Part shown: positions 1-64,000 of the stretch, in pieces
How the letters are laid out: each line of letters begins with the position of its first letter
Position numbering within the stretch: position 1 is the first letter of the stretch
Assembly (NCBI GenBank): GCA_001899315.1
Contig: MOYA01000001.1
Coordinates: 993,105 to 1,057,104 of the forward strand
Reading direction: 5' to 3'
DNA from: Candidatus Obscuribacter phosphatis
GTDB lineage: Bacteria; Cyanobacteriota; Vampirovibrionia; Obscuribacterales; Obscuribacteraceae
Length of the DNA stretch: 64,000 nucleotides
The notes under the pieces: model-generated
Database searches by the model: none
What the model was told of the DNA's origin: nothing
Seen by the model: only the letters and a program-made list of their open reading frames with translations
Position numbers and translations under genes: made by a program

Positions 1-1500
1 TTCGCTAATACCTTTGCCGTTATCCTCAACAGTAAGAATTGCTTCTCCGTCTTTGTAAGAGATACTGGTGTTGACCAGGGCTCCAGCTTGTGAATACTTG
101 AGCGAATTATCGATGAGATTTTGTATAACTCTTCTTATCTCTTCCGGATCTAATAAGACAAGCTTGACTTCATGCGGCTTTTTGAAAGTCAGCTGAATTG
201 CCTTGCTATCGGCAAGTGGTGCCAGCTCTTGGGTGACCCGTTCGGTTACCTCGGCCAGGTCGAAGGGTCCGAGTGATAGATGCTTGGCTCCAGAATCATA
301 TTTATATACATCAAGCAAAGTGAGAACGAGGTTGTATAGGGCATCATTGCTTTGATGGATTGAGTTGAGAATCTGTTTTTGATCTTCAGTGACGTTTCCA
401 AAGTCGCCTTCCATCAATAATTTGAGGGCGCGGTTGGCGGCAAGGATAGGTGTTTTTAGATCGTGGGTGAGTGTAGCGACAAAATCTTCTCGCTGCTGGG
501 CAAGTTTTACCCTATCGGTAATATTGTCGAACATCGCTACCAAGCCTGGTTCGCCGGCTAGTTCAGAATTGACCGGCCAGACCGACCAATCAAAAAATCT
601 CTTATCTTCTTTGCCGAAAACACCCGCCTCTGCTTGCACTTGATAGGTCTGTCCCATCTCTATTGCCGGGCTGAAGCGCTCGGGTGAAAGACCTGGACAA
701 ATTTGCAGAAATGATTTGCCGATAAGTTCACTTCGATCTTTTCTCTTCGACAGCTCTAAAAAGGCATCATTTACTTCTTCAACAAGCAGGCTGCTGCTTA
801 AACGAACAATACCTACCGGTGCAGATTCCAATATATTCTTTGTCACTTTCTTTTCGGTTTCAAGAATTTTGATCGAGAGCTGCTTTTCTCGTAAGGCTTT
901 TTCTTTAGCCAAAATATAAGTATCTATGGCATAAGACATGTCCATGAAAATCAGCTTGGTTAGAGCCGCAATAGTACGTCCATAGGTCTCTTTATCGAGA
1001 ACATCAACCAACACGCCTTTCATATAAATGAGCGCGTCGCAGTAGGCACCCAGATACCATTTGGGGTCTAGATTGATGCGATGGTGCGTGCTGCCGATAC
1101 TCCATCTTTCGCGCACATATTCTTCGCCGTAGTTACCCTTGGTAAGACGGCTGAAATATTGATGTTGAGCTGCTTTCGCCCGCTCTAAAACTTGATGATT
1201 GGGAAAAAAAGCCGAAGTTTCGGGGTTGGATAAAAAGTGTGCATAAAGGTGATCCATCATCGGTGCCAGATGAGGCTCTAGAATCTTATCGACATTTCTT
1301 ATCAGGGCTTCGTCTTCTGGGCTGAAGCGAAGAAAGTCTTTGCGCTTGACGACTTCTTCTTGGGCGGGCATCTCACAGCTCTGGCTCTCTGCCGAACCGG
1401 CTTCGCTTGTCTGCCTATTTAGATTTTGGTCAGTTTCTGAAAGCTTCTTGGCTGCATTTGTTTCCATCTCTGGGCTCTCTTTCTTCCTTTCCGCTTGCAT
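1..1500 (-). CDS. Globin-coupled sensor histidine kinase (3' end beyond window)
   Basis: Read on the minus strand from ATG at 1500 and open to base 1, so the C-terminus is missing. After a polar N-terminus of about 55 residues comes a protoglobin-type sensor domain (about 60-205). Its F-helix pattern G136-x2-H139-x2-I142 followed by L-x-P-x-W-Y-x-G-A-Y is the globin-coupled-sensor proximal-histidine signature, so heme binding (O2, NO or redox sensing) is expected. A PAS-like segment follows (about 215-320), then a HisKA H-box THDLKTP with the phospho-acceptor near H346, and a HATPase with N-box NLIDNSLKYS and the G1 box DNGKGI near the edge. No membrane segment is visible, so the kinase is probably cytoplasmic. 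ATG at 1467 is an alternative start, and neither has a strong ribosome site. The divergent regulator at 1570 is the likely partner. Confidence 0.88.
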   Translation of the reverse strand, partial: MQAERKKESPEMETNAAKKLSETDQNLNRQTSEAGSAESQSCEMPAQEEVVKRKDFLRFSPEDEALIRNVDKILEPHLAPMMDHLYAHFLSNPETSAFFPNHQVLERAKAAQHQYFSRLTKGNYGEEYVRERWSIGSTHHRINLDPKWYLGAYCDALIYMKGVLVDVLDKETYGRTIAALTKLIFMDMSYAIDTYILAKEKALREKQLSIKILETEKKVTKNILESAPVGIVRLSSSLLVEEVNDAFLELSKRKDRSELIGKSFLQICPGLSPERFSPAIEMGQTYQVQAEAGVFGKEDKRFFDWSVWPVNSELAGEPGLVAMFDNITDRVKLAQQREDFVATLTHDLKTPILAANRALKLLMEGDFGNVTEDQKQILNSIHQSNDALYNLVLTLLDVYKYDSGAKHLSLGPFDLAEVTERVTQELAPLADSKAIQLTFKKPHEVKLVLLDPEEIRRVIQNLIDNSLKYSQAGALVNTSISYKDGEAILTVEDNGKGISE

Positions 1501-1569
1501 AGTGTACTATGTTAGCGGTATTGCCAATGTTCAAGAAAAGCTCCAGTGGAGCAAAAGCGGAGTAAAGGC

Positions 1570-2430
1570 GTGAGCGAGCAGGAAAAGATCAAGGTGCTTC
1601 TGGCCGAAGACCATGCTCTGACAAGAATTGGTTTGAAAACAGTCTTGTCAAGAACTTCTGACATAGTCGTAATCGGTGAGGCTGAGAACGGGCAGGATGC
1701 CATCGACAAAGTGCAGTTACTCTCTCCCGACGTTGTCCTCATGGATGTTGGTATGCCTGTCATGGACGGCATTGAAGCGGCCGGCAAGTTGAAGGTCAGC
1801 CATCCCCACGTCAATATCATTATGCTTACATCTCATGACAATGACAGCGATATTTTCGCTTCCTTGTCTGCCGGTGCCGGCGGCTATTGCTTGAAAGATG
1901 TGCTGCCTGAGCGTCTTTATACAGCTATTCGTTCGGTCAATGCCGGCGACATTTGGCTCGATTCATCAATTGCCAGTCGGGTTGTGCGCCTCTATAGCGG
2001 CAGCGGTGCGGCGAGTAATGCCGGCAATATAAGCAATCTCGGTCCTGCAGGCGGCTCCCCCAGCTCTGCCGGCAATTATTCTAGTGGTACTGGTGGTGGT
2101 GCCGCGAGCACCGGTTCCACTTTCACCGGTTCCACTTTCAGTAGTTCGGAAAGAACTGCTGCTGAAGCTGGACAGCCGGCAAGAGAAAGCACACCGACAT
2201 CTACTTTTGCTCATCATCCGGCTATGCCGGAACTGCCCGAGCCGCTCTCACCAAGAGAGTTAGAAGTTTTGAGCTTGCTTGTAGAAGGCTTGAGCAATCA
2301 ACAGATTGCCGATCGTTTGATTATTTCCTTGGCAACAGCCAAGACCCATGTGCGCAATATCTTGAATAAACTTGCCGTGGACGATCGCACCCAGGCGGCA
2401 GTGCAAGCCATGCGACGCGGTTTGGTTTAG
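1570..2430 (+). CDS. NarL/FixJ-family response regulator with long Gly/Ser linker
   Basis: Two-domain transcription regulator. The N-terminal receiver has the acidic pair AEDH, the phospho-acceptor region DVVLMDVGMP and the switch residues MLTSHD. The C-terminal LuxR-type helix-turn-helix begins at LSPRELEVLSLLVEGLSNQQ. I chose GTG 1570 over GTG 1546 because GGAG lies at 1559-1562, seven bases upstream of it; this gives 286 residues. Unusually, the two domains are separated by about 85 residues rich in Gly, Ser, Ala and Thr (roughly bases 1995-2225), including an in-frame 15-nt repeat coding TGSTF. Family members normally have a linker of about 15-25 residues. It lies head to head with the globin-coupled kinase, which suggests a gas- or redox-responsive two-component pair. 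Confidence 0.9.
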   Translation: MSEQEKIKVLLAEDHALTRIGLKTVLSRTSDIVVIGEAENGQDAIDKVQLLSPDVVLMDVGMPVMDGIEAAGKLKVSHPHVNIIMLTSHDNDSDIFASLSAGAGGYCLKDVLPERLYTAIRSVNAGDIWLDSSIASRVVRLYSGSGAASNAGNISNLGPAGGSPSSAGNYSSGTGGGAASTGSTFTGSTFSSSERTAAEAGQPARESTPTSTFAHHPAMPELPEPLSPRELEVLSLLVEGLSNQQIADRLIISLATAKTHVRNILNKLAVDDRTQAAVQAMRRGLV

Positions 2431-2657
2431 GCTAGTTCAGGCTAGATTTAATTTTTGTATTCGCGGCACGCGGCAAAATTTAAAGTCGAAAATTTGAACT
2501 TTTTGGCTTCAAATTACGTCTTATATATTACGGACTGCCGGTCATTTTTTCGGGGTTGGGGGAGACTTCCTCGCCGGCGTCCCATTTTTTCTGGTTTCTA
2601 TTTTGGTTTCTATCTAATTAGATCAGATGCCAAATAAACCTGGACTTCTTGCCTAAA
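2431..2657. other. Intergenic gap between convergent genes
   Basis: About 227 bases between the ends of the response regulator and the CAP-domain gene. It is T-rich, with short direct repeats of TGGTTTCTAT near 2591-2615. I see no convincing gene, RNA or strong terminator hairpin here. Confidence 0.4.
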
Positions 2658-3635
2658 CTAAGGGGGGCTATCGTTGCTGAATTCTTGAACGCAGTAGACC
2701 GTGCGAGGCATTATCACAGCCACTCCTACCCCCACCACTCTGTGTCTGGGATTGAGAATATTGGCGCGGTGATTGGTTGGGTCTTCGGGTGGTTCATTCA
2801 TAAAATTGAACTGCACCTTCTCGACTATTTTAGGGAAGTCGTAGAAATCTTTTTGCCAGCCGATATTTTCCCATACACCAGCGGCGATACCAGCCTCTCT
2901 GACTCGATCCATCGGCATTCGTCCTTCTGGATCTCGGTGATCAAAAAAGCCACGTTTGGCCATATCTTCGGCATAAGCGCGAGCCAGTCGGCTTAAAGAT
3001 GTGCTTTTAGCAACGGGTGGAAGCCCGCATGTGTTGCGGTCTCTATTGATTAGTTGCAGCATATGATCTTCAAGCGCATCGATATTTGGTTTTGGTCTGT
3101 CGGCAATATCGCCGCCTACTTCTTCTTCCTCTTCTTGAGGCGGGGTTTCTCCCGACATTCGCACTTTAGGCTTAATAACTTGGGGGGTGTAACCTTGGAA
3201 GCTCACCAGGCAGTTAATAGTGCTGATTTTGCTGCCTCTTTGTCTGGCAATACTGGCCTTAAGATTGCCGGCGTTGCGCTTTTGCAAGATAAAGTCTGCC
3301 GCGGGACCGGAGTCGAGTCCTTTGCCATCGAGGGTCAAAAGTACATCACGGGGGGAAAGCCCTAAATCGTTGGCGATGCCGCTGCCGGTCAGGCCGGTTA
3401 CATAAAATCCCCTGACTCTCTTGCCCTGAATGAGCACGGCGGCCGGCACACCCCAAGCACCAAGCGCCTTTGAAACGGTCTGAGCATTTGAGAGTCCATA
3501 GATAGGCTGAGGCGATTTGCCGGCCTTTGCCTCTTGTAGGCTAATTGCTATAAAACTGAAAACTAGCAAAGCCAATAGCGCGGCGATAGATGCAGAATTT
3601 ACTTTCTTTCGATTGACATTTTTTGAGGTCGCCAT
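2658..3635 (-). CDS. Secreted CAP/SCP-domain protein with PDZ-like N-terminal domain
   Basis: 325 residues. The N-terminus is basic followed by a hydrophobic stretch (about 15-35) ending near QEAKAG, so a signal peptide or anchor is likely. Residues about 60-150 look PDZ-like (GSGIANDLGLSPRDVLLTLD). An acidic spacer with a run of Glu follows. The C-terminal half is a CAP domain (SCP/PR-1/YkwD family): INRDRNTCGLPPV, then LARAYAEDMAKRGFFDH, ENIGW and HRANILNPRHRVVGVGV, which carry the conserved His/Glu positions of the cavity. Bacterial CAP proteins are mostly extracytoplasmic with unclear biochemistry. The PDZ-like domain could bind a peptide partner. Stop TAG is at 2658-2660. The gene stands alone on its strand with short gaps on either side. 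Confidence 0.85.
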   Translation of the reverse strand: MATSKNVNRKKVNSASIAALLALLVFSFIAISLQEAKAGKSPQPIYGLSNAQTVSKALGAWGVPAAVLIQGKRVRGFYVTGLTGSGIANDLGLSPRDVLLTLDGKGLDSGPAADFILQKRNAGNLKASIARQRGSKISTINCLVSFQGYTPQVIKPKVRMSGETPPQEEEEEVGGDIADRPKPNIDALEDHMLQLINRDRNTCGLPPVAKSTSLSRLARAYAEDMAKRGFFDHRDPEGRMPMDRVREAGIAAGVWENIGWQKDFYDFPKIVEKVQFNFMNEPPEDPTNHRANILNPRHRVVGVGVAVIMPRTVYCVQEFSNDSPP

Positions 3636-3733
3636 TGATGTTGCCTGCCGGATTTTTTTATTTGTTTCGAGCTAGTTATCTGTTTTGATTTTCTTGAGCT
3701 TCTCTAATTTTACTCAATTTTTCTGAGAGAAGA

Positions 3734-5374
3734 CTATTTCAGGCGCCTCAGCGCTCTTTCGGCGCCGTAGTGGGCTGCGACATAGGCATTTTCCAGACAT
3801 TGCACGCCAAAGAGGCTGGAATGATTGAGGGTGTAGACGGGATTGTTCCTTCCCGCATAAAGTAGATTCTCCAGCCTTCTAAAATAGCCCGGTATCGGCG
3901 CCGCCATGGCATGCCCCCAACGGGTCGGCACCACTGCTTCTATTGTCGACATCTCAAGACCGGTTCTGTTGCTAAGTTCGTGGGCCACCTGTGTAAGCAA
4001 TTCAACCCTATCGCTGCCGAAAAGCAGGCTTCGCCCTTGCGAGCCGGGTTGGAAGGGGCTATAGACTGTGAGAATAGAACCCATGGAGGGCTTGTAGCTG
4101 CCTGTACTTTTTAAGACTAGTTCAGCTGGAATAAAGTCGTTGATTAAGGATGTTTCCGCCGCTGTGTCGCTCAAGTTGAAGTTCTCAAAATTGGAGAATT
4201 GTTTCGACTCATTCTGATAGATAAAGTTTGAAACAAGATAAGAGCCATATCTAAAGCTAAAGAGCGGTCCCTTTTCAGCATTTGATACACCCTGAAGAAT
4301 TCTGCCCGCTACTATGGGCGGTGCGGCAATAATTACATGTTTGCAGGTGATTTTTCTTATGCTGTCCTGCGCTTGATAAATAACTTCGGCGCCGTCGCCC
4401 TTCACTTGTACCGACCAGACAAAGGCGTTTCTGCTTATATGTTCGTCTAGACGGGCTGCCAGAGCCTTTGAAATGGCTCCATTGCCTCCTGGAAAAGCGT
4501 AAATCGTTTCAAACAGATCTTGTAATAAGTAAAGCCCTGCCAGTGCTGAAATCTCGGCGGCAGTTAGACAGATAGAGGAAAGAAGAAAACGATCAATGAA
4601 TCTGAGAAAGGGCTCACCGAAGCCTGTCAGGACCTCCGCCAGCCTAATGCCGTCTAGTTTGCTTTGCTCAGGCTTGACGCCAGCGATAACTGAGATGGCT
4701 CCTGCTTCGTTATAGCCTTTGAGAAGCTTACCTAACTCAAACAAGTCTTTTGCAAAGCGGCTATCTTTTGGAACTTTGCTTTCGGCAAGATTGATTTTCT
4801 CTCTGTTATCAAAAATCAGGTCCATCGGTCTGAGCCCCGAGCAAACCGGATTCAAACCTAGTTCCAGCAAAAGTGGATTGACAAGTTCTAAGTCGCAAAA
4901 GTAAGCAGCGCCCAGAGAGTAGGGCAGCCCCTTTCTTTCTTCGAGACTGCTTTGTCCGCCGGGATTGCCTGCTTCAAGCAAGACAGTCTTGTAGTTTCTC
5001 AGTTTGTAAGCTGTTATCAGTCCGGTGATGCCTCCGCCGACAATTACGAAGTCTGCCGAATCTGAAGTTTCGAGTTTGCCTAGATTACTTGGCTTGCATA
5101 AGTCGGGTAGATTCCCGTCTCTTAAGGCATGACCTCTGTCTGGGTCGTCACCTCGGTATGGCTCTATATTGAGGGCTTGCTCTAGGCGTGTATTTTGGGC
5201 TCTTGTATTTTCGGCTCGTGTATTTTCGGCTCGAGTTTTCTCTGTAATCGCTTGTTCTGAGAGAGTTTTCTCGCCGGCCGCCGCCCGAGGCTCCCAACCG
5301 AACATACTAAAGGCCGATAGAGCCACGAGCTCTTTCAAGAAATGGCGTCTGTTTTTGATTTCCTGAATATTCAT
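3734..5374 (-). CDS. Tat-exported FAD-dependent amine-oxidase-like oxidoreductase
   Basis: 546 residues from ATG 5374; a GTG 24 bases upstream adds eight residues but places the signal less well. The N-terminus NRRHFLKELVALSAF is a twin-arginine (Tat) signal, which fits export of a folded flavoprotein. Next comes a linker made of 15-nt repeats coding ENTRA (bases about 5185-5245). The Rossmann FAD motif is VIVGGGITGLITAYKL, followed by the GG doublet region LLEAGNPGGQSS. The C-terminal MAAPIPGYFRRLENLLYAGR and the closing AHYGAERALRRL fit the FAD-binding end of flavin-containing amine oxidases and carotenoid/protoporphyrinogen oxidase relatives. The substrate cannot be read from the sequence. 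It is transcribed alone and opposite to the following carboxylase gene. Confidence 0.82.
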   Translation of the reverse strand: MNIQEIKNRRHFLKELVALSAFSMFGWEPRAAAGEKTLSEQAITEKTRAENTRAENTRAQNTRLEQALNIEPYRGDDPDRGHALRDGNLPDLCKPSNLGKLETSDSADFVIVGGGITGLITAYKLRNYKTVLLEAGNPGGQSSLEERKGLPYSLGAAYFCDLELVNPLLLELGLNPVCSGLRPMDLIFDNREKINLAESKVPKDSRFAKDLFELGKLLKGYNEAGAISVIAGVKPEQSKLDGIRLAEVLTGFGEPFLRFIDRFLLSSICLTAAEISALAGLYLLQDLFETIYAFPGGNGAISKALAARLDEHISRNAFVWSVQVKGDGAEVIYQAQDSIRKITCKHVIIAAPPIVAGRILQGVSNAEKGPLFSFRYGSYLVSNFIYQNESKQFSNFENFNLSDTAAETSLINDFIPAELVLKSTGSYKPSMGSILTVYSPFQPGSQGRSLLFGSDRVELLTQVAHELSNRTGLEMSTIEAVVPTRWGHAMAAPIPGYFRRLENLLYAGRNNPVYTLNHSSLFGVQCLENAYVAAHYGAERALRRLK

Positions 5375-5603
5375 GGTTATCTTTACTCTTTTGGGCACTA
5401 TTGCATTGATTTGTGCGTTTTCGGGCTTTGGGCTGTATTTGCGTTCTTTAATTTGGGCTAGTCTTATCTGCGCGAACTTGTCTCTTGACTTGCTGTTGTT
5501 TCTTGAACCTTTAGATAAGGGGTAGATAAGGAGGGCTTGGCAACCTAAGTGGTTACAATTTTCTGATTAACAATTCTACCCAGGCATTCAGCTGTGAGGC
5601 TCT

Positions 5604-7193
5604 ATGGACAATACCGTAAAAGGAACTTCGGCAAAAGGAAATTCGGCTGTGGAAACAAAACGTGAGAACCTACGTGAGAACCTTATTGATGCCATCAATC
5701 GCATCAAACAGGGCGGTGCACCAAAGTATCACCAAAAGTTGAAAGAAGAGAACAAACTTTTTGTGCGCGATCGTCTGAAACTTCTTCTCGACCCTGGTTT
5801 CGAAGTCGAAGATGCACGCTTTGCCAATTGCCGAGATAAAGAACTTCCAGCTGACGGAGTCGTCACCGGTGTCGGTCAGATAGAAGGCAAAACAGTTTGC
5901 TTCATGGCCAATGACTCTACTGTTAAGGCCGGCTCTTGGGGCTGGCGCACAGTCGAGAAAATCATTCGAATTCAAGAGACTGCCGCAAAGCTCAAAGTGC
6001 CAATGATCTATTTGGTTGACTCAGCTGGGGCTCGTATTACAGATCAGATCGAAATGTTCCCGGGTCGCCGCGGCGCTGGCCGCATTTTTCACAACCAGGT
6101 CCAGCTTTCCGGATATATTCCTCAGATTTGCTTGCTTTTCGGACCTTCGGCTGCAGGGGGTGCCTACATTCCAGCCTTCTGCGATGTGATCATCATGAAT
6201 GAAGGCCGGGCTTCCATGTATCTCGGTTCGCCTCGTATGGCAGAAATGGTCATAGGCGAGAAAGTGACGCTGGAAGAGATGGGCGGTGCCAAGATGCACT
6301 GCTCGGTGAGCGGCGTGGGCGATGTCTTGGTCAAATCAGAAGAGGAAGCCATCCAACTCTGCAAAGACTATTTGCGTTTCATGCCCAGCAACTGTGATCA
6401 TAAGGTGCCGAATCTCTCTGCAATAGAGCCAAAAACACAAGAAAAGAATCTCGAGCAGGTAATCCCTGAGAAAGAGAGTGTCACCTTTGACATGTATCAA
6501 GTTATCGACCGCTTGATCGACGAAGGCTCTTGGTTTGAAATGAAAAAGCTATTCGCCTCCGAGCTAATCACCGGTTTCGGCCGAATCGGCGGACGCGCTG
6601 TCGGTATAGTAGCCAATCAACCCCGTGTCAAAGGCGGTGTGCTCTTCGTTGATTCAGCCGATAAAGCCTCAAGATTTGTCTGGCTTTGTGATGCCTTCAA
6701 TATTCCTCTTCTTTTCCTCGCCGATGTTCCTGGTTTCATGATTGGCACTAAAGTCGAGAGAGACGGCATAATCCGTGCCGGCGCCAAAATGGTCTCCGCT
6801 GTTTCTTCAGCAACCGTTCCAAAGATTTCTGTGGTTGTGCGCAAAGCCTACGGGGCTGGTCTTTATGCTATGTGCGGACCGGCCTTCGAACCAGACGCCT
6901 GCTTAGCTCTTCCAACTGCTTGGATAGCTGTGATGGGACCAGAGGCCGCAGTCAATGCTGTCTACTTCAACAAGATAATGGAACTACCCGAGTCTGAGCG
7001 TCCTGCTTTTGTTGAGCAGAAGCGCGCCGAGTACCGCGAGGACGTAGATCTTTATAAACTCGCTGCTGAATTGGTTGTCGATGATATCGTTCACCCACTT
7101 TCGCTACGCAACGAACTGATTGCAAGATTCAATGCTTACGAGTCCAAAGAACAAGCGGGCTATAAGAAGAAGCGCAGCGTTTTGCAAGTTTAG
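5604..7193 (+). CDS. Acyl-CoA carboxylase, carboxyltransferase (beta) subunit
   Basis: 529 residues, the usual length for PccB/MccB/AccD5-type biotin-dependent carboxyltransferases. The paired crotonase-like halves are both visible. The N-terminal half has YLVDSAGARITDQ and LLFGPSAAGGAYIPAFCDV; the C-terminal half has LADVPGFMIGTKVERDG, RKAYGAGLYAMCGPAFEPD and VMGPEAAVNAVY. These form the acyl-CoA and carboxybiotin sites. The likely reaction is carboxylation of propionyl-CoA or a related short acyl-CoA, but substrate choice (propionyl, acetyl, methylcrotonyl) is not certain. The biotin carboxylase/BCCP subunit is not in this window. The start is ATG after GTGAGGCTCT, a leader shared with the gene at 35149. 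The B12-riboswitch thioesterase on the opposite strand is convergent with it. Confidence 0.9.
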   Translation: MDNTVKGTSAKGNSAVETKRENLRENLIDAINRIKQGGAPKYHQKLKEENKLFVRDRLKLLLDPGFEVEDARFANCRDKELPADGVVTGVGQIEGKTVCFMANDSTVKAGSWGWRTVEKIIRIQETAAKLKVPMIYLVDSAGARITDQIEMFPGRRGAGRIFHNQVQLSGYIPQICLLFGPSAAGGAYIPAFCDVIIMNEGRASMYLGSPRMAEMVIGEKVTLEEMGGAKMHCSVSGVGDVLVKSEEEAIQLCKDYLRFMPSNCDHKVPNLSAIEPKTQEKNLEQVIPEKESVTFDMYQVIDRLIDEGSWFEMKKLFASELITGFGRIGGRAVGIVANQPRVKGGVLFVDSADKASRFVWLCDAFNIPLLFLADVPGFMIGTKVERDGIIRAGAKMVSAVSSATVPKISVVVRKAYGAGLYAMCGPAFEPDACLALPTAWIAVMGPEAAVNAVYFNKIMELPESERPAFVEQKRAEYREDVDLYKLAAELVVDDIVHPLSLRNELIARFNAYESKEQAGYKKKRSVLQV

Positions 7194-7286
7194 CCGTCTT
7201 TGGTTAGCAAGCTGAGACAAGCTGTCGAAATCGGTCGATTGCACCTTGTTTTGCAAGCTTAGGTTCGATTCGTTATTCAAGTTAAA

Positions 7287-7316
7287 GAGGAAGAGACTTC
7301 TATCAGTCTCTTCCTC
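7287..7316. terminator. Hairpin terminator between carboxylase and thioesterase
   Basis: A perfect 12-bp stem (7287-7298 with 7305-7316) and a 6-nt loop, followed on the plus strand by a pyrimidine-rich tract with T runs. It sits between convergent genes and probably ends the carboxylase transcript. Confidence 0.7.
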
Positions 7317-7335
7317 TCTTCTTTTCTATTGGCTA

Positions 7336-7366
7336 ACCGATTACGCTGCTTTATAGCGTAATCGGT
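7336..7366 (-). terminator. Hairpin over the thioesterase stop codon
   Basis: A perfect 12-bp stem (7336-7347 with 7355-7366) and a 7-nt loop. It contains the last codons of the thioesterase, with the stop codon TAA in the loop edge. No strong U-tract follows on the minus strand, so it may be a 3'-end stabiliser instead of a simple intrinsic terminator. Confidence 0.5.
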
Positions 7367-7794
7367 CTATTGTCAGGGTCTACGGCCACAAGCACGAACT
7401 TTCCTCTGGCGCAAAGTTGTCTGTCTCCAGTTAGAAGATTCTCTCCAACCATATCAACCGATACAGTCACTGATGTCCTTCCCACCTTTTCAATTCTGCC
7501 CACAAGTTCGACTAAGTGTCCGGTCTTTACTGGTGTCTTGAAATCAACCTTCTCAGAAGATGCTGTCACCATAGCTTTTCTCGTGAATCTTGAGGCTGTA
7601 ATAAAAGCACTCTTATCCATTAACTCAAGCGCATGACCACCAAAAAGAGTTCCATAGTGATTGGTTTGGTTAGGAAAAACCATCTCGCACATCCGAGTCT
7701 CCATTGTTGAATCTTCAGAAGACTCGAAAAGCAGGGCGTTATCTCTATTCTGAGTTGTAGTTTCTTTCGGTGTTAAACAAGTTTTTCGCGGCAT
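7351..7794 (-). CDS. Hotdog-fold acyl-CoA thioesterase under B12 riboswitch control
   Basis: 147 residues from ATG 7794, which has a perfect AGGAGG seven bases upstream. The longer open frame reaching 7932 only translates the riboswitch. The protein is a single hotdog domain of the YciA/ACOT type: NHYGTLFGGHALELMDKSAF carries the N/GG/D pattern around the catalytic helix, followed by SSEKVDFKTPVKTGHLVELV and a C-terminal strand ARGKFVLVAVD. Such enzymes hydrolyse acyl-CoA to free acid and CoA in the cytoplasm. The leader is a compact cobalamin riboswitch. Together with the neighbouring acyl-CoA carboxylase this suggests a role when coenzyme B12 is scarce, for example releasing CoA from propionyl- or methylmalonyl-CoA; that role is inference. 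It appears monocistronic. Confidence 0.88.
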   Translation of the reverse strand: MPRKTCLTPKETTTQNRDNALLFESSEDSTMETRMCEMVFPNQTNHYGTLFGGHALELMDKSAFITASRFTRKAMVTASSEKVDFKTPVKTGHLVELVGRIEKVGRTSVTVSVDMVGENLLTGDRQLCARGKFVLVAVDPDNRPITL

Positions 7795-7799
7795 AAATC

Positions 7800-7932
7800 C
7801 TCCTTGCCTCGAAGAGGTAATTGCAAATTCATTCAGGTGGGTAGCCTGGCTAGCTAAGAGCATTACAGTTGCGGGACAGCGGTGGAATTGCACCACACTT
7901 CCCCCACCAAACGGCAAACAGTTGTCTGCCAT
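7800..7932 (-). ncRNA. Compact cobalamin (B12) riboswitch
   Basis: Read on the minus strand. The leader contains GTGGTGCAATTCCACC, then GCTGTCCCGCAACTGTAA (core, about 7868-7896), then the B12-box-like AGCCAGGCTACCCACC (about 7836-7851). These are the conserved cobalamin-aptamer core elements in order. The large peripheral GCCACTG/GGGAAGGC part of long-form riboswitches is absent, with only about 11 bases between core and B12 box, which points to a short class-II type. Loop L5 (UGCAAUU, 7886-7892) can kiss UUUGCAAUU (7819-7827). The latter lies in a hairpin formed by CCUGAA and UUCGAGG just before the AGGAGG ribosome site. The expected control is translational repression by ligand. A hairpin at 7912-7929 opens the element. 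Confidence 0.88.
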
Positions 7933-8212
7933 TCCGAAGTTTTTCTGAATGAGTTCATTTTGGTCAGCAGCAATGTGTTTATGACATTGCCTCGGACCAC
8001 GCTAAGTTTATCACTAAGCTGATTCATAGTTTTTTTGGACTTGGCTTCTCGAACGCTTGACTGTAAGAGGCTGCAATCGCCATCTGATTTTCTGGAGGCT
8101 ATTTATTGATTCCTTGGGCGCCTCTTCTAGATCTGGACTTTTTGCGGAGATTAAATTTGGAGCTTATTTTGAACTTTTTGAACAGCTTTTACGTTGTTAG
8201 TTATAGAGGAAC
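7933..8212. other. Divergent intergenic region
   Basis: Holds the unassigned promoters of the riboswitch-thioesterase transcript (minus) and the DUF6088-like gene (plus). A short inverted repeat CAATGT/ACATTG lies at 7970-7988. I see no gene or further RNA. Confidence 0.4.
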
Positions 8213-8247
8213 AAAAAAAAAGATTTTCTCGAGAATTTCTTTTTTTT
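8213..8247 (+). promoter_or_regulatory. Terminator-like palindrome in a gene leader
   Basis: An A9 run, arms around a central CTCGAG with two T/T mismatches, then a T run. It ends two bases before the AGAGGAG ribosome site of the gene at 8260. No plus-strand gene ends within the preceding kilobase, so it looks like a leader attenuator or an insulator, not the end of a gene. Its core matches the palindrome at 24999-25046. Confidence 0.5.
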
Positions 8248-8259
8248 AGAGGAGATTGT

Positions 8260-9063
8260 ATGAACATAGATGAGAAACAAAATTCAGAAAAGCGTCCCTA
8301 TCGTAAGAATCAGTTGTCCTATGTTGTCCGTTATATTGCAATGCTGCCACCGGGACAGATTTTTACGACGCGAGAATTGCTGCAATTTGTAGAGCGTCGA
8401 GCTCCGCTAGACTATTTTCTTTGCATGCAAGTCAAATCTGGGGTTCTGGAGAGACTCGCGCGGGGGGTCTTCAGAAGGTTTCGCAAGAGTAATCGGATTA
8501 TTCCAGATGCCGAGATTTCGGGAATCAAACGATTTGCGTTTGCCGGAAGATGCTTGACGACTGGGTCTCTGGCGAATTCAAATAAGAGCGAAGAAATTAC
8601 TCTTTATACTCAAAAGCAAGCGCAGAATCACGAGAGAAACCATGAGAACAACGCCAGCTTTGTGAGTCTTGCTGGAAGTTCGAATTTCCTGAGTCAACAG
8701 TTAATTAACTTCGATTTTGATACTGGATATTCGATTCGTTTCTCTAGGATCAAGATGAAAGCCGTAGGTAATCGAAAGTCGCTTCTGGGAGAGACCAAAG
8801 CAGGTCGAATCTTTAGGGATATTTGGCTGAGAGGGGAGGACCTCTGCACTCAAGAAATAGTAAGGACGGCATATGCAAGTCTAAGTAGAAAAGATCGTCA
8901 AGTTGTCGCCTCACTGCGGCAATTCTTGCCTCAGTGGATCAGTGATAAGTTGCCTCTTTCTCCGAGTGATGTTTTGCAGATCCTATTGTCGCGACCAGCA
9001 AATCTCAAGAATGGTCGGACCCGAGATTACAAAGTTCCTGGTAGTCGATTCTATGCGCGATGA
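8260..9063 (+). CDS. DUF6088/AbiEi-like winged-helix protein (orphan)
   Basis: 267 residues from ATG 8260, chosen because AGAGGAG lies five bases upstream; an earlier in-frame start would read through the leader hairpin. The N-terminal region about 15-85 (PPGQIFTTRELLQF, then SGVLERLARGVFRR) resembles the winged helix of DUF6088/AbiEi-type antitoxins, where the arginine-rich 'LARGxF/Y' segment follows the recognition helix. A glycine/serine stretch and an Asn/His-rich spacer follow. The C-terminal part has no fold I recognise. Type IV antitoxins are normally next to an AbiEii nucleotidyltransferase toxin; none is adjacent, so this is an orphan or has another role. The domain assignment is by eye and only moderately firm. 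Confidence 0.65.
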   Translation: MNIDEKQNSEKRPYRKNQLSYVVRYIAMLPPGQIFTTRELLQFVERRAPLDYFLCMQVKSGVLERLARGVFRRFRKSNRIIPDAEISGIKRFAFAGRCLTTGSLANSNKSEEITLYTQKQAQNHERNHENNASFVSLAGSSNFLSQQLINFDFDTGYSIRFSRIKMKAVGNRKSLLGETKAGRIFRDIWLRGEDLCTQEIVRTAYASLSRKDRQVVASLRQFLPQWISDKLPLSPSDVLQILLSRPANLKNGRTRDYKVPGSRFYAR

Positions 9064-9080
9064 CTCGCGCAAGTTCAGAT

Positions 9081-11306
9081 TTAGGGACCGAAGGGCGAAC
9101 CAAATAGAGAAGCGGCGTGCGACGAGGAATTGTAGAATTTCTCGAATTCAGACTTGTTTGCAAAGAATTGAGATTGGGGGAGCGCTCTTAGTCTTTCGGT
9201 ATTTGTGGCAAGTTCTTTCATGTATTGAGAGAAGAGAATTGAAAGGTCATCTAGTTTCTTTTCAAAAACTGCCTCTATAAAATATTCGTATCCCTTTTTG
9301 TTGTTTGACTCCACGAGCTTCAGGAATTGCTTGAGCTTGCCATGTTTGATTAGGAATAGGGCGACTTGTCTTTGTTCGTATTCATGCTCTGCGTTGGCGT
9401 GCTTCGCTTTTGTGACTATGTCTTTCAAGAGTAGTGCCACTCTCTCTTTCCCGCCCATATGTTTGGGTATCCAGACTTCAGGTAGTCCCAAGATTAAGAG
9501 GAGAGAGCTTACCTGCCCTGTGGTTTTGGGATAGCCCCAAAGCTGGTCGAAAATAGTTGGAACTCCTTCTTCCGCCCAGAAGTCCAGTTGCTTGTATTCC
9601 CCTAAAACCGTATGCATTAATTCATGGAAAAGTATTTCGATACCAACACCATCGAAAGTGACTACGGCATTCGTTCCTGCTAGATAGACTCCTTGTACCT
9701 TGCTATAAAAACCCATCTTTTGTTGGAGAAAGTTTCGGGATGTGGGTTTGTCATGGAAGATAAATACTGATCTGGGGAAATTTCCCTTTACCTTTATCAG
9801 GTTTCGATCTGCGAAATTGATGAATGCTTCTGAGATTTCGGCATAGTAGTTAAGTCGGCTTTCTTCGATATCTCCATAAAGAATGAAATGGGGGGTCAAG
9901 ACAGCTGAGGGCATCTGTCCTGCTACTAAATCTGGAATCGTTACTTTTCGGTCTGGGAGTGGTCCAAGTCCGCGACCGTTCAGTGAGAGTTTGAGAGAGG
10001 CTGCACCGTCGGTAGCACTTCTTGCAATATCTCCTTGCTTTAGAGCAATTTGAGCACTAAGAGCCAGTGCTTCAAAAAAGATTTTGTTTCCAGCTAAGCT
10101 GATGCATTCGTTTATTGTCTTACGAGCTTCTGCTAGGTCGTCTAAATTGAACAAAGCTTGAGCCAGGTAATAGCTGGCTATAGAACTGCGATTGTTGAGT
10201 GCAAGGGCTTTTTGGGCATCTTCTTTTGCTTCTTGCGATTTGCCTAGTTGCAGATAAATCTTGGCTCTCGCAAGTAGACATTCGAAAGAGTTCGAGTTCT
10301 TTGAAAGTGCCTTGTTTAGCAACTCTAATGCCTTGCTATTCTCATTTGATAAAGCCAAAGATTGCGCGTACAAGTAAAGAAGTTCGGGGCTTGAGCTAGC
10401 ATTTTCGGGAGTGTCACTCTGAAGAGTCTTTTCGGTAGCAGACTCCGCGCTCTTATCCACGCTTAAATCTGCTTTCTCAGCGCTTATAAGCTGGCTGAGA
10501 AAAGTTTTTGCTGCGTCAGTCATTCCTAGTTCGAGAAAACCACGAGCAGTCAATGCGGCGATTTCTGAATCGGCTTTGTCTTTGGCAATTATCTCGGCTA
10601 AATTTTTAAATGTAGCTGAAGCCGCCACCATATCGGACTTACGGCACTGCGCAATTGCGATTCGGAGCCAGGCTTCGCTAGCGCCCTTGTGGAGGCTAAC
10701 TGCTGCATTGAAATCTTTTAGAGCTTTTCGGTAAGCCGAGCAGGCGAAGTAAACCTGTCCTCGCGCCAACAAGAGAGCTACTTCTCTCTCAATATTTCTA
10801 GATGGCTCAGTATTTCTGGCAGACTCAGTACTTTTAGTTGGATTTGTACTTTTAGCTAGCTCACTGTTTCTATTAAGCTCAGTATTTTTAGCTAGCTCTT
10901 TATTGAAGAATTGAATCCCTTCCCAGTACTTTCGGCTTTTGATGAAGCCGGCAGTGATTTCTTTCAATTCTTCCTTACTGTAGGATGAGACCTTCGCCGA
11001 TTCTGTCTTTGAATCTGGCTTTGAATCTGGCTTTGAATCTGGCTTTGATTCTGGCTTTGAATCTGGCTTTGAATCTGTCTTTGATTCTGTCTTTGAATCT
11101 GTTTTTGAATCTGGCTGTGCTTCTGTCATCGCCTCTTCTGCATAGACTAGCGGCGCTGCACAGAAAATGCAGGTTATACAGAACATGCAGATCATACAGA
11201 ACATACAGACCATGCAGGACACGCATAACGAATAGACCCGGTAGACCAGAGATACTAGACAGTTTACGCCGGGTGGGCCGACCTTGAAACTCGATGAGAG
11301 AATCAC
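9081..11306 (-). CDS. TPR protein with zinc metallopeptidase (peptidase-MA-like) domain
   Basis: 741 residues. The start is GTG 11306, overlapping the stop of the msbA-like gene by four bases, so it is the third gene of lpxB-msbA-this. The signal/anchor segment is odd: 9-nt repeats code Cys-Met-hydrophobic triplets with a Cys at every third residue (about 11160-11225). A 12-nt repeat coding Asp-Ser-Lys-Pro/Thr follows (about 11001-11115). The middle contains TPR-like repeats (about 110-440). The C-terminal part has HELMHTVLGEY and WAEEGVPTIFD, a gluzincin-type HExxH plus downstream Glu, so zinc peptidase activity is likely. Expected location is periplasm or outer face of the membrane. Its place in a lipid A operon suggests an envelope role; substrate unknown. 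Confidence 0.8.
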   Translation of the reverse strand: MILSSSFKVGPPGVNCLVSLVYRVYSLCVSCMVCMFCMICMFCITCIFCAAPLVYAEEAMTEAQPDSKTDSKTESKTDSKPDSKPESKPDSKPDSKPDSKTESAKVSSYSKEELKEITAGFIKSRKYWEGIQFFNKELAKNTELNRNSELAKSTNPTKSTESARNTEPSRNIEREVALLLARGQVYFACSAYRKALKDFNAAVSLHKGASEAWLRIAIAQCRKSDMVAASATFKNLAEIIAKDKADSEIAALTARGFLELGMTDAAKTFLSQLISAEKADLSVDKSAESATEKTLQSDTPENASSSPELLYLYAQSLALSNENSKALELLNKALSKNSNSFECLLARAKIYLQLGKSQEAKEDAQKALALNNRSSIASYYLAQALFNLDDLAEARKTINECISLAGNKIFFEALALSAQIALKQGDIARSATDGAASLKLSLNGRGLGPLPDRKVTIPDLVAGQMPSAVLTPHFILYGDIEESRLNYYAEISEAFINFADRNLIKVKGNFPRSVFIFHDKPTSRNFLQQKMGFYSKVQGVYLAGTNAVVTFDGVGIEILFHELMHTVLGEYKQLDFWAEEGVPTIFDQLWGYPKTTGQVSSLLLILGLPEVWIPKHMGGKERVALLLKDIVTKAKHANAEHEYEQRQVALFLIKHGKLKQFLKLVESNNKKGYEYFIEAVFEKKLDDLSILFSQYMKELATNTERLRALPQSQFFANKSEFEKFYNSSSHAASLFGSPFGP

Positions 11307-13231
11307 TGATTTGCTTCCGCGTCTTTTAGTCTTTCGAACTGCGCTTGTACAAGTCTGGCATAGGTGGCTTCCTTGGCAAGCAATTCTCTATGGGTGCCTT
11401 TTTCGACAATGCGGCCTTGATCTAGAACAACGATTTGGTCGGCGTGTTGGACCGTTGTTAGGCGGTGAGCGATCACGATTGTCGTGCGCCCTTCCATAAG
11501 TTTATTGAGCGCTTGTTGCACCATTGCTTCCGATTCGTTATCTAAGGCGCTAGTTGCTTCGTCCAAAATTAGTATCGGTGCGTTTTTCAAAAAGGCTCTT
11601 GCTATGGCGATACGTTGTTGCTGACCACCCGATAGTCTCAGACCGCGTTCGCCTATGACTGTGTTATAGCCTTGGGGCATCGCCTCGATAAAGTCATGGC
11701 AATAGGCCGCCTTGGCTGCTTCAATCAGCTGTTCATGACTGGCTTCGATATTGCCGAACCGTATGTTCTCTTCAATTGAAGTGTTGAAGAGAAAGTTGTC
11801 CTGCGTCACTATGGCTATTTCTTGACGCAAGCTCTTGAGCGAGATCTGAGGCAGCGGTATATCGTCAATAAAGATAGTGCCGCCAGTCACGTCGAAAAAG
11901 CGAGGCACTAAATTGGCGAAGGTTGATTTGCCAGAGCCTGAAAGTCCGACAAGGGCGATCATCTTTGCCGGCGGTAATTCGATTGAAATATCATCAAGGA
12001 TGACGGCGTCGTGGTTTGGATACTTGAAGAAAACATGGTCGAACTTAACAGTATGGGGACCGCTCTTGAGATCAATAGGGTTAGCGCAGTCGGTCAAGTC
12101 AGACTCGTGGTCCAGCACTTCGAATATGCGGGAGGCGGCGGCTAGCGCGGGTTGCAGAATACCGTTTACTCGCCCGATATTCTTGATGGGCGAATAAAGC
12201 AAAATCAAAGCGATGACAAAGGAAGTGAGGGCGCCCAAGTCCATCTGCTTGTTCATCACCATGGCGCCTGCCACCCAGATTACGCAGGCGATGCCGACTG
12301 CTCCAATCATCGCCAAAATGGGTGACATGATTGCTTCGGCTCTTACTGCCTTGAGTGTGTTTTTGAAGAAGGCACCATTGGTGGTTTCGAAGCGATTGAT
12401 TTGAAAGTTTTCGAGATTATAGGACTGAACTATTTTTGCCCCTTGGATAGATTCAGATAATACTGAGACCAGGTCGCCGATATTCTCTTGACCGCCTCGA
12501 GAAGATTTTCTGATTTTCTTGCCGAGTATGGCCACTGGAATGACAATCAAAGAGAGAATCGGCAAAGCGATCATGGCTAGTCCAAATGATTTGAGCAGAA
12601 TGACAGCGGTGAGCGAAATAAGAGTAATGGCTCGGCTGACCAGCGATTGGAAAGTTTGTGAGATGGCTGCTTCGACTATGGCGACATCGTTGATGAGGCG
12701 ACCGATCAAGACACCTGATGATTGTCCGTGGAAATACAGCAAGGGCTGTTTCTGCAGATGTCTGAAAAGTTCATTGCGTAGGTCTCTGATGCCGGCGGCG
12801 CCGACATAGCGAATACAATAAGCTTCGAAATAGCGAGCGATGCCCTGAGTCGATGCCACCGCCAAGACACCGAGCGGCACGAAGGCTAGCAAATGTGTCT
12901 GGTGATCATCAAAGACTCGCTTCAAACCTTCACCGGCAAGCCAGGCTATGACGCTGTCCATGCCCCCTGAAGGAATAGCGGCTAAAGTGCCGAAGGCGAA
13001 CATGGTGCCGTAGGGTTTGAGATACTTAAGCAGTCTCATATAGAGATGGAACTGCGAGTCTGAAACCTTTTCAGGCGCTGTGTTCTTGTGCTCTTGTTTA
13101 TGGTTTGCAGATTGCCCTTGTGCTGGCGACTGACTTTGTGTATGGTCCTGCACTTGTGCTGGCACTTCTTTCTCCTCTACAGATTGCGCCTGTGCTTGCT
13201 TTTGCTCTTTCGTTTCAGTTTCCCGGCTCAT
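11303..13231 (-). CDS. msbA: MsbA-like lipid A exporter (ABC half-transporter)
   Basis: 642 residues from ATG 13231; the lpxB stop and this start share the TGATG junction. After a Gln-rich soluble N-terminus (about 55 residues) comes a six-helix ABC exporter membrane domain (about 80-360), then the nucleotide-binding domain. That domain has Walker A GLSGSGKST, Q-loop VTQDNFLF, signature LSGGQQQR, Walker B ILILDEATSALD and the H-loop IAHRLTT. The order TMD-NBD in one chain is the homodimeric exporter type. Translational coupling to lpxB supports flipping of lipid A/LPS precursor across the inner membrane, the known job of MsbA; other exporters share this fold, so the symbol rests on context. 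Confidence 0.85.
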   Translation of the reverse strand: MSRETETKEQKQAQAQSVEEKEVPAQVQDHTQSQSPAQGQSANHKQEHKNTAPEKVSDSQFHLYMRLLKYLKPYGTMFAFGTLAAIPSGGMDSVIAWLAGEGLKRVFDDHQTHLLAFVPLGVLAVASTQGIARYFEAYCIRYVGAAGIRDLRNELFRHLQKQPLLYFHGQSSGVLIGRLINDVAIVEAAISQTFQSLVSRAITLISLTAVILLKSFGLAMIALPILSLIVIPVAILGKKIRKSSRGGQENIGDLVSVLSESIQGAKIVQSYNLENFQINRFETTNGAFFKNTLKAVRAEAIMSPILAMIGAVGIACVIWVAGAMVMNKQMDLGALTSFVIALILLYSPIKNIGRVNGILQPALAAASRIFEVLDHESDLTDCANPIDLKSGPHTVKFDHVFFKYPNHDAVILDDISIELPPAKMIALVGLSGSGKSTFANLVPRFFDVTGGTIFIDDIPLPQISLKSLRQEIAIVTQDNFLFNTSIEENIRFGNIEASHEQLIEAAKAAYCHDFIEAMPQGYNTVIGERGLRLSGGQQQRIAIARAFLKNAPILILDEATSALDNESEAMVQQALNKLMEGRTTIVIAHRLTTVQHADQIVVLDQGRIVEKGTHRELLAKEATYARLVQAQFERLKDAEANQ

Positions 13232-14532
13232 CAAGCACTCGCTCCATTGGTCAATAACTCTTTTTTTCTGGTCAGGGCCAAAAGCTCTGCGGCTCCGGTT
13301 TCGACAAAGTCGCCTTGACCTAGTTCAGAACGCAGTGTTAGCAGTTCTTTTTCGATTTCAGCCTTGAGACCTGGTACTAAGAAGAGGTCCATACTATATT
13401 TGACTAGTTGGTCGGGTCTGAAATCCATTTGCAAGAGCTCGGGCACCAATAGTTTGCCGGCAAGCAAATTTGGCCAGCCCACATGTTTAACGCATTTAAA
13501 CAGTAAGACCAGCAAGTAAGAAAAGAAATTACCCTTATAGAAGATAATCATCGGTCGTCCATAAAGAGTGATTTCTAAGGTTGTGGTGCCCGATTTTGCC
13601 CAAATGAGATCGACGTTTTTGTAGAGTGGATAATTGGGGCTGAGGCTGACAGTCTTGACCAGAGGGTTTGTGCCGTTTGTGAGATTGCTCAGTTGACTTT
13701 GCTGCAAATATGAGTCGATGAGGGGCGCGACCTTTTCTGTTGAGCGAGAAAAAACGAACTGCAAATGCGGCATCTTTTTGTGCAATTCTTTTACCGCTTC
13801 AATTAGAATCGGCATATGGGCTTTGATCTCTTGCTTGCGACTGCCGGGCAAAATGGCAATAACAGGTGCATTGGCGTCCAGTCCCAATTCGGCGAGAAAT
13901 TCCTCTCGGTTGGGTAGTGTACTGGGCTCTGGCAAATCTTTGAGCAGAGGATGACCGACAAAACGTGCATCAATTTTTTTGTCTTTGTAGAGCGGCTCTT
14001 CGAAGGGAAAGATTGTCAGCATTTTTGTGATTGCTTTGCCGAGTACATCTATGCGCCACGGGCGCGAACCCCAGACTTGGGGCGAGATAAAGTAATACAT
14101 GGGCAGATCTGGATAGGCTTTGCGGGCAGCGGTGGCGAATTGAATATTGAAGCCGCCCATGTCGACCAAAAGTAATGCTGCTGGTTTTCTTTCTTTGATT
14201 TCCTTGAGAAGGGTCTGGCGCATCTTGTAAAAGAAAAATAGCGATTTGATTACTTCAAAAATGCCCAGGACGGCAAAATCATTGCAATTGAAGAGAAGTT
14301 CAACTCCGGCTTTCTGCATCTCAGTGCCGCCGACGCCGAAAATATGCAAATGCGGTTCAATTTCTTTCAGGCGTTTCAAGACTTTGGAGGCATGTTTGTC
14401 TGCTGAAGGATCGCCCACGATGACCATGAGAGACTCGCTACTCTTTTGGGCAGTTAGCTTCTCTTCTACAGGATGGTGACTAAGAGGCTTATTTGCTTCT
14501 TCTTTCGTCAAAGCTGACCTCCGACAGTTCAT
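13231..14532 (-). CDS. lpxB: Lipid-A-disaccharide synthase
   Basis: 433 residues. LpxB joins UDP-2,3-diacylglucosamine and lipid X to make the tetra-acyl disaccharide of lipid A, at the cytoplasmic face of the inner membrane. Family hallmarks are present: VIVGDPSADKHASKVLKRL near the start, FGVGGTEMQKAGVELLF, LLVDMGGFNIQFA, YFISPQVWGSRPWRI, ILPGSRKQEIKAHMPIL and the C-terminal AKSGTTTLEITLYGRPMI. The usual N-terminal SGExSGD is here GDPSADKH. The first 30 residues are extra and poorly conserved. It is the first gene of an operon with the msbA-like exporter. A repeat-rich 181-base gap separates it from menG upstream. Confidence 0.93.
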   Translation of the reverse strand: MNCRRSALTKEEANKPLSHHPVEEKLTAQKSSESLMVIVGDPSADKHASKVLKRLKEIEPHLHIFGVGGTEMQKAGVELLFNCNDFAVLGIFEVIKSLFFFYKMRQTLLKEIKERKPAALLLVDMGGFNIQFATAARKAYPDLPMYYFISPQVWGSRPWRIDVLGKAITKMLTIFPFEEPLYKDKKIDARFVGHPLLKDLPEPSTLPNREEFLAELGLDANAPVIAILPGSRKQEIKAHMPILIEAVKELHKKMPHLQFVFSRSTEKVAPLIDSYLQQSQLSNLTNGTNPLVKTVSLSPNYPLYKNVDLIWAKSGTTTLEITLYGRPMIIFYKGNFFSYLLVLLFKCVKHVGWPNLLAGKLLVPELLQMDFRPDQLVKYSMDLFLVPGLKAEIEKELLTLRSELGQGDFVETGAAELLALTRKKELLTNGASA

Positions 14533-14559
14533 TGACTTGCAATCGCTCGAGACTAATTT

Positions 14560-14713
14560 CTTTAGAGCTTGTATCTTTTAGAGCTTTGTATCCGATATGG
14601 CTTCGCGTCTTCTCTTGCTTCGTATTTTCTCTTGCTTCGTGACTTTTTTAGCTTAGTGTCTTTTATAGCTTTGTATCTTATCTTTGTAGCTTTGAATCTT
14701 TGTAGCTTTGTTT
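14560..14713 (-). repeat. Degenerate tandem repeats between menG and lpxB
   Basis: About nine imperfect units of 14-20 bases built around TAGCTTTGTATCTTT (plus strand). They fill the space between the menG stop and the lpxB leader. There is no coding potential, and the function is unknown. Confidence 0.6.
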
Positions 14714-15454
14714 CTAGCGCTTGGTCCCGATATGGAGTGCCACCGTACCCAGTGCCAAGGGTATATGTCTGACATTAGTCAAACCCGCTTCTTCAAACAT
14801 CGCCGAGATGCGTTCCGGTCTCGGGTAGGTGTGCAAAGATTCGGGCAGATAGGTGTAGGCTTTTCGATCATTCTGCAGGATACCGCCGATGACCGGCACT
14901 ACTCTGCCAAAGTAGGTGGAAAAAATCGGGGCGAAAACCGGCACTTCGCAATGACCGAGATCTAGATTGGCGACTTTGCCGCCTGACTTTACCACTCTCG
15001 CCATTTCGTTCAGACCTTTTTGCAGATCTGTCAGATTGCGTAAGCCAAAACTGATGATGGCACCGTTGAAAGTCTCTTTTTCAAAAGGCAGATTCTGCGC
15101 ATCGCCTCTTACGAAATCGATTCTAGTTTTTTCGTTTATTTTGTGAGCTTTTCTGCGGTTGCGTTCGCCGGCGATATCCAGCATATTCTGTGAAAAGTCC
15201 AGACCGGTGACGAGGCTTCCGGGAGCCGCCATGCGGGCGATCAAGAGTGAGAGGTCGCCTGTGCCGCAGCAGACATCCAAGAAGCGACCCGGTGCGCCGA
15301 TATCTACTAATTCGCTGACAGCGCGCATTTTCCAGGCTCTGTGCATGGCCAGGCTGATGACGTCGTTGCTTAGGTCATAACCCTTGGCGATGCGCTCGAA
15401 CTGGTCGTGCACATAGGCAGATTTTTCTTCTAGGGTGGGTAATTGAAATGACAT
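14714..15454 (-). CDS. menG: Demethylmenaquinone methyltransferase (MenG/UbiE)
   Basis: 246 residues, a single class I SAM-dependent methyltransferase. Visible hallmarks are the opening VHDQFERIAKGYDLSNDVIS, LDVCCGTGDLSLLIAR (SAM motif I), the acidic end of motif II VTGLDFSQNML, GDAQNLPF and the UbiE-type FGLRNLTDLQKGLNEMARV with LESLHTYP-like PESLHTYPRPE near the end. It transfers the C-2 methyl group in menaquinone (or ubiquinone) synthesis; menaquinone is assumed because no ubiquinone gene is seen. It faces lpxB in the same direction after a repeat region and may be cotranscribed with secG upstream on the same strand. Confidence 0.93.
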   Translation of the reverse strand: MSFQLPTLEEKSAYVHDQFERIAKGYDLSNDVISLAMHRAWKMRAVSELVDIGAPGRFLDVCCGTGDLSLLIARMAAPGSLVTGLDFSQNMLDIAGERNRRKAHKINEKTRIDFVRGDAQNLPFEKETFNGAIISFGLRNLTDLQKGLNEMARVVKSGGKVANLDLGHCEVPVFAPIFSTYFGRVVPVIGGILQNDRKAYTYLPESLHTYPRPERISAMFEEAGLTNVRHIPLALGTVALHIGTKR

Positions 15455-15606
15455 ATTTGCTTGCGGTGGTGCGTGTTGACGATAACTGATAACTTTAGTT
15501 GCTTAGACTCATGGGCTGAACTAGTTATGGGCTGAACAAGATATTGGTTGAAAAAGATATTGGTTTAATCGGGCTCGCAAAATCAGACCGAGAATTGGAA
15601 GGCTGA

Positions 15607-15840
15607 CTATTTGATGAAACCAAACCCGACTACCAGGCAGTCGAGCATGAACAAGCCGAAAACTATCCAGGTGAGGCGGTCGAGCCCGGCTTCAGCGCCC
15701 CTCTTTCCTGAAAATACAGTGGCGGCAGAGCCTATCCCAGCCATGCCATCGCCTTTGGGCGAATGCAATAAAATTAGACCGATTAAAGAAACTGCCAGTA
15801 TGGCTCCTATCACCAATAGAGCAATGTAGGCTGCGCTCAT
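15607..15840 (-). CDS. secG: Preprotein translocase subunit SecG
   Basis: 77 residues. Two hydrophobic helices (about 4-26 and 55-75) flank the conserved loop LLHSPKGDGMAGIGSA with a downstream FSGKRGAE, the standard SecG pattern. It associates with SecYE in the inner membrane and helps protein export. The leader on the minus strand has a small hairpin (15865-15885, stem GTCCTC/GAGGAC) just before the ribosome site and a TATAAT-like box at 15905-15910 without a clear -35. Confidence 0.92.
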   Translation of the reverse strand: MSAAYIALLVIGAILAVSLIGLILLHSPKGDGMAGIGSAATVFSGKRGAEAGLDRLTWIVFGLFMLDCLVVGFGFIK

Positions 15841-16124
15841 AACTTCTTCACTTCCCGATTTTTAGTCCTCTTTTTGACGGAGGACGTGATTTATATCACC
15901 AAAAATTATATCCTATTATGCAGCCAGACCCCGCCAAACATTAAGCGCAGTGCAGCATTTAAAATGCCGGCAATTTGGCAGTCAGTCTTGAATTTTCTCG
16001 AGATATTGACAGGGGGCGAGAGCAGGCGAAACATATCAGGGGACACATTAGAGACGAGTACTTAAGGCATCCATATCATCAGTGCAAGGGCAGCAAGCAG
16101 AAATGCTGGGGGAAGAGGCTAGAA
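15841..16124. promoter_or_regulatory. Divergent region between secG and SQR, with candidate promoters
   Basis: For the plus strand a consensus -35 TTGACA lies at 16006-16011, with a poor -10 (AACATA, about 16030-16035). For the minus strand there is TATAAT at 15905-15910. The start of the quinone reductase at 16125 is supported by GGAAGAGG at 16111-16118. No RNA gene is seen. Confidence 0.35.
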
Positions 16125-17327
16125 GTGGCAAGCGGTAAACGGGAAAATCATCATCGTGTACTCATTTTGGGAGGCGGAACAGCCGGCATTTCAGTTGCTG
16201 CCAGGCTGATGCGCAAAATTGGCGACGTTGATATTGCCATAGTCGAACCAAGTGACAAGCACTATTACCAACCTCTTTGGACCTTGGTCGGCGGTGGTGC
16301 GGCCAAGAAAGAAGATTCGGTGAAAGATGAATCTTCGCTAATACCAACCGGGGTCAAATGGATCAAAGAAAGCGCGGTTGATGTCAAGGCTGAGAACAAT
16401 CAAGTCAGGCTCGAGTCTGGACGAACTCTCTCTTATGATTTTTTGGTAATCGCCTGCGGTATTCAAATAGACTGGGACAAGATTCCGGGTCTTCCTGAAA
16501 CACTGGGAATAAACGGAGTATGCAGCAACTACAGTTATGACTTGGTCGATAAAACCTGGCAGTTTATCTCGCACTTTCAAGGTGGTAATGCTGTCTTTAC
16601 TCAGCCGAGTACCCCGGTTAAGTGCGGTGGGGCACCACAGAAGATCGCTTATCTTGCCGAAGAAGCCTTTCAGGCAAGTGGCGTCAGAGAGAGAACGAAT
16701 GTTTTCTTTTGCTCAGCCAATCCATCAATTTTCTCTGTCAGAAAATACGCCAACACTCTAGAGAAGGTGCTGAAGCGTAAAAGAATCGATGCCCGCTTCC
16801 GTACCGACTTAGTTGCGATTGACGGACCTGAGCACAAAGCTACTTTCAAAAATATTGATGACGGCAGTACCTTCGAGTTGGAGTTTGACTTGATTCATGT
16901 CACTCCGCCTATGAGTGCGCCTGATTTCTTGAAGAAATCGAGTGTAGCCGACGCCGCTGGTTGGGTTGATGTTGATAAAGGAACTCTGCAGCATAAAAAG
17001 TTTGAGAATGTTTTTGCCTTAGGTGATTGCTCTAGTCTGCCCACTTCCAAAACCGGTGCCGCTATTCGCAAACAGTCACCAGTGGTAATGTCTAATTTGG
17101 CAGAGGTTATGCAGGGCAGACCGGCTCGAGCGCAGTATGACGGCTACACCAGCTGTCCACTTGTGACTGGTTATAACAGTCTTGTGTTGGCTGAGTTCGA
17201 TTATGAGCTTCAGCCTCAAGAAACTTTTCCTTTCGATCAATCGGAAGAGCGGTATTCTATGTATGTCTTCAAAAGAGATATCTTGCCCCAGGTCTATTGG
17301 TACGGCATGATGAAAGGTTTGGTTTAA
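16125..17327 (+). CDS. sqr: Sulfide:quinone oxidoreductase (SQOR-like)
   Basis: 400 residues from GTG 16125, which follows GGAAGAGG by six bases; an upstream in-frame ATG gives an implausible extension. It is a two-dinucleotide-fold flavoprotein with N-terminal VLILGGGTAGISVAARL and the SQR-type HYYQPLWTLVGGG. The segment FTQPSTPVKCGGAPQKIAYL contains a conserved active-site Cys and resembles the mitochondrial-type (type II) enzyme. ALGDCSSLPTSKTGAAIRKQ closes the FAD site. The reaction oxidises sulfide, feeding electrons to the quinone pool at the membrane and making polysulfide or a thiol persulfide. Only a few bases separate it from the following gene, so they are probably cotranscribed. 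Confidence 0.88.
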   Translation: MASGKRENHHRVLILGGGTAGISVAARLMRKIGDVDIAIVEPSDKHYYQPLWTLVGGGAAKKEDSVKDESSLIPTGVKWIKESAVDVKAENNQVRLESGRTLSYDFLVIACGIQIDWDKIPGLPETLGINGVCSNYSYDLVDKTWQFISHFQGGNAVFTQPSTPVKCGGAPQKIAYLAEEAFQASGVRERTNVFFCSANPSIFSVRKYANTLEKVLKRKRIDARFRTDLVAIDGPEHKATFKNIDDGSTFELEFDLIHVTPPMSAPDFLKKSSVADAAGWVDVDKGTLQHKKFENVFALGDCSSLPTSKTGAAIRKQSPVVMSNLAEVMQGRPARAQYDGYTSCPLVTGYNSLVLAEFDYELQPQETFPFDQSEERYSMYVFKRDILPQVYWYGMMKGLV

Positions 17328-17331
17328 GAAA

Positions 17332-18276
17332 ATGCTTGTAGGCGTCAGGCCTCAAGATCGATCGTTGAAAGTCGACTTCTCGCAAGTGCCTTTAGAGCGC
17401 TACGTGCGCCTTCTAGCCGCTTCGATTTTTCTCAATCGTTTTCTTGGTAAGGAAAACGGTGCTGGTAAACCAGAAGCTAGTTCTCTTTCCTCCCGGCAAG
17501 AACCACCGACTTTGCTCAAGGTCGGTACTACAAGTGGTGCATTGCAAGCCTTCATTCCTGATTGGCAGCTCTTTCTTCTTGCCGATTCATCTGAAAGTGA
17601 GAACGATAATCGTCAGGCTCAGGGGCGTTCTTCTCAGAAAGAGTCTCAAGAGCAGACTCAAGCACCGACTCAAGCACCGACTCAAGTGCAGTCTCTTGCG
17701 TCGACTCTAGCGGCTTCGCCACTGCCAAGTCATAGTCAAAATCATAGTATGTCTGGTGCAATAGCCGGTTCTGAAAGACCCGATGCCTGTCCCCCTGGTA
17801 AACCAGCCCCCATTAGTTTGCCTTCTCGATCTTTTGATGCAGTCACCGCCATCGGTGTGCTAGAAGCCTTGAGTCAACAAGAAAGAGAGCTTTTGCTTGG
17901 AGAGTTGGCTCGCATTCCGCAATCTTTGTGCATAGTTGATTTGCCCGCAAGCGGTTATAGAAAGCACTGGTCCGGACTTGTTGAACTTACTTTGAAAAGT
18001 GAGATGCAGAGAAGCTTGCAGTTTGGCTTGCCTGATACTAAACAGATATCTCAGTATTTTGAAGAGGCCGGCTTTGAAGTTGAGGTTTGGACTCATACTA
18101 AACTTTCGCAATGGTTGCCCTACATCACTCTTTTTGCGTTGAATCCGCTAGCGGCAGGGCTGCTTGATGAAGAGCTCAAGCGCTTAGCCGATGCAGAGCT
18201 TGCCGGCACAATCCAAATGTCCTCTGATAATGATGCAACAGCCTTTGATCTTATTGTGGCTAAGCGCAAAGTCTAA
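17332..18276 (+). CDS. Degenerate methyltransferase-like protein with Gln/Ser-rich insert
   Basis: 314 residues, starting four bases after the quinone reductase stop, so translation is probably coupled. SFDAVTAIGVLEALSQQERELLLGELARI matches the post-motif II region of class I methyltransferases, followed by a strand IVDLPASG and the C-terminal helix/strand YFEEAGFEVEVWTHT. The canonical glycine-rich SAM loop is not evident. An insert of about 65 residues rich in Gln, Ser, Thr and Pro (bases about 17590-17800) includes a 12-nt repeat coding TQAP. I cannot assign a substrate. It may be a pseudoenzyme or a very divergent methyltransferase. Confidence 0.6.
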   Translation: MLVGVRPQDRSLKVDFSQVPLERYVRLLAASIFLNRFLGKENGAGKPEASSLSSRQEPPTLLKVGTTSGALQAFIPDWQLFLLADSSESENDNRQAQGRSSQKESQEQTQAPTQAPTQVQSLASTLAASPLPSHSQNHSMSGAIAGSERPDACPPGKPAPISLPSRSFDAVTAIGVLEALSQQERELLLGELARIPQSLCIVDLPASGYRKHWSGLVELTLKSEMQRSLQFGLPDTKQISQYFEEAGFEVEVWTHTKLSQWLPYITLFALNPLAAGLLDEELKRLADAELAGTIQMSSDNDATAFDLIVAKRKV

Positions 18277-18296
18277 ATAGCAGACTAAGCATCTCA

Positions 18297-18407
18297 ATCA
18301 AGCGTCTAGATCGAGCGTCTAAATTGACCGCCTAAGTTGAGCGTCTAAGTTGGGCGTCTAGAGCAAACCTATAAATCAAGTATCTAAATCAAGTATCTAG
18401 ATCAAGC
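18297..18407. repeat. 13-nt tandem repeat array after the methyltransferase-like gene
   Basis: Eight contiguous units of exactly 13 bases plus a partial ninth, consensus ATCAAGCGTCTAA with substitutions. It lies between convergent genes. Units abut without spacers, so it is not CRISPR. Confidence 0.85.
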
Positions 18408-18447
18408 TAAAGTCTCGTGAGGAAATGGTCGTGATGAAATGGCTTGA

Positions 18448-18894
18448 TTAAGCTATTGGCGGCGGTTCTTTTCTGTCTAGAAACTTTTGCAGAATTATGG
18501 CAGCCGCTTGCTGGTCGACCAGTGCTTTGTTGTGCCCGGTCTTTACGCCTTGAATGGTCAAGGTTCTGATGGCTGAAATAGTGGTGAGCCGCTCATCTTC
18601 ATAGACTATCGGTATATTGATTTCGCGAGCCAGCTTACGGGCGAAAGACTTGACCTTCTCTGACTGTTCGCCCATCGATCCATCCATATTTTGAGGAAGA
18701 CCAACCACAATCTGCACTGCGCCGTGCCTAAGTGCAATATCACGCACTGCTTGCACATCGGCTCTGACATTGGTCCTTTCGATAGTTTCTAGTCCGGCTG
18801 CGGTTATGCGCAAAGGATCTGAGATGGCCACCCCTATGCGGCGGTCACCTATGTCAAGACCAATAATTCGTGGTTTAGCGTTACTCACAAACAA
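18448..18894 (-). CDS. ruvX: RuvX/YqgF-type Holliday-junction resolvase or rRNA-processing nuclease
   Basis: 148 residues, full length. RNase H-like fold with GLDIGDRRIGVAISD (first catalytic Asp), VVGLPQNMDGSMG, YEDERLTTISA (catalytic Glu/Asp region) and the final DQQAAAIILQKFLD (last Asp). The family acts on Holliday junctions in some bacteria and in 16S rRNA 5'-end maturation in E. coli. It is divergent from sixA with a 56-base gap. Confidence 0.93.
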   Translation of the reverse strand: MFVSNAKPRIIGLDIGDRRIGVAISDPLRITAAGLETIERTNVRADVQAVRDIALRHGAVQIVVGLPQNMDGSMGEQSEKVKSFARKLAREINIPIVYEDERLTTISAIRTLTIQGVKTGHNKALVDQQAAAIILQKFLDRKEPPPIA

Positions 18895-18950
18895 ATATTA
18901 CTACTAGAATTAGTCTTCGCGAAAGCTACTCATATGTATATGGAGTTGTA

Positions 18951-19448
18951 ATGAGACTATATCTGGTGCGCCATGGCATAGCGGTGGAAGGTTTGAGAGG
19001 CGGCATTACCAAAGATAGCGAAAGACCACTGACCGATGAAGGTCGCGATGAGATGAAGCAAGTGGCTAAAGCTCTTAAGAAGCTAGGAGTAAAGCCAGAT
19101 CTGATCTTTTCCAGTCCACTTGTGCGAGCCAGGCAGACTGCCGAGTATATTTCTGAGGCTCTAGATCAAGAAATCAGGATTACCGATGCCTTAGCTCCAG
19201 CCGTGAACTTTACTCAGCTTTTTCGAGTAATTGGTCGGCACGAGACTGCCAGAGAAGTATTTTTGGTCGGGCATGAGCCTGATATGGGTATGCTGGTTGG
19301 GAATTTGCTGTATGCCGGTCCTGGTTTCGAGATGCCTTTCAAGAAAGCAGGAGTTTGCCGTATCGATGTCACAGGCATGCCTCCCGATGGTCCAGGAGTC
19401 TTGAAGTGGTATCTCACCCCCAAGATAGTCAAGGGCTTGCTAGATTGA
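18951..19448 (+). CDS. sixA: Phosphohistidine phosphatase SixA
   Basis: 165 residues. A histidine-phosphatase core of minimal size: LYLVRHGIAVEG (RHG with nucleophile His), FSSPLVRARQTAEYI and VGHEPDMGMLVGNLL with the second catalytic His. SixA removes phosphate from histidine on phosphotransfer proteins such as HPt domains or PTS proteins. GGAG lies five bases before ATG. It ends at a symmetric palindromic terminator shared with the convergent membrane protein gene. Confidence 0.92.
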   Translation: MRLYLVRHGIAVEGLRGGITKDSERPLTDEGRDEMKQVAKALKKLGVKPDLIFSSPLVRARQTAEYISEALDQEIRITDALAPAVNFTQLFRVIGRHETAREVFLVGHEPDMGMLVGNLLYAGPGFEMPFKKAGVCRIDVTGMPPDGPGVLKWYLTPKIVKGLLD

Positions 19449-19500
19449 ACCATTTGTAAGTTTGAACCGTTTTCTAGATTGAATTTTTCGCCGTTGCAAA

Positions 19501-19532
19501 AAAAAAGTAAACCGATATCGGTTTACTTTTTT
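19501..19532. terminator. Perfect 32-nt palindrome, bidirectional terminator
   Basis: A fully symmetric sequence with A/T-run ends and the core CCGATATCGG, between two convergent genes (sixA and the 19564 gene). As RNA it forms a long stem with an AUAU tetraloop followed by U residues on either strand. The core is shared with 47451-47486. Confidence 0.88.
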
Positions 19533-19563
19533 CCAATTCAAATTTTCAATTTTGCTTTCGTGA

Positions 19564-20583
19564 TTAAGCCAGGGCAGCGGCCAGCGGTGCCGGCGGTTGG
19601 CAGTTCACTCTTTCTGCTTCAGAAAGGGCTTCAGCTTCTATAGCCCAGACATAGAGACAGGTAAAGAATGCCGACCTTATATAGATGGACATTGCCGTGG
19701 TCAAGACCACTGCCATCGCCCACAAACCTCCGCCAATCATGACGATTGGAGCATTAGCCGGGATTTTGTAGACGTAGAGTGCTCCATAACCGGCAACGCC
19801 TACCAGGCATACTGCCAGCATGACCAGTCGGTTGATTGTATCTATACCGATCTCACCTACACCGATTGCGATCAGATTGCCCTGTCCAATTCGGTCCGCA
19901 CGCTTCAGGGCACCCCAAAAAGATGTGCCTTCAATAACAATGGCTGGCAAGATGAGGTGGCCGGCCATGGTCCAGAATACTTCTACGATACTGGCGATAA
20001 AGTTGATACCCATGCCGAAGATGCCGCTACTGCGTTTGTCACGCATGAAACGTGCCACCTTCTTGGCGATGAGGGTGACGATGCCGAGAGTAATGATCGC
20101 CGGCAAAGAGCTGAAAACAGCGGCACAGGCGGTGGAAAACCTTCCGGAACCTGAGCCTTCGGTTAAATGGCTATAGACAAGAGCGGTGGTGACGCCTTCC
20201 AAGAAACGGTTGGTGAGCCACCAGACCGAAAGAATTGCCACCACAGCCAGAACAGCATCAGGGCTGGCAGCTTCCGATAGTCCCTGCAGTCCACCCTGGT
20301 CCCATGGACCATTGAGGGCTGTCTTAGCCATTAACTGCTGGATATCGGCGGGATTCCCTTGCTGCAGGGCGTTTTTGCCCATATTGATTCCAGCCGAGAC
20401 TGCTTTGGCGGAGGCGCTATGCTCCACTGCCACTCGCGATTTGGCTTCTAGGAAAAGAAGGATGGCGAAAAAGAAGTTGCTAAAGACTGTCATCAAACCG
20501 GGGATAAGCAAGCGCTTGTCCTGGAACCCCATCTTAATTGAAGCCAGGATTAGCTTTAGACCCCTTCCAAAAGATTCAAACAT
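19564..20583 (-). CDS. Multi-pass inner-membrane protein (DUF6159-like)
   Basis: 339 residues. Begins ESFGRGLKLILASIKMGFQD with KRLLIPGLMTVFSNFFFAIL, resembling the 'store/relay' N-terminus of the DUF6159 membrane family. At least five hydrophobic segments follow (for example VLAVVAILSVWWLTN, LPAIITLGIVTLIA, AMAVVLTTAMSIYI). No catalytic motif is visible. In the last third TSFWGALKRADRIGQGNLIAIGVGEIG is a conserved-looking cytoplasmic loop. Function unknown. It has its own well-formed promoter upstream. Confidence 0.6.
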   Translation of the reverse strand: MFESFGRGLKLILASIKMGFQDKRLLIPGLMTVFSNFFFAILLFLEAKSRVAVEHSASAKAVSAGINMGKNALQQGNPADIQQLMAKTALNGPWDQGGLQGLSEAASPDAVLAVVAILSVWWLTNRFLEGVTTALVYSHLTEGSGSGRFSTACAAVFSSLPAIITLGIVTLIAKKVARFMRDKRSSGIFGMGINFIASIVEVFWTMAGHLILPAIVIEGTSFWGALKRADRIGQGNLIAIGVGEIGIDTINRLVMLAVCLVGVAGYGALYVYKIPANAPIVMIGGGLWAMAVVLTTAMSIYIRSAFFTCLYVWAIEAEALSEAERVNCQPPAPLAAALA

Positions 20584-20684
20584 GGATGTATGACCTCAGG
20601 CGGCACATCTGCTAGTAAGTTATTTAAAAGGGTTTCGGACGTTCAGACCATTTTCAGACCCTGCGATCCTGAAACCTCGGCATT

Positions 20685-20713
20685 ATTGTAATTAGTTGCC
20701 AAGCGAATGTAAA
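20685..20713 (-). promoter_or_regulatory. Sigma70-type promoter for the 20583 membrane protein gene
   Basis: On the minus strand: -35 TTTACA (20708-20713), a 17-base spacer and -10 TACAAT (20685-20690). Transcription should begin near 20678, giving a leader of about 95 bases. Confidence 0.6.
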
Positions 20714-20771
20714 GATCTTTTTTTGCAAATAAGGATATTTGTCAAAGATATTTGGCAAAGATTTTTATGGT

Positions 20772-22634
20772 TCATTGGATTTCCAGGTCTTCTTTGGGAT
20801 AAAGACCGTCCAAAACTTCCTTGTACTTCTCGGTAACCAGCTTTCTTTTCACCTTGAAAGTGGGTGTCAGTTCATTGGCTTCAATTGAAAAGTCTTTCTT
20901 CAGTAAACTGAAGCGCTTAATCTTCTCAAAATTGGCTAAACCTTCGTTCTTTCGGTCTACCGACTGCTGCACTGCCGAGATGACCAAAGGGTGATCGGTC
21001 AGTTCTTCTAGGTCGGTATAGCTTATCTTGTTCTTGTCAGCAAAGACCTTGAGGTTGTCCATATTCAAGGTGAACAAACAAGTAATAAACTTGCGCCGAT
21101 CGCCGTAAACCAGGCAGTGGCTTATTAGAGGGTCTCCCTTGAAGAGATTCTCGATGTATTGAGGGGCCACATGTTTGCCACCGGCTGTGATGATAATGTC
21201 TTTCTTCCGGTCTCTGATGCTGATGAAGCCGTCTTTATCAATTTCGGCTATATCACCTGTTTTGAACCAGCCGTTTTCAAAAGCGTCGGCTGTGGCTTCG
21301 TCATTTTTGTAATAGCCGCTAAAGACCGTGTCACCTTTCACCAGCAGTTCGCCATCGCCTGCAATTCGCACTTCCACTCCCACGAGCGGCTTGCCGACCG
21401 TACCCGGGCGGTTCGAGAGCGGTGTATTGCAAGCAACCGGGGCGCAGGTTTCGGTTAGTCCATAACCTTCTACAATGGTCAGCCCGATGGTGTCGAAAAA
21501 TCTCTGCACCTCGCCCGGTAAGGGCGCTGCGCCCGATACCAACATGCGCAGCCGACCACCAAAACGGCGCCTGATTTTGGAAAAGACAAGTCTATCGGCG
21601 GCTCTAAGCTCAGCTGCTTTCAATTGTTTCAACAGTGAATTGGTGGTGTGCTCTCGGCGTTCAACACTGCCGTTTCCTTCGCTGCCTGCTACTTTTGTCT
21701 GGATTTCCTTGCCCAAAGAAAAGGCCCAGTTGATAAGAATTTGCTGCGGTCTAGGCAACTTCTTTGATTCAAATTGAATGCGCTGATAGGCTTTTTCGTA
21801 AAAGCGCGGCACTCCATTGATGATCGTTGGATGAGTCTCAACCATGTTGCGCGGCACTGTTTCAATTGCTTCGGCATAAGCCATGGTCACACCAAAAAAG
21901 ATGCTGACAAACTGACCACCGACTCTTTCATAGACGTGTGAAAGAGGGAGGAAAGATAGGACCAGGTCTTGTTCTTTGAAGTCCAGCCGCTCGCCCACGG
22001 CTTTGCAGACTGCAATTATATTGCGGTGGTGAATCATCACCCCTTTTGGGATGCCGGTGGTTCCAGATGTATAAACAATCGATGCCAGGTCGTCGGGACT
22101 GACTTCTTCTCTTTGCTTCGCCAGTTCTTCTCTGGCAGTTAAGAGATGAATTTCACCGTCCTTGAGCAGATCTTCCCAGGTCATGATTTTGAGCGTGGCC
22201 GTTGAAGGCGGTGCTTGACCATTCATCAGCACTGCGAATTTGAGCTTTTCGGCGGGCTTGCCATCAAGCACTTTCTTCAGTTGCACCAAGTCTTCGACAA
22301 AGATGGCTTGGGCATCGCTATGCTTAATTAGAAATTCTACTTCGGGTACGGCCAGAGTGGGATAGATTGGCACCGTCACCGCGCCAAGAGAGAGTATTGC
22401 CATGTCTGCCCAAGTCCAGCGGGGACTAGGATGAGACAGAATGGCTGCATGAGCACCTCTTGTAATACCATTGCGGGCTAGACCGGCCATGGCTAGTTCG
22501 GTGGTGAGACCGTGCTCGCGCCAGATGACCGGGGTGTATTCGCCCTTGATTTTGTGCATAATCGCTGGTCGCTCGGCTTTATCGCGCACTTGCGACCAGA
22601 AAGCTTCCACTATAGTTTTTGCACTAACGACCAT
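20772..22634 (-). CDS. Long-chain fatty-acid-CoA ligase (FadD15/FAA type)
   Basis: 620 residues. ANL-superfamily enzyme that activates a fatty acid through acyl-AMP to acyl-CoA. The P-loop SIVYTSGTTGIPKGVMIHH, the long-chain ligase segment LVSGAAPLPGEVQRFF, VEGYGLTETCAPVACN, WFKTGDIAEIDKDGF and the hinge IRDRKKDIIITAGGKHVAPQ are all present. Its length and the ending with TPTFKVKRKLVTEKY match the bubblegum/FadD15 long-chain group. No transmembrane helix is evident; membrane association is typical. cutA follows upstream on the same strand with a 30-base gap, so the two may be cotranscribed. Confidence 0.92.
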   Translation of the reverse strand: MVVSAKTIVEAFWSQVRDKAERPAIMHKIKGEYTPVIWREHGLTTELAMAGLARNGITRGAHAAILSHPSPRWTWADMAILSLGAVTVPIYPTLAVPEVEFLIKHSDAQAIFVEDLVQLKKVLDGKPAEKLKFAVLMNGQAPPSTATLKIMTWEDLLKDGEIHLLTAREELAKQREEVSPDDLASIVYTSGTTGIPKGVMIHHRNIIAVCKAVGERLDFKEQDLVLSFLPLSHVYERVGGQFVSIFFGVTMAYAEAIETVPRNMVETHPTIINGVPRFYEKAYQRIQFESKKLPRPQQILINWAFSLGKEIQTKVAGSEGNGSVERREHTTNSLLKQLKAAELRAADRLVFSKIRRRFGGRLRMLVSGAAPLPGEVQRFFDTIGLTIVEGYGLTETCAPVACNTPLSNRPGTVGKPLVGVEVRIAGDGELLVKGDTVFSGYYKNDEATADAFENGWFKTGDIAEIDKDGFISIRDRKKDIIITAGGKHVAPQYIENLFKGDPLISHCLVYGDRRKFITCLFTLNMDNLKVFADKNKISYTDLEELTDHPLVISAVQQSVDRKNEGLANFEKIKRFSLLKKDFSIEANELTPTFKVKRKLVTEKYKEVLDGLYPKEDLEIQ

Positions 22635-22664
22635 GCTGGGATTTCACCGGTGCCTTCTACTTTG

Positions 22665-23018
22665 CTAGTTGCCGACTTTTGAAAGACTCTCTTTCACCCA
22701 GTCAAGGTAGGCTTTTGAGCCTCTCTCCACCGAAACCGCAAGAATTTCTGGTACTTCATAGCTATGAAGCTCCTTAATTTTAGCCTCAAGTTGAGCGTAA
22801 ATCTCGCTTCTCGTTTTCATGACAAGCAAGCTTTCCTGATCTACGGCTGTCTCTCCCTTCCAGCTATAGATCGAAAGCACCGAAGGCAGGATATTGGCGC
22901 ATGCAATTAGTTTGGCTTCCAACAACTTGGTTGCCAATGTCTGCGCTTCCGCGCTTGGCGCCGTCACTAGGACGACAAGTGTTTCCGTCTCCCAGCTTTC
23001 GTCTTTGTTCAAATTCAC
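22665..23018 (-). CDS. cutA: Divalent-cation tolerance protein CutA
   Basis: 117 residues. Small trimeric PII-like protein: VLVTAPSAEAQTLATKLLEA, LIACANILPSVLSIYSWKGE and the C-terminal LHSYEVPEILAVSVERGSKA. CutA family members have been linked to copper tolerance and to other roles; the exact function is unsettled. It lies between the acyl-CoA ligase and the deoxyribosyltransferase-like gene, all on the minus strand, with gaps of 17-30 bases suggesting one transcript. Confidence 0.93.
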   Translation of the reverse strand: MNLNKDESWETETLVVLVTAPSAEAQTLATKLLEAKLIACANILPSVLSIYSWKGETAVDQESLLVMKTRSEIYAQLEAKIKELHSYEVPEILAVSVERGSKAYLDWVKESLSKVGN

Positions 23019-23035
23019 CTTGTTTTTAGCCCGTT

Positions 23036-24139
23036 TCAGTAAAGCCGCGAGTTGAGATAGCTGGAACTCTCTAGGACGAACTGAGCAAGGAGGTCGGTGG
23101 CTCGGCTGAAGAGCATCGACTGTAGTCTAGGCATTCTATAGCGCTTGGAGAGCTTCACTGTGACAAGCGGCACTGCCAACTCTTCTGCGATAAAGCGACT
23201 AAGCGGCCCGGTCTCTCTATCCAATTCTTCCTGGCTCTTTGCCAGTTTTACCGGCGCAATTTCTTCCAAAGCTCCCAATTTTAATCTCAGCCGCTGTTCG
23301 AAGTCATAATCGCGGGTCGGTCCGCAATGGTCAATTTGCAACCCCGGTGTTTGTTGTCCCGACCCCAAGATCATCAGAATCAATCCGATATTGCCTGCCT
23401 TGACCAAGTCTTTGATGGCGGTCTTGAAAGGGGTGTCGGCATAAACACAAGGATCAGCCACTAAGCAATAATTTGAGGTGAGAGCATGGCAGGCGGTTCG
23501 TCTATTCAGGAGCACAGCCATAGAACCTGTAAATGACTCCTGCTCTTGGAATTCACCTTCTCTAAAGTATGCTGTGGCATGAGGCGCAATGACAAGAATC
23601 GGCAGGTCGCCGCCGAAAAATTTATAGTCGGGCTCGCCATAGGGGGGCATTTGCTCGTAGCGTTCACTGAGTTGGTTTTCGTAGTGAATTGCCCAATCTA
23701 CGGGGGCCGAGCGCGGTTGATTGCCAATGATATGGCGAAGGGCCAAGTCGATATCGTTGAATCTGGCCTGCGAATGGGTCGCCACCCAGGGATTCAAAGG
23801 CGAAGAGCCAAAGACAGTAACGTGTTTGCCGCTGCGGTAGGCATAGAAAATCTCCATTGCCGTGCCGTAACTTGGGCGTTCTAGATTAGCCAGAATGGCG
23901 TCGCTCTGGTCTATCAAACCAAGCGCCCTTCTTACCCTTTGATCTGAGCTGCCGGCGAGATCTATAGCTTCATCAAAGTTGAATTCAGTTTCGGTCCAGG
24001 GTATTTCTAGAGGATTGGTTACTTTGAGACCGTGGTTCATCAGCCGGGTAATGGCTAAAGTGCGCCAATCTGATTTGTGAGCCTGGCTGAGCTCGCCCGG
24101 ATCAATCGAAGAACCTGTCAGATAGATCGAGGACAACAT
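23036..24139 (-). CDS. Deoxyribosyltransferase-like domain fused to N-formylglutamate-amidohydrolase-like domain
   Basis: 367 residues from ATG 24139, which has AGGA ten bases upstream; a TTG 30 bases earlier is less likely. Residues 1-140 resemble nucleoside 2-deoxyribosyltransferase/DNPH1-like proteins: SSIYLTGSS at the start, DQSDAILANLERPSYG and GTAMEIFYAYRSGKHV with the expected catalytic Glu. Residues about 165-365 (LPILVIAPHATAYFREGEF, later LMILGSGQQTPGLQIDHCG) look like the N-formylglutamate amidohydrolase fold, where PHA and a later His/Glu would bind zinc; this half is less certain. The fusion suggests a nucleotide-salvage or nucleotide-sanitising enzyme with a hydrolase partner. 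Confidence 0.6.
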   Translation of the reverse strand: MLSSIYLTGSSIDPGELSQAHKSDWRTLAITRLMNHGLKVTNPLEIPWTETEFNFDEAIDLAGSSDQRVRRALGLIDQSDAILANLERPSYGTAMEIFYAYRSGKHVTVFGSSPLNPWVATHSQARFNDIDLALRHIIGNQPRSAPVDWAIHYENQLSERYEQMPPYGEPDYKFFGGDLPILVIAPHATAYFREGEFQEQESFTGSMAVLLNRRTACHALTSNYCLVADPCVYADTPFKTAIKDLVKAGNIGLILMILGSGQQTPGLQIDHCGPTRDYDFEQRLRLKLGALEEIAPVKLAKSQEELDRETGPLSRFIAEELAVPLVTVKLSKRYRMPRLQSMLFSRATDLLAQFVLESSSYLNSRLY

Positions 24140-24369
24140 CGCTAATTCCTGAAATAAAGAAGAGACCAAGCAGATAAGAAAAACGACGATATTCCTCTAT
24201 ATACCACAGCCTTCGGCTTTTGCACCAATCCCTAAAGTATATTGCCGGTATGTAAAAGAGAGCTTGAACACTGGTTTGTTAGATTTGGACTATATGCAAA
24301 AGGCTTCTTACTCTGGCTATAATTCCTGCAATCACAACAATCAAGCCCACAAGTGATTGGGAAGAGAAA
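24140..24369. other. Divergent intergenic region
   Basis: A TATAAT hexamer at 24318-24323 could serve the DUF3465 lipoprotein gene, but I see no matching -35. Nothing else is recognisable. Confidence 0.3.
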
Positions 24370-24996
24370 ATGAAAAACAAAGCCTCTAAAGCCTCTAAAG
24401 CTTCTAAAGCTTCTAAATGTTCCGCTATCTTGGTTTCGCTCTTCCTCGCCTCGATTTTGAGCGGGGCTCTATGCGGTTGCATGGGGCAGAGAGGCGGTTC
24501 TATCGATGCTTCTTCTGCTGGCGGCCCGGCATCTCAGGCGGTCGCATACGATAACGGCAACGGGCAGGGGCAGGGTCAAGGTCTAGGTCAAGCATTAGGT
24601 CAAGCTGGCGGGGGGCAGTCTCAGACCTCACCTGCAGTCGGTGCGAGCCTCGCCCAACCGGCATTGGATGATGCAGCTGTCGTGGCGCTGCAGGCTGAGC
24701 AGGCGCGAAAGGTTGTCACAACGTGTACAGCCCGAATTAAGAAACTTCTGCCCGATGATCGAAAGGGTAGTAAGCATCAGAGATTCTTGCTGGAGCTTAG
24801 CAACGGTACGACTGTTTTGGTCGCTCACAATATAGATATGGCGCCTTATGTGCCTGCTCAAGCCGGTGACATAGTGACAGTGCACGGCGAGTTTATTTGG
24901 AATCAAAGAGGTGGTGTCTTGCACTGGACTCATCACAGTGACACCCCTAGGCATGAAAGTGGTTATATAGATTTCGCGGGTAACCGTTATCAATAG
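24370..24996 (+). CDS. DUF3465 lipoprotein (OB-fold-like, secreted)
   Basis: 208 residues. N-terminus MKNKA followed by a 9-nt repeat coding Lys-Ala-Ser four times (24379-24414), then a hydrophobic stretch and a lipobox-like LSGALCGC, so lipid anchoring is likely. A Gly/Gln-rich linker follows. The C-terminal 110 residues carry the DUF3465 pattern: KLLPDDRKGSKHQRF, VLVAHNIDMAPYVP, GDIVTVHGEF and GGVLHWTHHSDTPRHESG. The family is uncharacterised. The conserved His residues suggest metal or nucleic-acid contacts, but no function is established. It ends at a large palindromic terminator. Confidence 0.82.
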   Translation: MKNKASKASKASKASKCSAILVSLFLASILSGALCGCMGQRGGSIDASSAGGPASQAVAYDNGNGQGQGQGLGQALGQAGGGQSQTSPAVGASLAQPALDDAAVVALQAEQARKVVTTCTARIKKLLPDDRKGSKHQRFLLELSNGTTVLVAHNIDMAPYVPAQAGDIVTVHGEFIWNQRGGVLHWTHHSDTPRHESGYIDFAGNRYQ

Positions 24997-24998
24997 GA

Positions 24999-25046
24999 TT
25001 TTTCAAAAAAAAAGAAATTCTCGAGAATTTCTTTTTTTTGAAAAAA
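24999..25046. terminator. 48-nt near-perfect palindromic terminator
   Basis: TTTTTC, A9, arms around a central CTCGAG, T8, GAAAAAA. The only asymmetry is one extra A. It starts three bases after the DUF3465 stop codon. The core is shared with 8213-8247. Confidence 0.85.
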
Positions 25047-25094
25047 GCCCACAGGTTCAACGTTCTAGAAACAACCCTTGAGCGCACTCTCCTC

Positions 25095-25132
25095 TTGACA
25101 TTAGAATGTGCTCACATGAATGTTAATACATT
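25095..25132 (+). promoter_or_regulatory. Promoter/operator region with two adjacent inverted repeats
   Basis: A TTGACA at 25095-25100 is followed by ATGTG-N2-CACAT (25106-25117) and AATGT-N4-ACATT (25119-25132). The -10 is not clear. The dyads are in the usual place for repressor binding and precede a small secreted protein and an acyl-CoA synthetase. Confidence 0.4.
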
Positions 25133-25216
25133 TAGTAAAGCCTTTCCTTTCGGCAAAAGCACACTTATACTCGTGTCCTAGGGTGCAGGTAGAGGCACCT
25201 GGAACGAGGTTATTCG

Positions 25217-25531
25217 ATGTATACAGCTAAAGCTCCGAGCCGCAAGATTCAAGCACTAGTCGGTGCGTTTTTCTTTTCAATGTCGTTCGGGTTTAGCCTG
25301 GCTCCTGCCCAAGCAGATGAGCTTAATGGTGCTGCAATTTTGAATGCAGCTCCGGTCGCTGCTCCTGGTAACTCCGATTTAGCTGTTGAAGAAGCAGTTA
25401 AGTTCATCAAGAGCCACAAAGAAGCCCTCCGTGAGAATCAAGTTCAACTTCCCGCCAGCAAGACAAAGAGCAAGCGTGTCAATGAAAAGCATGTCTACAT
25501 TCTTGGTGGTGCTGAAGTTTTCCCCATGTAG
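25217..25531 (+). CDS. Small secreted protein of unknown function
   Basis: 104 residues with a classic signal peptide: basic KAPSRKIQ, hydrophobic ALVGAFFFSMSFGFSLAP and a cleavage site near AQA-DE. The mature part of about 70 residues is polar, with an Ala-rich helix-prone stretch (LAVEEAVKFIKSHKEALREN) and a closing VYILGGAEVFPM. I recognise no family. The next gene, an acyl-CoA synthetase, begins 13 bases after its stop, so they are probably cotranscribed from the operator-rich region upstream. Confidence 0.7.
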   Translation: MYTAKAPSRKIQALVGAFFFSMSFGFSLAPAQADELNGAAILNAAPVAAPGNSDLAVEEAVKFIKSHKEALRENQVQLPASKTKSKRVNEKHVYILGGAEVFPM

Positions 25532-25544
25532 CTTGCTGAATTAA

Positions 25545-27278
25545 GTGTTTCCCCAGCCGCTTAGCTACGATTACGGAATTTGCGCAGAGAAGCTGCTCGG
25601 CTACACACTAAGTTCTCATCTGGATTTGACATCTTCGCTGAATCCTAATCAACCTTGTGTGGTTAGTGTTCTAGAGGAAGCCAATCTTACTTATAGTGAG
25701 TTTGTTGCTTATACACGCAAATTAGCTAGGGCGCTGCTTGCAAGAGGCATCGAGCGCGGTGACCGCGTCGGTATCTGGTCGACCAATAATTGGCGCTGGT
25801 TGGCTGTGCTCTATGCTGTGTCGCGGGTTGGTGCAATTCTAGTCAATGTCAATCCGGCTTATCGAGTGCCCGAACTAGAATATGTTCTCAATCAATCTGG
25901 CGTAAAGCTGCTTTTTACTATTCCACGCAACCGTTCGTCCAGCTATCTCGATATGCTGGAAGAACTAAATCCGCGTCTTTTTGCTCAAGGCAGTGCGGTC
26001 AAGAGCTCAAGAGTGCCAAGCCTGCAAGATCTAGTTGTATTGCCTGGTTCTGATGCCGATGGTCTGGCGCACGAGTTCAAAGCTAGGGGCGATCTTTTTT
26101 CAATAGAAACTTTCCTTGCTCTGGAAAGCACCGTTAATGATACTGAACTCTCTGAGCGCGCGAATTCTGTTCAATTTGATGATCCGGTCAATATTCAATA
26201 CACCTCCGGTACTACAGGTTTTCCCAAAGGTGTGACACTCAGCCATCATAATCTTCTCAATAACGGTTTGTTTGCTGCTCGAGCAATGGCTCTTTCTCCT
26301 GAGACCAGGTTCTGCATACCCATGCCCTTTTACCATTGCGGCGGTATGGTTAGCTCGGCCTTAGCAACCTTTTCCATAGGCGGCACGGTTATTATTCCTG
26401 GTCCTTATTTCGAAGAAATGACGGTCATGAAGGCAGTTTCTGCCGAAAGAGCGACGCATATTTCAGGTGTGCCGACTATGTTCATCGGCCAATTAGAACA
26501 CCCGCAGTTTAAAGAGTTCGACTATACAAGTCTCAAGGGTGGCTTTATGGCAGGCGCACCATGCCCGGTGCAATTGATGCGCCGTGTTGCCAGCGAGATG
26601 CATGTGCCTGAAGTGGTTATTCTTTACGGATTGACCGAAGTGTCTCCGCTTATGACCGCCACTACCATTCATGATTCTATGGAAACTCGTGCCACCACAG
26701 TTGGGCGAGCCATAGCCGGTGTCGAGGTGAAAGTGATTGATCCTGAGACCGGCAGAGTTGTGCCGCGCGGTGAGCAGGGCGAGATTTGTTGCCGTGGTCA
26801 CGGCATTATGCTTGGCTATTACAAGAATGATGAATCCACCAACGAATGCATAGATGTGGCTGGATGGTTGCATTCAGGCGACCTAGGGGTGATGAATAGC
26901 GAAGGCTATTTGCACATCACTGGTCGTAAGAAAGATATGATCATCAGAGGTGGTGAAAATATTTATCCGCGTGAGATTGAAGAGGTTTTGCACCATCATC
27001 CTCAGATTTCACAAGCCCAGGTTTTTGGTGTGCCCGACGAAAAGCTCGGCGAAGAAGTCTGTGTCTGGCTTATGCTCAGAGCTGGTGAAAGTCTTGATAC
27101 TAAAGAGCTGAATGAATGGATGAAAGAGCGTCTGGCTCATTTCAAAATTCCGCGCAATATCAAAGTGGTGAGTGAGTTTCCGATGACCGTCACAGGAAAG
27201 ATTCAGAAGTTTGCCATGCGTGATGCTATGGTGAAAGAGCTTGGTCTCGACCGTGCGGCTGCCATCGAAACTGCCTAG
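25545..27278 (+). CDS. AMP-binding acyl-CoA synthetase
   Basis: 577 residues from GTG 25545, without a strong ribosome site, which fits translational coupling to the preceding small gene. ANL motifs in order: IQYTSGTTGFPKGVTLSHHN (P-loop), PMPFYHCGGMVSS, ILYGLTEVSPLMTATT, GWLHSGDLGVMNSEGYLHIT and the hinge GRKKDMIIRGGENIYPREIE, ending FPMTVTGKIQKFAMRD with the catalytic Lys. This is the medium/short-chain FadK-like group, distinct from the long-chain ligase at 20772. It activates a carboxylic acid to its CoA ester in the cytoplasm. The real substrate is unknown. Confidence 0.9.
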   Translation: MFPQPLSYDYGICAEKLLGYTLSSHLDLTSSLNPNQPCVVSVLEEANLTYSEFVAYTRKLARALLARGIERGDRVGIWSTNNWRWLAVLYAVSRVGAILVNVNPAYRVPELEYVLNQSGVKLLFTIPRNRSSSYLDMLEELNPRLFAQGSAVKSSRVPSLQDLVVLPGSDADGLAHEFKARGDLFSIETFLALESTVNDTELSERANSVQFDDPVNIQYTSGTTGFPKGVTLSHHNLLNNGLFAARAMALSPETRFCIPMPFYHCGGMVSSALATFSIGGTVIIPGPYFEEMTVMKAVSAERATHISGVPTMFIGQLEHPQFKEFDYTSLKGGFMAGAPCPVQLMRRVASEMHVPEVVILYGLTEVSPLMTATTIHDSMETRATTVGRAIAGVEVKVIDPETGRVVPRGEQGEICCRGHGIMLGYYKNDESTNECIDVAGWLHSGDLGVMNSEGYLHITGRKKDMIIRGGENIYPREIEEVLHHHPQISQAQVFGVPDEKLGEEVCVWLMLRAGESLDTKELNEWMKERLAHFKIPRNIKVVSEFPMTVTGKIQKFAMRDAMVKELGLDRAAAIETA

Positions 27279-27322
27279 AGCAGTAAATTGGATTTGTCCG
27301 TCTAGATGAGCTAGAGCTGGGA

Positions 27323-27739
27323 TCAGCCTCTGGCTTCCAATTGTTTGAGGCGAGAATAAAGATCGCTTACTTGTTTTTCAATTATCTTCTTTATCTCTTT
27401 TACTCTTGCTTTCGCTTGACCTTTTGGATCAGGAATCTGCCATTCTATTATTTCTAGACCCGGTACAAATGGGCATTTCTCGCCGCAACCCATGGTTACT
27501 AGAACTTTGGCCCGGCTTGCCAGTTCGCTGGTGAGCAGTTGGGGTTTTACAGCAGACAGATCAATATTTTCTTCTTCGCTCATAACTTCGGCGACAATCT
27601 CATGCACCGTCTGAGCCGGATCTGTCCCAGCCGAAAGTGCGCGCATGTTACTTCCGCCCTCAGTTGCCAGTTTGTTGAAGAGGGCGCTGGCAATCTGAGA
27701 GCGACCAGCATTGTGGATGCAGGCAAAGATAACGTGCAT
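27323..27739 (-). CDS. arsC: Arsenate reductase, low-MW phosphatase type (ArsC)
   Basis: 138 residues. N-terminal MHVIFACIHNAGRSQIA holds the CX5R phosphate loop (C7, R13). TMGCGEKCPFVPG supplies the two further redox cysteines of thioredoxin-coupled ArsC, and WQIPDPKGQ carries the general-acid Asp. It reduces arsenate to arsenite in the cytoplasm. Third gene of arsR-arsI-arsC on the minus strand, with an 85-base gap after arsI. Confidence 0.9.
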   Translation of the reverse strand: MHVIFACIHNAGRSQIASALFNKLATEGGSNMRALSAGTDPAQTVHEIVAEVMSEEENIDLSAVKPQLLTSELASRAKVLVTMGCGEKCPFVPGLEIIEWQIPDPKGQAKARVKEIKKIIEKQVSDLYSRLKQLEARG

Positions 27740-27824
27740 AAGAGACTTAACCTATTTCTGTTCTTCTGTAATTCTATTCTTCTGTAATTCTTTTCTTCTA
27801 TCTTTTCAGTCTTCAATCGCTAGA

Positions 27825-28355
27825 TTAAAGTTCTATCTTGACGCTAATGACGCTATCTTGTGCTTTCTCTGAGCATTGCTTGTTTAAGCTGTCACTAGAA
27901 TCAAGACCTGGCGCGCAACATGCGGAGTTCGAGGCGATCTGCAGGTCTTCGCCATAAACTGTGGCACTGCCCGTGGTGTGGAAGGTTTCCCAGGCGATAC
28001 CTTGTGGGTCGTGCACCCAGGCTTTATTTCCTTGGGCGTAGCAGCAGGTTGTAGATTCTTGTTCGATGATATGGTCACCGGCAGCCTTGAGCCGGTTTGA
28101 GATGACATGCAAGTCTTCATCGCATTCAACCTGCAGCCCTAAATGATCTAGACCGGCTTCCCTGCCTCTTTTGGAGATGGCAAAGTTTATTCGCGGATCG
28201 TCGAGCATCCACTTGGCGTAGTCTTCCTTTTGCACCGATGGTGGTGCATCAAACAAGGTTGTATAAAAAGAGACAGATTCGGCAATGTCTTTCACCGCCA
28301 CATGCACGTGAAATCTCTTCGATGCCCCGCTCTTTGTTTTGCAGTCTTCATTCAT
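27825..28355 (-). CDS. arsI: ArsI/CadI-family VOC protein (organoarsenical C-As lyase-like)
   Basis: 176 residues. Vicinal-oxygen-chelate fold: FHVHVAVKDIAESVSFYTTL, LDHLGLQVE and AWVHDPQGIAWETF carry the metal-ligand His/His/Glu pattern. The vicinal cysteines TTCCYAQ match the substrate-binding pair of ArsI, the Fe(II) dioxygenase that splits the C-As bond of trivalent methylarsenicals and aromatic arsenicals. Cadmium-induced CadI proteins share this fold, so substrate is not proved. The C-terminus has extra Cys (NSACCAPG). It overlaps the arsR stop by eight bases (ATGA region), supporting one operon. Confidence 0.87.
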   Translation of the reverse strand: MNEDCKTKSGASKRFHVHVAVKDIAESVSFYTTLFDAPPSVQKEDYAKWMLDDPRINFAISKRGREAGLDHLGLQVECDEDLHVISNRLKAAGDHIIEQESTTCCYAQGNKAWVHDPQGIAWETFHTTGSATVYGEDLQIASNSACCAPGLDSSDSLNKQCSEKAQDSVISVKIEL

Positions 28356-28671
28356 TAGTTTCTACCTCGATTATTGAGCACGAACTTCCTTCGCTGCAGC
28401 AGTTTTCCATAAGAAAGGCAAGCAGCTGATTCATCGCACTAAAGTTAGCCGCATAAATAAGAGAGCGGCTTTCCCGTCTCTGAACGATAAGCCCAGATGA
28501 AGTGAGTTCTTTAAGATGGAAGGACATGGTTGCAGGCGGCATCGCGAAATGTTCGCTCAATTTGCCGGCTGAAATACCTTGCGGACCCTTCCTCACCAAA
28601 AGTCGGAAGATTTCCAGTCTGGTGGTTTGGGCGAGAGCCGCTAAAGCTTTGACTGCATTCTCTGTTTCCAT
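28348..28671 (-). CDS. arsR: ArsR-family metalloregulator
   Basis: 107 residues from ATG 28671. A TTG 27 bases upstream is in frame but falls inside the -10 box of the promoter, so it cannot be used. AAGGA precedes the chosen ATG. Winged-helix core: LAALAQTTRLEIFRLLV, SEHFAMPPATMSFHLKELTS (recognition helix) and SRSLIYAAN. The C-terminal ENCCSEGSSC provides thiols for As(III)/Sb(III) binding, a C-terminal sensor arrangement instead of the classical ELCVCDL site. It should repress its own operon and release on metalloid binding. Confidence 0.9.
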   Translation of the reverse strand: METENAVKALAALAQTTRLEIFRLLVRKGPQGISAGKLSEHFAMPPATMSFHLKELTSSGLIVQRRESRSLIYAANFSAMNQLLAFLMENCCSEGSSCSIIEVETNE

Positions 28672-28697
28672 ATTTCCTTCGCTGTTCCATATTTCCA

Positions 28698-28726
28698 ATA
28701 TTATCGAAATGTCTGTTATTTGTCAA
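28698..28726 (-). promoter_or_regulatory. ars operon promoter with near-consensus boxes
   Basis: Minus strand: -35 TTGACA (28721-28726), a 17-base spacer and -10 TAATAT (28698-28703). The inferred start of transcription near 28691 leaves a leader of about 20 bases before ATG 28671. ATTTC-N10-GAAAT overlaps the -10 and could be the ArsR site. Confidence 0.75.
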
Positions 28727-28852
28727 CCGGGCTGTGAAATTAGTGAAGTTGGCGAACTGTTCGCCTTGCTCTCACCTGTCCCGACTTCGGCTTTGGGGTT
28801 AATTGCCATAGCCGAGCGGTATAAGTAAGTTACGATAAAATTGGCGTTGAAT

Positions 28853-29452
28853 ATGTCAGAGGAAGCCAAACAGTCACAGGCGCCGAAAGCGGCAAGCGAT
28901 GGTGGTGCGAAGAGTTCGGACCAACAGGCTTCTTCGTCCAATTTGTCTTCGCTGTCACAGACCGGCAGTCAGACCAATCTAAATCAGGTCGGTTCGCAAA
29001 GCGGAACCTTTTCGAGTATTCCGAGAAATAGCCCAATTTTCACCTGGCCGCTGATCAGACGTTTGGAGAGTGCTGCTTTCATGGCTATGTTCATAGCCGT
29101 GCCATTGTTTGCTTTCCGGGTTGTAGACTATACAGCTCGCCAGCTAGCTCTCAATAACGCCGCCCATGAATTGGTGAAAGATATTCGCCGGGTGAAGGAA
29201 ATGTCGGTGAACTACGATATGCCTATCACCATCACTTCTGCGCGCATGAAGACCGGTCAGAACTCTTACCTGATTAAGTCTGATAAAAAGATTTTGGAAG
29301 AGGTCGTGCTGCCGAAAGGAGTGGTAATGCTCGGTGAGGTGACCTTTGAGCAAACCGGTAAGCCTGTGCGTCCATCTAGTTTTGATGTGACCATGGAAAA
29401 TCGTAGTTTGCTGGTCAATGTCGATAGCTCTGGTGTGGCAAGCCTGCCCTAA
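28853..29452 (+). CDS. Minor-pilin-like membrane protein (first gene of pilin operon)
   Basis: 199 residues from ATG 28853; the open frame begins 12 bases earlier with TTG. A polar Ser/Gln/Ala-rich N-terminus of about 70 residues precedes one hydrophobic helix (FMAMFIAVPLFAFRVV) and a C-terminal globular part with NNAAHELVKDIRRVKEMSVN. That helix-then-strand order recalls GspH/FimT pseudopilins, but a canonical prepilin peptidase site (G-[FI]-x4-E) is absent, so the N-terminus is atypical. It precedes three prepilin-like genes on the same strand with short gaps. Confidence 0.6.
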   Translation: MSEEAKQSQAPKAASDGGAKSSDQQASSSNLSSLSQTGSQTNLNQVGSQSGTFSSIPRNSPIFTWPLIRRLESAAFMAMFIAVPLFAFRVVDYTARQLALNNAAHELVKDIRRVKEMSVNYDMPITITSARMKTGQNSYLIKSDKKILEEVVLPKGVVMLGEVTFEQTGKPVRPSSFDVTMENRSLLVNVDSSGVASLP

Positions 29453-29515
29453 GTGGGACTAAGGCTGCGATTTTGGGCAAATTTAAAGCATCATGAATAG
29501 GATTAGCGCCATAAA

Positions 29516-30046
29516 ATGCTTGATAGTAGAGCCATTCGAGATTATCGTCCCAGGCATTCGTTCAGACGAGGCATTTCGCTCGTTGAAATGGTCGTGGCTA
29601 TAGGAATGTTGGCTGTGTTTATCATGCTCATCGGAAACCTCTTTTCGCAAAGTTTGCGAACAACTGCCACCACGCTCAATGAGTATTACGCCAATTCTAT
29701 TGCTGATAATCTCTGGGAGCATGTACGAGCTATAGACTATGAATCCTTGCGCTCATTGGGATTTGGTTCAAACACTGTCTTGGTCAATGGTGATATTGCA
29801 AGTCCGATGGGTCCAGCTGTTCGGGAGAATCCAGTCTTGCTAGAGCTAAGGACGCTCTCTTATAGCGAAATAGCCAAAAATTCAAAGTTTAGAGGTACTG
29901 TTACGCTCAGAGTAGATGATGGACCCTATATCGATACCTCTCTTGTTACGATCGTGATTACTTGGTCTGACAGCCAGTTTTCTTCCCCTCGTACTGTGCT
30001 CAGGTCTGGGCTTATCAATAAAGTCGGTTCTCGATATTGGGGATAA
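29516..30046 (+). CDS. Type IV prepilin-like protein (GspI/PilV-like)
   Basis: 176 residues. FRRGISLVEMVVAIGMLAVF is a class III prepilin signal: cleavage after Gly, conserved Glu at +5, then a hydrophobic N-helix. The downstream domain begins NSIADNLWEHVRAIDYESL and is of the size expected for a GspI/PilV minor pseudopilin. It needs a prepilin peptidase, not seen here, for maturation, and would sit at the tip or base of a type IV pilus or type II pseudopilus. The next gene starts five bases after its stop. Confidence 0.8.
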   Translation: MLDSRAIRDYRPRHSFRRGISLVEMVVAIGMLAVFIMLIGNLFSQSLRTTATTLNEYYANSIADNLWEHVRAIDYESLRSLGFGSNTVLVNGDIASPMGPAVRENPVLLELRTLSYSEIAKNSKFRGTVTLRVDDGPYIDTSLVTIVITWSDSQFSSPRTVLRSGLINKVGSRYWG

Positions 30047-30050
30047 TTGA

Positions 30051-30989
30051 ATGAGAACCAGGAATAGACGCGGCATATCACTCTTTGAAGTTTCGGTATC
30101 TTCTTTGATTTTCGCAGGCATACTTTTGCTTGTCGGTGAGTTGGTGTCGCTCAACGTGCTTGCCAGTGTAAAGCTAAATAGCAAAGCTGAGGGCTTGACT
30201 GCGGCAAGATTTGCCACTGAATCTATAGCGGCTGACATTCGTTCAGCCATAGGTTATGGCGACCTATATGCTAGTAATCAGGGCACATCGCTGCGAAATG
30301 AGTTTCCCTGCTCGACTAATCCATTTATAACTAATTCAAAAGCCTGGGCGCCTAATTGGCCCCCCAGTATTCCAGTCGCCTGGAATTACACCCAGAAACT
30401 GAGCGCGGATACTCTTATCATTCAAAGACCGGCGATCTTTATTGATAAACGCAATGACCCTCGTAGTGCTTCAAATTATAGCCCTGGTTTTTCTACAAAT
30501 AGACTGAACGGCATACCGACCAAGTTTGCAGTCGGCAACTCGCAGCTTGAGAATCTTGAAACAGTAATCTATAAGCTCTTCCCTGATGCGCAGAGGCCGG
30601 GTGAGTACAAGTTGTACAAGGCGGTTTTATCTGGCAATGACGAGTCAACTGCCGGGCAGACTGATTTCAATTCTCACAATATGGTGACTGAACCAGTTTT
30701 GATTGTGCGAGGAATCGTCGGACCTTTGGATCCAACCAATTTGAATGGCACTCCGACTATATTCAGATACATGAAGTGGAGCAAAACGCAGAATGCAAAA
30801 GTCGAGTTTGCTGCCAGTCCATTTGTTGATCCTAAGGAAGTTTCAGCAATTTACGGTGTCTCTGTGGACCTTGAGATTCGCAGACCTGATGCTGGTTCTG
30901 GTAGCACAGCAGATCCTAAGTTTGTCACCAGAATTGGTATTCATACTGAGGCAACCAACAGATTGAGGAGGGCTATTTTTTATGAGTAA
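30051..30989 (+). CDS. Type IV prepilin-like protein (PilW/GspJ-like)
   Basis: 312 residues. RRGISLFEVSVSSLIFAGIL is a prepilin peptidase site (Gly then aromatic/hydrophobic, Glu at +5) followed by the pilin helix and a long, strand-rich C-terminal domain of about 260 residues; ATESIAADIRSAIGYGD after the helix resembles the PilW/GspJ family start. The next gene begins eight bases before its stop (ATGAGTAA), so translation is coupled. It is a probable minor pilin in a four-gene set. Confidence 0.8.
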   Translation: MRTRNRRGISLFEVSVSSLIFAGILLLVGELVSLNVLASVKLNSKAEGLTAARFATESIAADIRSAIGYGDLYASNQGTSLRNEFPCSTNPFITNSKAWAPNWPPSIPVAWNYTQKLSADTLIIQRPAIFIDKRNDPRSASNYSPGFSTNRLNGIPTKFAVGNSQLENLETVIYKLFPDAQRPGEYKLYKAVLSGNDESTAGQTDFNSHNMVTEPVLIVRGIVGPLDPTNLNGTPTIFRYMKWSKTQNAKVEFAASPFVDPKEVSAIYGVSVDLEIRRPDAGSGSTADPKFVTRIGIHTEATNRLRRAIFYE

Positions 30990-32622
30990 GAAAGGCGCCC
31001 TATCTTTTCAATCGCGCATACCAAGGTCTAGGGGCTTTGCATTGGTATCGGTTCTTGTTCTCGGAGTAGTTACAGTCGGCTTGATGCTATCTTTGTATGA
31101 AGCTTTGGCTCAGTGTCGAAAAGCAGAAGCCAGTAGGCGATATGGAGGCGAGTTAAGGACGGCGGCAGAGTCTGGACTAGAATATGCCTTAACCCGCATG
31201 ACTAATTCTGAACCTGCTTCCTTAACTCTCAATGGCAGCTTTATCGGCGCATCTGCAGGGGGTGTCAATAACTCACAGATGCTCAATCAAATGACTGTCA
31301 CTGTCAATAGCTATCCTCTAACAGTCGGCGAGATTCAGTCTGCAAAGCAATGGAGTCCAATATATGATGAGGCTTTTGATACGTCTTCAGCAAAGTCGAT
31401 CATATACGCCGGTGCTGGTTCGGCTGGTGATACAACTCTAGCAACCGGCTGGAAAGTGTTTGAAGCTAAGGCTACCTTAAATGGCGCCTCTCGCGGAGTT
31501 AGGGTTGTGGCAGTGCCTATGTTTGAGACCACGCCCTCTTCTCTTTCCGGCGGAGGCGTTGACTCTTACTTCAAGAATGGAATCTTTGCTGATTCTTTGC
31601 TGCAGCTGGGCGGAAACTCGAAAGCCCGTTGGGGTGGTGCAAATCAATTTAATAATGGGGGGAATTCATTCCAGCTTAAGCTTGCCTCTAATGGTAGTGT
31701 CAGTATTACAGGCGCATCGGTAGTCCGCGGCGATGTTAGGCAGACTAGTCCAAAATCAGGCGATCCTGCTCCTACTTTTACGTTAGACCCAAATTCTTGG
31801 ATATATGGTTCATTAAAGACAAATCTCGATTATCAAGGTCTTAGTGGTAAAAGGGACCCAATTGCTGCAAGTGAAACATTTGGCAATCAATCTACCTTTA
31901 GTGACGAACCTGCGAATGTCGATGTCAGAAATGTGCTGAATGGAACAACGGAAGTGTTCTCGTTTGATGCGAGCAATGAATCAGTAAGTTTGGTGCCTCA
32001 GCTCCCTTCGTTAGATTCACCGGGAAACGCCGACTTAAAAATTACTGCAGTAGCTCCGACACCAGTGGGCACGAACAATCAGATTTTGCCGAGCCTTTCA
32101 GAATTGGCATCAAGTTCAGGTCTTTATAGCTCCAGCGGAAACTGGAAGACTGGCTCTCTGGATACTAGCGGACTGCCTAACTCGGGAATCAATCTGAATG
32201 ATTTTTTGAACTCTTCCGGCTCTGAACCAATTCGAATTTTTATTGATGACTCTAGTCAGTCGGAATTAGCCGCCCGTGTCTCTGCTAGTAAGTTGCTGCA
32301 TCCAGACAGTCCGTCATCTTTGCAGATATATTACTCCGGCACTAAAGAACTTAAATTCGACATAGAGGCAAATAAGTCCTTTGCGGCCACTATCTATGCG
32401 CCCAAAGCCAAGGTTTCACTTAAAGGGCCTGGTACATTTACTGGTTCAGTCTTGGGTGCAGAAGTTCTAGCCAATGACGTGAAAATGAATTTGATCAATG
32501 ACTTTACCGACAATGCTGCTGGTCCAACCGGCAACAAAGGCTTACTCTATTCTAAAGAAGCAGGGGCAGGGGCGCCTAAAGTTACTGGCTATAAAATTCT
32601 TTCTTGGCAAGAGTTCAAGTAA
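30982..32622 (+). CDS. PilX/GspK-like minor pilin with large C-terminal domain
   Basis: 546 residues. RSRGFALVSVLVLGVVTVGL is a PilX-type prepilin start (Gly-Phe, no Glu at +5, as in GspK/PilX), then a helix with AAESGLEYALTRM, the PilX 'aAESGle' signature. The C-terminal 420 residues are rich in Ser, Gly and Asn. The last part, FAATIYAPKAKVSLKGPGTF then GSVLGAEV, resembles the DUF7305 beta-helix-like domain found on PilX-type proteins. Probably a large tip subunit with adhesive or cargo function. Last gene of the pilin set, 131 bases before a Ser/Thr kinase. Confidence 0.78.
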   Translation: MSKKGALSFQSRIPRSRGFALVSVLVLGVVTVGLMLSLYEALAQCRKAEASRRYGGELRTAAESGLEYALTRMTNSEPASLTLNGSFIGASAGGVNNSQMLNQMTVTVNSYPLTVGEIQSAKQWSPIYDEAFDTSSAKSIIYAGAGSAGDTTLATGWKVFEAKATLNGASRGVRVVAVPMFETTPSSLSGGGVDSYFKNGIFADSLLQLGGNSKARWGGANQFNNGGNSFQLKLASNGSVSITGASVVRGDVRQTSPKSGDPAPTFTLDPNSWIYGSLKTNLDYQGLSGKRDPIAASETFGNQSTFSDEPANVDVRNVLNGTTEVFSFDASNESVSLVPQLPSLDSPGNADLKITAVAPTPVGTNNQILPSLSELASSSGLYSSSGNWKTGSLDTSGLPNSGINLNDFLNSSGSEPIRIFIDDSSQSELAARVSASKLLHPDSPSSLQIYYSGTKELKFDIEANKSFAATIYAPKAKVSLKGPGTFTGSVLGAEVLANDVKMNLINDFTDNAAGPTGNKGLLYSKEAGAGAPKVTGYKILSWQEFK

Positions 32623-32753
32623 GGTTTTGCTAGGCAAATTAAGTTTATTGGCTTCTTGGTAAGTTTGTCCTCCCTTGTTATAAAATTCCAGAAGCCCTAG
32701 GCATACCACCCGAGCGGATTCGCCGTTCACCGAATATTTAGCGGAGATGATCA

Positions 32754-34982
32754 TTGGCGGACCAAGGCTCCGGAAGACCACAGGATTTTACTAATCCAAA
32801 AGACTCTACTTTTCCCAAAGAGTCTACTAATCCCAATGCACCAGCTGATCCTAAAGATTTGACCGGTGTCAGTTCCGATGCGACCATTCCTGCCCAATCC
32901 CGAAAGCTCGATGAGAATCCGCGCCGCAGCTTGAGTGGTCGACTTGTTTACTTGCCTGGTGTTGTTGTTGGCAATGATTATATTTTAAATGATCTGCTCG
33001 GGCGAGGCGGCATGGGTGTCGTCTTTAGCGCGACCCACCGCATCATGGGCAAGAAATTTGCCCTCAAGCTCTTGGCGCCCGAGCTAATGACCGCCGAAAA
33101 TTGGCAGCGATTTCAGCGAGAGGCGCGCGCCCTTTCTCGCTTGAGTCATCCTTCAATCGTGCAAATCTACAACATGGGTATCGACAGAGATACGACGCCT
33201 TTCTATGTCATGGAATTGCTTGAAGGGGAGCCTCTCTCTGAGATAATCAAGACTAGCGGACCGCTGTCTGAGAATAATGCCCTTGCCTGCTTCACTGCAA
33301 TAGCCGAGGCTTTGGCGGTAGCCCATAAACAACAGATCATTCATCGCGACATAAAGCCGGCAAATATAGTAGTCAGTCGAGATGAAGCTGGAAAAATCGT
33401 CTTCAAGCTGGTTGATTTCGGTTTGGCGCGCCTTATCGACGAGAAGGAAAAGTCTCTTCTCAATGACGGAAGCCGAGACAAGCAGGCACTCACGGCTCTT
33501 GGTCAGGTCTTCGGCTCGCCATTTTATATGAGCCCTGAACAGTGCCGCGGTATTGATTTAGATAGCCGCACCGATATCTACTCTTTCGGTTGTAGTCTCT
33601 TCGAAGCTCTTACAGGGCAAGTACCGCTTGCCGGTGAGACGCCATATGAGACCTTTATTTTGCATCAATCCAAGGTCCCTCCAAGGTTGTCAGAGGTCTG
33701 TCCACAACTAGTCTTTTCAGAAGGTATTGAGCTTGCTGTCGCTAAGATGCTCGCCAAAACACCGTCTATGCGTTACCAATCGATGGATGAGATTTTGCAT
33801 GATTTCTCTCGAATTGGTGCAGGCAGGTCAATATTGGGTCAGACTAAGGAGAGTGGAAACTATGCCGGAAACAAGAACACTCAAGATGATTACGACTTTT
33901 CAGAGCCCGATCACTCGCCCGTCGGCAGCATTACAGACGCTTTAGAGTCAACACTCAAGAAAAGATTCCTCTTCAGTTTATTCATTTTATTTGTAGTAAT
34001 GCCGATGGTCTTTTTATGGAGACATTACTCCAAACCTGCTCCTACAAAGCACAAAAGAGAAGTGTCTGACCAGTTCGTCCCTTACTTGCCATCGCCAGAT
34101 GTTTCAGAAGTGAGAGCAAGGAATATAGCAAATAGGGTTTTTGCAGGCGCAGATAATAAGGCTGATCCAATTCCTTTCTCATTGCAATGTGAGAGATTTG
34201 GTGACAAACAAGCCAGACTGACCTGGCATGCTGACCTTAATGCACCACTTACCATCAGTTCTGTCGAGCATCGCGATAGAAAAAGAGAACTAGCGAATTC
34301 GACTATTCAGCTGGAGGTTCAGTTCCCAATTCGTATCGTGTTTAGACCAGATGAGACTGGTACAGAGTTTTTGCAAGTATTCCAAGAGGGAGAGGTGGGA
34401 GACCTGGAAGTGCGAGAAGTCTCTTCCGCTGCGGATTGGAAGAAACTACTTGATCGATTGAATAAGTGGCCGAAGTTGGACACGCTTCACTTCCGACAGT
34501 GCACTGTCGATCAGTCTTTCTACGATTTCTTATCGAGACGAAACCTGCACTTGCTTGAGCTTCATGGCGGCAATATAGATCTTGCCAAAGTTGCCCAAAT
34601 GCCATCTTTTATGAAGATAAATCAGCTATTTCTCACAGGATCTGAGAAGGCTACGAACAAGAGCATCCCTCCTGAGCTAATTGAGGCAATCAGGCGGTCG
34701 AAACAGATAAGGTCTTTGAAGTTTTGGACTACCGGCTTGACCATGCCTCAGTTGAAGAGAATGCTTACCAATCCATATGTTCGCATGTTGGAGGTAAATG
34801 GCTTGGCATGGAGTGACGCCGATATTTATTGGATTCTGAAAAGCGATAGGCTAACTCATTTGCGCTTAATTCGGTCAGACCTAAGTCAATCGCAGATTGA
34901 TTTTATCGAGAAGATCAGTCCTCAGAAATCAAAAGAGGGCATGAGAATTGATCTTTTAGAGCCAGAGAAACTCAAACCTTGA
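32754..34982 (+). CDS. Hanks-type Ser/Thr protein kinase with LRR-like ectodomain
   Basis: 742 residues. The start is TTG 32754 with GCGGAG about eight bases upstream; the ATG at 32748 is out of frame. Kinase domain (about 75-345): Gly loop LLGRGGMGVVFSA, Lys in FALKLL, catalytic loop HRDIKPANIV, VDFGLARL and the activation end SPFYMSPEQCRG. One transmembrane helix (LFSLFILFVVMPMVFLW, about 400) leads to a 320-residue extracytoplasmic domain whose last half has leucine-rich-like spacing (LHFRQCTVDQ, LLELHGGNID, LRLIRSDLSQ). A membrane receptor kinase is the natural reading. It follows the pilin operon, hinting at envelope sensing; that link is inference. Confidence 0.9.
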   Translation: MADQGSGRPQDFTNPKDSTFPKESTNPNAPADPKDLTGVSSDATIPAQSRKLDENPRRSLSGRLVYLPGVVVGNDYILNDLLGRGGMGVVFSATHRIMGKKFALKLLAPELMTAENWQRFQREARALSRLSHPSIVQIYNMGIDRDTTPFYVMELLEGEPLSEIIKTSGPLSENNALACFTAIAEALAVAHKQQIIHRDIKPANIVVSRDEAGKIVFKLVDFGLARLIDEKEKSLLNDGSRDKQALTALGQVFGSPFYMSPEQCRGIDLDSRTDIYSFGCSLFEALTGQVPLAGETPYETFILHQSKVPPRLSEVCPQLVFSEGIELAVAKMLAKTPSMRYQSMDEILHDFSRIGAGRSILGQTKESGNYAGNKNTQDDYDFSEPDHSPVGSITDALESTLKKRFLFSLFILFVVMPMVFLWRHYSKPAPTKHKREVSDQFVPYLPSPDVSEVRARNIANRVFAGADNKADPIPFSLQCERFGDKQARLTWHADLNAPLTISSVEHRDRKRELANSTIQLEVQFPIRIVFRPDETGTEFLQVFQEGEVGDLEVREVSSAADWKKLLDRLNKWPKLDTLHFRQCTVDQSFYDFLSRRNLHLLELHGGNIDLAKVAQMPSFMKINQLFLTGSEKATNKSIPPELIEAIRRSKQIRSLKFWTTGLTMPQLKRMLTNPYVRMLEVNGLAWSDADIYWILKSDRLTHLRLIRSDLSQSQIDFIEKISPQKSKEGMRIDLLEPEKLKP

Positions 34983-34992
34983 TCATTTCAAC

Positions 34993-35012
34993 AGCGGGAC
35001 CTTTGTCCCGCT
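34993..35012 (+). terminator. Hairpin after the kinase gene
   Basis: Perfect 8-bp GC-rich stem (AGCGGGAC/GTCCCGCT) with a CTTT loop ten bases after the stop codon. The following tract is C/T-rich instead of a U run. Confidence 0.6.
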
Positions 35013-35148
35013 CTCTCGGTAGTCAAGCGACCTTCGTACCAAAACATTGCCATTGAAGGCTTTCTTGATGCCTTAGGCGCCCAGTCGGCACCTGATCAAT
35101 TAAAATAGCTGAGCTTATTAAGCGCGATTGTTTCTTTGTTGAGGCTCT

Positions 35149-36780
35149 ATGTGGGAAAAGTTCTTTAGAATAGCGGAAAGACAGTTTCAGTCGGGAAAGC
35201 TGAAAACCGTTGAAGGGCACTTAGTTAAGGCTCTGGAAGCCGCTAAAAAAGCCGATGACAAGAAGGGGATTGCCGAGTCGCTTTCACTTTATGCCAGACT
35301 TTGTATGGAAACCCAGAGCGGGCGAGCCGACGAGATGATTGCCGCCAGTGTGGAAGCCATGGCCGAGGCTTATGGGCGCGAGAGTGAGCAGTATGCAGAT
35401 GAGCTGGAAGTGAGGGCTGTCTGGCTTGAACATGCTGATCAGCCAGAACTGGCTGAGTCGCTTATGCTTGAAGCCGAAGGCATAAACAAAGCCTTGAAGA
35501 AGCCGGAGCGTCTAATTGACACTACAGCTGACTTTGTCGAGTTCTATTTTGATACAAAGCAGTTTGAAAAGGCTTTGGCTAAACAGATGGAGCTAGTTGC
35601 TTTGATCAAGACTCATTACGGCGCAGTCAGTGCCGAAATGGGCGAGGAAATTTGGCGCTATGTGCGCAATTTGATTGCTTGCGGCCGCAAAGCCGAGGCC
35701 TTGGATTTTCTCAAGACCATTGGTGGTCCAGAGTCTTGGGTCGAAGAAGCAGCGATGGAAGAGTCTCACGAATGTGAGCACGTGCACGAACATGAACATG
35801 AACATGAACATGAACATGATCATGAACACGGACCTAGCTGCGATCAGGAGCATGGCACTATCGAAAAGGTAAGTATTAGTACCGGTGCCAAAAAACATGA
35901 ACACAAGCCTGAACATGAATATGAGCACGAGCACGGACCCAACTGCGATCACGATCATGATCACGATCACGACCACGACGAGCACAAAGAAGAAATCGGT
36001 AAATGCAGTGAGGAAGTGAAATCTCTAGTCGATGCAATGGAGTCGGCTTTGGCTGAATCTTCCCAAGGTACTTCGCAGGCTGACATCGAAAAACGTATAG
36101 GCATTGTTCAGTCCTATACAGAAAAGATTCGCGCTCAAATAGACTCTGAGATTGCCGCTCTCGATAAGAATGGCCCATTCTTTGAGTTGCAAGTCTATCT
36201 GAAAGAGATGCCGATGCTCTCGCTCAAAGTCTTTCTGGTCTTAGAATTGCGCGCTCTCTGGCTTAAGAGTCGCAACCTTGATGAGCTTAAGAAAATAGCC
36301 GACATACTGCGCGAATGCGCTCTGCGACCCGAAATGGCACGGGCTCAGTATTATCTGGTAATTACTTTGCTCGACTTGCTCAATGCCGGAGAGCCGGTTC
36401 TGAAGGAGTTCGACGAATTCTTGGCTGAGAACATTCCTGAGTGCGTCGTTTCTATGTATAGTCGCGCGCTCAGGCTCTTGCATGCCGGAGAGAACAAAGA
36501 AGCACGTGAAATCCTGACCCGGGCGGTTGCTTTTAATCCGCTCGTGGTCAAGTTCTTGTTTGATTCGGCCAATATGCAAGACTTTAAGCCGACTGACGAA
36601 GATAGCGCCAATGCCTTTATCGATGCCATCAACTATACCCAGGTGGCCGCTCATCAGTGGGATGATTTCAAAGGTGCTTCCGAGCTGCTTAAAGAGGCAA
36701 TCGAAAGAGTCAATCCTAAGAGTCTGAGAAAGGAATTGCAATCGTATATCGAAGGCAGTATCGAACAGCGTATAGGATAG
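35149..36780 (+). CDS. TPR-like protein with His-rich metal-binding insert
   Basis: 543 residues, no signal peptide, so cytoplasmic. Helical repeats fill the N-terminal (about 1-185) and C-terminal (about 290-540) parts, TPR-like with pairs of helices such as FFRIAERQFQSGKLKTVEGH. Between them (about residues 205-282) is an insert of alternating Glu-His and Asp-His with a Cys near each cluster (GPSCDQEH and GPNCDHDH). Such runs bind Ni, Zn or Co loosely and act as metal stores or sensors in other proteins. The insert has two related halves, each ending in GP(S/N)CD. It lies between a Ser/Thr kinase and a repeat-rich membrane protein. ATG follows GAGGCTCT. Confidence 0.75.
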   Translation: MWEKFFRIAERQFQSGKLKTVEGHLVKALEAAKKADDKKGIAESLSLYARLCMETQSGRADEMIAASVEAMAEAYGRESEQYADELEVRAVWLEHADQPELAESLMLEAEGINKALKKPERLIDTTADFVEFYFDTKQFEKALAKQMELVALIKTHYGAVSAEMGEEIWRYVRNLIACGRKAEALDFLKTIGGPESWVEEAAMEESHECEHVHEHEHEHEHEHDHEHGPSCDQEHGTIEKVSISTGAKKHEHKPEHEYEHEHGPNCDHDHDHDHDHDEHKEEIGKCSEEVKSLVDAMESALAESSQGTSQADIEKRIGIVQSYTEKIRAQIDSEIAALDKNGPFFELQVYLKEMPMLSLKVFLVLELRALWLKSRNLDELKKIADILRECALRPEMARAQYYLVITLLDLLNAGEPVLKEFDEFLAENIPECVVSMYSRALRLLHAGENKEAREILTRAVAFNPLVVKFLFDSANMQDFKPTDEDSANAFIDAINYTQVAAHQWDDFKGASELLKEAIERVNPKSLRKELQSYIEGSIEQRIG

Positions 36781-36828
36781 AGCTGAGTCGGCAACATTTG
36801 GCAGTTTGCAAGCTTTTTGCTAAATTAG

Positions 36829-39213
36829 TTGTGTAAACCTGGTATCAAAAGCCCCCCCTTTTACTTGGTTCGGTCACAAGAATTGCCCCTTAGCCCTGAA
36901 ACAGTTTTATTGCAGCAAGCCCGCGAGGCTTTTGAGCGGGCTGATGCCGTTCGGGCTGAGCAGTGTTATGCCGCCTTGATGAAGGTGCTCAAGGAGGATG
37001 ACCCCTATTATGCCGAGTGTCTGGAATGTCTTGTTGTCATAAAGAAAGAGACAGGCGACTTTTATGGTGCCCTGGAATATAATCGCCGACTGGTAAAACT
37101 AGGCGAGGTATTGCTTGGTGTCGATCATCCCGGGGTGAAGCAGTGGCAGTTGGAACTGGCTCAACTGGAAGAGAAAGTTAGGTCTAAACGCGCAGCAGTC
37201 GGACTAGACGACGATACTGATAATGGTGGCGCTCAGTCTTCCTTCTCTAGTCAAAATTCCACTCAGAATTGGTCTGGGAGTGTTGAATCTAGTCAGGGTG
37301 CCGGTGCGGGTTCAGGGCATGCTCAAGCAGCGAAGCCCCCTTTATCGGCTCTCAATTTTGCCAGTCTGCCGACGCCGGACAATCAAGATAAGACCGTCAT
37401 CTGGCAAGGTGGTTCTATGGCTGCCGATCCGCTCTCTGGTTTTTCGGCACAGTCTCAAACTAGTTCTCAGCGCCAACAGGCAGCACAGTCAAATACTTCG
37501 GCAGGCCAGTATTCAACCCAGAGTCAGTTTTCAACTCAGAGCCAGTTCTCAACCCAGAGTCAAAAGACTGGTCAGGGCTCTAGCTTTCAGCAGAGCCAGT
37601 ATGCCACCCAGAGTCAGATTAACACCGGTGAGCGAAAAGAGGGGCAATCTCAATCGGGGCAGATGGTGCGTCGCCCTGCTCGAACTGAACGCAATAAGAC
37701 TTTTGCAGATCGCGATTCTGAAGAAGATGATGTCGAAAAACTCTCTGGCGAAGTGTATGTCTCTGCCGATGGTGAAGATGAAGGTTCTCGTCCTCGCAAG
37801 TTCAAACTCAGCGAGCAAGATATTAGAGACCGTCAGCAAATGCATTCCAGACAAATTCGGGAACGCAACGACAGTGTCGTCAAAGCTGTGCTCGTCTGTT
37901 TGACCACAGGTGTTTTGGTATCAGCGCTCTATTATCTTTGGCTGCCTTTTTCTACGCCCTTACAAAATTTTTCTACCGCTAAGTTGCGGCAGTCGGCTGA
38001 CGGTAAGCGCACAATGCGTTTCAAGACAAATAAAGAGCTAATCTATAAATTTGACGCTCAACCGACAAACTTTGGTTATTCAGTTTTCGGCTTTGGTTTC
38101 GACGAATATTTGCGTTCTATACCATCTTCTGTATTCAACAAAGAGTTCTGGATACTAGACCGCGGTGTCGAGCGTGGTCGCGACATGGTCGACGAAGACG
38201 GGACCTTCCTCTTTGAAGAGAAAAGCCCTCTGGCAAACCATGTGGCCAATATCCAAAAGCTCGGCTATCTCTCTAGACTTTTCTTTAATCGCAACAAGAC
38301 TTACCCTGCCGCACTTAGTGATTTGAAGACAGTTGATTCGCTAGAAAGCACAGAAAATACGAACAGTACAAACAGTACGAACAGTAAAGACAATACAGAC
38401 GGTACTGACCCTAAGGGCGGTGCCCCTGAGATTAGTCAAAGTTCTGGTCAAGATTCTGGTCAAGATCTTGGTAGCTCTAATTCTAGCTCAAGCGGCGAGA
38501 CAGGTGGCTCTTCGGTAACTAGCGAGGGGGCTTCTTCCGATACCGGCTCTACAGACGCTTCATCAGAAGGTAGTGATGAGAACCAACTAGAGCCCGGGAT
38601 AAGTCAGGACAGCTATACTGTCTTTAATGCTTATACCAAGCGAAAATATATGCCGCGTTACATGGCTTACGACATCAATGTTGACGACGGCAAAGAAGAG
38701 TCTTCTCTAAACAGCGAATTAGAGAGATTGAGTAAGGGTGGACTTTTCCCTGGCGAAAAGTCGCCTGAAGTATGTGGCATTAGTGGATGTTTTTACAAAA
38801 TCAAGAGTACAAAGCGCACCATTAATGCCATTGTCTTTAGAGGCACAACTCTTGATGGTGATTTTGTGCGAGGCACCGGCGCCAACGCCGTCTATTTAGA
38901 CATCAGCGTCGACGGACAAAGTCGCGACCCAGTCGACAAAACCTCGCCTCTGGCCCGCGCCTTTATGGGGCTTGGACCGCGTTTTCAGTTGCGCCCCAAC
39001 TATTTCTGTATTTTGCAATATGATCAGCCTTTGGCTTTGCCTTTGTGGCTTTTGCGCTTGCGTACCATATTGCCGGCTATTTTGCTTGCAGCCGTATTTG
39101 CTGGGCTTGGGCACATATCGCTAGTGAAGCGCAATCAGTACATTGGTTATGGTATGGGCGGGCTTTGTCTAGTCACTGCCTTGCTTTCTTTTCTCAATGC
39201 TATTTTCCCTTAA
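36829..39213 (+). CDS. Repeat-rich membrane protein with TPR-like N-terminus
   Basis: 794 residues if read from TTG 36829; several later TTG codons are possible and the true start is uncertain. N-terminal residues about 20-115 are TPR-like (LLQQAREAFERADAVRAEQC). A Gln/Ser-rich region follows, with 18-nt repeats coding STQSQF (about 37505-37565). A membrane helix (VLVCLTTGVLVSALYYLW) and an extracytoplasmic domain of about 340 residues come next, holding a 9-nt repeat coding Asn-Ser-Thr (about 38353-38393). Two helices at the C-terminus (ILPAILLAAVFAGLG and YGMGGLCLVTALLSFLNAI) end the protein. No family recognised. Confidence 0.6.
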   Translation: MCKPGIKSPPFYLVRSQELPLSPETVLLQQAREAFERADAVRAEQCYAALMKVLKEDDPYYAECLECLVVIKKETGDFYGALEYNRRLVKLGEVLLGVDHPGVKQWQLELAQLEEKVRSKRAAVGLDDDTDNGGAQSSFSSQNSTQNWSGSVESSQGAGAGSGHAQAAKPPLSALNFASLPTPDNQDKTVIWQGGSMAADPLSGFSAQSQTSSQRQQAAQSNTSAGQYSTQSQFSTQSQFSTQSQKTGQGSSFQQSQYATQSQINTGERKEGQSQSGQMVRRPARTERNKTFADRDSEEDDVEKLSGEVYVSADGEDEGSRPRKFKLSEQDIRDRQQMHSRQIRERNDSVVKAVLVCLTTGVLVSALYYLWLPFSTPLQNFSTAKLRQSADGKRTMRFKTNKELIYKFDAQPTNFGYSVFGFGFDEYLRSIPSSVFNKEFWILDRGVERGRDMVDEDGTFLFEEKSPLANHVANIQKLGYLSRLFFNRNKTYPAALSDLKTVDSLESTENTNSTNSTNSKDNTDGTDPKGGAPEISQSSGQDSGQDLGSSNSSSSGETGGSSVTSEGASSDTGSTDASSEGSDENQLEPGISQDSYTVFNAYTKRKYMPRYMAYDINVDDGKEESSLNSELERLSKGGLFPGEKSPEVCGISGCFYKIKSTKRTINAIVFRGTTLDGDFVRGTGANAVYLDISVDGQSRDPVDKTSPLARAFMGLGPRFQLRPNYFCILQYDQPLALPLWLLRLRTILPAILLAAVFAGLGHISLVKRNQYIGYGMGGLCLVTALLSFLNAIFP

Positions 39214-39282
39214 TTCAAATTGAGCTTGAGTTCGTCTCTGCTTGCCTCTTTGTCTTAAGTCAAAGAACCGGTTTTGGCTGCT

Positions 39283-41121
39283 TTATTTCGGTGGTGGCAA
39301 AAAGAAGGGCAACTTCGATTTGTCTCTTGCTGCTGGCTGTGCACGGTTTAGACTTGGCTCGGCTTTATTATTTTGAGCAGAGTTTAGTTCTTTTTTCAGA
39401 GGCGGCGGCACAAAAAGCGGTGGTTTCATATACTGCACTTCTTTTGCCAGAGGCGGCGGCAGAAAGACCGGAGGCTTCAAGGTCTTTGTATCAACCGGGG
39501 CAGGCGGTAAAAATGCCGGTGGCGGTAAATAGGTTATGTTTAACGGTTTGACTGTTTTGTTTAGACTGGCTGTAATAATCGGCTTGTCTTTGTAAATCAG
39601 GGCGAGTGTATTTCTGTCGCGGGCGGTCGGTTTGCCGGTTTGCTTGCAAGAAGAGCCGAAATACATAATGTCGCTCACTGCTGTGGAATGGTCCAAACCT
39701 AAGCTATGGCCAATTTCGTGCATGGTTATCGTGGCGCATTCGCCGTCTCTTACAGGCTTTTGGTCAAAAGGATTGATTGTGGTGACAGCCACTTTGGCCG
39801 AGAGTATTTCAGCCTTATCGCTCTTTATGTCGGTGATACCGGCTTTTAATCTGGTTCTGCCGTTTTCACTCATGCCCAAAGTGGAATTGGAAAAACTTAC
39901 TGAAATGTCGGCTGATTGAGGGTTATCGACCAACTTGTAAGAGAGTTTGGGGCAAACCGAGCACCAAGTGTCTAGGGCATGGATGGTAAAGTCCCGATAG
40001 ATTGGCTTATAGCCGCTTTGGCTTGTGCCACTTTTGATATAGACCTTGAGCGGCATTTTTGCTGCCGGCCAACTGGGCACCACACCGTTTTCCATACAGC
40101 TTTCCAGATAATCGGCTTTCTTATCGAGCCCTGGCTTTTGCTTGCCCAGATCGTCCCTTAATTCGGCAATGAAAACTTCTGCCTTTTGTCGATTCTGGGC
40201 ATTTGTCTCCAACTGAGTATAGCGAGTCAACCAGTTTATTGCTTCCTGAAAATTCCCTAGGTCTTGATAGGCTAGACCAATTGTGTAGACTGTATTTGCC
40301 TGATTTTGTGGAAGCGCTTGATTGCTTTGATTCGGTTGAAAATTCAGAGCTTTCTTACCCTCTTCTATCGCTCTTTCCGATTCACCAAGTTCTCTCAGTA
40401 CATAAGCCAGGTTGCCGTGTACAGTACTAGAATAGGTTGAGGGGTCAAAACGGGCGGCACTGGTTAGATGCTTCTTGGCTGCGGAGAGGTTGTTTGCCGC
40501 TAGAGCGCGTTCGGCAAGCTTTAGATAGCCGAAGGCACCGACTTGGGTAAGCAAATTACTCGCTTCTTGTTTCAGGATCGGGTCGGCGCCTGGCTGTTTC
40601 TGGGCTTCCTCCAGTCCCTTGATTGCTTCTTCTAAATTACCGCTTTCATAGTTGATCAAAGCAATGTCATAAGTACTGTTCTTGTAGGTTGGGTCTAGCT
40701 TTGCCGCTTTCTTCAACTCGGCGATAGCCCCTTGAAAGTCCTTTTGGGCCTTGAGGCAGGCAGATAGCTGTCTGTGCAAATAACCAGAATAGGCAGTCGG
40801 GTCGCAACTTATGCCGCTTTGCGCCAGCTGAGCGGCTTCGCTATAGCTACCGGCGCCCAAAAGTTTATTGACTCTCTGACAGGCATCATAGGCTTGTCTT
40901 TCCTTCTCATAATCGCTTGTTTTATTGCCTCCGTTCGAAACGGCTTGGGCAATGAGATTATTCGTTTCTTTGTTTTTAGGGGCAAGTTCTTTTGATTCAA
41001 ATTCTTGTGCCGTCGCCTCGTTTGGGCACTGCCACAACGAAAGGGACAAAATTGAAACTAGAAAAAGAAAGAAACTTGAAGTGAGTTTGCGCGAAATTAT
41101 TAGCAGGATTCTTTCTTTCAA
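39283..41121 (-). CDS. Secreted TPR protein with matrixin-type metalloprotease domain
   Basis: 612 residues with a signal peptide (basic start, hydrophobic to about 33, cleavage near ATA-QE). TPR repeats occupy about 70-310. The protease domain is about 345-520: the zinc motif TMHEIGHSLGLDH (HExxHxxGxxH) followed by the Met-turn DIMYFGS identify a matrixin-like metzincin. The C-terminal 90 residues are proline-rich with repeats of PPxFLPPP (bases about 39285-39525), which could bind another envelope partner. It is secreted and probably degrades extracellular or surface protein. Divergent from the gene at 41278, with a shared upstream region. Confidence 0.87.
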   Translation of the reverse strand: MKERILLIISRKLTSSFFLFLVSILSLSLWQCPNEATAQEFESKELAPKNKETNNLIAQAVSNGGNKTSDYEKERQAYDACQRVNKLLGAGSYSEAAQLAQSGISCDPTAYSGYLHRQLSACLKAQKDFQGAIAELKKAAKLDPTYKNSTYDIALINYESGNLEEAIKGLEEAQKQPGADPILKQEASNLLTQVGAFGYLKLAERALAANNLSAAKKHLTSAARFDPSTYSSTVHGNLAYVLRELGESERAIEEGKKALNFQPNQSNQALPQNQANTVYTIGLAYQDLGNFQEAINWLTRYTQLETNAQNRQKAEVFIAELRDDLGKQKPGLDKKADYLESCMENGVVPSWPAAKMPLKVYIKSGTSQSGYKPIYRDFTIHALDTWCSVCPKLSYKLVDNPQSADISVSFSNSTLGMSENGRTRLKAGITDIKSDKAEILSAKVAVTTINPFDQKPVRDGECATITMHEIGHSLGLDHSTAVSDIMYFGSSCKQTGKPTARDRNTLALIYKDKPIITASLNKTVKPLNITYLPPPAFLPPAPVDTKTLKPPVFLPPPLAKEVQYMKPPLFVPPPLKKELNSAQNNKAEPSLNRAQPAARDKSKLPFFLPPPK

Positions 41122-41253
41122 CTGTCAAAACCAGGTTCTATAAATATAAGTGCCAACATATATGCCCCCATAAGAATTAGGGTAAACACTATCTCTATTT
41201 GAAGTCTAAGCTTTCTAAAATGCTTTAGGTGAGTGACCCTTGGGTAAGAATTC

Positions 41254-41272
41254 AAAGACGAGAGGAGTCTTT
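41254..41272 (+). promoter_or_regulatory. Hairpin holding the ribosome site of the 41278 gene
   Basis: AAAGAC (41254-41259) pairs with GTCTTT (41267-41272), with the Shine-Dalgarno AGAGGAG mostly in the loop. The structure could set translation level; no ligand-binding element is evident. Confidence 0.35.
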
Positions 41273-41277
41273 AATCT

Positions 41278-41973
41278 ATGGCTGATAAGAATACTGGGGC
41301 TGATAAGATCACTGGCAAAACTGTACTTGGGGCTCTTTCCGACTTTCTAATCATCTGTCTGATGGTTGGTGGCGCCGGTTTCGGCGGCTATTATGTGGGC
41401 ATGAATCAGAGATTAGCGCCGGTGGTATTGGTGCCTCCAGGCACGGCCGGCGCAAGATCAGAACCCAGCGCCGCACCGGCGCCAAATAACAAACCAGCTG
41501 GGTCTGATGCCACCCATGACGGGGGCGGCGAAAATACCGGCAAGAAAGACGGGGCGGCGGCAGCCGCCTCTCTTCACGGCACCGAAGCCGCTGCGCAAAA
41601 GAAATCTAATGCTGTCGATAAGAACGCCAAGATGCGCTATTGGCTAATTTCTTCCGGGGAAGATTATTGCGGCTATTCGGTCACCGTTAATGTGAATAAC
41701 AATCCGGTCGATTCCTTTTTCGGTCCAGATAAGATAGTAGAGGTGACCAAGCTCGTCAAACCTGGCGAGAATCAGGTGAGGTTCGAGGCAAAAGCCCTCG
41801 GCGAGCAGTACAACAAGCATACCGGGGATGCGGCTTATGCCGTCACTGTCAAACTTGTTAAGGGCACTCATATGCAGGACAACTTCGCCGCCAAAGATGT
41901 CTTGATGAGCTATAGTCGCAATGCTTCCGAAACTCAGGACTTCAACGACGTAACGAACTTCAAGGTCGAATAG
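41278..41973 (+). CDS. Membrane-anchored protein of unknown function
   Basis: 231 residues. Polar N-terminus, a helix (LSDFLIICLMVGGAGFGGYYVG, about 18-42), then an Ala/Gly/Pro-rich linker and a C-terminal domain of about 110 residues with a strand-rich pattern (YCGYSVTVNVNNNPVDSFFG, VKPGENQVRFEAKALG). The latter looks like a beta-sandwich with no catalytic motif. The next gene begins nine bases after its stop, and a Ser/Thr kinase follows in turn, so 41278-44559 may be one operon. I do not recognise the family. Confidence 0.6.
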   Translation: MADKNTGADKITGKTVLGALSDFLIICLMVGGAGFGGYYVGMNQRLAPVVLVPPGTAGARSEPSAAPAPNNKPAGSDATHDGGGENTGKKDGAAAAASLHGTEAAAQKKSNAVDKNAKMRYWLISSGEDYCGYSVTVNVNNNPVDSFFGPDKIVEVTKLVKPGENQVRFEAKALGEQYNKHTGDAAYAVTVKLVKGTHMQDNFAAKDVLMSYSRNASETQDFNDVTNFKVE

Positions 41974-41982
41974 AGAAAAGCA

Positions 41983-42528
41983 ATGAAAGCCAAAGCCTTA
42001 TTCATAACTTGCTTAATGACGGTGGATGCTTTCTTCATCGGCTTTGCCTATAGTTTCAACACACATCCTGTCCTAATTGAAGATCCTAGCTTGCCCGCTA
42101 AGCAAGTAAGTAAAAGTAGTAACAGAAGTGATAGCAGTACTGGCAGAAGTACTGGTAGCAGTAGTGATACTACAGAGAGTGGCTCAGCCAAGAGTGCCGC
42201 CCCCAATAAGTCTAAGCTAGAAAAGGCTGACTTGGCTAAATCTAAGCTGGTCAAAAAAGACGGGGGCAAGGCTCCTGCCGGCGCAGCTGTTCAAGAGGGG
42301 AAGGGACTTTCTCAACCAGCTTCTATGTCGCAGAAAACTAAAGCTGAAGCTAAAGCTAAAGCTGAAAAGGGCAGCTCCGGCAAGGTTGAAAAGAAAGATA
42401 AGCCAGGCAAGAAGAATCTTGATAAAGGGAAATCGCCTGAGAAAACGGGTATGTTGCCGGAATCTCAAACGATAGGAGAGAGTTCTGGGCTGCGAAAGCT
42501 TCCTTTGGGAAGCTTCTTGTCGGCATAG
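41983..42528 (+). CDS. Lys/Ser-rich secreted or anchored protein
   Basis: 181 residues. A hydrophobic segment (ALFITCLMTVDAFFIGFAY) at the N-terminus acts as signal or anchor. The rest is low complexity, first Ser/Gly/Thr repeats (bases about 42115-42180) and then Lys/Ala-rich charged sequence, including KAEAKAKAEKG. There is no fold or family I can name, and intrinsic disorder is likely. It lies 12 bases before the next kinase gene and is probably cotranscribed with it. Confidence 0.55.
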   Translation: MKAKALFITCLMTVDAFFIGFAYSFNTHPVLIEDPSLPAKQVSKSSNRSDSSTGRSTGSSSDTTESGSAKSAAPNKSKLEKADLAKSKLVKKDGGKAPAGAAVQEGKGLSQPASMSQKTKAEAKAKAEKGSSGKVEKKDKPGKKNLDKGKSPEKTGMLPESQTIGESSGLRKLPLGSFLSA

Positions 42529-42540
42529 AGCGGTTCGCGC

Positions 42541-44559
42541 ATGGGAAAGAAGCAAGAACACAAGAAAGCAAAGGAGGCTTTGAGAGAAGTCTCTGTCGAA
42601 CTTTCGCCTGAAGCTCTTGCCCAAGCTGAGTCTCTCTCTTATATGAAATCTGATGGGCAAGCCGATGGGCAAGCTGAATCTCAAGCTCTTGCCCCGGCTC
42701 TTGATCAAGATCTTGCGAAAGATAGAGCTGAACACTCTGCATTGTCGGGTGATACAGTATGCTCGCTTGCCCAGCAAGTAGCAGCTGCTGAAGAAATAAC
42801 AGAGAAAGAAGCCGTAGAAGAGAAAGATCAGTTCGAAGCATTGGAGCAAGTAGAGGATAGAGCGGTCTCGTCACTCTCTTCACTGACTGGTGGTTACAAG
42901 CTGGTGCAGAGCTTGACTTATCACTTGCCGGACAAGTATGAAGTGTTGGAGCAGATTGGCCGCGGCGGCATGGGGACTGTCTTTAAGGCTAAGCACAAAG
43001 ATCTTGACGAGATTGTCGCTATCAAAGTTCTCAATCCTGAACTCTTAGAGAAAGACGGCGAGGCTTTGCGCAAGCGGTTTCTGACTGAAGCCAAGGCTGC
43101 TAGTCGTTTGCACCATCCCAATTTGATTATGCTTAAGGACTATGGTGTCACCGAGGATGGTGCCGCCTTTATGGTGATGGAGTTTGTAGATGGCCAAAGC
43201 CTAGAGAACTATATTGCTGGTAAGTCAAGGCTGGAGCCCAAAGAGGCGGTGCGTTTGGGGATAAGCCTGTGCGATGGACTGCACCATGCTCATAGCAATG
43301 GCATCGTTCATCGCGATATAAAGCCCATGAATATTCTTATTTCAAACGACCAAGTACCAAAAATCTTGGACTTTGGCATTGCTCGGGTAACTATGGATGG
43401 CAGGACCCAGGGTATAACTTCCACCGGCGAGGTTTTCGGCAGTCCGCTCTATATTGCGCCGGAACAGGGACTTTCATCTAAAGTCGATGAGCGTGCCGAT
43501 ATCTACTCTTTGGGCTGTGTCCTCTATGAATCAGTAACTGGACAGCCGCCGTATATGGGTGAGAATGCTATTCAAACTGTGATGATGCACCTCAATTCAC
43601 CTGTGCCAAATGCTGACCACTTTCTAGCTAGAGCTGGTGCGCCGCCGCTTCCTGGCGGCTTATCCGATGTTATTGCCAAGTGTATGGCGAAAGAGCCCGG
43701 GCAACGCTTCCAGAGCGTTAGTGAACTGAAAGCCGAACTAGAGCTAATCTATAACGGCGAGATGAGTCAGACCGGTAAGAACCGTCAGGTCGTACTGGAA
43801 CAAAATAAAGGAATTGGCTTTTCAGGCGGTTCCGGCAGCACGGGTAGTGTCGGCAATATTGGTGCATTCAAGAAGGCGTCCACCGGTGCGCAACTTCGTC
43901 TAGACAAAAGAAACAATCCGGTCAAATCTTCGAGCAATCTTGCTTTGCCGCTGCTTGCGCTCGCTTTATTTGCGCTTGTTCTGACATTCTTTGGTCGATC
44001 GATGATCACTGGCTTCTCTAGTGCAGCGGTCTCAGGTGGTGGCGACTCGCTACAAACTCAGTCACCATCACAGCAGGCTGCAGCCGGCGGAGCCAACGGT
44101 GGGAAGGTCAATTTGCTGGACAAAGCATACAGTATGGACACCACCAGGGCTTTTGAGGCATTCAACCAGGGCGACTATCAATCTTCGATGATTATGCTCA
44201 AGGGCACTATTAGTGTTTACGACGATGAACTTTTGAAATTGCGTGAGCGACTGGAACGGGCAGAACCAGAGCAGAGTCGAGTGATCACTGCTGAGATTGA
44301 GAGAATTACTTGCCTTAAAGCCGATAACCTGCAACATGTTGGCAATTGTTTGAGCCATCTAGGACTTTATGAAGATGCCATCAAGTATTATCGTCAGGCT
44401 GTCGATTTATATCATCCCTTCGCAATGCGGGGCTGGCAAAATTCATACATAGACATGGCATATGAGGCTCTAATAGGGCTCTACAACAAAGTAGGAAAGA
44501 AGGCGGAGGCGGCGCAGATTAGTTCCGAATTTCAGGAGGTCAAGGCTAGTCGAAAATGA
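42541..44559 (+). CDS. Hanks-type Ser/Thr protein kinase with C-terminal TPR ectodomain
   Basis: 672 residues. A Glu/Gln/Ala-rich cytoplasmic lead of about 130 residues precedes the kinase domain (about 135-410): QIGRGGMGTVFKA, VAIKVL, HRDIKPMNILI, LDFGIARV, SPLYIAPEQ, DIYSLGCVLYE. After a Gly/Ser-rich spacer there is one membrane helix (LPLLALALFALVLTFFG) and an external domain with TPR-like helices (NCLSHLGLYEDAIKYYRQAV). All catalytic residues are present, so activity is expected. It follows two small membrane-anchored genes at 9-12-base spacing. Confidence 0.9.
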   Translation: MGKKQEHKKAKEALREVSVELSPEALAQAESLSYMKSDGQADGQAESQALAPALDQDLAKDRAEHSALSGDTVCSLAQQVAAAEEITEKEAVEEKDQFEALEQVEDRAVSSLSSLTGGYKLVQSLTYHLPDKYEVLEQIGRGGMGTVFKAKHKDLDEIVAIKVLNPELLEKDGEALRKRFLTEAKAASRLHHPNLIMLKDYGVTEDGAAFMVMEFVDGQSLENYIAGKSRLEPKEAVRLGISLCDGLHHAHSNGIVHRDIKPMNILISNDQVPKILDFGIARVTMDGRTQGITSTGEVFGSPLYIAPEQGLSSKVDERADIYSLGCVLYESVTGQPPYMGENAIQTVMMHLNSPVPNADHFLARAGAPPLPGGLSDVIAKCMAKEPGQRFQSVSELKAELELIYNGEMSQTGKNRQVVLEQNKGIGFSGGSGSTGSVGNIGAFKKASTGAQLRLDKRNNPVKSSSNLALPLLALALFALVLTFFGRSMITGFSSAAVSGGGDSLQTQSPSQQAAAGGANGGKVNLLDKAYSMDTTRAFEAFNQGDYQSSMIMLKGTISVYDDELLKLRERLERAEPEQSRVITAEIERITCLKADNLQHVGNCLSHLGLYEDAIKYYRQAVDLYHPFAMRGWQNSYIDMAYEALIGLYNKVGKKAEAAQISSEFQEVKASRK

Positions 44560-44578
44560 AGCGTAGCAGGGATACGCT
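44560..44578 (+). terminator. Weak hairpin directly after the kinase stop
   Basis: AGCGTA/TACGCT stem with a 7-nt loop beginning at the first base after TGA, followed by ACTTTTAATT. A weak intrinsic terminator or mRNA end. Confidence 0.45.
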
Positions 44579-44660
44579 ACTTTTAATTACTTTCGGGCAG
44601 GACAGTCGATAGCGCACTATTATAGTTCTCTTGTAGTGGCACAAATGGACCCAACCATGG

Positions 44661-44739
44661 TAAATAGATAAATGCCGGAAGCTGAAAATAGATTAGTACT
44701 AGAAGTAGATTAGCGCTGGAAATAGATAAATGCCGGGAG
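44661..44739. repeat. Degenerate AATAGAT-based repeats
   Basis: About four imperfect units of 16-23 bases, each with (A)ATAGAT or TAGATTAG followed by a GC-rich tail; AAATAGATAAATGCCGG occurs twice. It fills the space upstream of the thioredoxin-like gene. Confidence 0.6.
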
Positions 44740-44784
44740 AGCGAACTCACAGGTGCGATTAGGCTAGGCTCAGGGAGAAAAACA

Positions 44785-45264
44785 TTGACCAGGTTTCTTA
44801 CTAATAAAGTTGGATTTGCTAACAAGTTATTGCTTTTAGCTGTACCGGTGATTTTGTCTCAGTTCATGCCTTTACTTGGGGTTGTAGGTCTTGGTGGCGC
44901 TTTTACTGAGGGCAATTGCGTCTTCGCTGCCGACAAAGAAAAGACCGAGGCGGGCAAAGTGCTTGTGGTCATGATGTTCGATGAACACTGCGTTTTGTGG
45001 TGCGGCAAAGTTCGACCGATAATGAAGGAATTAGCTGGAGAGTTTGGCGAAAGAGTTGTTATAGACGAAGTGGATGCTTCAAAAGGAAAAGACAAGGAAG
45101 CTGCCGAAAAGTGTAAGCAACTTGGTATTCTGAGCTATTTCAAAGACGTCGAGGCTGTGCCGGTCGTGCTTATTTTCGACGGTAAGCGCAGACTGGTCAA
45201 AGAGCTTAATGGTCCTAAAACTAAAGAGTTCTACAAAACCGCAATTGAAAAGGCAATAAAATAG
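44785..45264 (+). CDS. Secreted thioredoxin-like protein with altered active site
   Basis: 159 residues from TTG 44785, supported by AGGGAGAAA just upstream. A signal peptide (LLLAVPVILSQFMPLLGVV) is followed by a thioredoxin fold. The expected WCxxC is changed: the region reads CVLWCGKVRP, with the usual first Cys in WCG kept, the second replaced by Val, and an extra Cys four residues before. The cis-Pro is present in AVPVVLIFDG. It may form a CxxxC pair or act as a mono-thiol exchanger instead of a normal thiol oxidoreductase. Only one base separates it from the next kinase gene, so the two are surely cotranscribed. Confidence 0.78.
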   Translation: MTRFLTNKVGFANKLLLLAVPVILSQFMPLLGVVGLGGAFTEGNCVFAADKEKTEAGKVLVVMMFDEHCVLWCGKVRPIMKELAGEFGERVVIDEVDASKGKDKEAAEKCKQLGILSYFKDVEAVPVVLIFDGKRRLVKELNGPKTKEFYKTAIEKAIK

Positions 45265-45265
45265 G

Positions 45266-47290
45266 ATGGACCAAGCGGACGCAAGTAAGAATGATTCTGC
45301 ATTCGGCACAGCCCAGCCAGGGGTTGCCTCTGCCTCAGTTGATAAATCTGTTCTGCCCGAGAGTATTCAGGCTCGTGTGCTTGCTGCTACTCAGGTCTGT
45401 CTTGACAAAGGCGGCATTCGCTCTGCCCGTCTAGCTGCTGCTGCATTAGTAATTGCTGCCATTCTCATCCATGGCTCTGTCGCAATTGGTAATGTCTTCA
45501 ATATCGAATGGCTCAAATCTTTTGTTTATGGGCAAAAGATAGGTTTCTCTGCTTGTTTTTGGTTTGTTCTTTGTGGGCTCGGCTGCTTGCCGGTGGTGCT
45601 GCATACCACAAATCGAAAGCTCTTGTTTGCTGCTCGATTTCTTATTTCTTTGACTTTCTTTTTTACTGCTCTTCTCTGGATAGAGCATTTATTTGGGCTC
45701 GACTTCAATACTACCAATATCATCTGTGAACTACCCAATGGCGGAGGACATTTGAAGCTTCCCGGACCAGTTTCTGTGGACGTTTCCTTTTGCCTGGCTT
45801 TGCTTTCTCTTGTAGCTTTGCTGTTGTCGTTTTCTGATAAACGGTCAAAGTCACCATTCCAAGCCGTATCTGGTTTATTAGCTATTCCTTGTTTGGTTAT
45901 TGTCACCTCTGCTGCCTTTGGTCAAGAAGGTTTTGCCGATAGACTTTGCACCATGGCTGGCTGCGTGCAATTCAAGCTCTTGAATTTTCTCAGCTTACTT
46001 TGCCTCTCTATATCTCTGTTGCTATCTCGACCAGAAGAAGGTTTTGTTCGCTTAATCTATTCCGATAATATAGCCGCTCGTCTTTTGCGAGGGGCTGCGG
46101 CCGCCTTCCCCATTTCGTTGATCTACGGCATGCTTATTGTGTGGCTTAGTTCGGAACGGCTTTTGCCCGATGGAACAAGATTTCGTTTGATTTCTTCTGA
46201 ATTTGTGCTGCCGATGTCTATGGCTGGTAGTCTTGCAATTTTCGTGATTTTTCTGATTATCAGCGCGCGCAAGCTGGAGAAGATTGCCACCGAGAAGGAA
46301 GCGACCGAACAGGTTCTCATGGCACTTTCTAAAGAAGTCGACGCTATTCAAGCTTATAAGATGGTTTGTCTCACTTGCGGCAAGGAATTTCCCGATGGCT
46401 GGGTTGCTTGCCCCTACGACACTGCCGAACTTCAGAGAGTGGCAGATAGATTCCATCCCGGCGCTGTTTTTGCTGAAAAGTACGAAGTGATTGAGGCCCT
46501 CGGTTCTGGTGGTATGTCGACAGTCTACAAGGCAAAGCACAAATTTTTGGAAAAGCCTGTTGCCATCAAATTGCTCAATGCACATCTTGCTTCTGATGGT
46601 AAAGCCGTACAGCGCTTTCAATTGGAAGCCAAGGCGGCTTATGATCTTAAGCATCCTAACCTGATCTCCATTTATGACTTCGGAATTTCGCCTGATGGTC
46701 AGGCGTATATTGTTATGGACTATTTGGAGGGCGAGAGTCTATCTGACCGCATCGAAAGACATGGCAAGTTGCCATTGATGGAGGCCCTGCCAATATTTGC
46801 CGATATTGCATCAGGTTTAGCCTACGCGCATGAGCATAATGTCTTACACCGGGACATCAAGCCCTCTAACGTAATGCTCACCAGCTCTGAATCTGGCGCA
46901 ACCAAAGCCTTGATTGTGGATTTTGGCTTGGCAAAAAACTACGAAGACGACTCTCTGAAGCTCACGCAGACCGGTGAAATTTTTGGCAGTCCGCTTTATA
47001 TGAGCCCCGAGCAATGCCGTGGTTCTGTGCTTGATAGGCGTTCCGATATTTACTCCTTTGGATGTTTGATGTATGAAACCTTGACTGGTTATGTTCCTAT
47101 ACGAGGAACCAATGCATTAGAGACATTCCGGCTGAAATGTACTGAGGTTCCTCCGCCTTTTCCCTCAACGCTTGAGATTCCTGGCTGGCTCGCCAATTTA
47201 ATTATGTCTACATTGCGAATTGAAGTAGAGCAGAGACCACTGAGTTGCAGTCATATATATGAGGCGATTTCTATTTATGTTCGCCGCTGA
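45266..47290 (+). CDS. Polytopic Ser/Thr kinase: multi-TM sensor, zinc ribbon, kinase
   Basis: 674 residues. Unlike the other two kinases here, the membrane part is at the N-terminus: about seven or eight hydrophobic segments within residues 50-345 (for example LVIAAILIHGSVAIGNVF, FLISLTFFFTALLWI, FVLPMSMAGSLAIFVIFLI) with a periplasmic loop containing CELPNGGGHLKL. Then a rubredoxin-like zinc ribbon CLTCGKEFPDGWVACPYD and the kinase domain (about 410-670): ALGSGGMSTVYKA, VAIKLL, HRDIKPSNVM, VDFGLAKN, SPLYMSPEQCRG. The N-terminal module is probably a ligand sensor. The thioredoxin-like protein upstream could report redox state to it; that is inference. Confidence 0.88.
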   Translation: MDQADASKNDSAFGTAQPGVASASVDKSVLPESIQARVLAATQVCLDKGGIRSARLAAAALVIAAILIHGSVAIGNVFNIEWLKSFVYGQKIGFSACFWFVLCGLGCLPVVLHTTNRKLLFAARFLISLTFFFTALLWIEHLFGLDFNTTNIICELPNGGGHLKLPGPVSVDVSFCLALLSLVALLLSFSDKRSKSPFQAVSGLLAIPCLVIVTSAAFGQEGFADRLCTMAGCVQFKLLNFLSLLCLSISLLLSRPEEGFVRLIYSDNIAARLLRGAAAAFPISLIYGMLIVWLSSERLLPDGTRFRLISSEFVLPMSMAGSLAIFVIFLIISARKLEKIATEKEATEQVLMALSKEVDAIQAYKMVCLTCGKEFPDGWVACPYDTAELQRVADRFHPGAVFAEKYEVIEALGSGGMSTVYKAKHKFLEKPVAIKLLNAHLASDGKAVQRFQLEAKAAYDLKHPNLISIYDFGISPDGQAYIVMDYLEGESLSDRIERHGKLPLMEALPIFADIASGLAYAHEHNVLHRDIKPSNVMLTSSESGATKALIVDFGLAKNYEDDSLKLTQTGEIFGSPLYMSPEQCRGSVLDRRSDIYSFGCLMYETLTGYVPIRGTNALETFRLKCTEVPPPFPSTLEIPGWLANLIMSTLRIEVEQRPLSCSHIYEAISIYVRR

Positions 47291-47692
47291 CGCTGCTTGA
47301 CAACCTTCTGGCTAGTGCTTATTAGTCTTTAATTTCAGGGTTGCCTGTATGGTGACTTTTGGGCTTGCTCTTCTTCTCCGCCGACGCCGGTTGTCAGGTG
47401 GGGGCGGGCTGAGCCCTGACATATTGGCGTTTTTTGAAACGAGTTTGGTCTAAAAAAATTAGACCGATATCGGTCTAATTTTTTTACGATGGATGATTGC
47501 AATTTTTTCTCAAAATGTTTGGAAAAAAGAGTCCCGCTTTGCAACCTTCGTGCGTTGGTTTCTCCCATTCCTCATTACATGACTAGATACATGACTCAGA
47601 GCTTTCTCTTGTCATGACATTGTAGATGGTAAACTTGGCGCTTAATTTCGAACGGTCTAGAGCCGGCTTCGCTACTTTGTCAAGGAGTTTGT
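47291..47692. other. 402-base gap before fabV: hairpin, palindrome, TGACT repeats
   Basis: Contains a hairpin TGTCAGG/CCTGACA (47392-47421) followed by a T run, the perfect palindrome at 47451-47486, and further on direct and inverted TGACT/ATGAC elements (ACATGACT twice within 47577-47595 and TGTCATGACA at 47612-47621). The last lie where an operator for fabV could be. A candidate -35 TTGTCA is at 47609-47614. No gene is visible. Confidence 0.5.
47451..47486. terminator. Perfect 36-nt palindrome, terminator
   Basis: Exactly symmetric: A7/T7 runs and the core GACCGATATCGGTC. It lies 160 bases after the kinase gene, so it probably ends that transcript and insulates fabV. The core CCGATATCGG is shared with 19501-19532. 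Confidence 0.85.
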
Positions 47693-48898
47693 ATGACTGC
47701 TACCACAGATAACAAGATCGTTATTAAGCCTCGTATTCGTGGTTTCATTTGTGTTACTGCACATCCCTTGGGCTGCGAAGCCCATGTCAAAGAACAAATT
47801 GCTTACGTAAAGAAGAACGGCAGCATTGCCAACGCTCCTAAGAAAGTACTTGTAATAGGAGCTTCCACCGGCTATGGTCTGGCTTCTAGAATTAGTGCCG
47901 CATTTGGTGGCGGTGCCGCTACCGTTGGCGTCTTCTTTGAGAAGACTTCTGAAGGTGGTAAGCCAGCCACAGCAGGTTGGTACAACACTTTGGCTTTCGA
48001 CAGGGAAGCTAGAGCTGCTGGACTATACACGCACAGCATTAATGGTGATGCGTTTTCTGACGACATTAAGGCAAAAACCGTTGAAGTGATCAAAAAAGAT
48101 CTTGGTCAAGTTGATTTAGTTGTCTACAGTTTGGCTTCACCTAGACGGATACATCCTCGCACTGGCGTGGTCTATAACTCTGTGCTGAAGCCAATCAACC
48201 AGAGCTTCACGGCAAAGACTTTGGATACCGACAAAGAAGTGGTTAAAGACATTTCGATAGAACCGGCTAATGAACAAGAGATTGCCGATACTGTACAAGT
48301 GATGGGCGGCGAAGATTGGCTCATGTGGATGGACGCCCTTAAGAGTGGCGGCGTGCTTGCTGAAGGTGTTAAGACGGTTGCCTATTCTTATATTGGACCG
48401 GAAGTAACCTGGCCCATTTATAGAGATGGTTCGATAGGCAAAGCTAAAGCCGATGTCGAAGTAGCCGCCAAGAAAATTGAGGCAGACCTTTCAGCCCTTG
48501 GTTGCAAGGCTTATGTGTCCATCAATAAGGCGCTGGTTACTCAGGCTAGTTCTGCTATTCCGGTGGTTCCGCTCTATATTTCCCTTCTCTACAAAATAAT
48601 GAAAGAGAAAGGTCTGCATGAAGGTTGCATCGAGCAAATGTACAGGCTTTTTGCTGAAAATCTTTATGGTAAGGGTAAGCCTAATCTTGATTCGGAAGGT
48701 CGCATTCGCATTGATGATAAAGAAATGCAAGACGACGTTCAGAACGCAGTCAAAGTACTCTGGGAAAAGGTATCGACTGAAAATCTCAAAGAGATTTCTG
48801 ATTTCGCCACCTATCGCTCTGACTTCTTGAAGCTCTTTGGCTTTGGTTTTGCTGAGGTCAATTATGATGAGCCAATTGATCCCGCCTACGGCCAATAG
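47693..48898 (+). CDS. fabV: Trans-2-enoyl-ACP/CoA reductase (NADH), FabV
   Basis: 401 residues, the normal FabV/TER length. N-terminal [20 protein letters not shown], the cofactor loop [15 protein letters not shown], the hallmark [13 protein letters not shown] and the active-site Y-x8-K in [13 protein letters not shown] are all present, as is the C-terminal [12 protein letters not shown] tail. The enzyme reduces enoyl-ACP or enoyl-CoA with NADH, ending fatty-acid elongation or serving reverse beta-oxidation. It replaces FabI and is naturally insensitive to triclosan. AAGGAG precedes ATG. It ends at a hairpin shared with the convergent outer-membrane gene. Confidence 0.96.
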
Positions 48899-48930
48899 AA
48901 CAAGCAAACCCTAATTAGATTAGTGAATGC

Positions 48931-48972
48931 AGAAACCCCATATAGAGCAGAGAATGCATATATGGGGTTTCT
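48931..48972. terminator. 14-bp stem terminator between fabV and outer-membrane gene
   Basis: Perfect 14-bp inverted repeat (48931-48944 with 48959-48972), 14-nt loop, then TATTTT on the plus strand. It serves convergent genes. Confidence 0.8.
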
Positions 48973-48975
48973 ATT

Positions 48976-50022
48976 TTAAAAGCTGCGTATATAACGGAAA
49001 GTCACCGCCACTGGTGCAACCAATCCTAAATTTCTTTCTGGGTTGAATGGGGCTGGGTTTACGCCGTTACTAGGTCCTGGCACGGCAGAGCGCCCGGGAT
49101 TGATATAGCGAAGACAGGTAATTGGCACATCGACCATGATCATGTCTTTTTCTCTAGCCCAGGTGATGCCGGGTCCGACCGACATGGCCCAACCTGGCTG
49201 GCGAAAACCGCCGGAGGCGCCGATTAAGTCGGTGTTGGTTACCCCTTCCCATCTGCCTACTACTCTAGCGCGCAGACCTTTCAAATTGGGTTTGTTCCAG
49301 GTTCCAGGAACTTTGAGTGACACACCGGCTTGGACGGCATAAGCATCAGCAACTGAATTGGTCAATTCGTCTAGGAAGTTGGGGGTGAGAGGCACTCCCG
49401 CCGAACTAATAATTGATGATGTGCCGTTTGTATTGCGTGGGTTTGAAAGATAAGAACCAGAGACGAAGACCGATTGTCCTCTCAAAAGTCGTGGGGCTCT
49501 GAATGTTTTGAAAGCATCTACAGTGGCGACGATGCCGGTGCCCCCGTCGCCCGGCATTACCGCCGCCGGATAGACCGCGGTGCGCCGATAGGCTGTGCCA
49601 TTGAGGTTGGGCATGTAGCGTCTTTCGTCCCAATCCCCGGTGGGGATTTTCATACCTAAGCCGACGATGACGTTCTCATAAGGATGGTCCTTCGGATCTA
49701 ATACTGTGGCTTGCGTGTGCAACTGCAAGTCACCGATTCCGTTTACGCTCCAACCGTCTCGAACTCCTACTTGTGGACCCTTTGGCGGAAATAACATGGT
49801 AAAGCGGTTCATTGAGATGGGCAAAGTGGCAAGCACCGATACCCGGCGGTTGAGATAATATCTACCGGTGACGTCCATGACTGATTGACGCATCCTTGGA
49901 CCCCAAAGCTGCGTGAAATCTTCGTTGTAATTGGTGCCGTTGTAGGAGCGAGTGGCATTGGCTTGCCGCCAACCTACAGACAACTGAAACTTACCAGACC
50001 CTAGCCCCATACCTGGGACCAT
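48976..50022 (-). CDS. Outer-membrane beta-barrel-like protein, 5' end interrupted
   Basis: 348 residues from ATG 50022, the first in-frame ATG. There is no signal peptide in this product, yet the sequence is barrel-like: alternating strands with aromatic ends (FQLSVGWRQANATRSY, MDVTGRYYLNRRVSVLATLP) and a final VTFRYIRSF whose last Phe fits the BAM signal. In the same frame just upstream, codons 50041-50106 read LRLLLVLSLFVLLGERAAWG, a clear secretion signal, but a TGA at 50038-50040 separates the two. No ATG/GTG opens that upstream stretch in frame. So the gene is either a recent pseudogene, a sequence error or expressed without its leader. It follows a rhodanese gene on the same strand. 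Confidence 0.65.
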   Translation of the reverse strand: MVPGMGLGSGKFQLSVGWRQANATRSYNGTNYNEDFTQLWGPRMRQSVMDVTGRYYLNRRVSVLATLPISMNRFTMLFPPKGPQVGVRDGWSVNGIGDLQLHTQATVLDPKDHPYENVIVGLGMKIPTGDWDERRYMPNLNGTAYRRTAVYPAAVMPGDGGTGIVATVDAFKTFRAPRLLRGQSVFVSGSYLSNPRNTNGTSSIISSAGVPLTPNFLDELTNSVADAYAVQAGVSLKVPGTWNKPNLKGLRARVVGRWEGVTNTDLIGASGGFRQPGWAMSVGPGITWAREKDMIMVDVPITCLRYINPGRSAVPGPSNGVNPAPFNPERNLGLVAPVAVTFRYIRSF

Positions 50023-50037
50023 CCCACGTGCGCTTGC

Positions 50038-50117
50038 TCAGCCTTGTCCCCAGGCGGCGCGCTCTCCCAGCAAGACAAAAAGACTCAAAACAAGCAAGAG
50101 TCTAAGCGGCTTGCCAT
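50038..50117 (-). pseudogene. Detached signal-peptide coding segment of the barrel gene
   Basis: Minus strand: an ATG at 50117 is followed by codons that stop soon in its own frame. Shifting by one base joins it to a hydrophobic leader (PLRLLLVLSLFVLLG) that continues in the frame of the downstream barrel protein up to TGA at 50038-50040. Two lesions, one frameshift and one nonsense, would restore an ordinary exported protein. Confidence 0.55.
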
Positions 50118-50200
50118 AAGGCGCCGCCCCGAGGAACTTCCCCGTGGGCGATTTAGTTGGTTGTTCTGGGCAATCTTGCAGAGATCTGCTCCGGGCTAAT

Positions 50201-50542
50201 TTAGTATTTGGGAATGGAGTTGTCTATTTCATCCGACCAAGCCAGAATGCCTCCGGCTAGATTTATGGCGCTATCGAAGCCCTTGCTGCGCAAGAACTGA
50301 ACACAACGCATCGAGCGTCCGCCGGAGCGGCACATAACCACGATATCTTTGCTCTTGAAAACCTCTAGTTCACCGACTCTTGCTGATAGCTCGCCCATGG
50401 GAATATGTTTGTTGTGGTTGAGTTTTGCTATATCCAGTTCATGACCTTCTCTAATGTCGAGAAGCAGCAGGTCTTCACCCTTGTCAAGGCGCTCTTTCAA
50501 CTCTTTCACTGAAATCTCTAGATTTGCCTGTTTATTTGTCAT
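50201..50542 (-). CDS. Single-domain rhodanese
   Basis: 113 residues. ELKERLDKGEDLLLLDIREG opens the domain. VVMCRSGGRSMRCVQFL carries the active-site Cys in CRSGGR, and GFDSAINLAGGILAWSDEID is the closing signature. Single-domain rhodaneses of this size (GlpE/PspE-like) transfer sulfane sulfur via a Cys persulfide; the protein is cytoplasmic, as no signal is present. With the sulfide:quinone reductase at 16125 it adds a sulfur-handling theme, though the two are not linked. Confidence 0.93.
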   Translation of the reverse strand: MTNKQANLEISVKELKERLDKGEDLLLLDIREGHELDIAKLNHNKHIPMGELSARVGELEVFKSKDIVVMCRSGGRSMRCVQFLRSKGFDSAINLAGGILAWSDEIDNSIPKY

Positions 50543-50652
50543 TTCCGCACCTATTTAAGACCGTATAAGTATAATCAATCTGAGATAAGACCGGTTAGCT
50601 TTTGTTTCTTCGCCATCAATAACAGAAGCCAAAGGAAAGGAGCTTTGCAAGA

Positions 50653-50874
50653 ATGACAAGAACTTTAGAAGAGGCGCTTAAAGCTGTTTTAGCTGACGAC
50701 AACAAAGTCTCTACCTATGAAGCCCGGGCTATTCGCGAATTAATTATGGCTGACGGTGTAGTTTCAGAAGACGAGAAAGCCCTACTTGAAAAGGCTCTTG
50801 CCAATAATCAATTCGAAGAGCGCGCCTTCGACCTTCTATCGGCGCTGCTTCTGCGCGCGCATATGAAAGAGTAG
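50653..50874 (+). CDS. Small TerB-like/EF-hand-like helical protein
   Basis: 73 residues. All-helical, with IRELIMADGVVSEDEKALLEKAL recalling the TerB-type 'ADGxxxxxE' acidic helix pair, which binds metal in tellurite-resistance TerB. The start ATG has GGAAAGGAG upstream. No other ter genes are seen. It is divergent from the rhodanese and convergent with the large helicase. Confidence 0.6.
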   Translation: MTRTLEEALKAVLADDNKVSTYEARAIRELIMADGVVSEDEKALLEKALANNQFEERAFDLLSALLLRAHMKE

Positions 50875-50908
50875 AGCCTCTTTCAAAACTACTTAGGGTT
50901 TAAAAGAT

Positions 50909-53900
50909 TTATTCCCAAAGCAGTCTCTGAGCAAGGGATGGTCCTATGCCAAAGTATTTATTGAGCAATTCCGGTTTGGTTTCGGTGGCAACTATGAAAC
51001 CTGGGCTGACATACTTATTCCAACAGTCTTGAAAGGCGTCGCGGCCATTTTGTGACCGCGCCAATAGTTTTGGTACAGCATGATAGCCAGCGGCTCTTGC
51101 TTCGGCTTGACCACGCAGATATCGCTTGAAGAACAGCTGGGCTTCTTTCTCATTAGTGAAAGCCGGGTATTCATATTTAGGAATCAGATAAGGCTGATTG
51201 CTTATCGGGCTTAGTAATTCTTTCATCGACTGATTGAAGATCTTTGAAAATCGAGGTTCTACGTCATCTAAAAAGATGCGGTAGCTGCCGTCTTTGCGGA
51301 CGCTCACCTTTAGACTGGAATCGGCTATGCCGGGCGGTAGCTGTCTTGTCAGTTCGAGGGCGCTCAATACGGCCCTGGCCATGTCCCTTAGTCCCTGTGT
51401 TTGTCTTTGTGTTTGACTTTGTGTTTGGCTGTTAAATTGACTGTTAATTTGCTTGTTAATTTTGCTGTCTACAATAGCATCGTGCTTGGCGGGGCTAAGG
51501 GCCAGATTTTTTTCTGTATTTAATTGATCTAAATCTAGTTGTTCTTGATTTAGCAGCTCTGGTGAAGCTTCAAGGCGGCAGACTTCTTGAAAGAAACGGC
51601 CGCGCAGAGAGTCGGCTTTCTTTCTGGCGAAATAGGCTGCCACCACTGGCGGTATGAGGCTCAGTAAGGCTGTGCCCCCCGAGAAAAATAGTAGAGCCAA
51701 GGAAACTACCGATGCTAGGGTGAAATGCTCTATATAGACGCCGTTTAACGCCCCTCGCATGGCCGAGGCGTGCTCTTTATATTTTTGATTGTGCTTGAGG
51801 TGCGGTGGTGTCAGGGCTAGTTTACGCATCTTTGATACTTCAAGACAAGGAATCAGTCTGTTTTGATAAGGCTCTCCCACTTTCCAGTGATCATAGATGG
51901 CGTCTCGCACTAAGGCTCTTTCCATCATCTCGTTATTGAAGAGATCATAACTGGCAAAAACTTCATGGGCGGTCAGCTCTGAGAAGCTTGGATGCACATG
52001 ACCTACGCCGCATTCGATTTGACCGTCGTCGCAAATGCCGAAAAAGCCTTCGTGCTTGCGCACAAAACGCTGGTAGTCATTTAGACCTTTTTCCAGGCTA
52101 GGGGCTATGCAAATCACATCCCAGTTGTTAGCCACTTTTCTTTTGCCAAAAGGACCATTATTTTGAATACGAATTGACCTGCCCCTAAGTTGCTTAACCG
52201 AGACAGGTGACGTAGTGGTGGTCAGGTCTATGAGAGTGTTCAGTCCCTGACTGTCCCAGCCTTCTCCAAAGAGACCGCGGGTGCCGATAAGACATTTTGT
52301 GATTCCTCTTTCGAAAAGACTGGTGGCTAGAGCTACATAAAGTCTCGATTCCCAAGCTCCTGAAGAGGCTTCTATCGAGGAAAAGCCGCCATTGCGTTCG
52401 ACTAGTTTGATTTCGAATTTGTGACCATTTTCTCTGAGATATTGCTGTGCTGCTTCAGCAAACTGTTCAGCCACCCGGTTGTCTATAAGCAAAAGCGAGC
52501 CGGTGACAAGGCAGGGATTGACATAAAGTGAAATCGGCGATTTGAGCAGAGTGCGCATCACTGCTATCGCTCCACCCGATTCTTCGCTCAGCACCCCTTC
52601 AAGATTTTTTACTGCCGTGGCCGACATCTTTTCAAAGTCTGTGACCACGCAAGCCCTAAGCTTATCATCCAGCACTCTATACTCAAGAGCGAGGATTTCG
52701 CACACTGCTCTTGCTTTGCCTTCAGAAAAAGCAAGCACTCTATCAACCGGCGAAGCTTGCTTGCGCAGACCTTGTTCGGTTATGCCATAGCCCAGTTTAC
52801 GCAGTGCCAACTTTATTTCTTCAAGCAGGGCATGGCTGGTGCTGTCACTAGCCAGTTTTAACTTATGGGCAGCAAAGTCATCAATGAGCAGCATCCAATC
52901 ATCAAGCACCGGCGATTGCATAAATTCATCCGATAGTTCGATTTTTCTCGGTCCTGGCTGCTTAAACTTCCAAAGAGCACGCAGATAGGCGGTAGCCAAC
53001 GCTGGACTATCTTTTATGAATTTATTGAAGCCGCATTCTCTTTCAATCAGGGCTGTGCTTTCAATAATGTGAGCAGTAAGGGGCGGCAGACAGGGCGTAA
53101 TATTTTTATTCTCTTGATCAAACTGAATTGGCTCAGCTGACTGCCTCGTCTCTTTATTCTCCTGATCAGATATAAGTGCCTCACCTGACTGAAAAGTCCT
53201 GTCAGGCTTTTCGCCTAGATATTCAAGACCGACAAGGGTCTCAAGCAGTCGGTGAAATTCATTATGTTGTTCTTCAAGAAATTTGAACTCGGCGGCTGTC
53301 GGTTCGACAAAATAAGCCAGATCTTGAAAAGGTGCCAGTCCACCTTCTTTTACCAAGGCTTGGGTGGGCACCTGATAATCTATGTCACCCACCAGAGATA
53401 TATAGCGACCTTCTTGGCTCTGACTTTTCTTCTCTGGCGGTGTGCCGGTTAGTCCGATCACCAAGGGGGCGTCCAGATAGGCAATGAGATGCTTCATTAT
53501 TGCCGCCCAGTAGTCGGTCAAATGGTGGCATTCATCAAATAGAACTAGTTTGAATTTTTGACGGCGCAAAGCTTGTAGCAATTGCATGGCGTTTGGATGC
53601 AAAACATCGTTCAGATCCATTATTTCGGAAAGCTTTTTGCGCAGCCGACTGACATGGCGGCTAATTTCTTTTTGATGGGCTTTGGGATTGTTTTGCAGAA
53701 TTTCGATTATGCGCAGTTCTGCCTCGCCGATTGAGAGCCCGCGCCCTTTCACAAGCTCATCGACCCAGCCTTTATGGGCAAGTTTGGTGAGATATTCCTG
53801 CTCTTTGCCGGGGGTGGACAAGACTTGATAGGTCATCACTGTTATTGGCTTGAGCGGCTTGTCTTCATGGGTGCCGATCAGATTTTGATAGCCTACCAAC

Positions 53901-54199
53901 TGATCGTCGGGTACAAATAGGTCCAGCTTTTGACCCCACTGCGATTGAATGGTGGTATTGGGGGTCAAAATCAAGCTAGGATGCTTGTAGTTTGCTATCA
54001 ATTGCAGCCCGATGATTGTCTTGCCGGCTCCAGGCGGCGCCACAATATGAATTTCTCGCTCGCCATTTTTAAGCTTATCGTCGACCAGCTCCAATATTTC
54101 GGTCTGGTATTTTCTAAGCGGAAACTTAAATGATAGATTGGCAAGCAAAGACTCTTCTCTGCCTTCAGTTTCAAAATCTAGGCTGTGTTTTGTCGTCAA
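50909..54199 (-). CDS. Large SF2 helicase with C-terminal hydrophobic hairpin
   Basis: 1096 residues from TTG 54199; no ribosome site is evident so the start is uncertain. Motifs in order: LRKYQTEIL, Walker A APPGAGKT (55-61), VMTYQ, DECHH (about 218-222), LTGTPPEK, and in the second RecA lobe GTRGLFGEGWDS and QLRGRSIRI (motif VI, about 666-674). An inserted domain of about 300 residues lies between the lobes. Uniquely, two hydrophobic helices (about 826-860, LASVVSLALLFFSGG and LIPPVVAAYF) follow the helicase, then a charged region and a C-terminal part of about 150 residues. It may be a membrane-bound DNA translocase, perhaps in defence or repair. A nuclease domain is not recognisable. Confidence 0.8.
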   Translation of the reverse strand: MTTKHSLDFETEGREESLLANLSFKFPLRKYQTEILELVDDKLKNGEREIHIVAPPGAGKTIIGLQLIANYKHPSLILTPNTTIQSQWGQKLDLFVPDDQLVGYQNLIGTHEDKPLKPITVMTYQVLSTPGKEQEYLTKLAHKGWVDELVKGRGLSIGEAELRIIEILQNNPKAHQKEISRHVSRLRKKLSEIMDLNDVLHPNAMQLLQALRRQKFKLVLFDECHHLTDYWAAIMKHLIAYLDAPLVIGLTGTPPEKKSQSQEGRYISLVGDIDYQVPTQALVKEGGLAPFQDLAYFVEPTAAEFKFLEEQHNEFHRLLETLVGLEYLGEKPDRTFQSGEALISDQENKETRQSAEPIQFDQENKNITPCLPPLTAHIIESTALIERECGFNKFIKDSPALATAYLRALWKFKQPGPRKIELSDEFMQSPVLDDWMLLIDDFAAHKLKLASDSTSHALLEEIKLALRKLGYGITEQGLRKQASPVDRVLAFSEGKARAVCEILALEYRVLDDKLRACVVTDFEKMSATAVKNLEGVLSEESGGAIAVMRTLLKSPISLYVNPCLVTGSLLLIDNRVAEQFAEAAQQYLRENGHKFEIKLVERNGGFSSIEASSGAWESRLYVALATSLFERGITKCLIGTRGLFGEGWDSQGLNTLIDLTTTTSPVSVKQLRGRSIRIQNNGPFGKRKVANNWDVICIAPSLEKGLNDYQRFVRKHEGFFGICDDGQIECGVGHVHPSFSELTAHEVFASYDLFNNEMMERALVRDAIYDHWKVGEPYQNRLIPCLEVSKMRKLALTPPHLKHNQKYKEHASAMRGALNGVYIEHFTLASVVSLALLFFSGGTALLSLIPPVVAAYFARKKADSLRGRFFQEVCRLEASPELLNQEQLDLDQLNTEKNLALSPAKHDAIVDSKINKQINSQFNSQTQSQTQRQTQGLRDMARAVLSALELTRQLPPGIADSSLKVSVRKDGSYRIFLDDVEPRFSKIFNQSMKELLSPISNQPYLIPKYEYPAFTNEKEAQLFFKRYLRGQAEARAAGYHAVPKLLARSQNGRDAFQDCWNKYVSPGFIVATETKPELLNKYFGIGPSLAQRLLWE

Positions 54200-54296
54200 A
54201 ATTTTTGCCGATATTTTTAGTTAATATGGTGGATTGCCGCGCAACGCCTTATTTTACTCTAGTTTTGTTGGCATTTGCTTTGAGACTTCCAGTTAT

Positions 54297-54360
54297 TGAG
54301 TCTTTGATTTTTTGAGTCTTTGACTTTTTGAGTCTTTGACTTTTTGAGTCTTTGATCTAC
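54297..54360. repeat. Four 16-nt tandem repeats
   Basis: Units TGAGTCTTTGACTTTT at 54297, 54313, 54329 and 54345, the middle two identical and the outer ones slightly changed. Upstream of the helicase and of the LolD-like operon, in a 341-base gap with no gene. Confidence 0.9.
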
Positions 54361-54470
54361 TAACTTTTGGGGTTATTGCCACTTTGACTCTTTCGCGAAC
54401 GGCTTCCGCCCTAAATGCTCAGTTGATAACATGCCTAGGCGGGTGAAATTGCCTTAAAACCGTTCCAGGT

Positions 54471-54499
54471 TTGTTCACGGGGCTCTGTTTTACTAATGC
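54471..54499 (+). promoter_or_regulatory. Candidate promoter of the ABC/lipocalin operon
   Basis: TTGTTC (54471-54476), 17 bases, TAATGC (54494-54499). Weak boxes but correct spacing. A direct repeat TAGAACGGTG (about 54517-54537) follows near the start codon. Confidence 0.3.
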
Positions 54500-54540
54500 T
54501 AAGATTGGAATCCCTATAGAACGGTGTAGAACGGTGAGTT

Positions 54541-55257
54541 ATGTCCGCGACCAGAGGCAGTGACGGCGAATCGGCTAAGAAAGCGGTTCTTAGTCTAGAT
54601 AAGGTCTCAAAGACATATGGTGAACATAATGTCGAGGCCCTCAAATCTGTATCGCTGGATATACCGGAAGGCAGTTTTGCTTGTCTTATGGGGCAGAGCG
54701 GCTGCGGCAAAAGCACCCTCTTAAATTTGATTGCCGGTTTGGACAAGCCTGGTGCCGGTCGTATTCTCTTTGACGGGCAAGACCTCTCAGGGCTGTCAGA
54801 TGAAAGTATGACCAAACTCAGAGCCGGCAAAATCGGCTTTGTTTTTCAGTTTTTCAATTTGCTTTCTACTCTGACTGTCAAAGAAAACGTCGAGTTGCCG
54901 CTGGAACTCAATAGCAGTATGGGTAAAGCGGCAAGAGAAAAGCTTGTGATAGAGACTTTGGAGAGGGTGGGCATGGGGGCCCGACTCAACTTTTACCCGG
55001 CTCAGCTATCGGGCGGCGAGATGCAGAGAGTGGCGATTGCCCGAGCGATTATTCATAAACCGAGATTGCTCGTTGCCGATGAGCCCACCGGTAACCTCGA
55101 CTCGCAGAACGGCGAGTCAGTGCTTGCTTTACTAAAGGAACTGAACCGAGACCATGGTCAGACAATTGTTATGGCCACCCATAGCAGCGAGGCTGCGAGC
55201 CATTGCGACTTTGTCATTCACATGAAAGACGGAAGCATAGTTAATATAGATGAATAA
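54541..55257 (+). CDS. LolD/MacB-type ABC transporter ATPase
   Basis: 238 residues. Walker A LMGQSGCGKSTLLN, Q-loop VFQFFNLLSTL, signature LSGGEMQRVAIARA, Walker B LLVADEPTGNLDS and the H-loop ATHSSEAA are intact. The sequence VFQFFNLL and the EPTGNLDS type place it with LolD/MacB/FtsE-like ATPases that work with FtsX-fold permeases. It is the first gene of a set of three with a permease and an AttH-like protein, an order also known from the att operon of Agrobacterium and related lipoprotein/lipid systems. Confidence 0.92.
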   Translation: MSATRGSDGESAKKAVLSLDKVSKTYGEHNVEALKSVSLDIPEGSFACLMGQSGCGKSTLLNLIAGLDKPGAGRILFDGQDLSGLSDESMTKLRAGKIGFVFQFFNLLSTLTVKENVELPLELNSSMGKAAREKLVIETLERVGMGARLNFYPAQLSGGEMQRVAIARAIIHKPRLLVADEPTGNLDSQNGESVLALLKELNRDHGQTIVMATHSSEAASHCDFVIHMKDGSIVNIDE

Positions 55258-55280
55258 GTCTGTTCAGAAGGTCCATTTTT

Positions 55281-57863
55281 ATGGCTGATGGCGCAAGCGA
55301 TTTTCGGCTAAAGCTCTTCAGGAATTTCGTCCTGCGAGATATCAGGCGCAATATGGTGCGCACCGGTCTTACGGTCGCCGGAATTGCTCTTGGTGTAGCG
55401 GTCTTTCTAGCCATTAGTATCGCCAATGATACTGCTCTTTCTCGTTTCAGGCAGACTGTATCTCAGGTGGCCGGCAAGGCCGACCTAGAGCTTTTGCCTT
55501 TGTCCAGCGACAGTATGGACGAAAACATTTTGGGCGACCTCTATTTTTTAAGTCAGGTCGGAGTCAAATTTGCTCCAATAATCGACGAACATCTTGTTTT
55601 GAAAAATGGCGAAGTTGTTCAGATTATCGGGCTTGACATGCTTGCCGATCCTGAATTTAAACGCTATGAAGAAAATGATGAAGACCAGTCCAAAGATTCG
55701 AATGGGGGCGAACTTGATTCATCTGTTTTTGCACCAAACAGCGCCTTAGTGGGCGGCGCCCTGGCGGAGAGGCTGGCGGTCAAAGCAGGCGATTTCATAA
55801 CTTGTCTGACCGGAGACGGCGAAGCCCGGCTGAAAGTGGCCGGGGTGATGTCTAAGTCTGGTTTGGGCGGTGCCTATAGCGGCAACTTGTTAGTCACCGA
55901 CCTGCCTTTGGCTCAATCTCTCACCGGACTAGCCGGGCGAGTCAGCCGCATCGATATGATTTCGGGCAGCGGCAACACTGCCGCCATAGCCGAAAAACTG
56001 AAAGCGGTGGTGCCCCCCGATATCATGGTCGGCAGCCCCGACACCCGCAGCGAGCAAGCATCCAAAATGACCAAGTCATTTGAATACAATTTGCTCGCAC
56101 TCACTCTGATTGCCCTAATGGTGGGCATGTTTTTGATCTATAACACCATGACCATAACTGTTTTGCGGCGTCGTCCTGAAATAGGTGTGCTGCGGGCTCT
56201 TGGGGTTGACCGCAGGGTTATACTACAGATGTTCTTGTTCGAAGCTTTGTTTATTGGGGCTTTGGGCACAGTATTTGGGCTCATTCTGGGTGCCTTCCTA
56301 TCACAGGGGGCGCTTATGGCTGTGGCTCAGACTTTCCAATATTTCTATTTCAAAGTGCCCTTAGAAAAGGTCAGTCCAGATTTATTTCAGTATCTTTTGG
56401 CCTTTGCAGTCGGCATGAGCTTGACTTTGATTGCCAGCCTGCCGCCTCTCTTTGAGGCAGTGGCAGTGGCGCCGGCTGAAGCGACCAGACGTGCCTCTTT
56501 TGAAAGTAGATTGCGCTTGGCCCGTGGCTGGTTGTTTGCGGTCGGTCTTCTCTGTCTAGCCTTGTGCTATTGGTCGAGTTTGCAAGGTCCGGTTTTCGAG
56601 TTTCCTTTCTTTGGTTATTTGGCGGCTTTTCTCAGCATTGTGGGCGCTTCTCTGCTCATGCCCCTGCTTTTGTCCTTGACCCTGCCTGCCTTGGCCCGCT
56701 TTCTTGGTCGCTTCAGCCCTCGTGGCAGACTGGCGGCATCGAGTTTGAGCGGTACTCTCAGTCGCACCGCCGTGGCCAGCGCTTCACTGATGATCGGCAT
56801 TGCCATGATGGTCAGCCTGGCTATTATGATTTCAAGCTTCCGCAAGACAGTCACCCAATGGATAGACCAGAGCTTCCAAGCCGATCTCTGGATGCAGTCG
56901 CAGGCACGTGCCGCTGGCAACAAAGGGGCTCGTTTGCCGGAACGTTTAGTCAAAGAAGTGGCGGCTGTTCCAGGAGTGGCAGCTGCTGAGGGTTTTGTCG
57001 ACCGTCGCATAATTTACAAAGATATGCCGGTTTTTCTGGGGGCGGCAGACTTTGATGTTTTGGCTCGTTTCGGCAATCAGCTCTTTCTATCTAAGCGCTC
57101 AAATAAAGAAGTTTGTGAGAGTATGCAAGGTTTACGGGCAATAATTTCAGAACCTTTTGCTGTGCGGCGTAATCTTAAGCGCGGCGATAAGCTGGCTCTT
57201 GATGTGGAAGGCGGCAAACGTGATTTCATAGTCGAGGATGTTTTCTATGACTATGCTTCAGACCTCGGCTACATTATCATTCCTCGCGATGTATACAAAG
57301 ACTTGTACCGCGACGACCAAGTTTCTAATGTGGCTATTTATCTTGATGCGACCGCTGATCTGGCAAAGGTGAAAGGCGAGCTTTATCGACGTCTTGGTAA
57401 TTTGTCGATTAGCAGCACCCAAGAGTTGCGCAAACAAGCCATCACAATTTTTGATCGCACTTTCGCCATCACTTATGCTTTGCATACTATCGCAGTGGTG
57501 GTTTCAATTTTGTCGGTCATGAATGCTCTCTTTGCTCTTACCCTCGAATCTAAACGCGAGTTTGCCATATTGCGCTATCTTGGTGCCGCCGGCAAAGACC
57601 TAGCGTCTATCGTATACACCCAGGCGGCTATTCTGGCTCTTTCCGGCAATATTGGCGGTATCGCCCTCGGTTATATTCTTTCGCTCTTGCTCACCCATGT
57701 CATCAACAAACAATCCTTCGGGTGGAGCGTACAGTATTCAATTCCGTTTGACTTTATTGTGCAGTCTTCTTTCTTGGTTTTGGTAACAGCCGTGGCTTCG
57801 GCTGCGTTGCCGGCCAAGGTTGCCGCCAAAACGCCAGCCCCCGAGGTAATCAGAGATGAATAG
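55281..57863 (+). CDS. FtsX-fold ABC transporter permease (two MacB/FtsX units)
   Basis: 860 residues. N-terminal anchor helix (TVAGIALGVAVFLAISIAND), a large external domain (about 50-265), three helices including LIALMVGMFLIYNTMTITVL then a hydrophobic linker, a second external domain and a C-terminal triplet with VVSILSVMNALFALTLESKR. The repeated pattern 'R..EIGVLRALGVDRR' and 'EFAILRYLGAAGKD' is the FtsX coupling-helix signature of two fused permease domains. With the ATPase it forms a full mechanotransmission ABC complex. The start of the AttH-like gene overlaps its stop by eight bases (57856-57863). Confidence 0.9.
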   Translation: MADGASDFRLKLFRNFVLRDIRRNMVRTGLTVAGIALGVAVFLAISIANDTALSRFRQTVSQVAGKADLELLPLSSDSMDENILGDLYFLSQVGVKFAPIIDEHLVLKNGEVVQIIGLDMLADPEFKRYEENDEDQSKDSNGGELDSSVFAPNSALVGGALAERLAVKAGDFITCLTGDGEARLKVAGVMSKSGLGGAYSGNLLVTDLPLAQSLTGLAGRVSRIDMISGSGNTAAIAEKLKAVVPPDIMVGSPDTRSEQASKMTKSFEYNLLALTLIALMVGMFLIYNTMTITVLRRRPEIGVLRALGVDRRVILQMFLFEALFIGALGTVFGLILGAFLSQGALMAVAQTFQYFYFKVPLEKVSPDLFQYLLAFAVGMSLTLIASLPPLFEAVAVAPAEATRRASFESRLRLARGWLFAVGLLCLALCYWSSLQGPVFEFPFFGYLAAFLSIVGASLLMPLLLSLTLPALARFLGRFSPRGRLAASSLSGTLSRTAVASASLMIGIAMMVSLAIMISSFRKTVTQWIDQSFQADLWMQSQARAAGNKGARLPERLVKEVAAVPGVAAAEGFVDRRIIYKDMPVFLGAADFDVLARFGNQLFLSKRSNKEVCESMQGLRAIISEPFAVRRNLKRGDKLALDVEGGKRDFIVEDVFYDYASDLGYIIIPRDVYKDLYRDDQVSNVAIYLDATADLAKVKGELYRRLGNLSISSTQELRKQAITIFDRTFAITYALHTIAVVVSILSVMNALFALTLESKREFAILRYLGAAGKDLASIVYTQAAILALSGNIGGIALGYILSLLLTHVINKQSFGWSVQYSIPFDFIVQSSFLVLVTAVASAALPAKVAAKTPAPEVIRDE

Positions 57864-59037
57864 CAATAGTGGGAGACCATCGATGAGTAGATTTGGGTTT
57901 TTCAACCTTTTTAGATTGTCTCGATTGATTTTGGCACTAATCTGTCTTTTGACAAATTCATCTCTGTCGCTTGCCGCCGAGGGCGAAGCCAAGGTCTACA
58001 AGAAAGCTCTGCCTGGCTATAAATATGAATTTCCGCGCGACCATTTCAGCCATGATCAGTTCAAGACCGAATGGTGGTATTACACTGGGCATTTACAAGC
58101 CAAAGATAAAAGACGCTTTGGCTTTGAGTTGACTTTCTTCCGCACCGGCGCCGAATACGAGCCGGTCAAAGGTAAGTCATCTAAACCTTGGGCTCTCGAT
58201 AATTTCTATCTGGCCCACTTCGCCCTCACCGATGAAAGCGGCAAAGTATTCCGCTTTTATGAGAAACTGAATCGCAAAGGTTTGAAGTTTGCCGATGCCA
58301 GGCAAGATGCCTATTATGTCTATAATGAAGGCTGGTCGGTAGCCAGACTAGGCGAGGGTGATAAAGAGCGCTTTATTTTGAAAGCAGACGGACGCGATTG
58401 CGGCATTTATTTGATGTTGCAGTCACTCAAACCGCCAGTGGTGCATGGCGAAAATGGCGTGAGCCAGAAAGCCTCATGCCTGGGCTGCGCTTCTCACTAT
58501 TACAGCATGAGTCGTCTTAAGGCAGACGGCATGGTTATAGTTGGCGACAAGCCGGTGGCTGTAGAAGGGCTGGCTTGGATGGACCATGAATTTGGCAGCA
58601 ATCAGTTGACCAGCGAACAGACTGGATGGGACTGGTACTCGATACAGCTGAAGGGAAACCGCGAATTGATGCTTTATGTGATGCGCCGCGAAGATGGAAG
58701 CTTTGAGAAGCAGTCGAGCGGCACCCTTGTTTATGCCGATGGCAAAAGTCGTCATCTCAAGCTGAATGACTTCAAAATAGTCAAGACCGATACATGGAAG
58801 TCTCCCAAGACCGGGGGCGAGTACCCCATGGGGTGGAGTATCGAAGTGCCGTCCGAGAAACTAAGCCTCAAGTTGGTGCCTCTTCTGCGCGACCAAGAGT
58901 TGACCACGGCGCGCTCCACCGGTGTCAGCTACTGGGAAGGCGCGGTGGATGTTTTCGAAGGCGGTGAGAAGGCGGCAAGCGGCAATGGTTATGTCGAGAT
59001 GACCGGCTACTCTGAGAAATTCACTAAGAAACTCTAA
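57856..59037 (+). CDS. AttH/CrtC-like lipocalin-domain protein
   Basis: 393 residues from ATG 57856, with a second ATG at 57883. A signal peptide (SRLILALICLLTNSSLSLAA) precedes the AttH/carotenoid 1,2-hydratase-like fold: FSHDQFKTEWWYYTGHLQ, FGFELTFFRTG, LAHFALTDESGKVFRFYEKL, WMDHEFGSNQ and GWDWYSIQLKGNRELMLYVM. This family forms two lipocalin-like domains and is found with LolD/FtsX-like transporters in att operons. The ligand is unknown, probably a lipid or hydrophobic molecule. The 3' end lies in a tandem repeat, so the last seven codons and stop belong to the first of four repeat copies. Confidence 0.9.
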   Translation: MNSNSGRPSMSRFGFFNLFRLSRLILALICLLTNSSLSLAAEGEAKVYKKALPGYKYEFPRDHFSHDQFKTEWWYYTGHLQAKDKRRFGFELTFFRTGAEYEPVKGKSSKPWALDNFYLAHFALTDESGKVFRFYEKLNRKGLKFADARQDAYYVYNEGWSVARLGEGDKERFILKADGRDCGIYLMLQSLKPPVVHGENGVSQKASCLGCASHYYSMSRLKADGMVIVGDKPVAVEGLAWMDHEFGSNQLTSEQTGWDWYSIQLKGNRELMLYVMRREDGSFEKQSSGTLVYADGKSRHLKLNDFKIVKTDTWKSPKTGGEYPMGWSIEVPSEKLSLKLVPLLRDQELTTARSTGVSYWEGAVDVFEGGEKAASGNGYVEMTGYSEKFTKKL

Positions 59038-59103
59038 GAAATTCACCAAGAAACTCTGAGAAATTCACTAAGAAACTCTAAGAAATTCACTAAGAAACTC
59101 TAA
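59016..59103 (+). repeat. Four 22-nt tandem repeats spanning the AttH stop codon
   Basis: Units GAAATTCACTAAGAAACTCT plus AA. The first copy (59016-59037) encodes the last residues and stop of the AttH-like protein; copies 2-4 run on into non-coding DNA. Copies 1, 3 and 4 are identical, and copy 2 differs at two positions. Confidence 0.95.
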
Positions 59104-59154
59104 GTTCAACATTGCTGCTGGACCGTTCTGAGCAAAATTGATATTGTGGGTTCT

Positions 59155-60171
59155 ATGGTTGCTTATTCATCTAAAGTTTCTCCTTCCAAACTAGAGTTAA
59201 TAACGCGGCAATTTGGTTTGTCTTTTTCTAGAGTTGGGCTAATTGCTCTACTGCTTCTGAATTTGTTTTGTAGTCAGTGGATTTCTTCGGAGGTCGAAGC
59301 TAGTCCAATGAAGGCATCAGTAGATAGTAAGCTAGGCTCAGAGATTAAGCCAGGGGCTGCTAGCGCTAAGCTTGAGGCGCGCAGTAAGCCAGGGGCTGCT
59401 AGCGCTAAGCCTGAGACGCGCAGTAAGCGAGGGGATGCTAGCGCTAAGCCTGAGGTGCGCAGTAAGCCAGAGGCAGATACTAAGCCAGGGACTCTCAATG
59501 CGAAGAAGAAAGTCTTGAGGATTGAACAGAAAACAGTCGGCTATGGTGCCACAACCATACTCATTGCTGATGACGGTATTCAATTTGCTATCAAGACAAA
59601 GGGACTCAAGTATTATTGCTTGGGTCCGAAGTGGCTTTTGGTAATTCATAATCCTAAATTGAATCTAGCTAAAGAAGAGCCAATGCGCGCCTGGAAGGGA
59701 ACTTCGATTTCGAAGGAGCGCATCACTGAGATTAGTCGCTCGGAGTCGTCTAGCAGTCTTTATTCTCTGCCGGGCAAGCGTGTCAAACTTGAGATTGCCC
59801 CGGTCGATTCTTATTTTTCTAAGGCTGAAGCGATGTTTAGAACAAGTACTCGCAGCGCGAAGAAATTCCAAAAGATGGAGTATTTCGTCAGCGATTCTAT
59901 TAGGCTTTCGAAAGAGCAAAAGCTGCTTGCTGACTATGTTTATGGTATGACCGGCGCAGGTGGTGTCATTCTGAAAGAGGACCTTATCGATGGGGACGGC
60001 AAGCGATTTCCCATCATCGAGACGGAGTCAATCAAGGAAGATTGGATTCCCTTGTCGGATTGGATATATCCAAAAGGCTATAAAGCTGCCAGTTGGCAAG
60101 AATTGCTCAATCAGAAGAAAGACCTTGAGGATGCTGCCTCAATACTTGATACTCTCTATGATGGCAAATAG
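59155..60171 (+). CDS. Secreted protein with 13-residue tandem repeats
   Basis: 338 residues from ATG 59155; a GTG nine bases upstream is possible. Hydrophobic signal or anchor (VGLIALLLLNLFCSQWISS). Then three 39-nt repeats code GAASAKxExRSKx (bases about 59350-59470). The globular C-terminal 220 residues (from KKKVLRIEQKTVGYGATTIL) have no family I recognise; KQKLLADYVYGMTGAGG and the closing SWQELLNQKKDLEDAASIL are helix-prone. Located between the lipocalin gene and a secreted TPR protein, all on the plus strand, so surface function is likely. Confidence 0.6.
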   Translation: MVAYSSKVSPSKLELITRQFGLSFSRVGLIALLLLNLFCSQWISSEVEASPMKASVDSKLGSEIKPGAASAKLEARSKPGAASAKPETRSKRGDASAKPEVRSKPEADTKPGTLNAKKKVLRIEQKTVGYGATTILIADDGIQFAIKTKGLKYYCLGPKWLLVIHNPKLNLAKEEPMRAWKGTSISKERITEISRSESSSSLYSLPGKRVKLEIAPVDSYFSKAEAMFRTSTRSAKKFQKMEYFVSDSIRLSKEQKLLADYVYGMTGAGGVILKEDLIDGDGKRFPIIETESIKEDWIPLSDWIYPKGYKAASWQELLNQKKDLEDAASILDTLYDGK

Positions 60172-60328
60172 ATTTTTCAGTACTCCAAAGACGCCATCTT
60201 GCCTTAATACCTGTTTTGTCAGCTGTTTTTGAAGGCTTTTGTGAGGCTCTTTAAGAAGCTCATTTGAAGAGCGCATTTCGAAAGCTCTATAGTATATTGA
60301 TAGAGAAATAGTTTTCTTAGCCAGCGTT

Positions 60329-61972
60329 TTGGGGGCTAAATTGCTTAAAAGTTTCGCCAGTCTTTCCACTGCTTTTCGCTGCTGCTCGTCTTGCAACTTA
60401 TTGATTGCTGGCTCGCTCGTCTTTATGGCTGGCAGTTTCGATATCGCTTCGACGAATAAGGCGCTGGCACAAGAGCGTTCTGCTCAAGAGGATTCTGTTC
60501 AAGAGTTGTCTGTTCAAGAGTTGTCTGTTCAAGAGTTGTCTGGTCGAGAGATTTCTGGAGCAGTGCATTCCGGACCTTTGCATTCTGGGCAGTTGCCGAA
60601 TAGCCAAGCTATGCAGAAGCGCGAGTTGAATGCCGCTGAGGCGTCGGCTCAGTTCGACCGATGTTTTAAGGACGCATCCGAGGCTCTTCGAAACGGACGT
60701 TACGGTGATGCTGAGCGGCTTTATCGTAAGGCAATAATTTTGGCAGGACGGTTTGGCGAGTCGGACAAAAGATATGGCAAAGCCTTCGGCGATTTAGGAC
60801 GGCTTTTAACAATGCGAGCTCGCTTCGACGAAGCTGAGCCATTGCTGGAAGAAGAGTTGCACAGCATTAAGTGCCGCGAGCATTTTAGATCTTCAGGGGG
60901 CGGTGCTCAGGGTTCGGGGCATTCGACTTCATTTAATGGTGATGATTCTAGAAGTGGCAGTGTTGCAAGTGCTGGAACTGAAAGGAGTTCTAGCGCTGAT
61001 TTAAGTCCTGGAGCTGAAAGAAGTTCTAGCGCTGATTCAAGTTCTGGAACCGCCGCAAATACTGGAATTGCTGCAAGAAGCGCTGCAGATATTGGAATTA
61101 CTGCAAATACTGGAACGGGCGCGGTCGCCCAAAGCGACTACAAAGAGCTGATACCAGCTATGAGCAGTCTTGCTTCTTTCTATCTCAACTATGGTAGTGA
61201 AAGTAAAGCAGAACCACTAGCCAGCGAATTGCTTTCATTGATTGACGGTCGCCTTGGAGAGTACCGGGAGGCAACAAGAGGGAAGATTATCTTGAAGAAC
61301 GGTCAACCTCTTACAGGCTGGGCTGGCTCTGCCGCTTCCACTATGACCAATCCTGTTGTGGAATGGGCAATTGCCCTTGATGCCGTCGCCGGCGATCTGC
61401 GAAACAAGGGCAAACTTGATATGGCGGAGCGCTGCTATAACGTCGCACTGGAAGTGAAAGAAACCGTTCTGGGCAAGGAGCATCTCTCTTTGGCAAATAG
61501 TTTCGATAGTCTAGCGGCTATTTCTCAAGAGCGCGGTGATATGCGCCAGGCTGAGCAGTACTACAGCTATGCCTTAGAAACAACTGAGCGCATTTTGCCG
61601 AAATCCAATCCACAAGTCTATAGTCGACTTGATAGGTTGGCGAAGTGCTTGCTTAAGGAAAACAAGTTGGCTGAGGCGGAAGCTCTTTATTTGAAGGCTC
61701 AGTCGTTTTGGGAAGAGAACAGTCGCAACGGCAGCGAAGCCAGAGCTGCCTATGCGCTAGGTAATGTTTACATGCTTGAAAAGAAATATCAGGAAGCGCA
61801 GCCCTATTTAGCCAATGCACTCAAGCTTGCTGAAGAATTCTATGGTCCCGACTCAATAGCGCTTGTGCCTTTCTTAAATCGCTATGCCGATCTTCTGTAT
61901 TATCAGGGGCAAGATGGTCCACGGCAAGAACTAAAGGCTAGGGCTTGTGCCATCTCAGGCACGCCTCTTTGA
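60329..61972 (+). CDS. Secreted TPR protein (NPHP3/kinesin-light-chain-like repeats)
   Basis: 547 residues from TTG 60329. An N-terminal hydrophobic segment (CCSSCNLLIAGSLVFMAGSF) is a signal or anchor. Next comes a 15-nt repeat coding VQELS (about 60496-60545), then TPR-type repeats about 115-175. A low-complexity stretch of Ser/Ala/Gly/Thr (bases about 60890-61130, SSSAD-type units) splits these from C-terminal TPRs about 290-540 with LDMAERCYNVALEVKETVLG, MRQAEQYYSYALETTERILP and LAEAEALYLKAQSFWEEN, the spacing of kinesin-light-chain-like TPRs. It is a scaffold, partner unknown. Confidence 0.75.
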   Translation: MGAKLLKSFASLSTAFRCCSSCNLLIAGSLVFMAGSFDIASTNKALAQERSAQEDSVQELSVQELSVQELSGREISGAVHSGPLHSGQLPNSQAMQKRELNAAEASAQFDRCFKDASEALRNGRYGDAERLYRKAIILAGRFGESDKRYGKAFGDLGRLLTMRARFDEAEPLLEEELHSIKCREHFRSSGGGAQGSGHSTSFNGDDSRSGSVASAGTERSSSADLSPGAERSSSADSSSGTAANTGIAARSAADIGITANTGTGAVAQSDYKELIPAMSSLASFYLNYGSESKAEPLASELLSLIDGRLGEYREATRGKIILKNGQPLTGWAGSAASTMTNPVVEWAIALDAVAGDLRNKGKLDMAERCYNVALEVKETVLGKEHLSLANSFDSLAAISQERGDMRQAEQYYSYALETTERILPKSNPQVYSRLDRLAKCLLKENKLAEAEALYLKAQSFWEENSRNGSEARAAYALGNVYMLEKKYQEAQPYLANALKLAEEFYGPDSIALVPFLNRYADLLYYQGQDGPRQELKARACAISGTPL

Positions 61973-62007
61973 ACGCTTTGACATTTGGCATTGATTGCTC
62001 TTTCTGT

Positions 62008-62625
62008 CTAAACCTGCTTGAGCAAACTCTGCCAAGCTGAATGGCTCTCGATTAGCTTTAATGCTTCTGCCAGAAGGCTTATTCCGGGCTCTTTCTTGAA
62101 CCAAGTAGAAGCCCCGGATGGATGAGGCAGAGGGATGACATCACAGGTGACACCGTAAATGGTTTTCTCAAAACTCTGCCCAATCACGTCGACTAGCTGA
62201 ACCTTACCCATCAATTGTTCAATTGCTAGTTTGCCTACTGGAATGACTAGTCGCGGCTGCAGCAACTCGAACTCTTGCTTCATCCACCTTGAGCAATTGG
62301 ATATTTCATCGCTATTTGGAACTCTGTCTCCGCCAGTCTTTGCCTTACCCGGAAAACAACGGCATACTGCCGCCATATAAGCTAGAGAACGAAATTGCTC
62401 TTCAGACAGTCCGATCGAACCGAACCACCTAAAGAGTGTCTTACCTGCCGTCCAGGCAAATGGTTTTCCGAATCTTCCTTCATGAGGTCCCGGAGCCTGT
62501 CCAATCATAAAGACCTCCGATTGCACCGGCGCTCCGGTTACTACCGGGCCCACCATCTCCGGACAAGCTTGGCAGCCCTTGAGAAGGTCGACATGTTTTT
62601 CCAATAAAGCTTGAGTTTTTGACAT
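62008..62625 (-). CDS. Fe-S uracil-DNA glycosylase-like protein
   Basis: 205 residues. Four cysteines (C18, C21, C88 or C90, C111) have the spacing of the [4Fe-4S] cluster in type IV/V uracil-DNA glycosylases. Motif A is GQAPGPHEGRFGKPF, comparable to GEAPGxxED of type IV but with His-Glu after PGP. The C-terminal motif is IPLPHPSG, as usual. It removes uracil from DNA in base-excision repair if active. The altered motif A could mean a different base preference or a family close to UDG type V/VI. Convergent with the TPR gene. Confidence 0.82.
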   Translation of the reverse strand: MSKTQALLEKHVDLLKGCQACPEMVGPVVTGAPVQSEVFMIGQAPGPHEGRFGKPFAWTAGKTLFRWFGSIGLSEEQFRSLAYMAAVCRCFPGKAKTGGDRVPNSDEISNCSRWMKQEFELLQPRLVIPVGKLAIEQLMGKVQLVDVIGQSFEKTIYGVTCDVIPLPHPSGASTWFKKEPGISLLAEALKLIESHSAWQSLLKQV

Positions 62626-62710
62626 GACTCATATGTTAGCCGTTTCTGGTATCAATCTGCAAGTTTGGCTTGCCATTTCGACATTGAGTCGATTTGTCAA
62701 ATAGCGACCG

Positions 62711-63907
62711 CTAGGCTACAAAGAGCGCCTTGAGCAAAGAGACGCTATTCACAAACTCTTGTTCTTTTCTGGCTTGATAATTTCTTATGAACCTGGATCC
62801 AAAATAGCCAGCTCCTAGGCAGGTGGAAAAGAATTCTCCTAAGTTACGACCAAGAATTATTTCGTTTGATAGCGCCACAAATAAGCCTATGTATTTTCTG
62901 CTCAGTCCGCGCGCCAGCTTGCGCGCCACTGTGTAAAATACTGCTATTGAGTCGAATGCATCTAGGGAGTTTTCTTCTGCCCCTTCCTTTTGATTACCTT
63001 TGCGGTATTCTTCTAACCAACTCTCTAAGGGTCTATCGTTGGCATTCGCCTTTGCTAAGCTGCCTTTGAGTCTCTCAAAACGCCCCCCTGCTATGGCTCT
63101 AATCCTGAATGAGAACTCTAGATCAGTGAGCACAGTAAGAAGTGTTTGGCTAGATTCTTTTGTTAGCTTTACCAGCTCATCAATTGAACGCTGACCTTTC
63201 GATAGTTCCGTTAGAACTTTTTCCTCCAGCTCTTTCGTCTTGTCATTACTTTGGGATTTCCCTGGTGCGATGGCGGTCTCTGAGTGGGAGGCGCTATTGG
63301 CTTGCTTCTTCTTCTCTCTCCTTCCTTTGCTTTTGGGTTCCTCGCTATATTCCTCGTCTTCATCTAAGTTGCTCATTTCTTCTATTGGCTTAATTAGCGC
63401 ATCAGTGAGAATCGAACGCTTGCAGAAGAATTTCTTGAACTGTACAAGCTTGACCATGAGTCCGTTTTCCACTGATTCATTCTGTTCGAACACGAGCAGT
63501 GCACTTTTGATTATGTGCAGAGCCGAAGATTGGGAAACTCCAATCGAGTAACCAAGCCATTTAGAACTAACATAAAAGCCCTTATCTAGAATGTATATTG
63601 CAAACATCCATGCTCTTATTTTTCTGACGCGGTGGAAGAATGTTCCGGCTGTGAAGAAACTTGGTTTCTTGCAATCCTTGCATGTTTGTGTGCGATTTTC
63701 GATTGATACTTCTACATCTTCCGAACCACATTTCTTACACCTTAAGATGCCTTGTTTTTTCATGTCACGTACGACTGCCAACCAGCAGCTTTCGTCCGTG
63801 GGGAATCGTTTATTGAAGCTCTTGAGTAACTTCCCTCTATAGACTTCGTATTCTAACGTCATTAGATTCTTGAGTCTTTCTTGAATGGAACTGTCCGCGC
63901 TTGTCAT
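62711..63907 (-). CDS. IS1595-transposase-derived zinc-ribbon/HTH protein lacking DDE core
   Basis: 398 residues from ATG 63907; earlier in-frame starts fall in the promoter-like region. The first 155 residues match the N-terminus of IS1595-type transposases: a zinc ribbon (CKKCGS, then CKDC), FFTAGTFFHRVRKIRAWMFA and the helix pair SSKWLGYSIGVSQSSALHII. After residue 165 the DDE nuclease domain expected next is not there. Instead a charged linker (about 195-240) leads to a winged-helix-like segment (LTELSKGQRSIDELVKLTK, SSQTLLTVLTDLEFSFRI) and a C-terminal helical part. No inverted repeats are seen around it. It looks like a domesticated DNA-binding regulator. Confidence 0.72.
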   Translation of the reverse strand: MTSADSSIQERLKNLMTLEYEVYRGKLLKSFNKRFPTDESCWLAVVRDMKKQGILRCKKCGSEDVEVSIENRTQTCKDCKKPSFFTAGTFFHRVRKIRAWMFAIYILDKGFYVSSKWLGYSIGVSQSSALHIIKSALLVFEQNESVENGLMVKLVQFKKFFCKRSILTDALIKPIEEMSNLDEDEEYSEEPKSKGRREKKKQANSASHSETAIAPGKSQSNDKTKELEEKVLTELSKGQRSIDELVKLTKESSQTLLTVLTDLEFSFRIRAIAGGRFERLKGSLAKANANDRPLESWLEEYRKGNQKEGAEENSLDAFDSIAVFYTVARKLARGLSRKYIGLFVALSNEIILGRNLGEFFSTCLGAGYFGSRFIRNYQARKEQEFVNSVSLLKALFVA

Positions 63908-63927
63908 TTTCGTCACCCCGGTCTGAT

Positions 63928-63943
63928 GTCTAAATATATAGAC
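63928..63943 (-). promoter_or_regulatory. Dyad operator-like site at the promoter of the 63907 gene
   Basis: GTCTA-N6-TAGAC with TATATA inside, 20-36 bases upstream of the start codon on the minus strand, so it would overlap the -10 box. Possible autoregulation site. Confidence 0.35.
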
Positions 63944-64000
63944 GTAATGGCAGCGAAAAAAGTTCAAAAGTTTTTTGGAATTTTATGTTGGTAAAATTAG

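Follow-up and report, generated by a model that had tools for sequence, protein, structure and literature searches.

Why should a cobalamin (B12) riboswitch stand in front of a single acyl-CoA thioesterase gene? The question is raised by a locus in the window, a 64,000-nucleotide stretch of the genome of Candidatus Obscuribacter phosphatis, a relative of the cyanobacteria. B12 riboswitches are thought to control the making or importing of B12, or the means of doing without it. In a comparative survey, their targets comprised biosynthesis, transporters, cobalt and isozymes (PMC3766115). We found no link between a B12 riboswitch and an acyl-CoA thioesterase in the open-access literature, which is weak evidence of novelty. 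Neither the riboswitch nor the enzyme fold is new; the regulated function appears to be undescribed. Our reading, to which we give a probability of about 60%, is that the leader is repressed by B12 and that the single thioesterase behind it frees CoA trapped by stalled adenosylcobalamin-dependent acyl-CoA mutases.

The riboswitch and the thioesterase in the window

The leader of the thioesterase gene is a real, compact cobalamin riboswitch (Table 1). A covariance-model search with RF00174 retrieved it at 7953-7819 (-) with 45.3 bits (E 3.6e-8), above the gathering score of 31.5 bits, bearing out the aptamer that had been called from the letters alone in an earlier note. The alignment runs from end to end of the 189-position model, and 66 of its positions, corresponding to the peripheral part, are absent. 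That note had classed the aptamer as a compact class II type; the missing peripheral domain was confirmed, but the best model was RF00174, with a clan relative scoring lower. Since neither RF01482 nor RF01689 matched best, the aptamer is not filed as class II. Its fold has a z-score of -3.3. In the sister species G002, the aptamer is nearly identical, its changes all falling in the P2 hairpin region and at the last base; the DNA on its upstream side has diverged. The conserved aptamer core and the B12 box are those of RF00174 and RF01482 (clan CL00101), switches that also occur in this bacterial family ahead of nrdA, metE and cobalamin genes. The window copy differs in that it controls an acyl-CoA thioesterase; the target classes of the survey do not include this one (PMC3766115). 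Only 24 nt separate the aptamer from the thioesterase ATG, with AAGGAGG between them, as in a 5' leader with an expression platform, and the gene is almost certainly controlled by B12.

The open reading frame originally assigned to the thioesterase, 7351-7932, runs into the aptamer, and the true coding sequence is the shorter one given in Table 1. The protein matches PF03061 (4HBT) at 3.7e-15 and 56.4 bits, against a cut-off of 20.6. Its AlphaFold model shows a confident hotdog domain and a disordered N-terminus, with pLDDT below 50 for residues 1-28, and was matched by Foldseek to the acyl-CoA hydrolases 2eis, 1vpm and 5egl. The hotdog fold and the catalytic Asn/Asp/Thr positions are held in common with 2eis (Thermus), 2gvh (Agrobacterium), 1vpm, 5egl and HI0827/YciA. 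Structural alignment with acyl-CoA hydrolases gave 29-54% identity, and the invariant N45, D60 and T77 correspond to Asn/Asp/Thr positions mutated in studied members. However, unlike YciA and other acyl-CoA hydrolases, the protein has a genus-specific disordered N-terminus, and it falls well below the YciA equivalog cut-off (NF007970, 44 against 162 bits).

Comparison with G002 separates the two parts of the protein. Codons 31-147 differ at 1, 3 and 29 first, second and third positions, respectively, and this excess (29 of 33 differences in third positions) points to purifying selection on the thioesterase domain. The corresponding counts for codons 1-30 are 4, 13 and 12, and the extension is not visibly constrained as protein. 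Where the window has this extension, most other genomes have a terminator and a ribosome-binding-site (RBS) hairpin between platform and gene. Hydrolases of the 4HBT acyl-CoA group are often broad in substrate. The thioesterase family does not allow substrate prediction, and it is the context that points to propionyl-, methylmalonyl- or isobutyryl-CoA.

A terminator-like hairpin comes next after the thioesterase gene (7286-7317), in agreement with the earlier description of this gene as the only one under the riboswitch here. The convergent carboxylase gene, also described then, is indeed present; it provides no functional evidence, and its adjacency to the thioesterase was discarded as an argument for function, being conserved only within genus g1. 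On the other side of the leader, the gene at 8194-9063 (+) encodes a protein with no Pfam or NCBIfam match, which resembles the protein encoded at 2689-3402 (-) of L104 around GVLERLARGVFRR. The gene at 9081-11306 (-) encodes a TPR protein in which a long low-complexity repeat, DSKPDSKTESK, lies close to the N-terminus.

Table 1. Features of the riboswitch–thioesterase locus, in window coordinates
Feature	Position	Strand	Basis
Compact cobalamin (B12) riboswitch aptamer	7819..7953	(-)	RF00174 match, fold z-score, near-identity with G002
Expression-platform module ACCUCUUCGAGGCAAGGAGG	7799..7818	(-)	TTCGAG core shared with relatives; identical in G000 and G002
Hotdog (4HBT) acyl-CoA thioesterase, 147 aa; start ATG 7794	7351..7794	(-)	PF03061; codon-position bias against G002; Foldseek
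N-terminal extension, codons 1-30, genus-specific, predicted disordered	7705..7794	(-)	Codon positions, pLDDT
Terminator-like hairpin separating the thioesterase gene from the convergent carboxylase gene	7286..7317	(.)	13-pair stem; consensus match only
Acyl-CoA carboxylase carboxyltransferase subunit, convergent, outside the conserved unit	5604..7193	(+)	PF01039, 5.3e-158

Expression platform and direction of control

Downstream of the platform module (7818-7799), the leader continues with AUUU and the AUG at 7794. The AAGGAGG within the module (7805-7799) doubles as the Shine-Dalgarno sequence of the thioesterase, 4 nt before the start codon. From the platform through the start codon, the window genome (G000) and G002 are identical. 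Of the 52 B12 aptamers examined in relatives, 34 are followed by the TTCGAG core, independently of the gene they precede; Obscuribacterales B12 aptamers mostly carry a platform module of UUCGAG with GGAGG or AAGAGG. In most relatives, the leader ends in a Rho-independent terminator, and the hairpin within which this is nested covers the ribosome site and start of the thioesterase as well, as expected for B12-repressed expression. The window's genus is without that terminator part, and the thioesterase begins at the platform AAGGAGG itself, the module serving as a Shine-Dalgarno sequence after terminator loss. A leader peptide between platform and thioesterase, apparently conserved by eye in G034, G009 and G030, was rejected because the nucleotide motifs (terminator, RBS hairpin) are kept where the frame is not, frame and start being lost in G006 and G031.

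The only other B12 riboswitch found in the window's genome (L032, G000:C1:2879017-2879142 (-)) precedes a gene for a 943-aa ribonucleotide reductase alpha subunit, of class I type by sequence. Its leader shares the CCUCUUCGAGG module, here with AAGAGG, and probably contains a terminator.

With a single known exception, corrinoid riboswitches are repressive, and in btuB and env8 the ribosome site is hidden in a P13 helix stabilised by a kissing loop (PMC10653944). The CCUC of the window's platform can pair with the GGAGG of the Shine-Dalgarno sequence, which would hide the ribosome site in P13. Covariation in P13 was not beyond that of shuffles (1464 of 2000 at or above native). Nor was the RBS hairpin of the window better than shuffles on folding (z -1.1), so the polarity cannot be read from the fold. 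The kissing loop involving L5 that had been proposed for this leader was not supported as described, given the P13 result and an L5 (UGCAAUU) for which, by eye, a run of just 2-3 pairs is possible with the conserved UUCG loop. Most sister leaders have a GAA or CGAA that could, again by eye, pair. With P13 lacking covariation and L5 a poor partner, the polarity in the window rests on analogy, and by that analogy with known corrinoid riboswitches the thioesterase is very likely repressed by B12. The terminator platform of most relatives resembles that of the P. megaterium metE riboswitch, and the Shine-Dalgarno-containing platform of the window resembles those of E. coli btuB and env8 (PMC10653944). 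In contrast to these systems, one conserved UUCGAGGCAAGGAGG module serves both outputs here, and the kissing loop is only putative.

Recurrence of the pairing

Ten genomes, the window genome included, contained a thioesterase orthologue in a survey of 60 relatives. The orthologue set is sharply bounded, with 60-88% identity to the window thioesterase and the next paralogues at 40% or less. A riboswitch lies directly upstream of the gene in nine of the ten; the exception, G026, has a short ordinary leader with no riboswitch. A genome-wide scan found the pair in four further Obscuribacterales (L109, L111, L113 and L114), whose leaders score best with the AdoCbl model RF01482 (60-66 bits), bringing the total to 13 Obscuribacterales. 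In G009 and G034, metE directly follows the thioesterase gene (identified in G009 by TIGR01371).

The same thioesterase also has a full-length B12 riboswitch in front of it in Pyrinomonas methylaliphatogenes (Acidobacteriota), in Lujinxingia vulgaris and in the Myxococcota G446, G472, G475 and G476. The Pyrinomonas operon reads riboswitch, thioesterase, NrdA, NrdB and MetE, with the last three proteins above NCBIfam cut-offs. Two Myxococcus genomes are a weaker case, the riboswitch lying ~450-600 nt upstream. Their spacer (L241, L242) looks like the N-terminal remnant of a class III aminotransferase such as that in L237, which suggests that a deletion moved the riboswitch next to the thioesterase. 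In L237 (G446), a second B12 riboswitch (4680-4895) is located after the thioesterase and before class III aminotransferase, CoA-transferase and thiolase genes, which perhaps act in lysine degradation around a B12-dependent aminomutase step.

On the protein tree, the linkage label needs seven changes, of which at least three are forced by well-supported branches. Most orthologues outside Obscuribacterales, among them those of Xanthomonadaceae and Nannocystis, have no riboswitch, so the thioesterase also has a life outside B12 control. A search for the same pair in related genomes, suggested in the earlier note, has thus retrieved it in the family and in other phyla. We consider the pairing selected, because nine of the ten family orthologues are linked and other phyla have it too, with full-length aptamers.

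Metabolic setting and possible function

Mutases of PF01642 were detected in all nine linked Obscuribacterales genomes, as well as in Pyrinomonas, Myxococcus and Lujinxingia. Active sites with Tyr/Arg and with Phe/Gln, which we take to mark mutases of the methylmalonyl-CoA and isobutyryl-CoA types, respectively, occur side by side in seven of the nine; in the remaining two genomes, the reading covers one copy. The genus of G026, whose thioesterase is also without a riboswitch, gave no mutase hits. Mutase presence was rejected as a discriminator of linkage, nearly all family members having mutases. PrpB did not exceed its cut-off in any of the nine linked Obscuribacterales genomes, so the methylcitrate escape route seems absent from them. 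In G008 and G020, which have no linked thioesterase, prpBCD lie behind B12 riboswitches (PrpB by TIGR02317, prpC and prpD by sequence inspection). According to the same inspection, B12 riboswitches in these genomes (L034 and L043) also precede an operon for an acyl-CoA dehydrogenase, an enoyl-CoA hydratase family protein and a 3-hydroxyacid dehydrogenase. The acyl-CoA dehydrogenase matched several models of its family, none of them reaching the cut-off. The L034 and L043 riboswitches apparently control B12-independent propionyl-CoA routes and perhaps isobutyryl-CoA routes. Mutual exclusion of the linked thioesterase and PrpB is suggestive, with too few cases for significance, and the myxobacterium G472 has both.

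In the mechanism that we propose, sufficient adenosylcobalamin would stabilise the aptamer and the P13 platform, hiding AAGGAGG and keeping thioesterase production low; the platform of most relatives is the same but ends in a transcription terminator immediately ahead of the gene. A fall in B12 would switch on the thioesterase along with other riboswitch-controlled backups, namely the class I-type ribonucleotide reductase in the window genome and also MetE in relatives. AdoCbl-dependent acyl-CoA mutases of the methylmalonyl-CoA and isobutyryl-CoA types would stall, and the thioesterase would hydrolyse the short or branched acyl-CoAs that are trapped, so that CoA is set free and the acids can leave. 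The B12-independent isoenzymes NrdAB and MetE are under the same switch and, in Pyrinomonas, in the same operon as the thioesterase (metE also in G009 and G034). Unlike them, the thioesterase is no substitute for the B12-dependent step, here the mutase reaction, but would relieve its blockage. The logic of B12 shortage put forward in the earlier note gains support from the conservation of the pair in the family, its recurrence in other phyla and the operons with metE or nrdAB-metE. More tentatively, at somewhat less than even odds, the protein may be a dedicated hydrolase of the methylmalonyl-, propionyl- and/or isobutyryl-CoA that accumulates once AdoCbl-dependent mutases stop. It would then be a third arm, so far unrecognised, of the riboswitch-controlled response to B12 shortage beside NrdAB and MetE, put together independently in at least three bacterial lineages.

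Rearrangements do happen, as illustrated by the two Myxococcus cases with their displaced riboswitch and aminotransferase remnant, and the adjacency might be due to chance or the riboswitch might be decaying and leave the thioesterase unaffected. This is largely refuted by the linkage, which is seen in 13 Obscuribacterales and in several further lineages, and by an aptamer strongly conserved against its flank, and we find it barely credible. An activating riboswitch, its platform rewired in the window's genus so that B12 binding exposes the ribosome site, is improbable as well. It would fit the loss of the relatives' terminator, a local CCUC/GAGG hairpin that would leave AAGGAGG free and a best alternative hairpin that buries the Shine-Dalgarno sequence and AUG, and one activating corrinoid riboswitch is known (PMC10653944). 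However, CCUC can equally pair with the GGAGG of the Shine-Dalgarno sequence itself, terminator-type relatives have almost the same aptamer and platform, and the functions of the co-regulated genes make sense as B12-repressed.

A B12-repressed thioesterase could also serve some other need of B12-starved cells, such as a general adjustment of the fatty-acid and CoA pools, rather than act on mutase substrates. The frequent breadth of this group of hydrolases, the presence in linked operons of metE and nrdAB, genes unrelated to acyl-CoA, and mutases in relatives without a linked thioesterase all agree with this. Yet in sister genomes the same riboswitch stands before B12-independent genes for propionyl-CoA and acyl-CoA metabolism, and the sole riboswitch-free family orthologue (G026) belongs to a genus without mutase hits; we regard a need of this kind as unlikely, though it deserves some weight.

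The locus joins a known riboswitch to a new target that recurs, and its role is most likely the relief of acyl-CoA trapped by idle AdoCbl-dependent mutases. This reading can be tested directly, since it names likely substrates for a subfamily of enzymes that is still uncharacterised. The recurrence of the pairing, once together with B12-independent backup enzymes, suggests a little-noticed part of the bacterial B12-shortage response. In B12-deficient humans, methylmalonic acid is excreted, a counterpart of the damage-control step proposed here. A conserved thioesterase in the B12 set would mean that bacteria, too, exert damage control over metabolites trapped by idle B12 enzymes.
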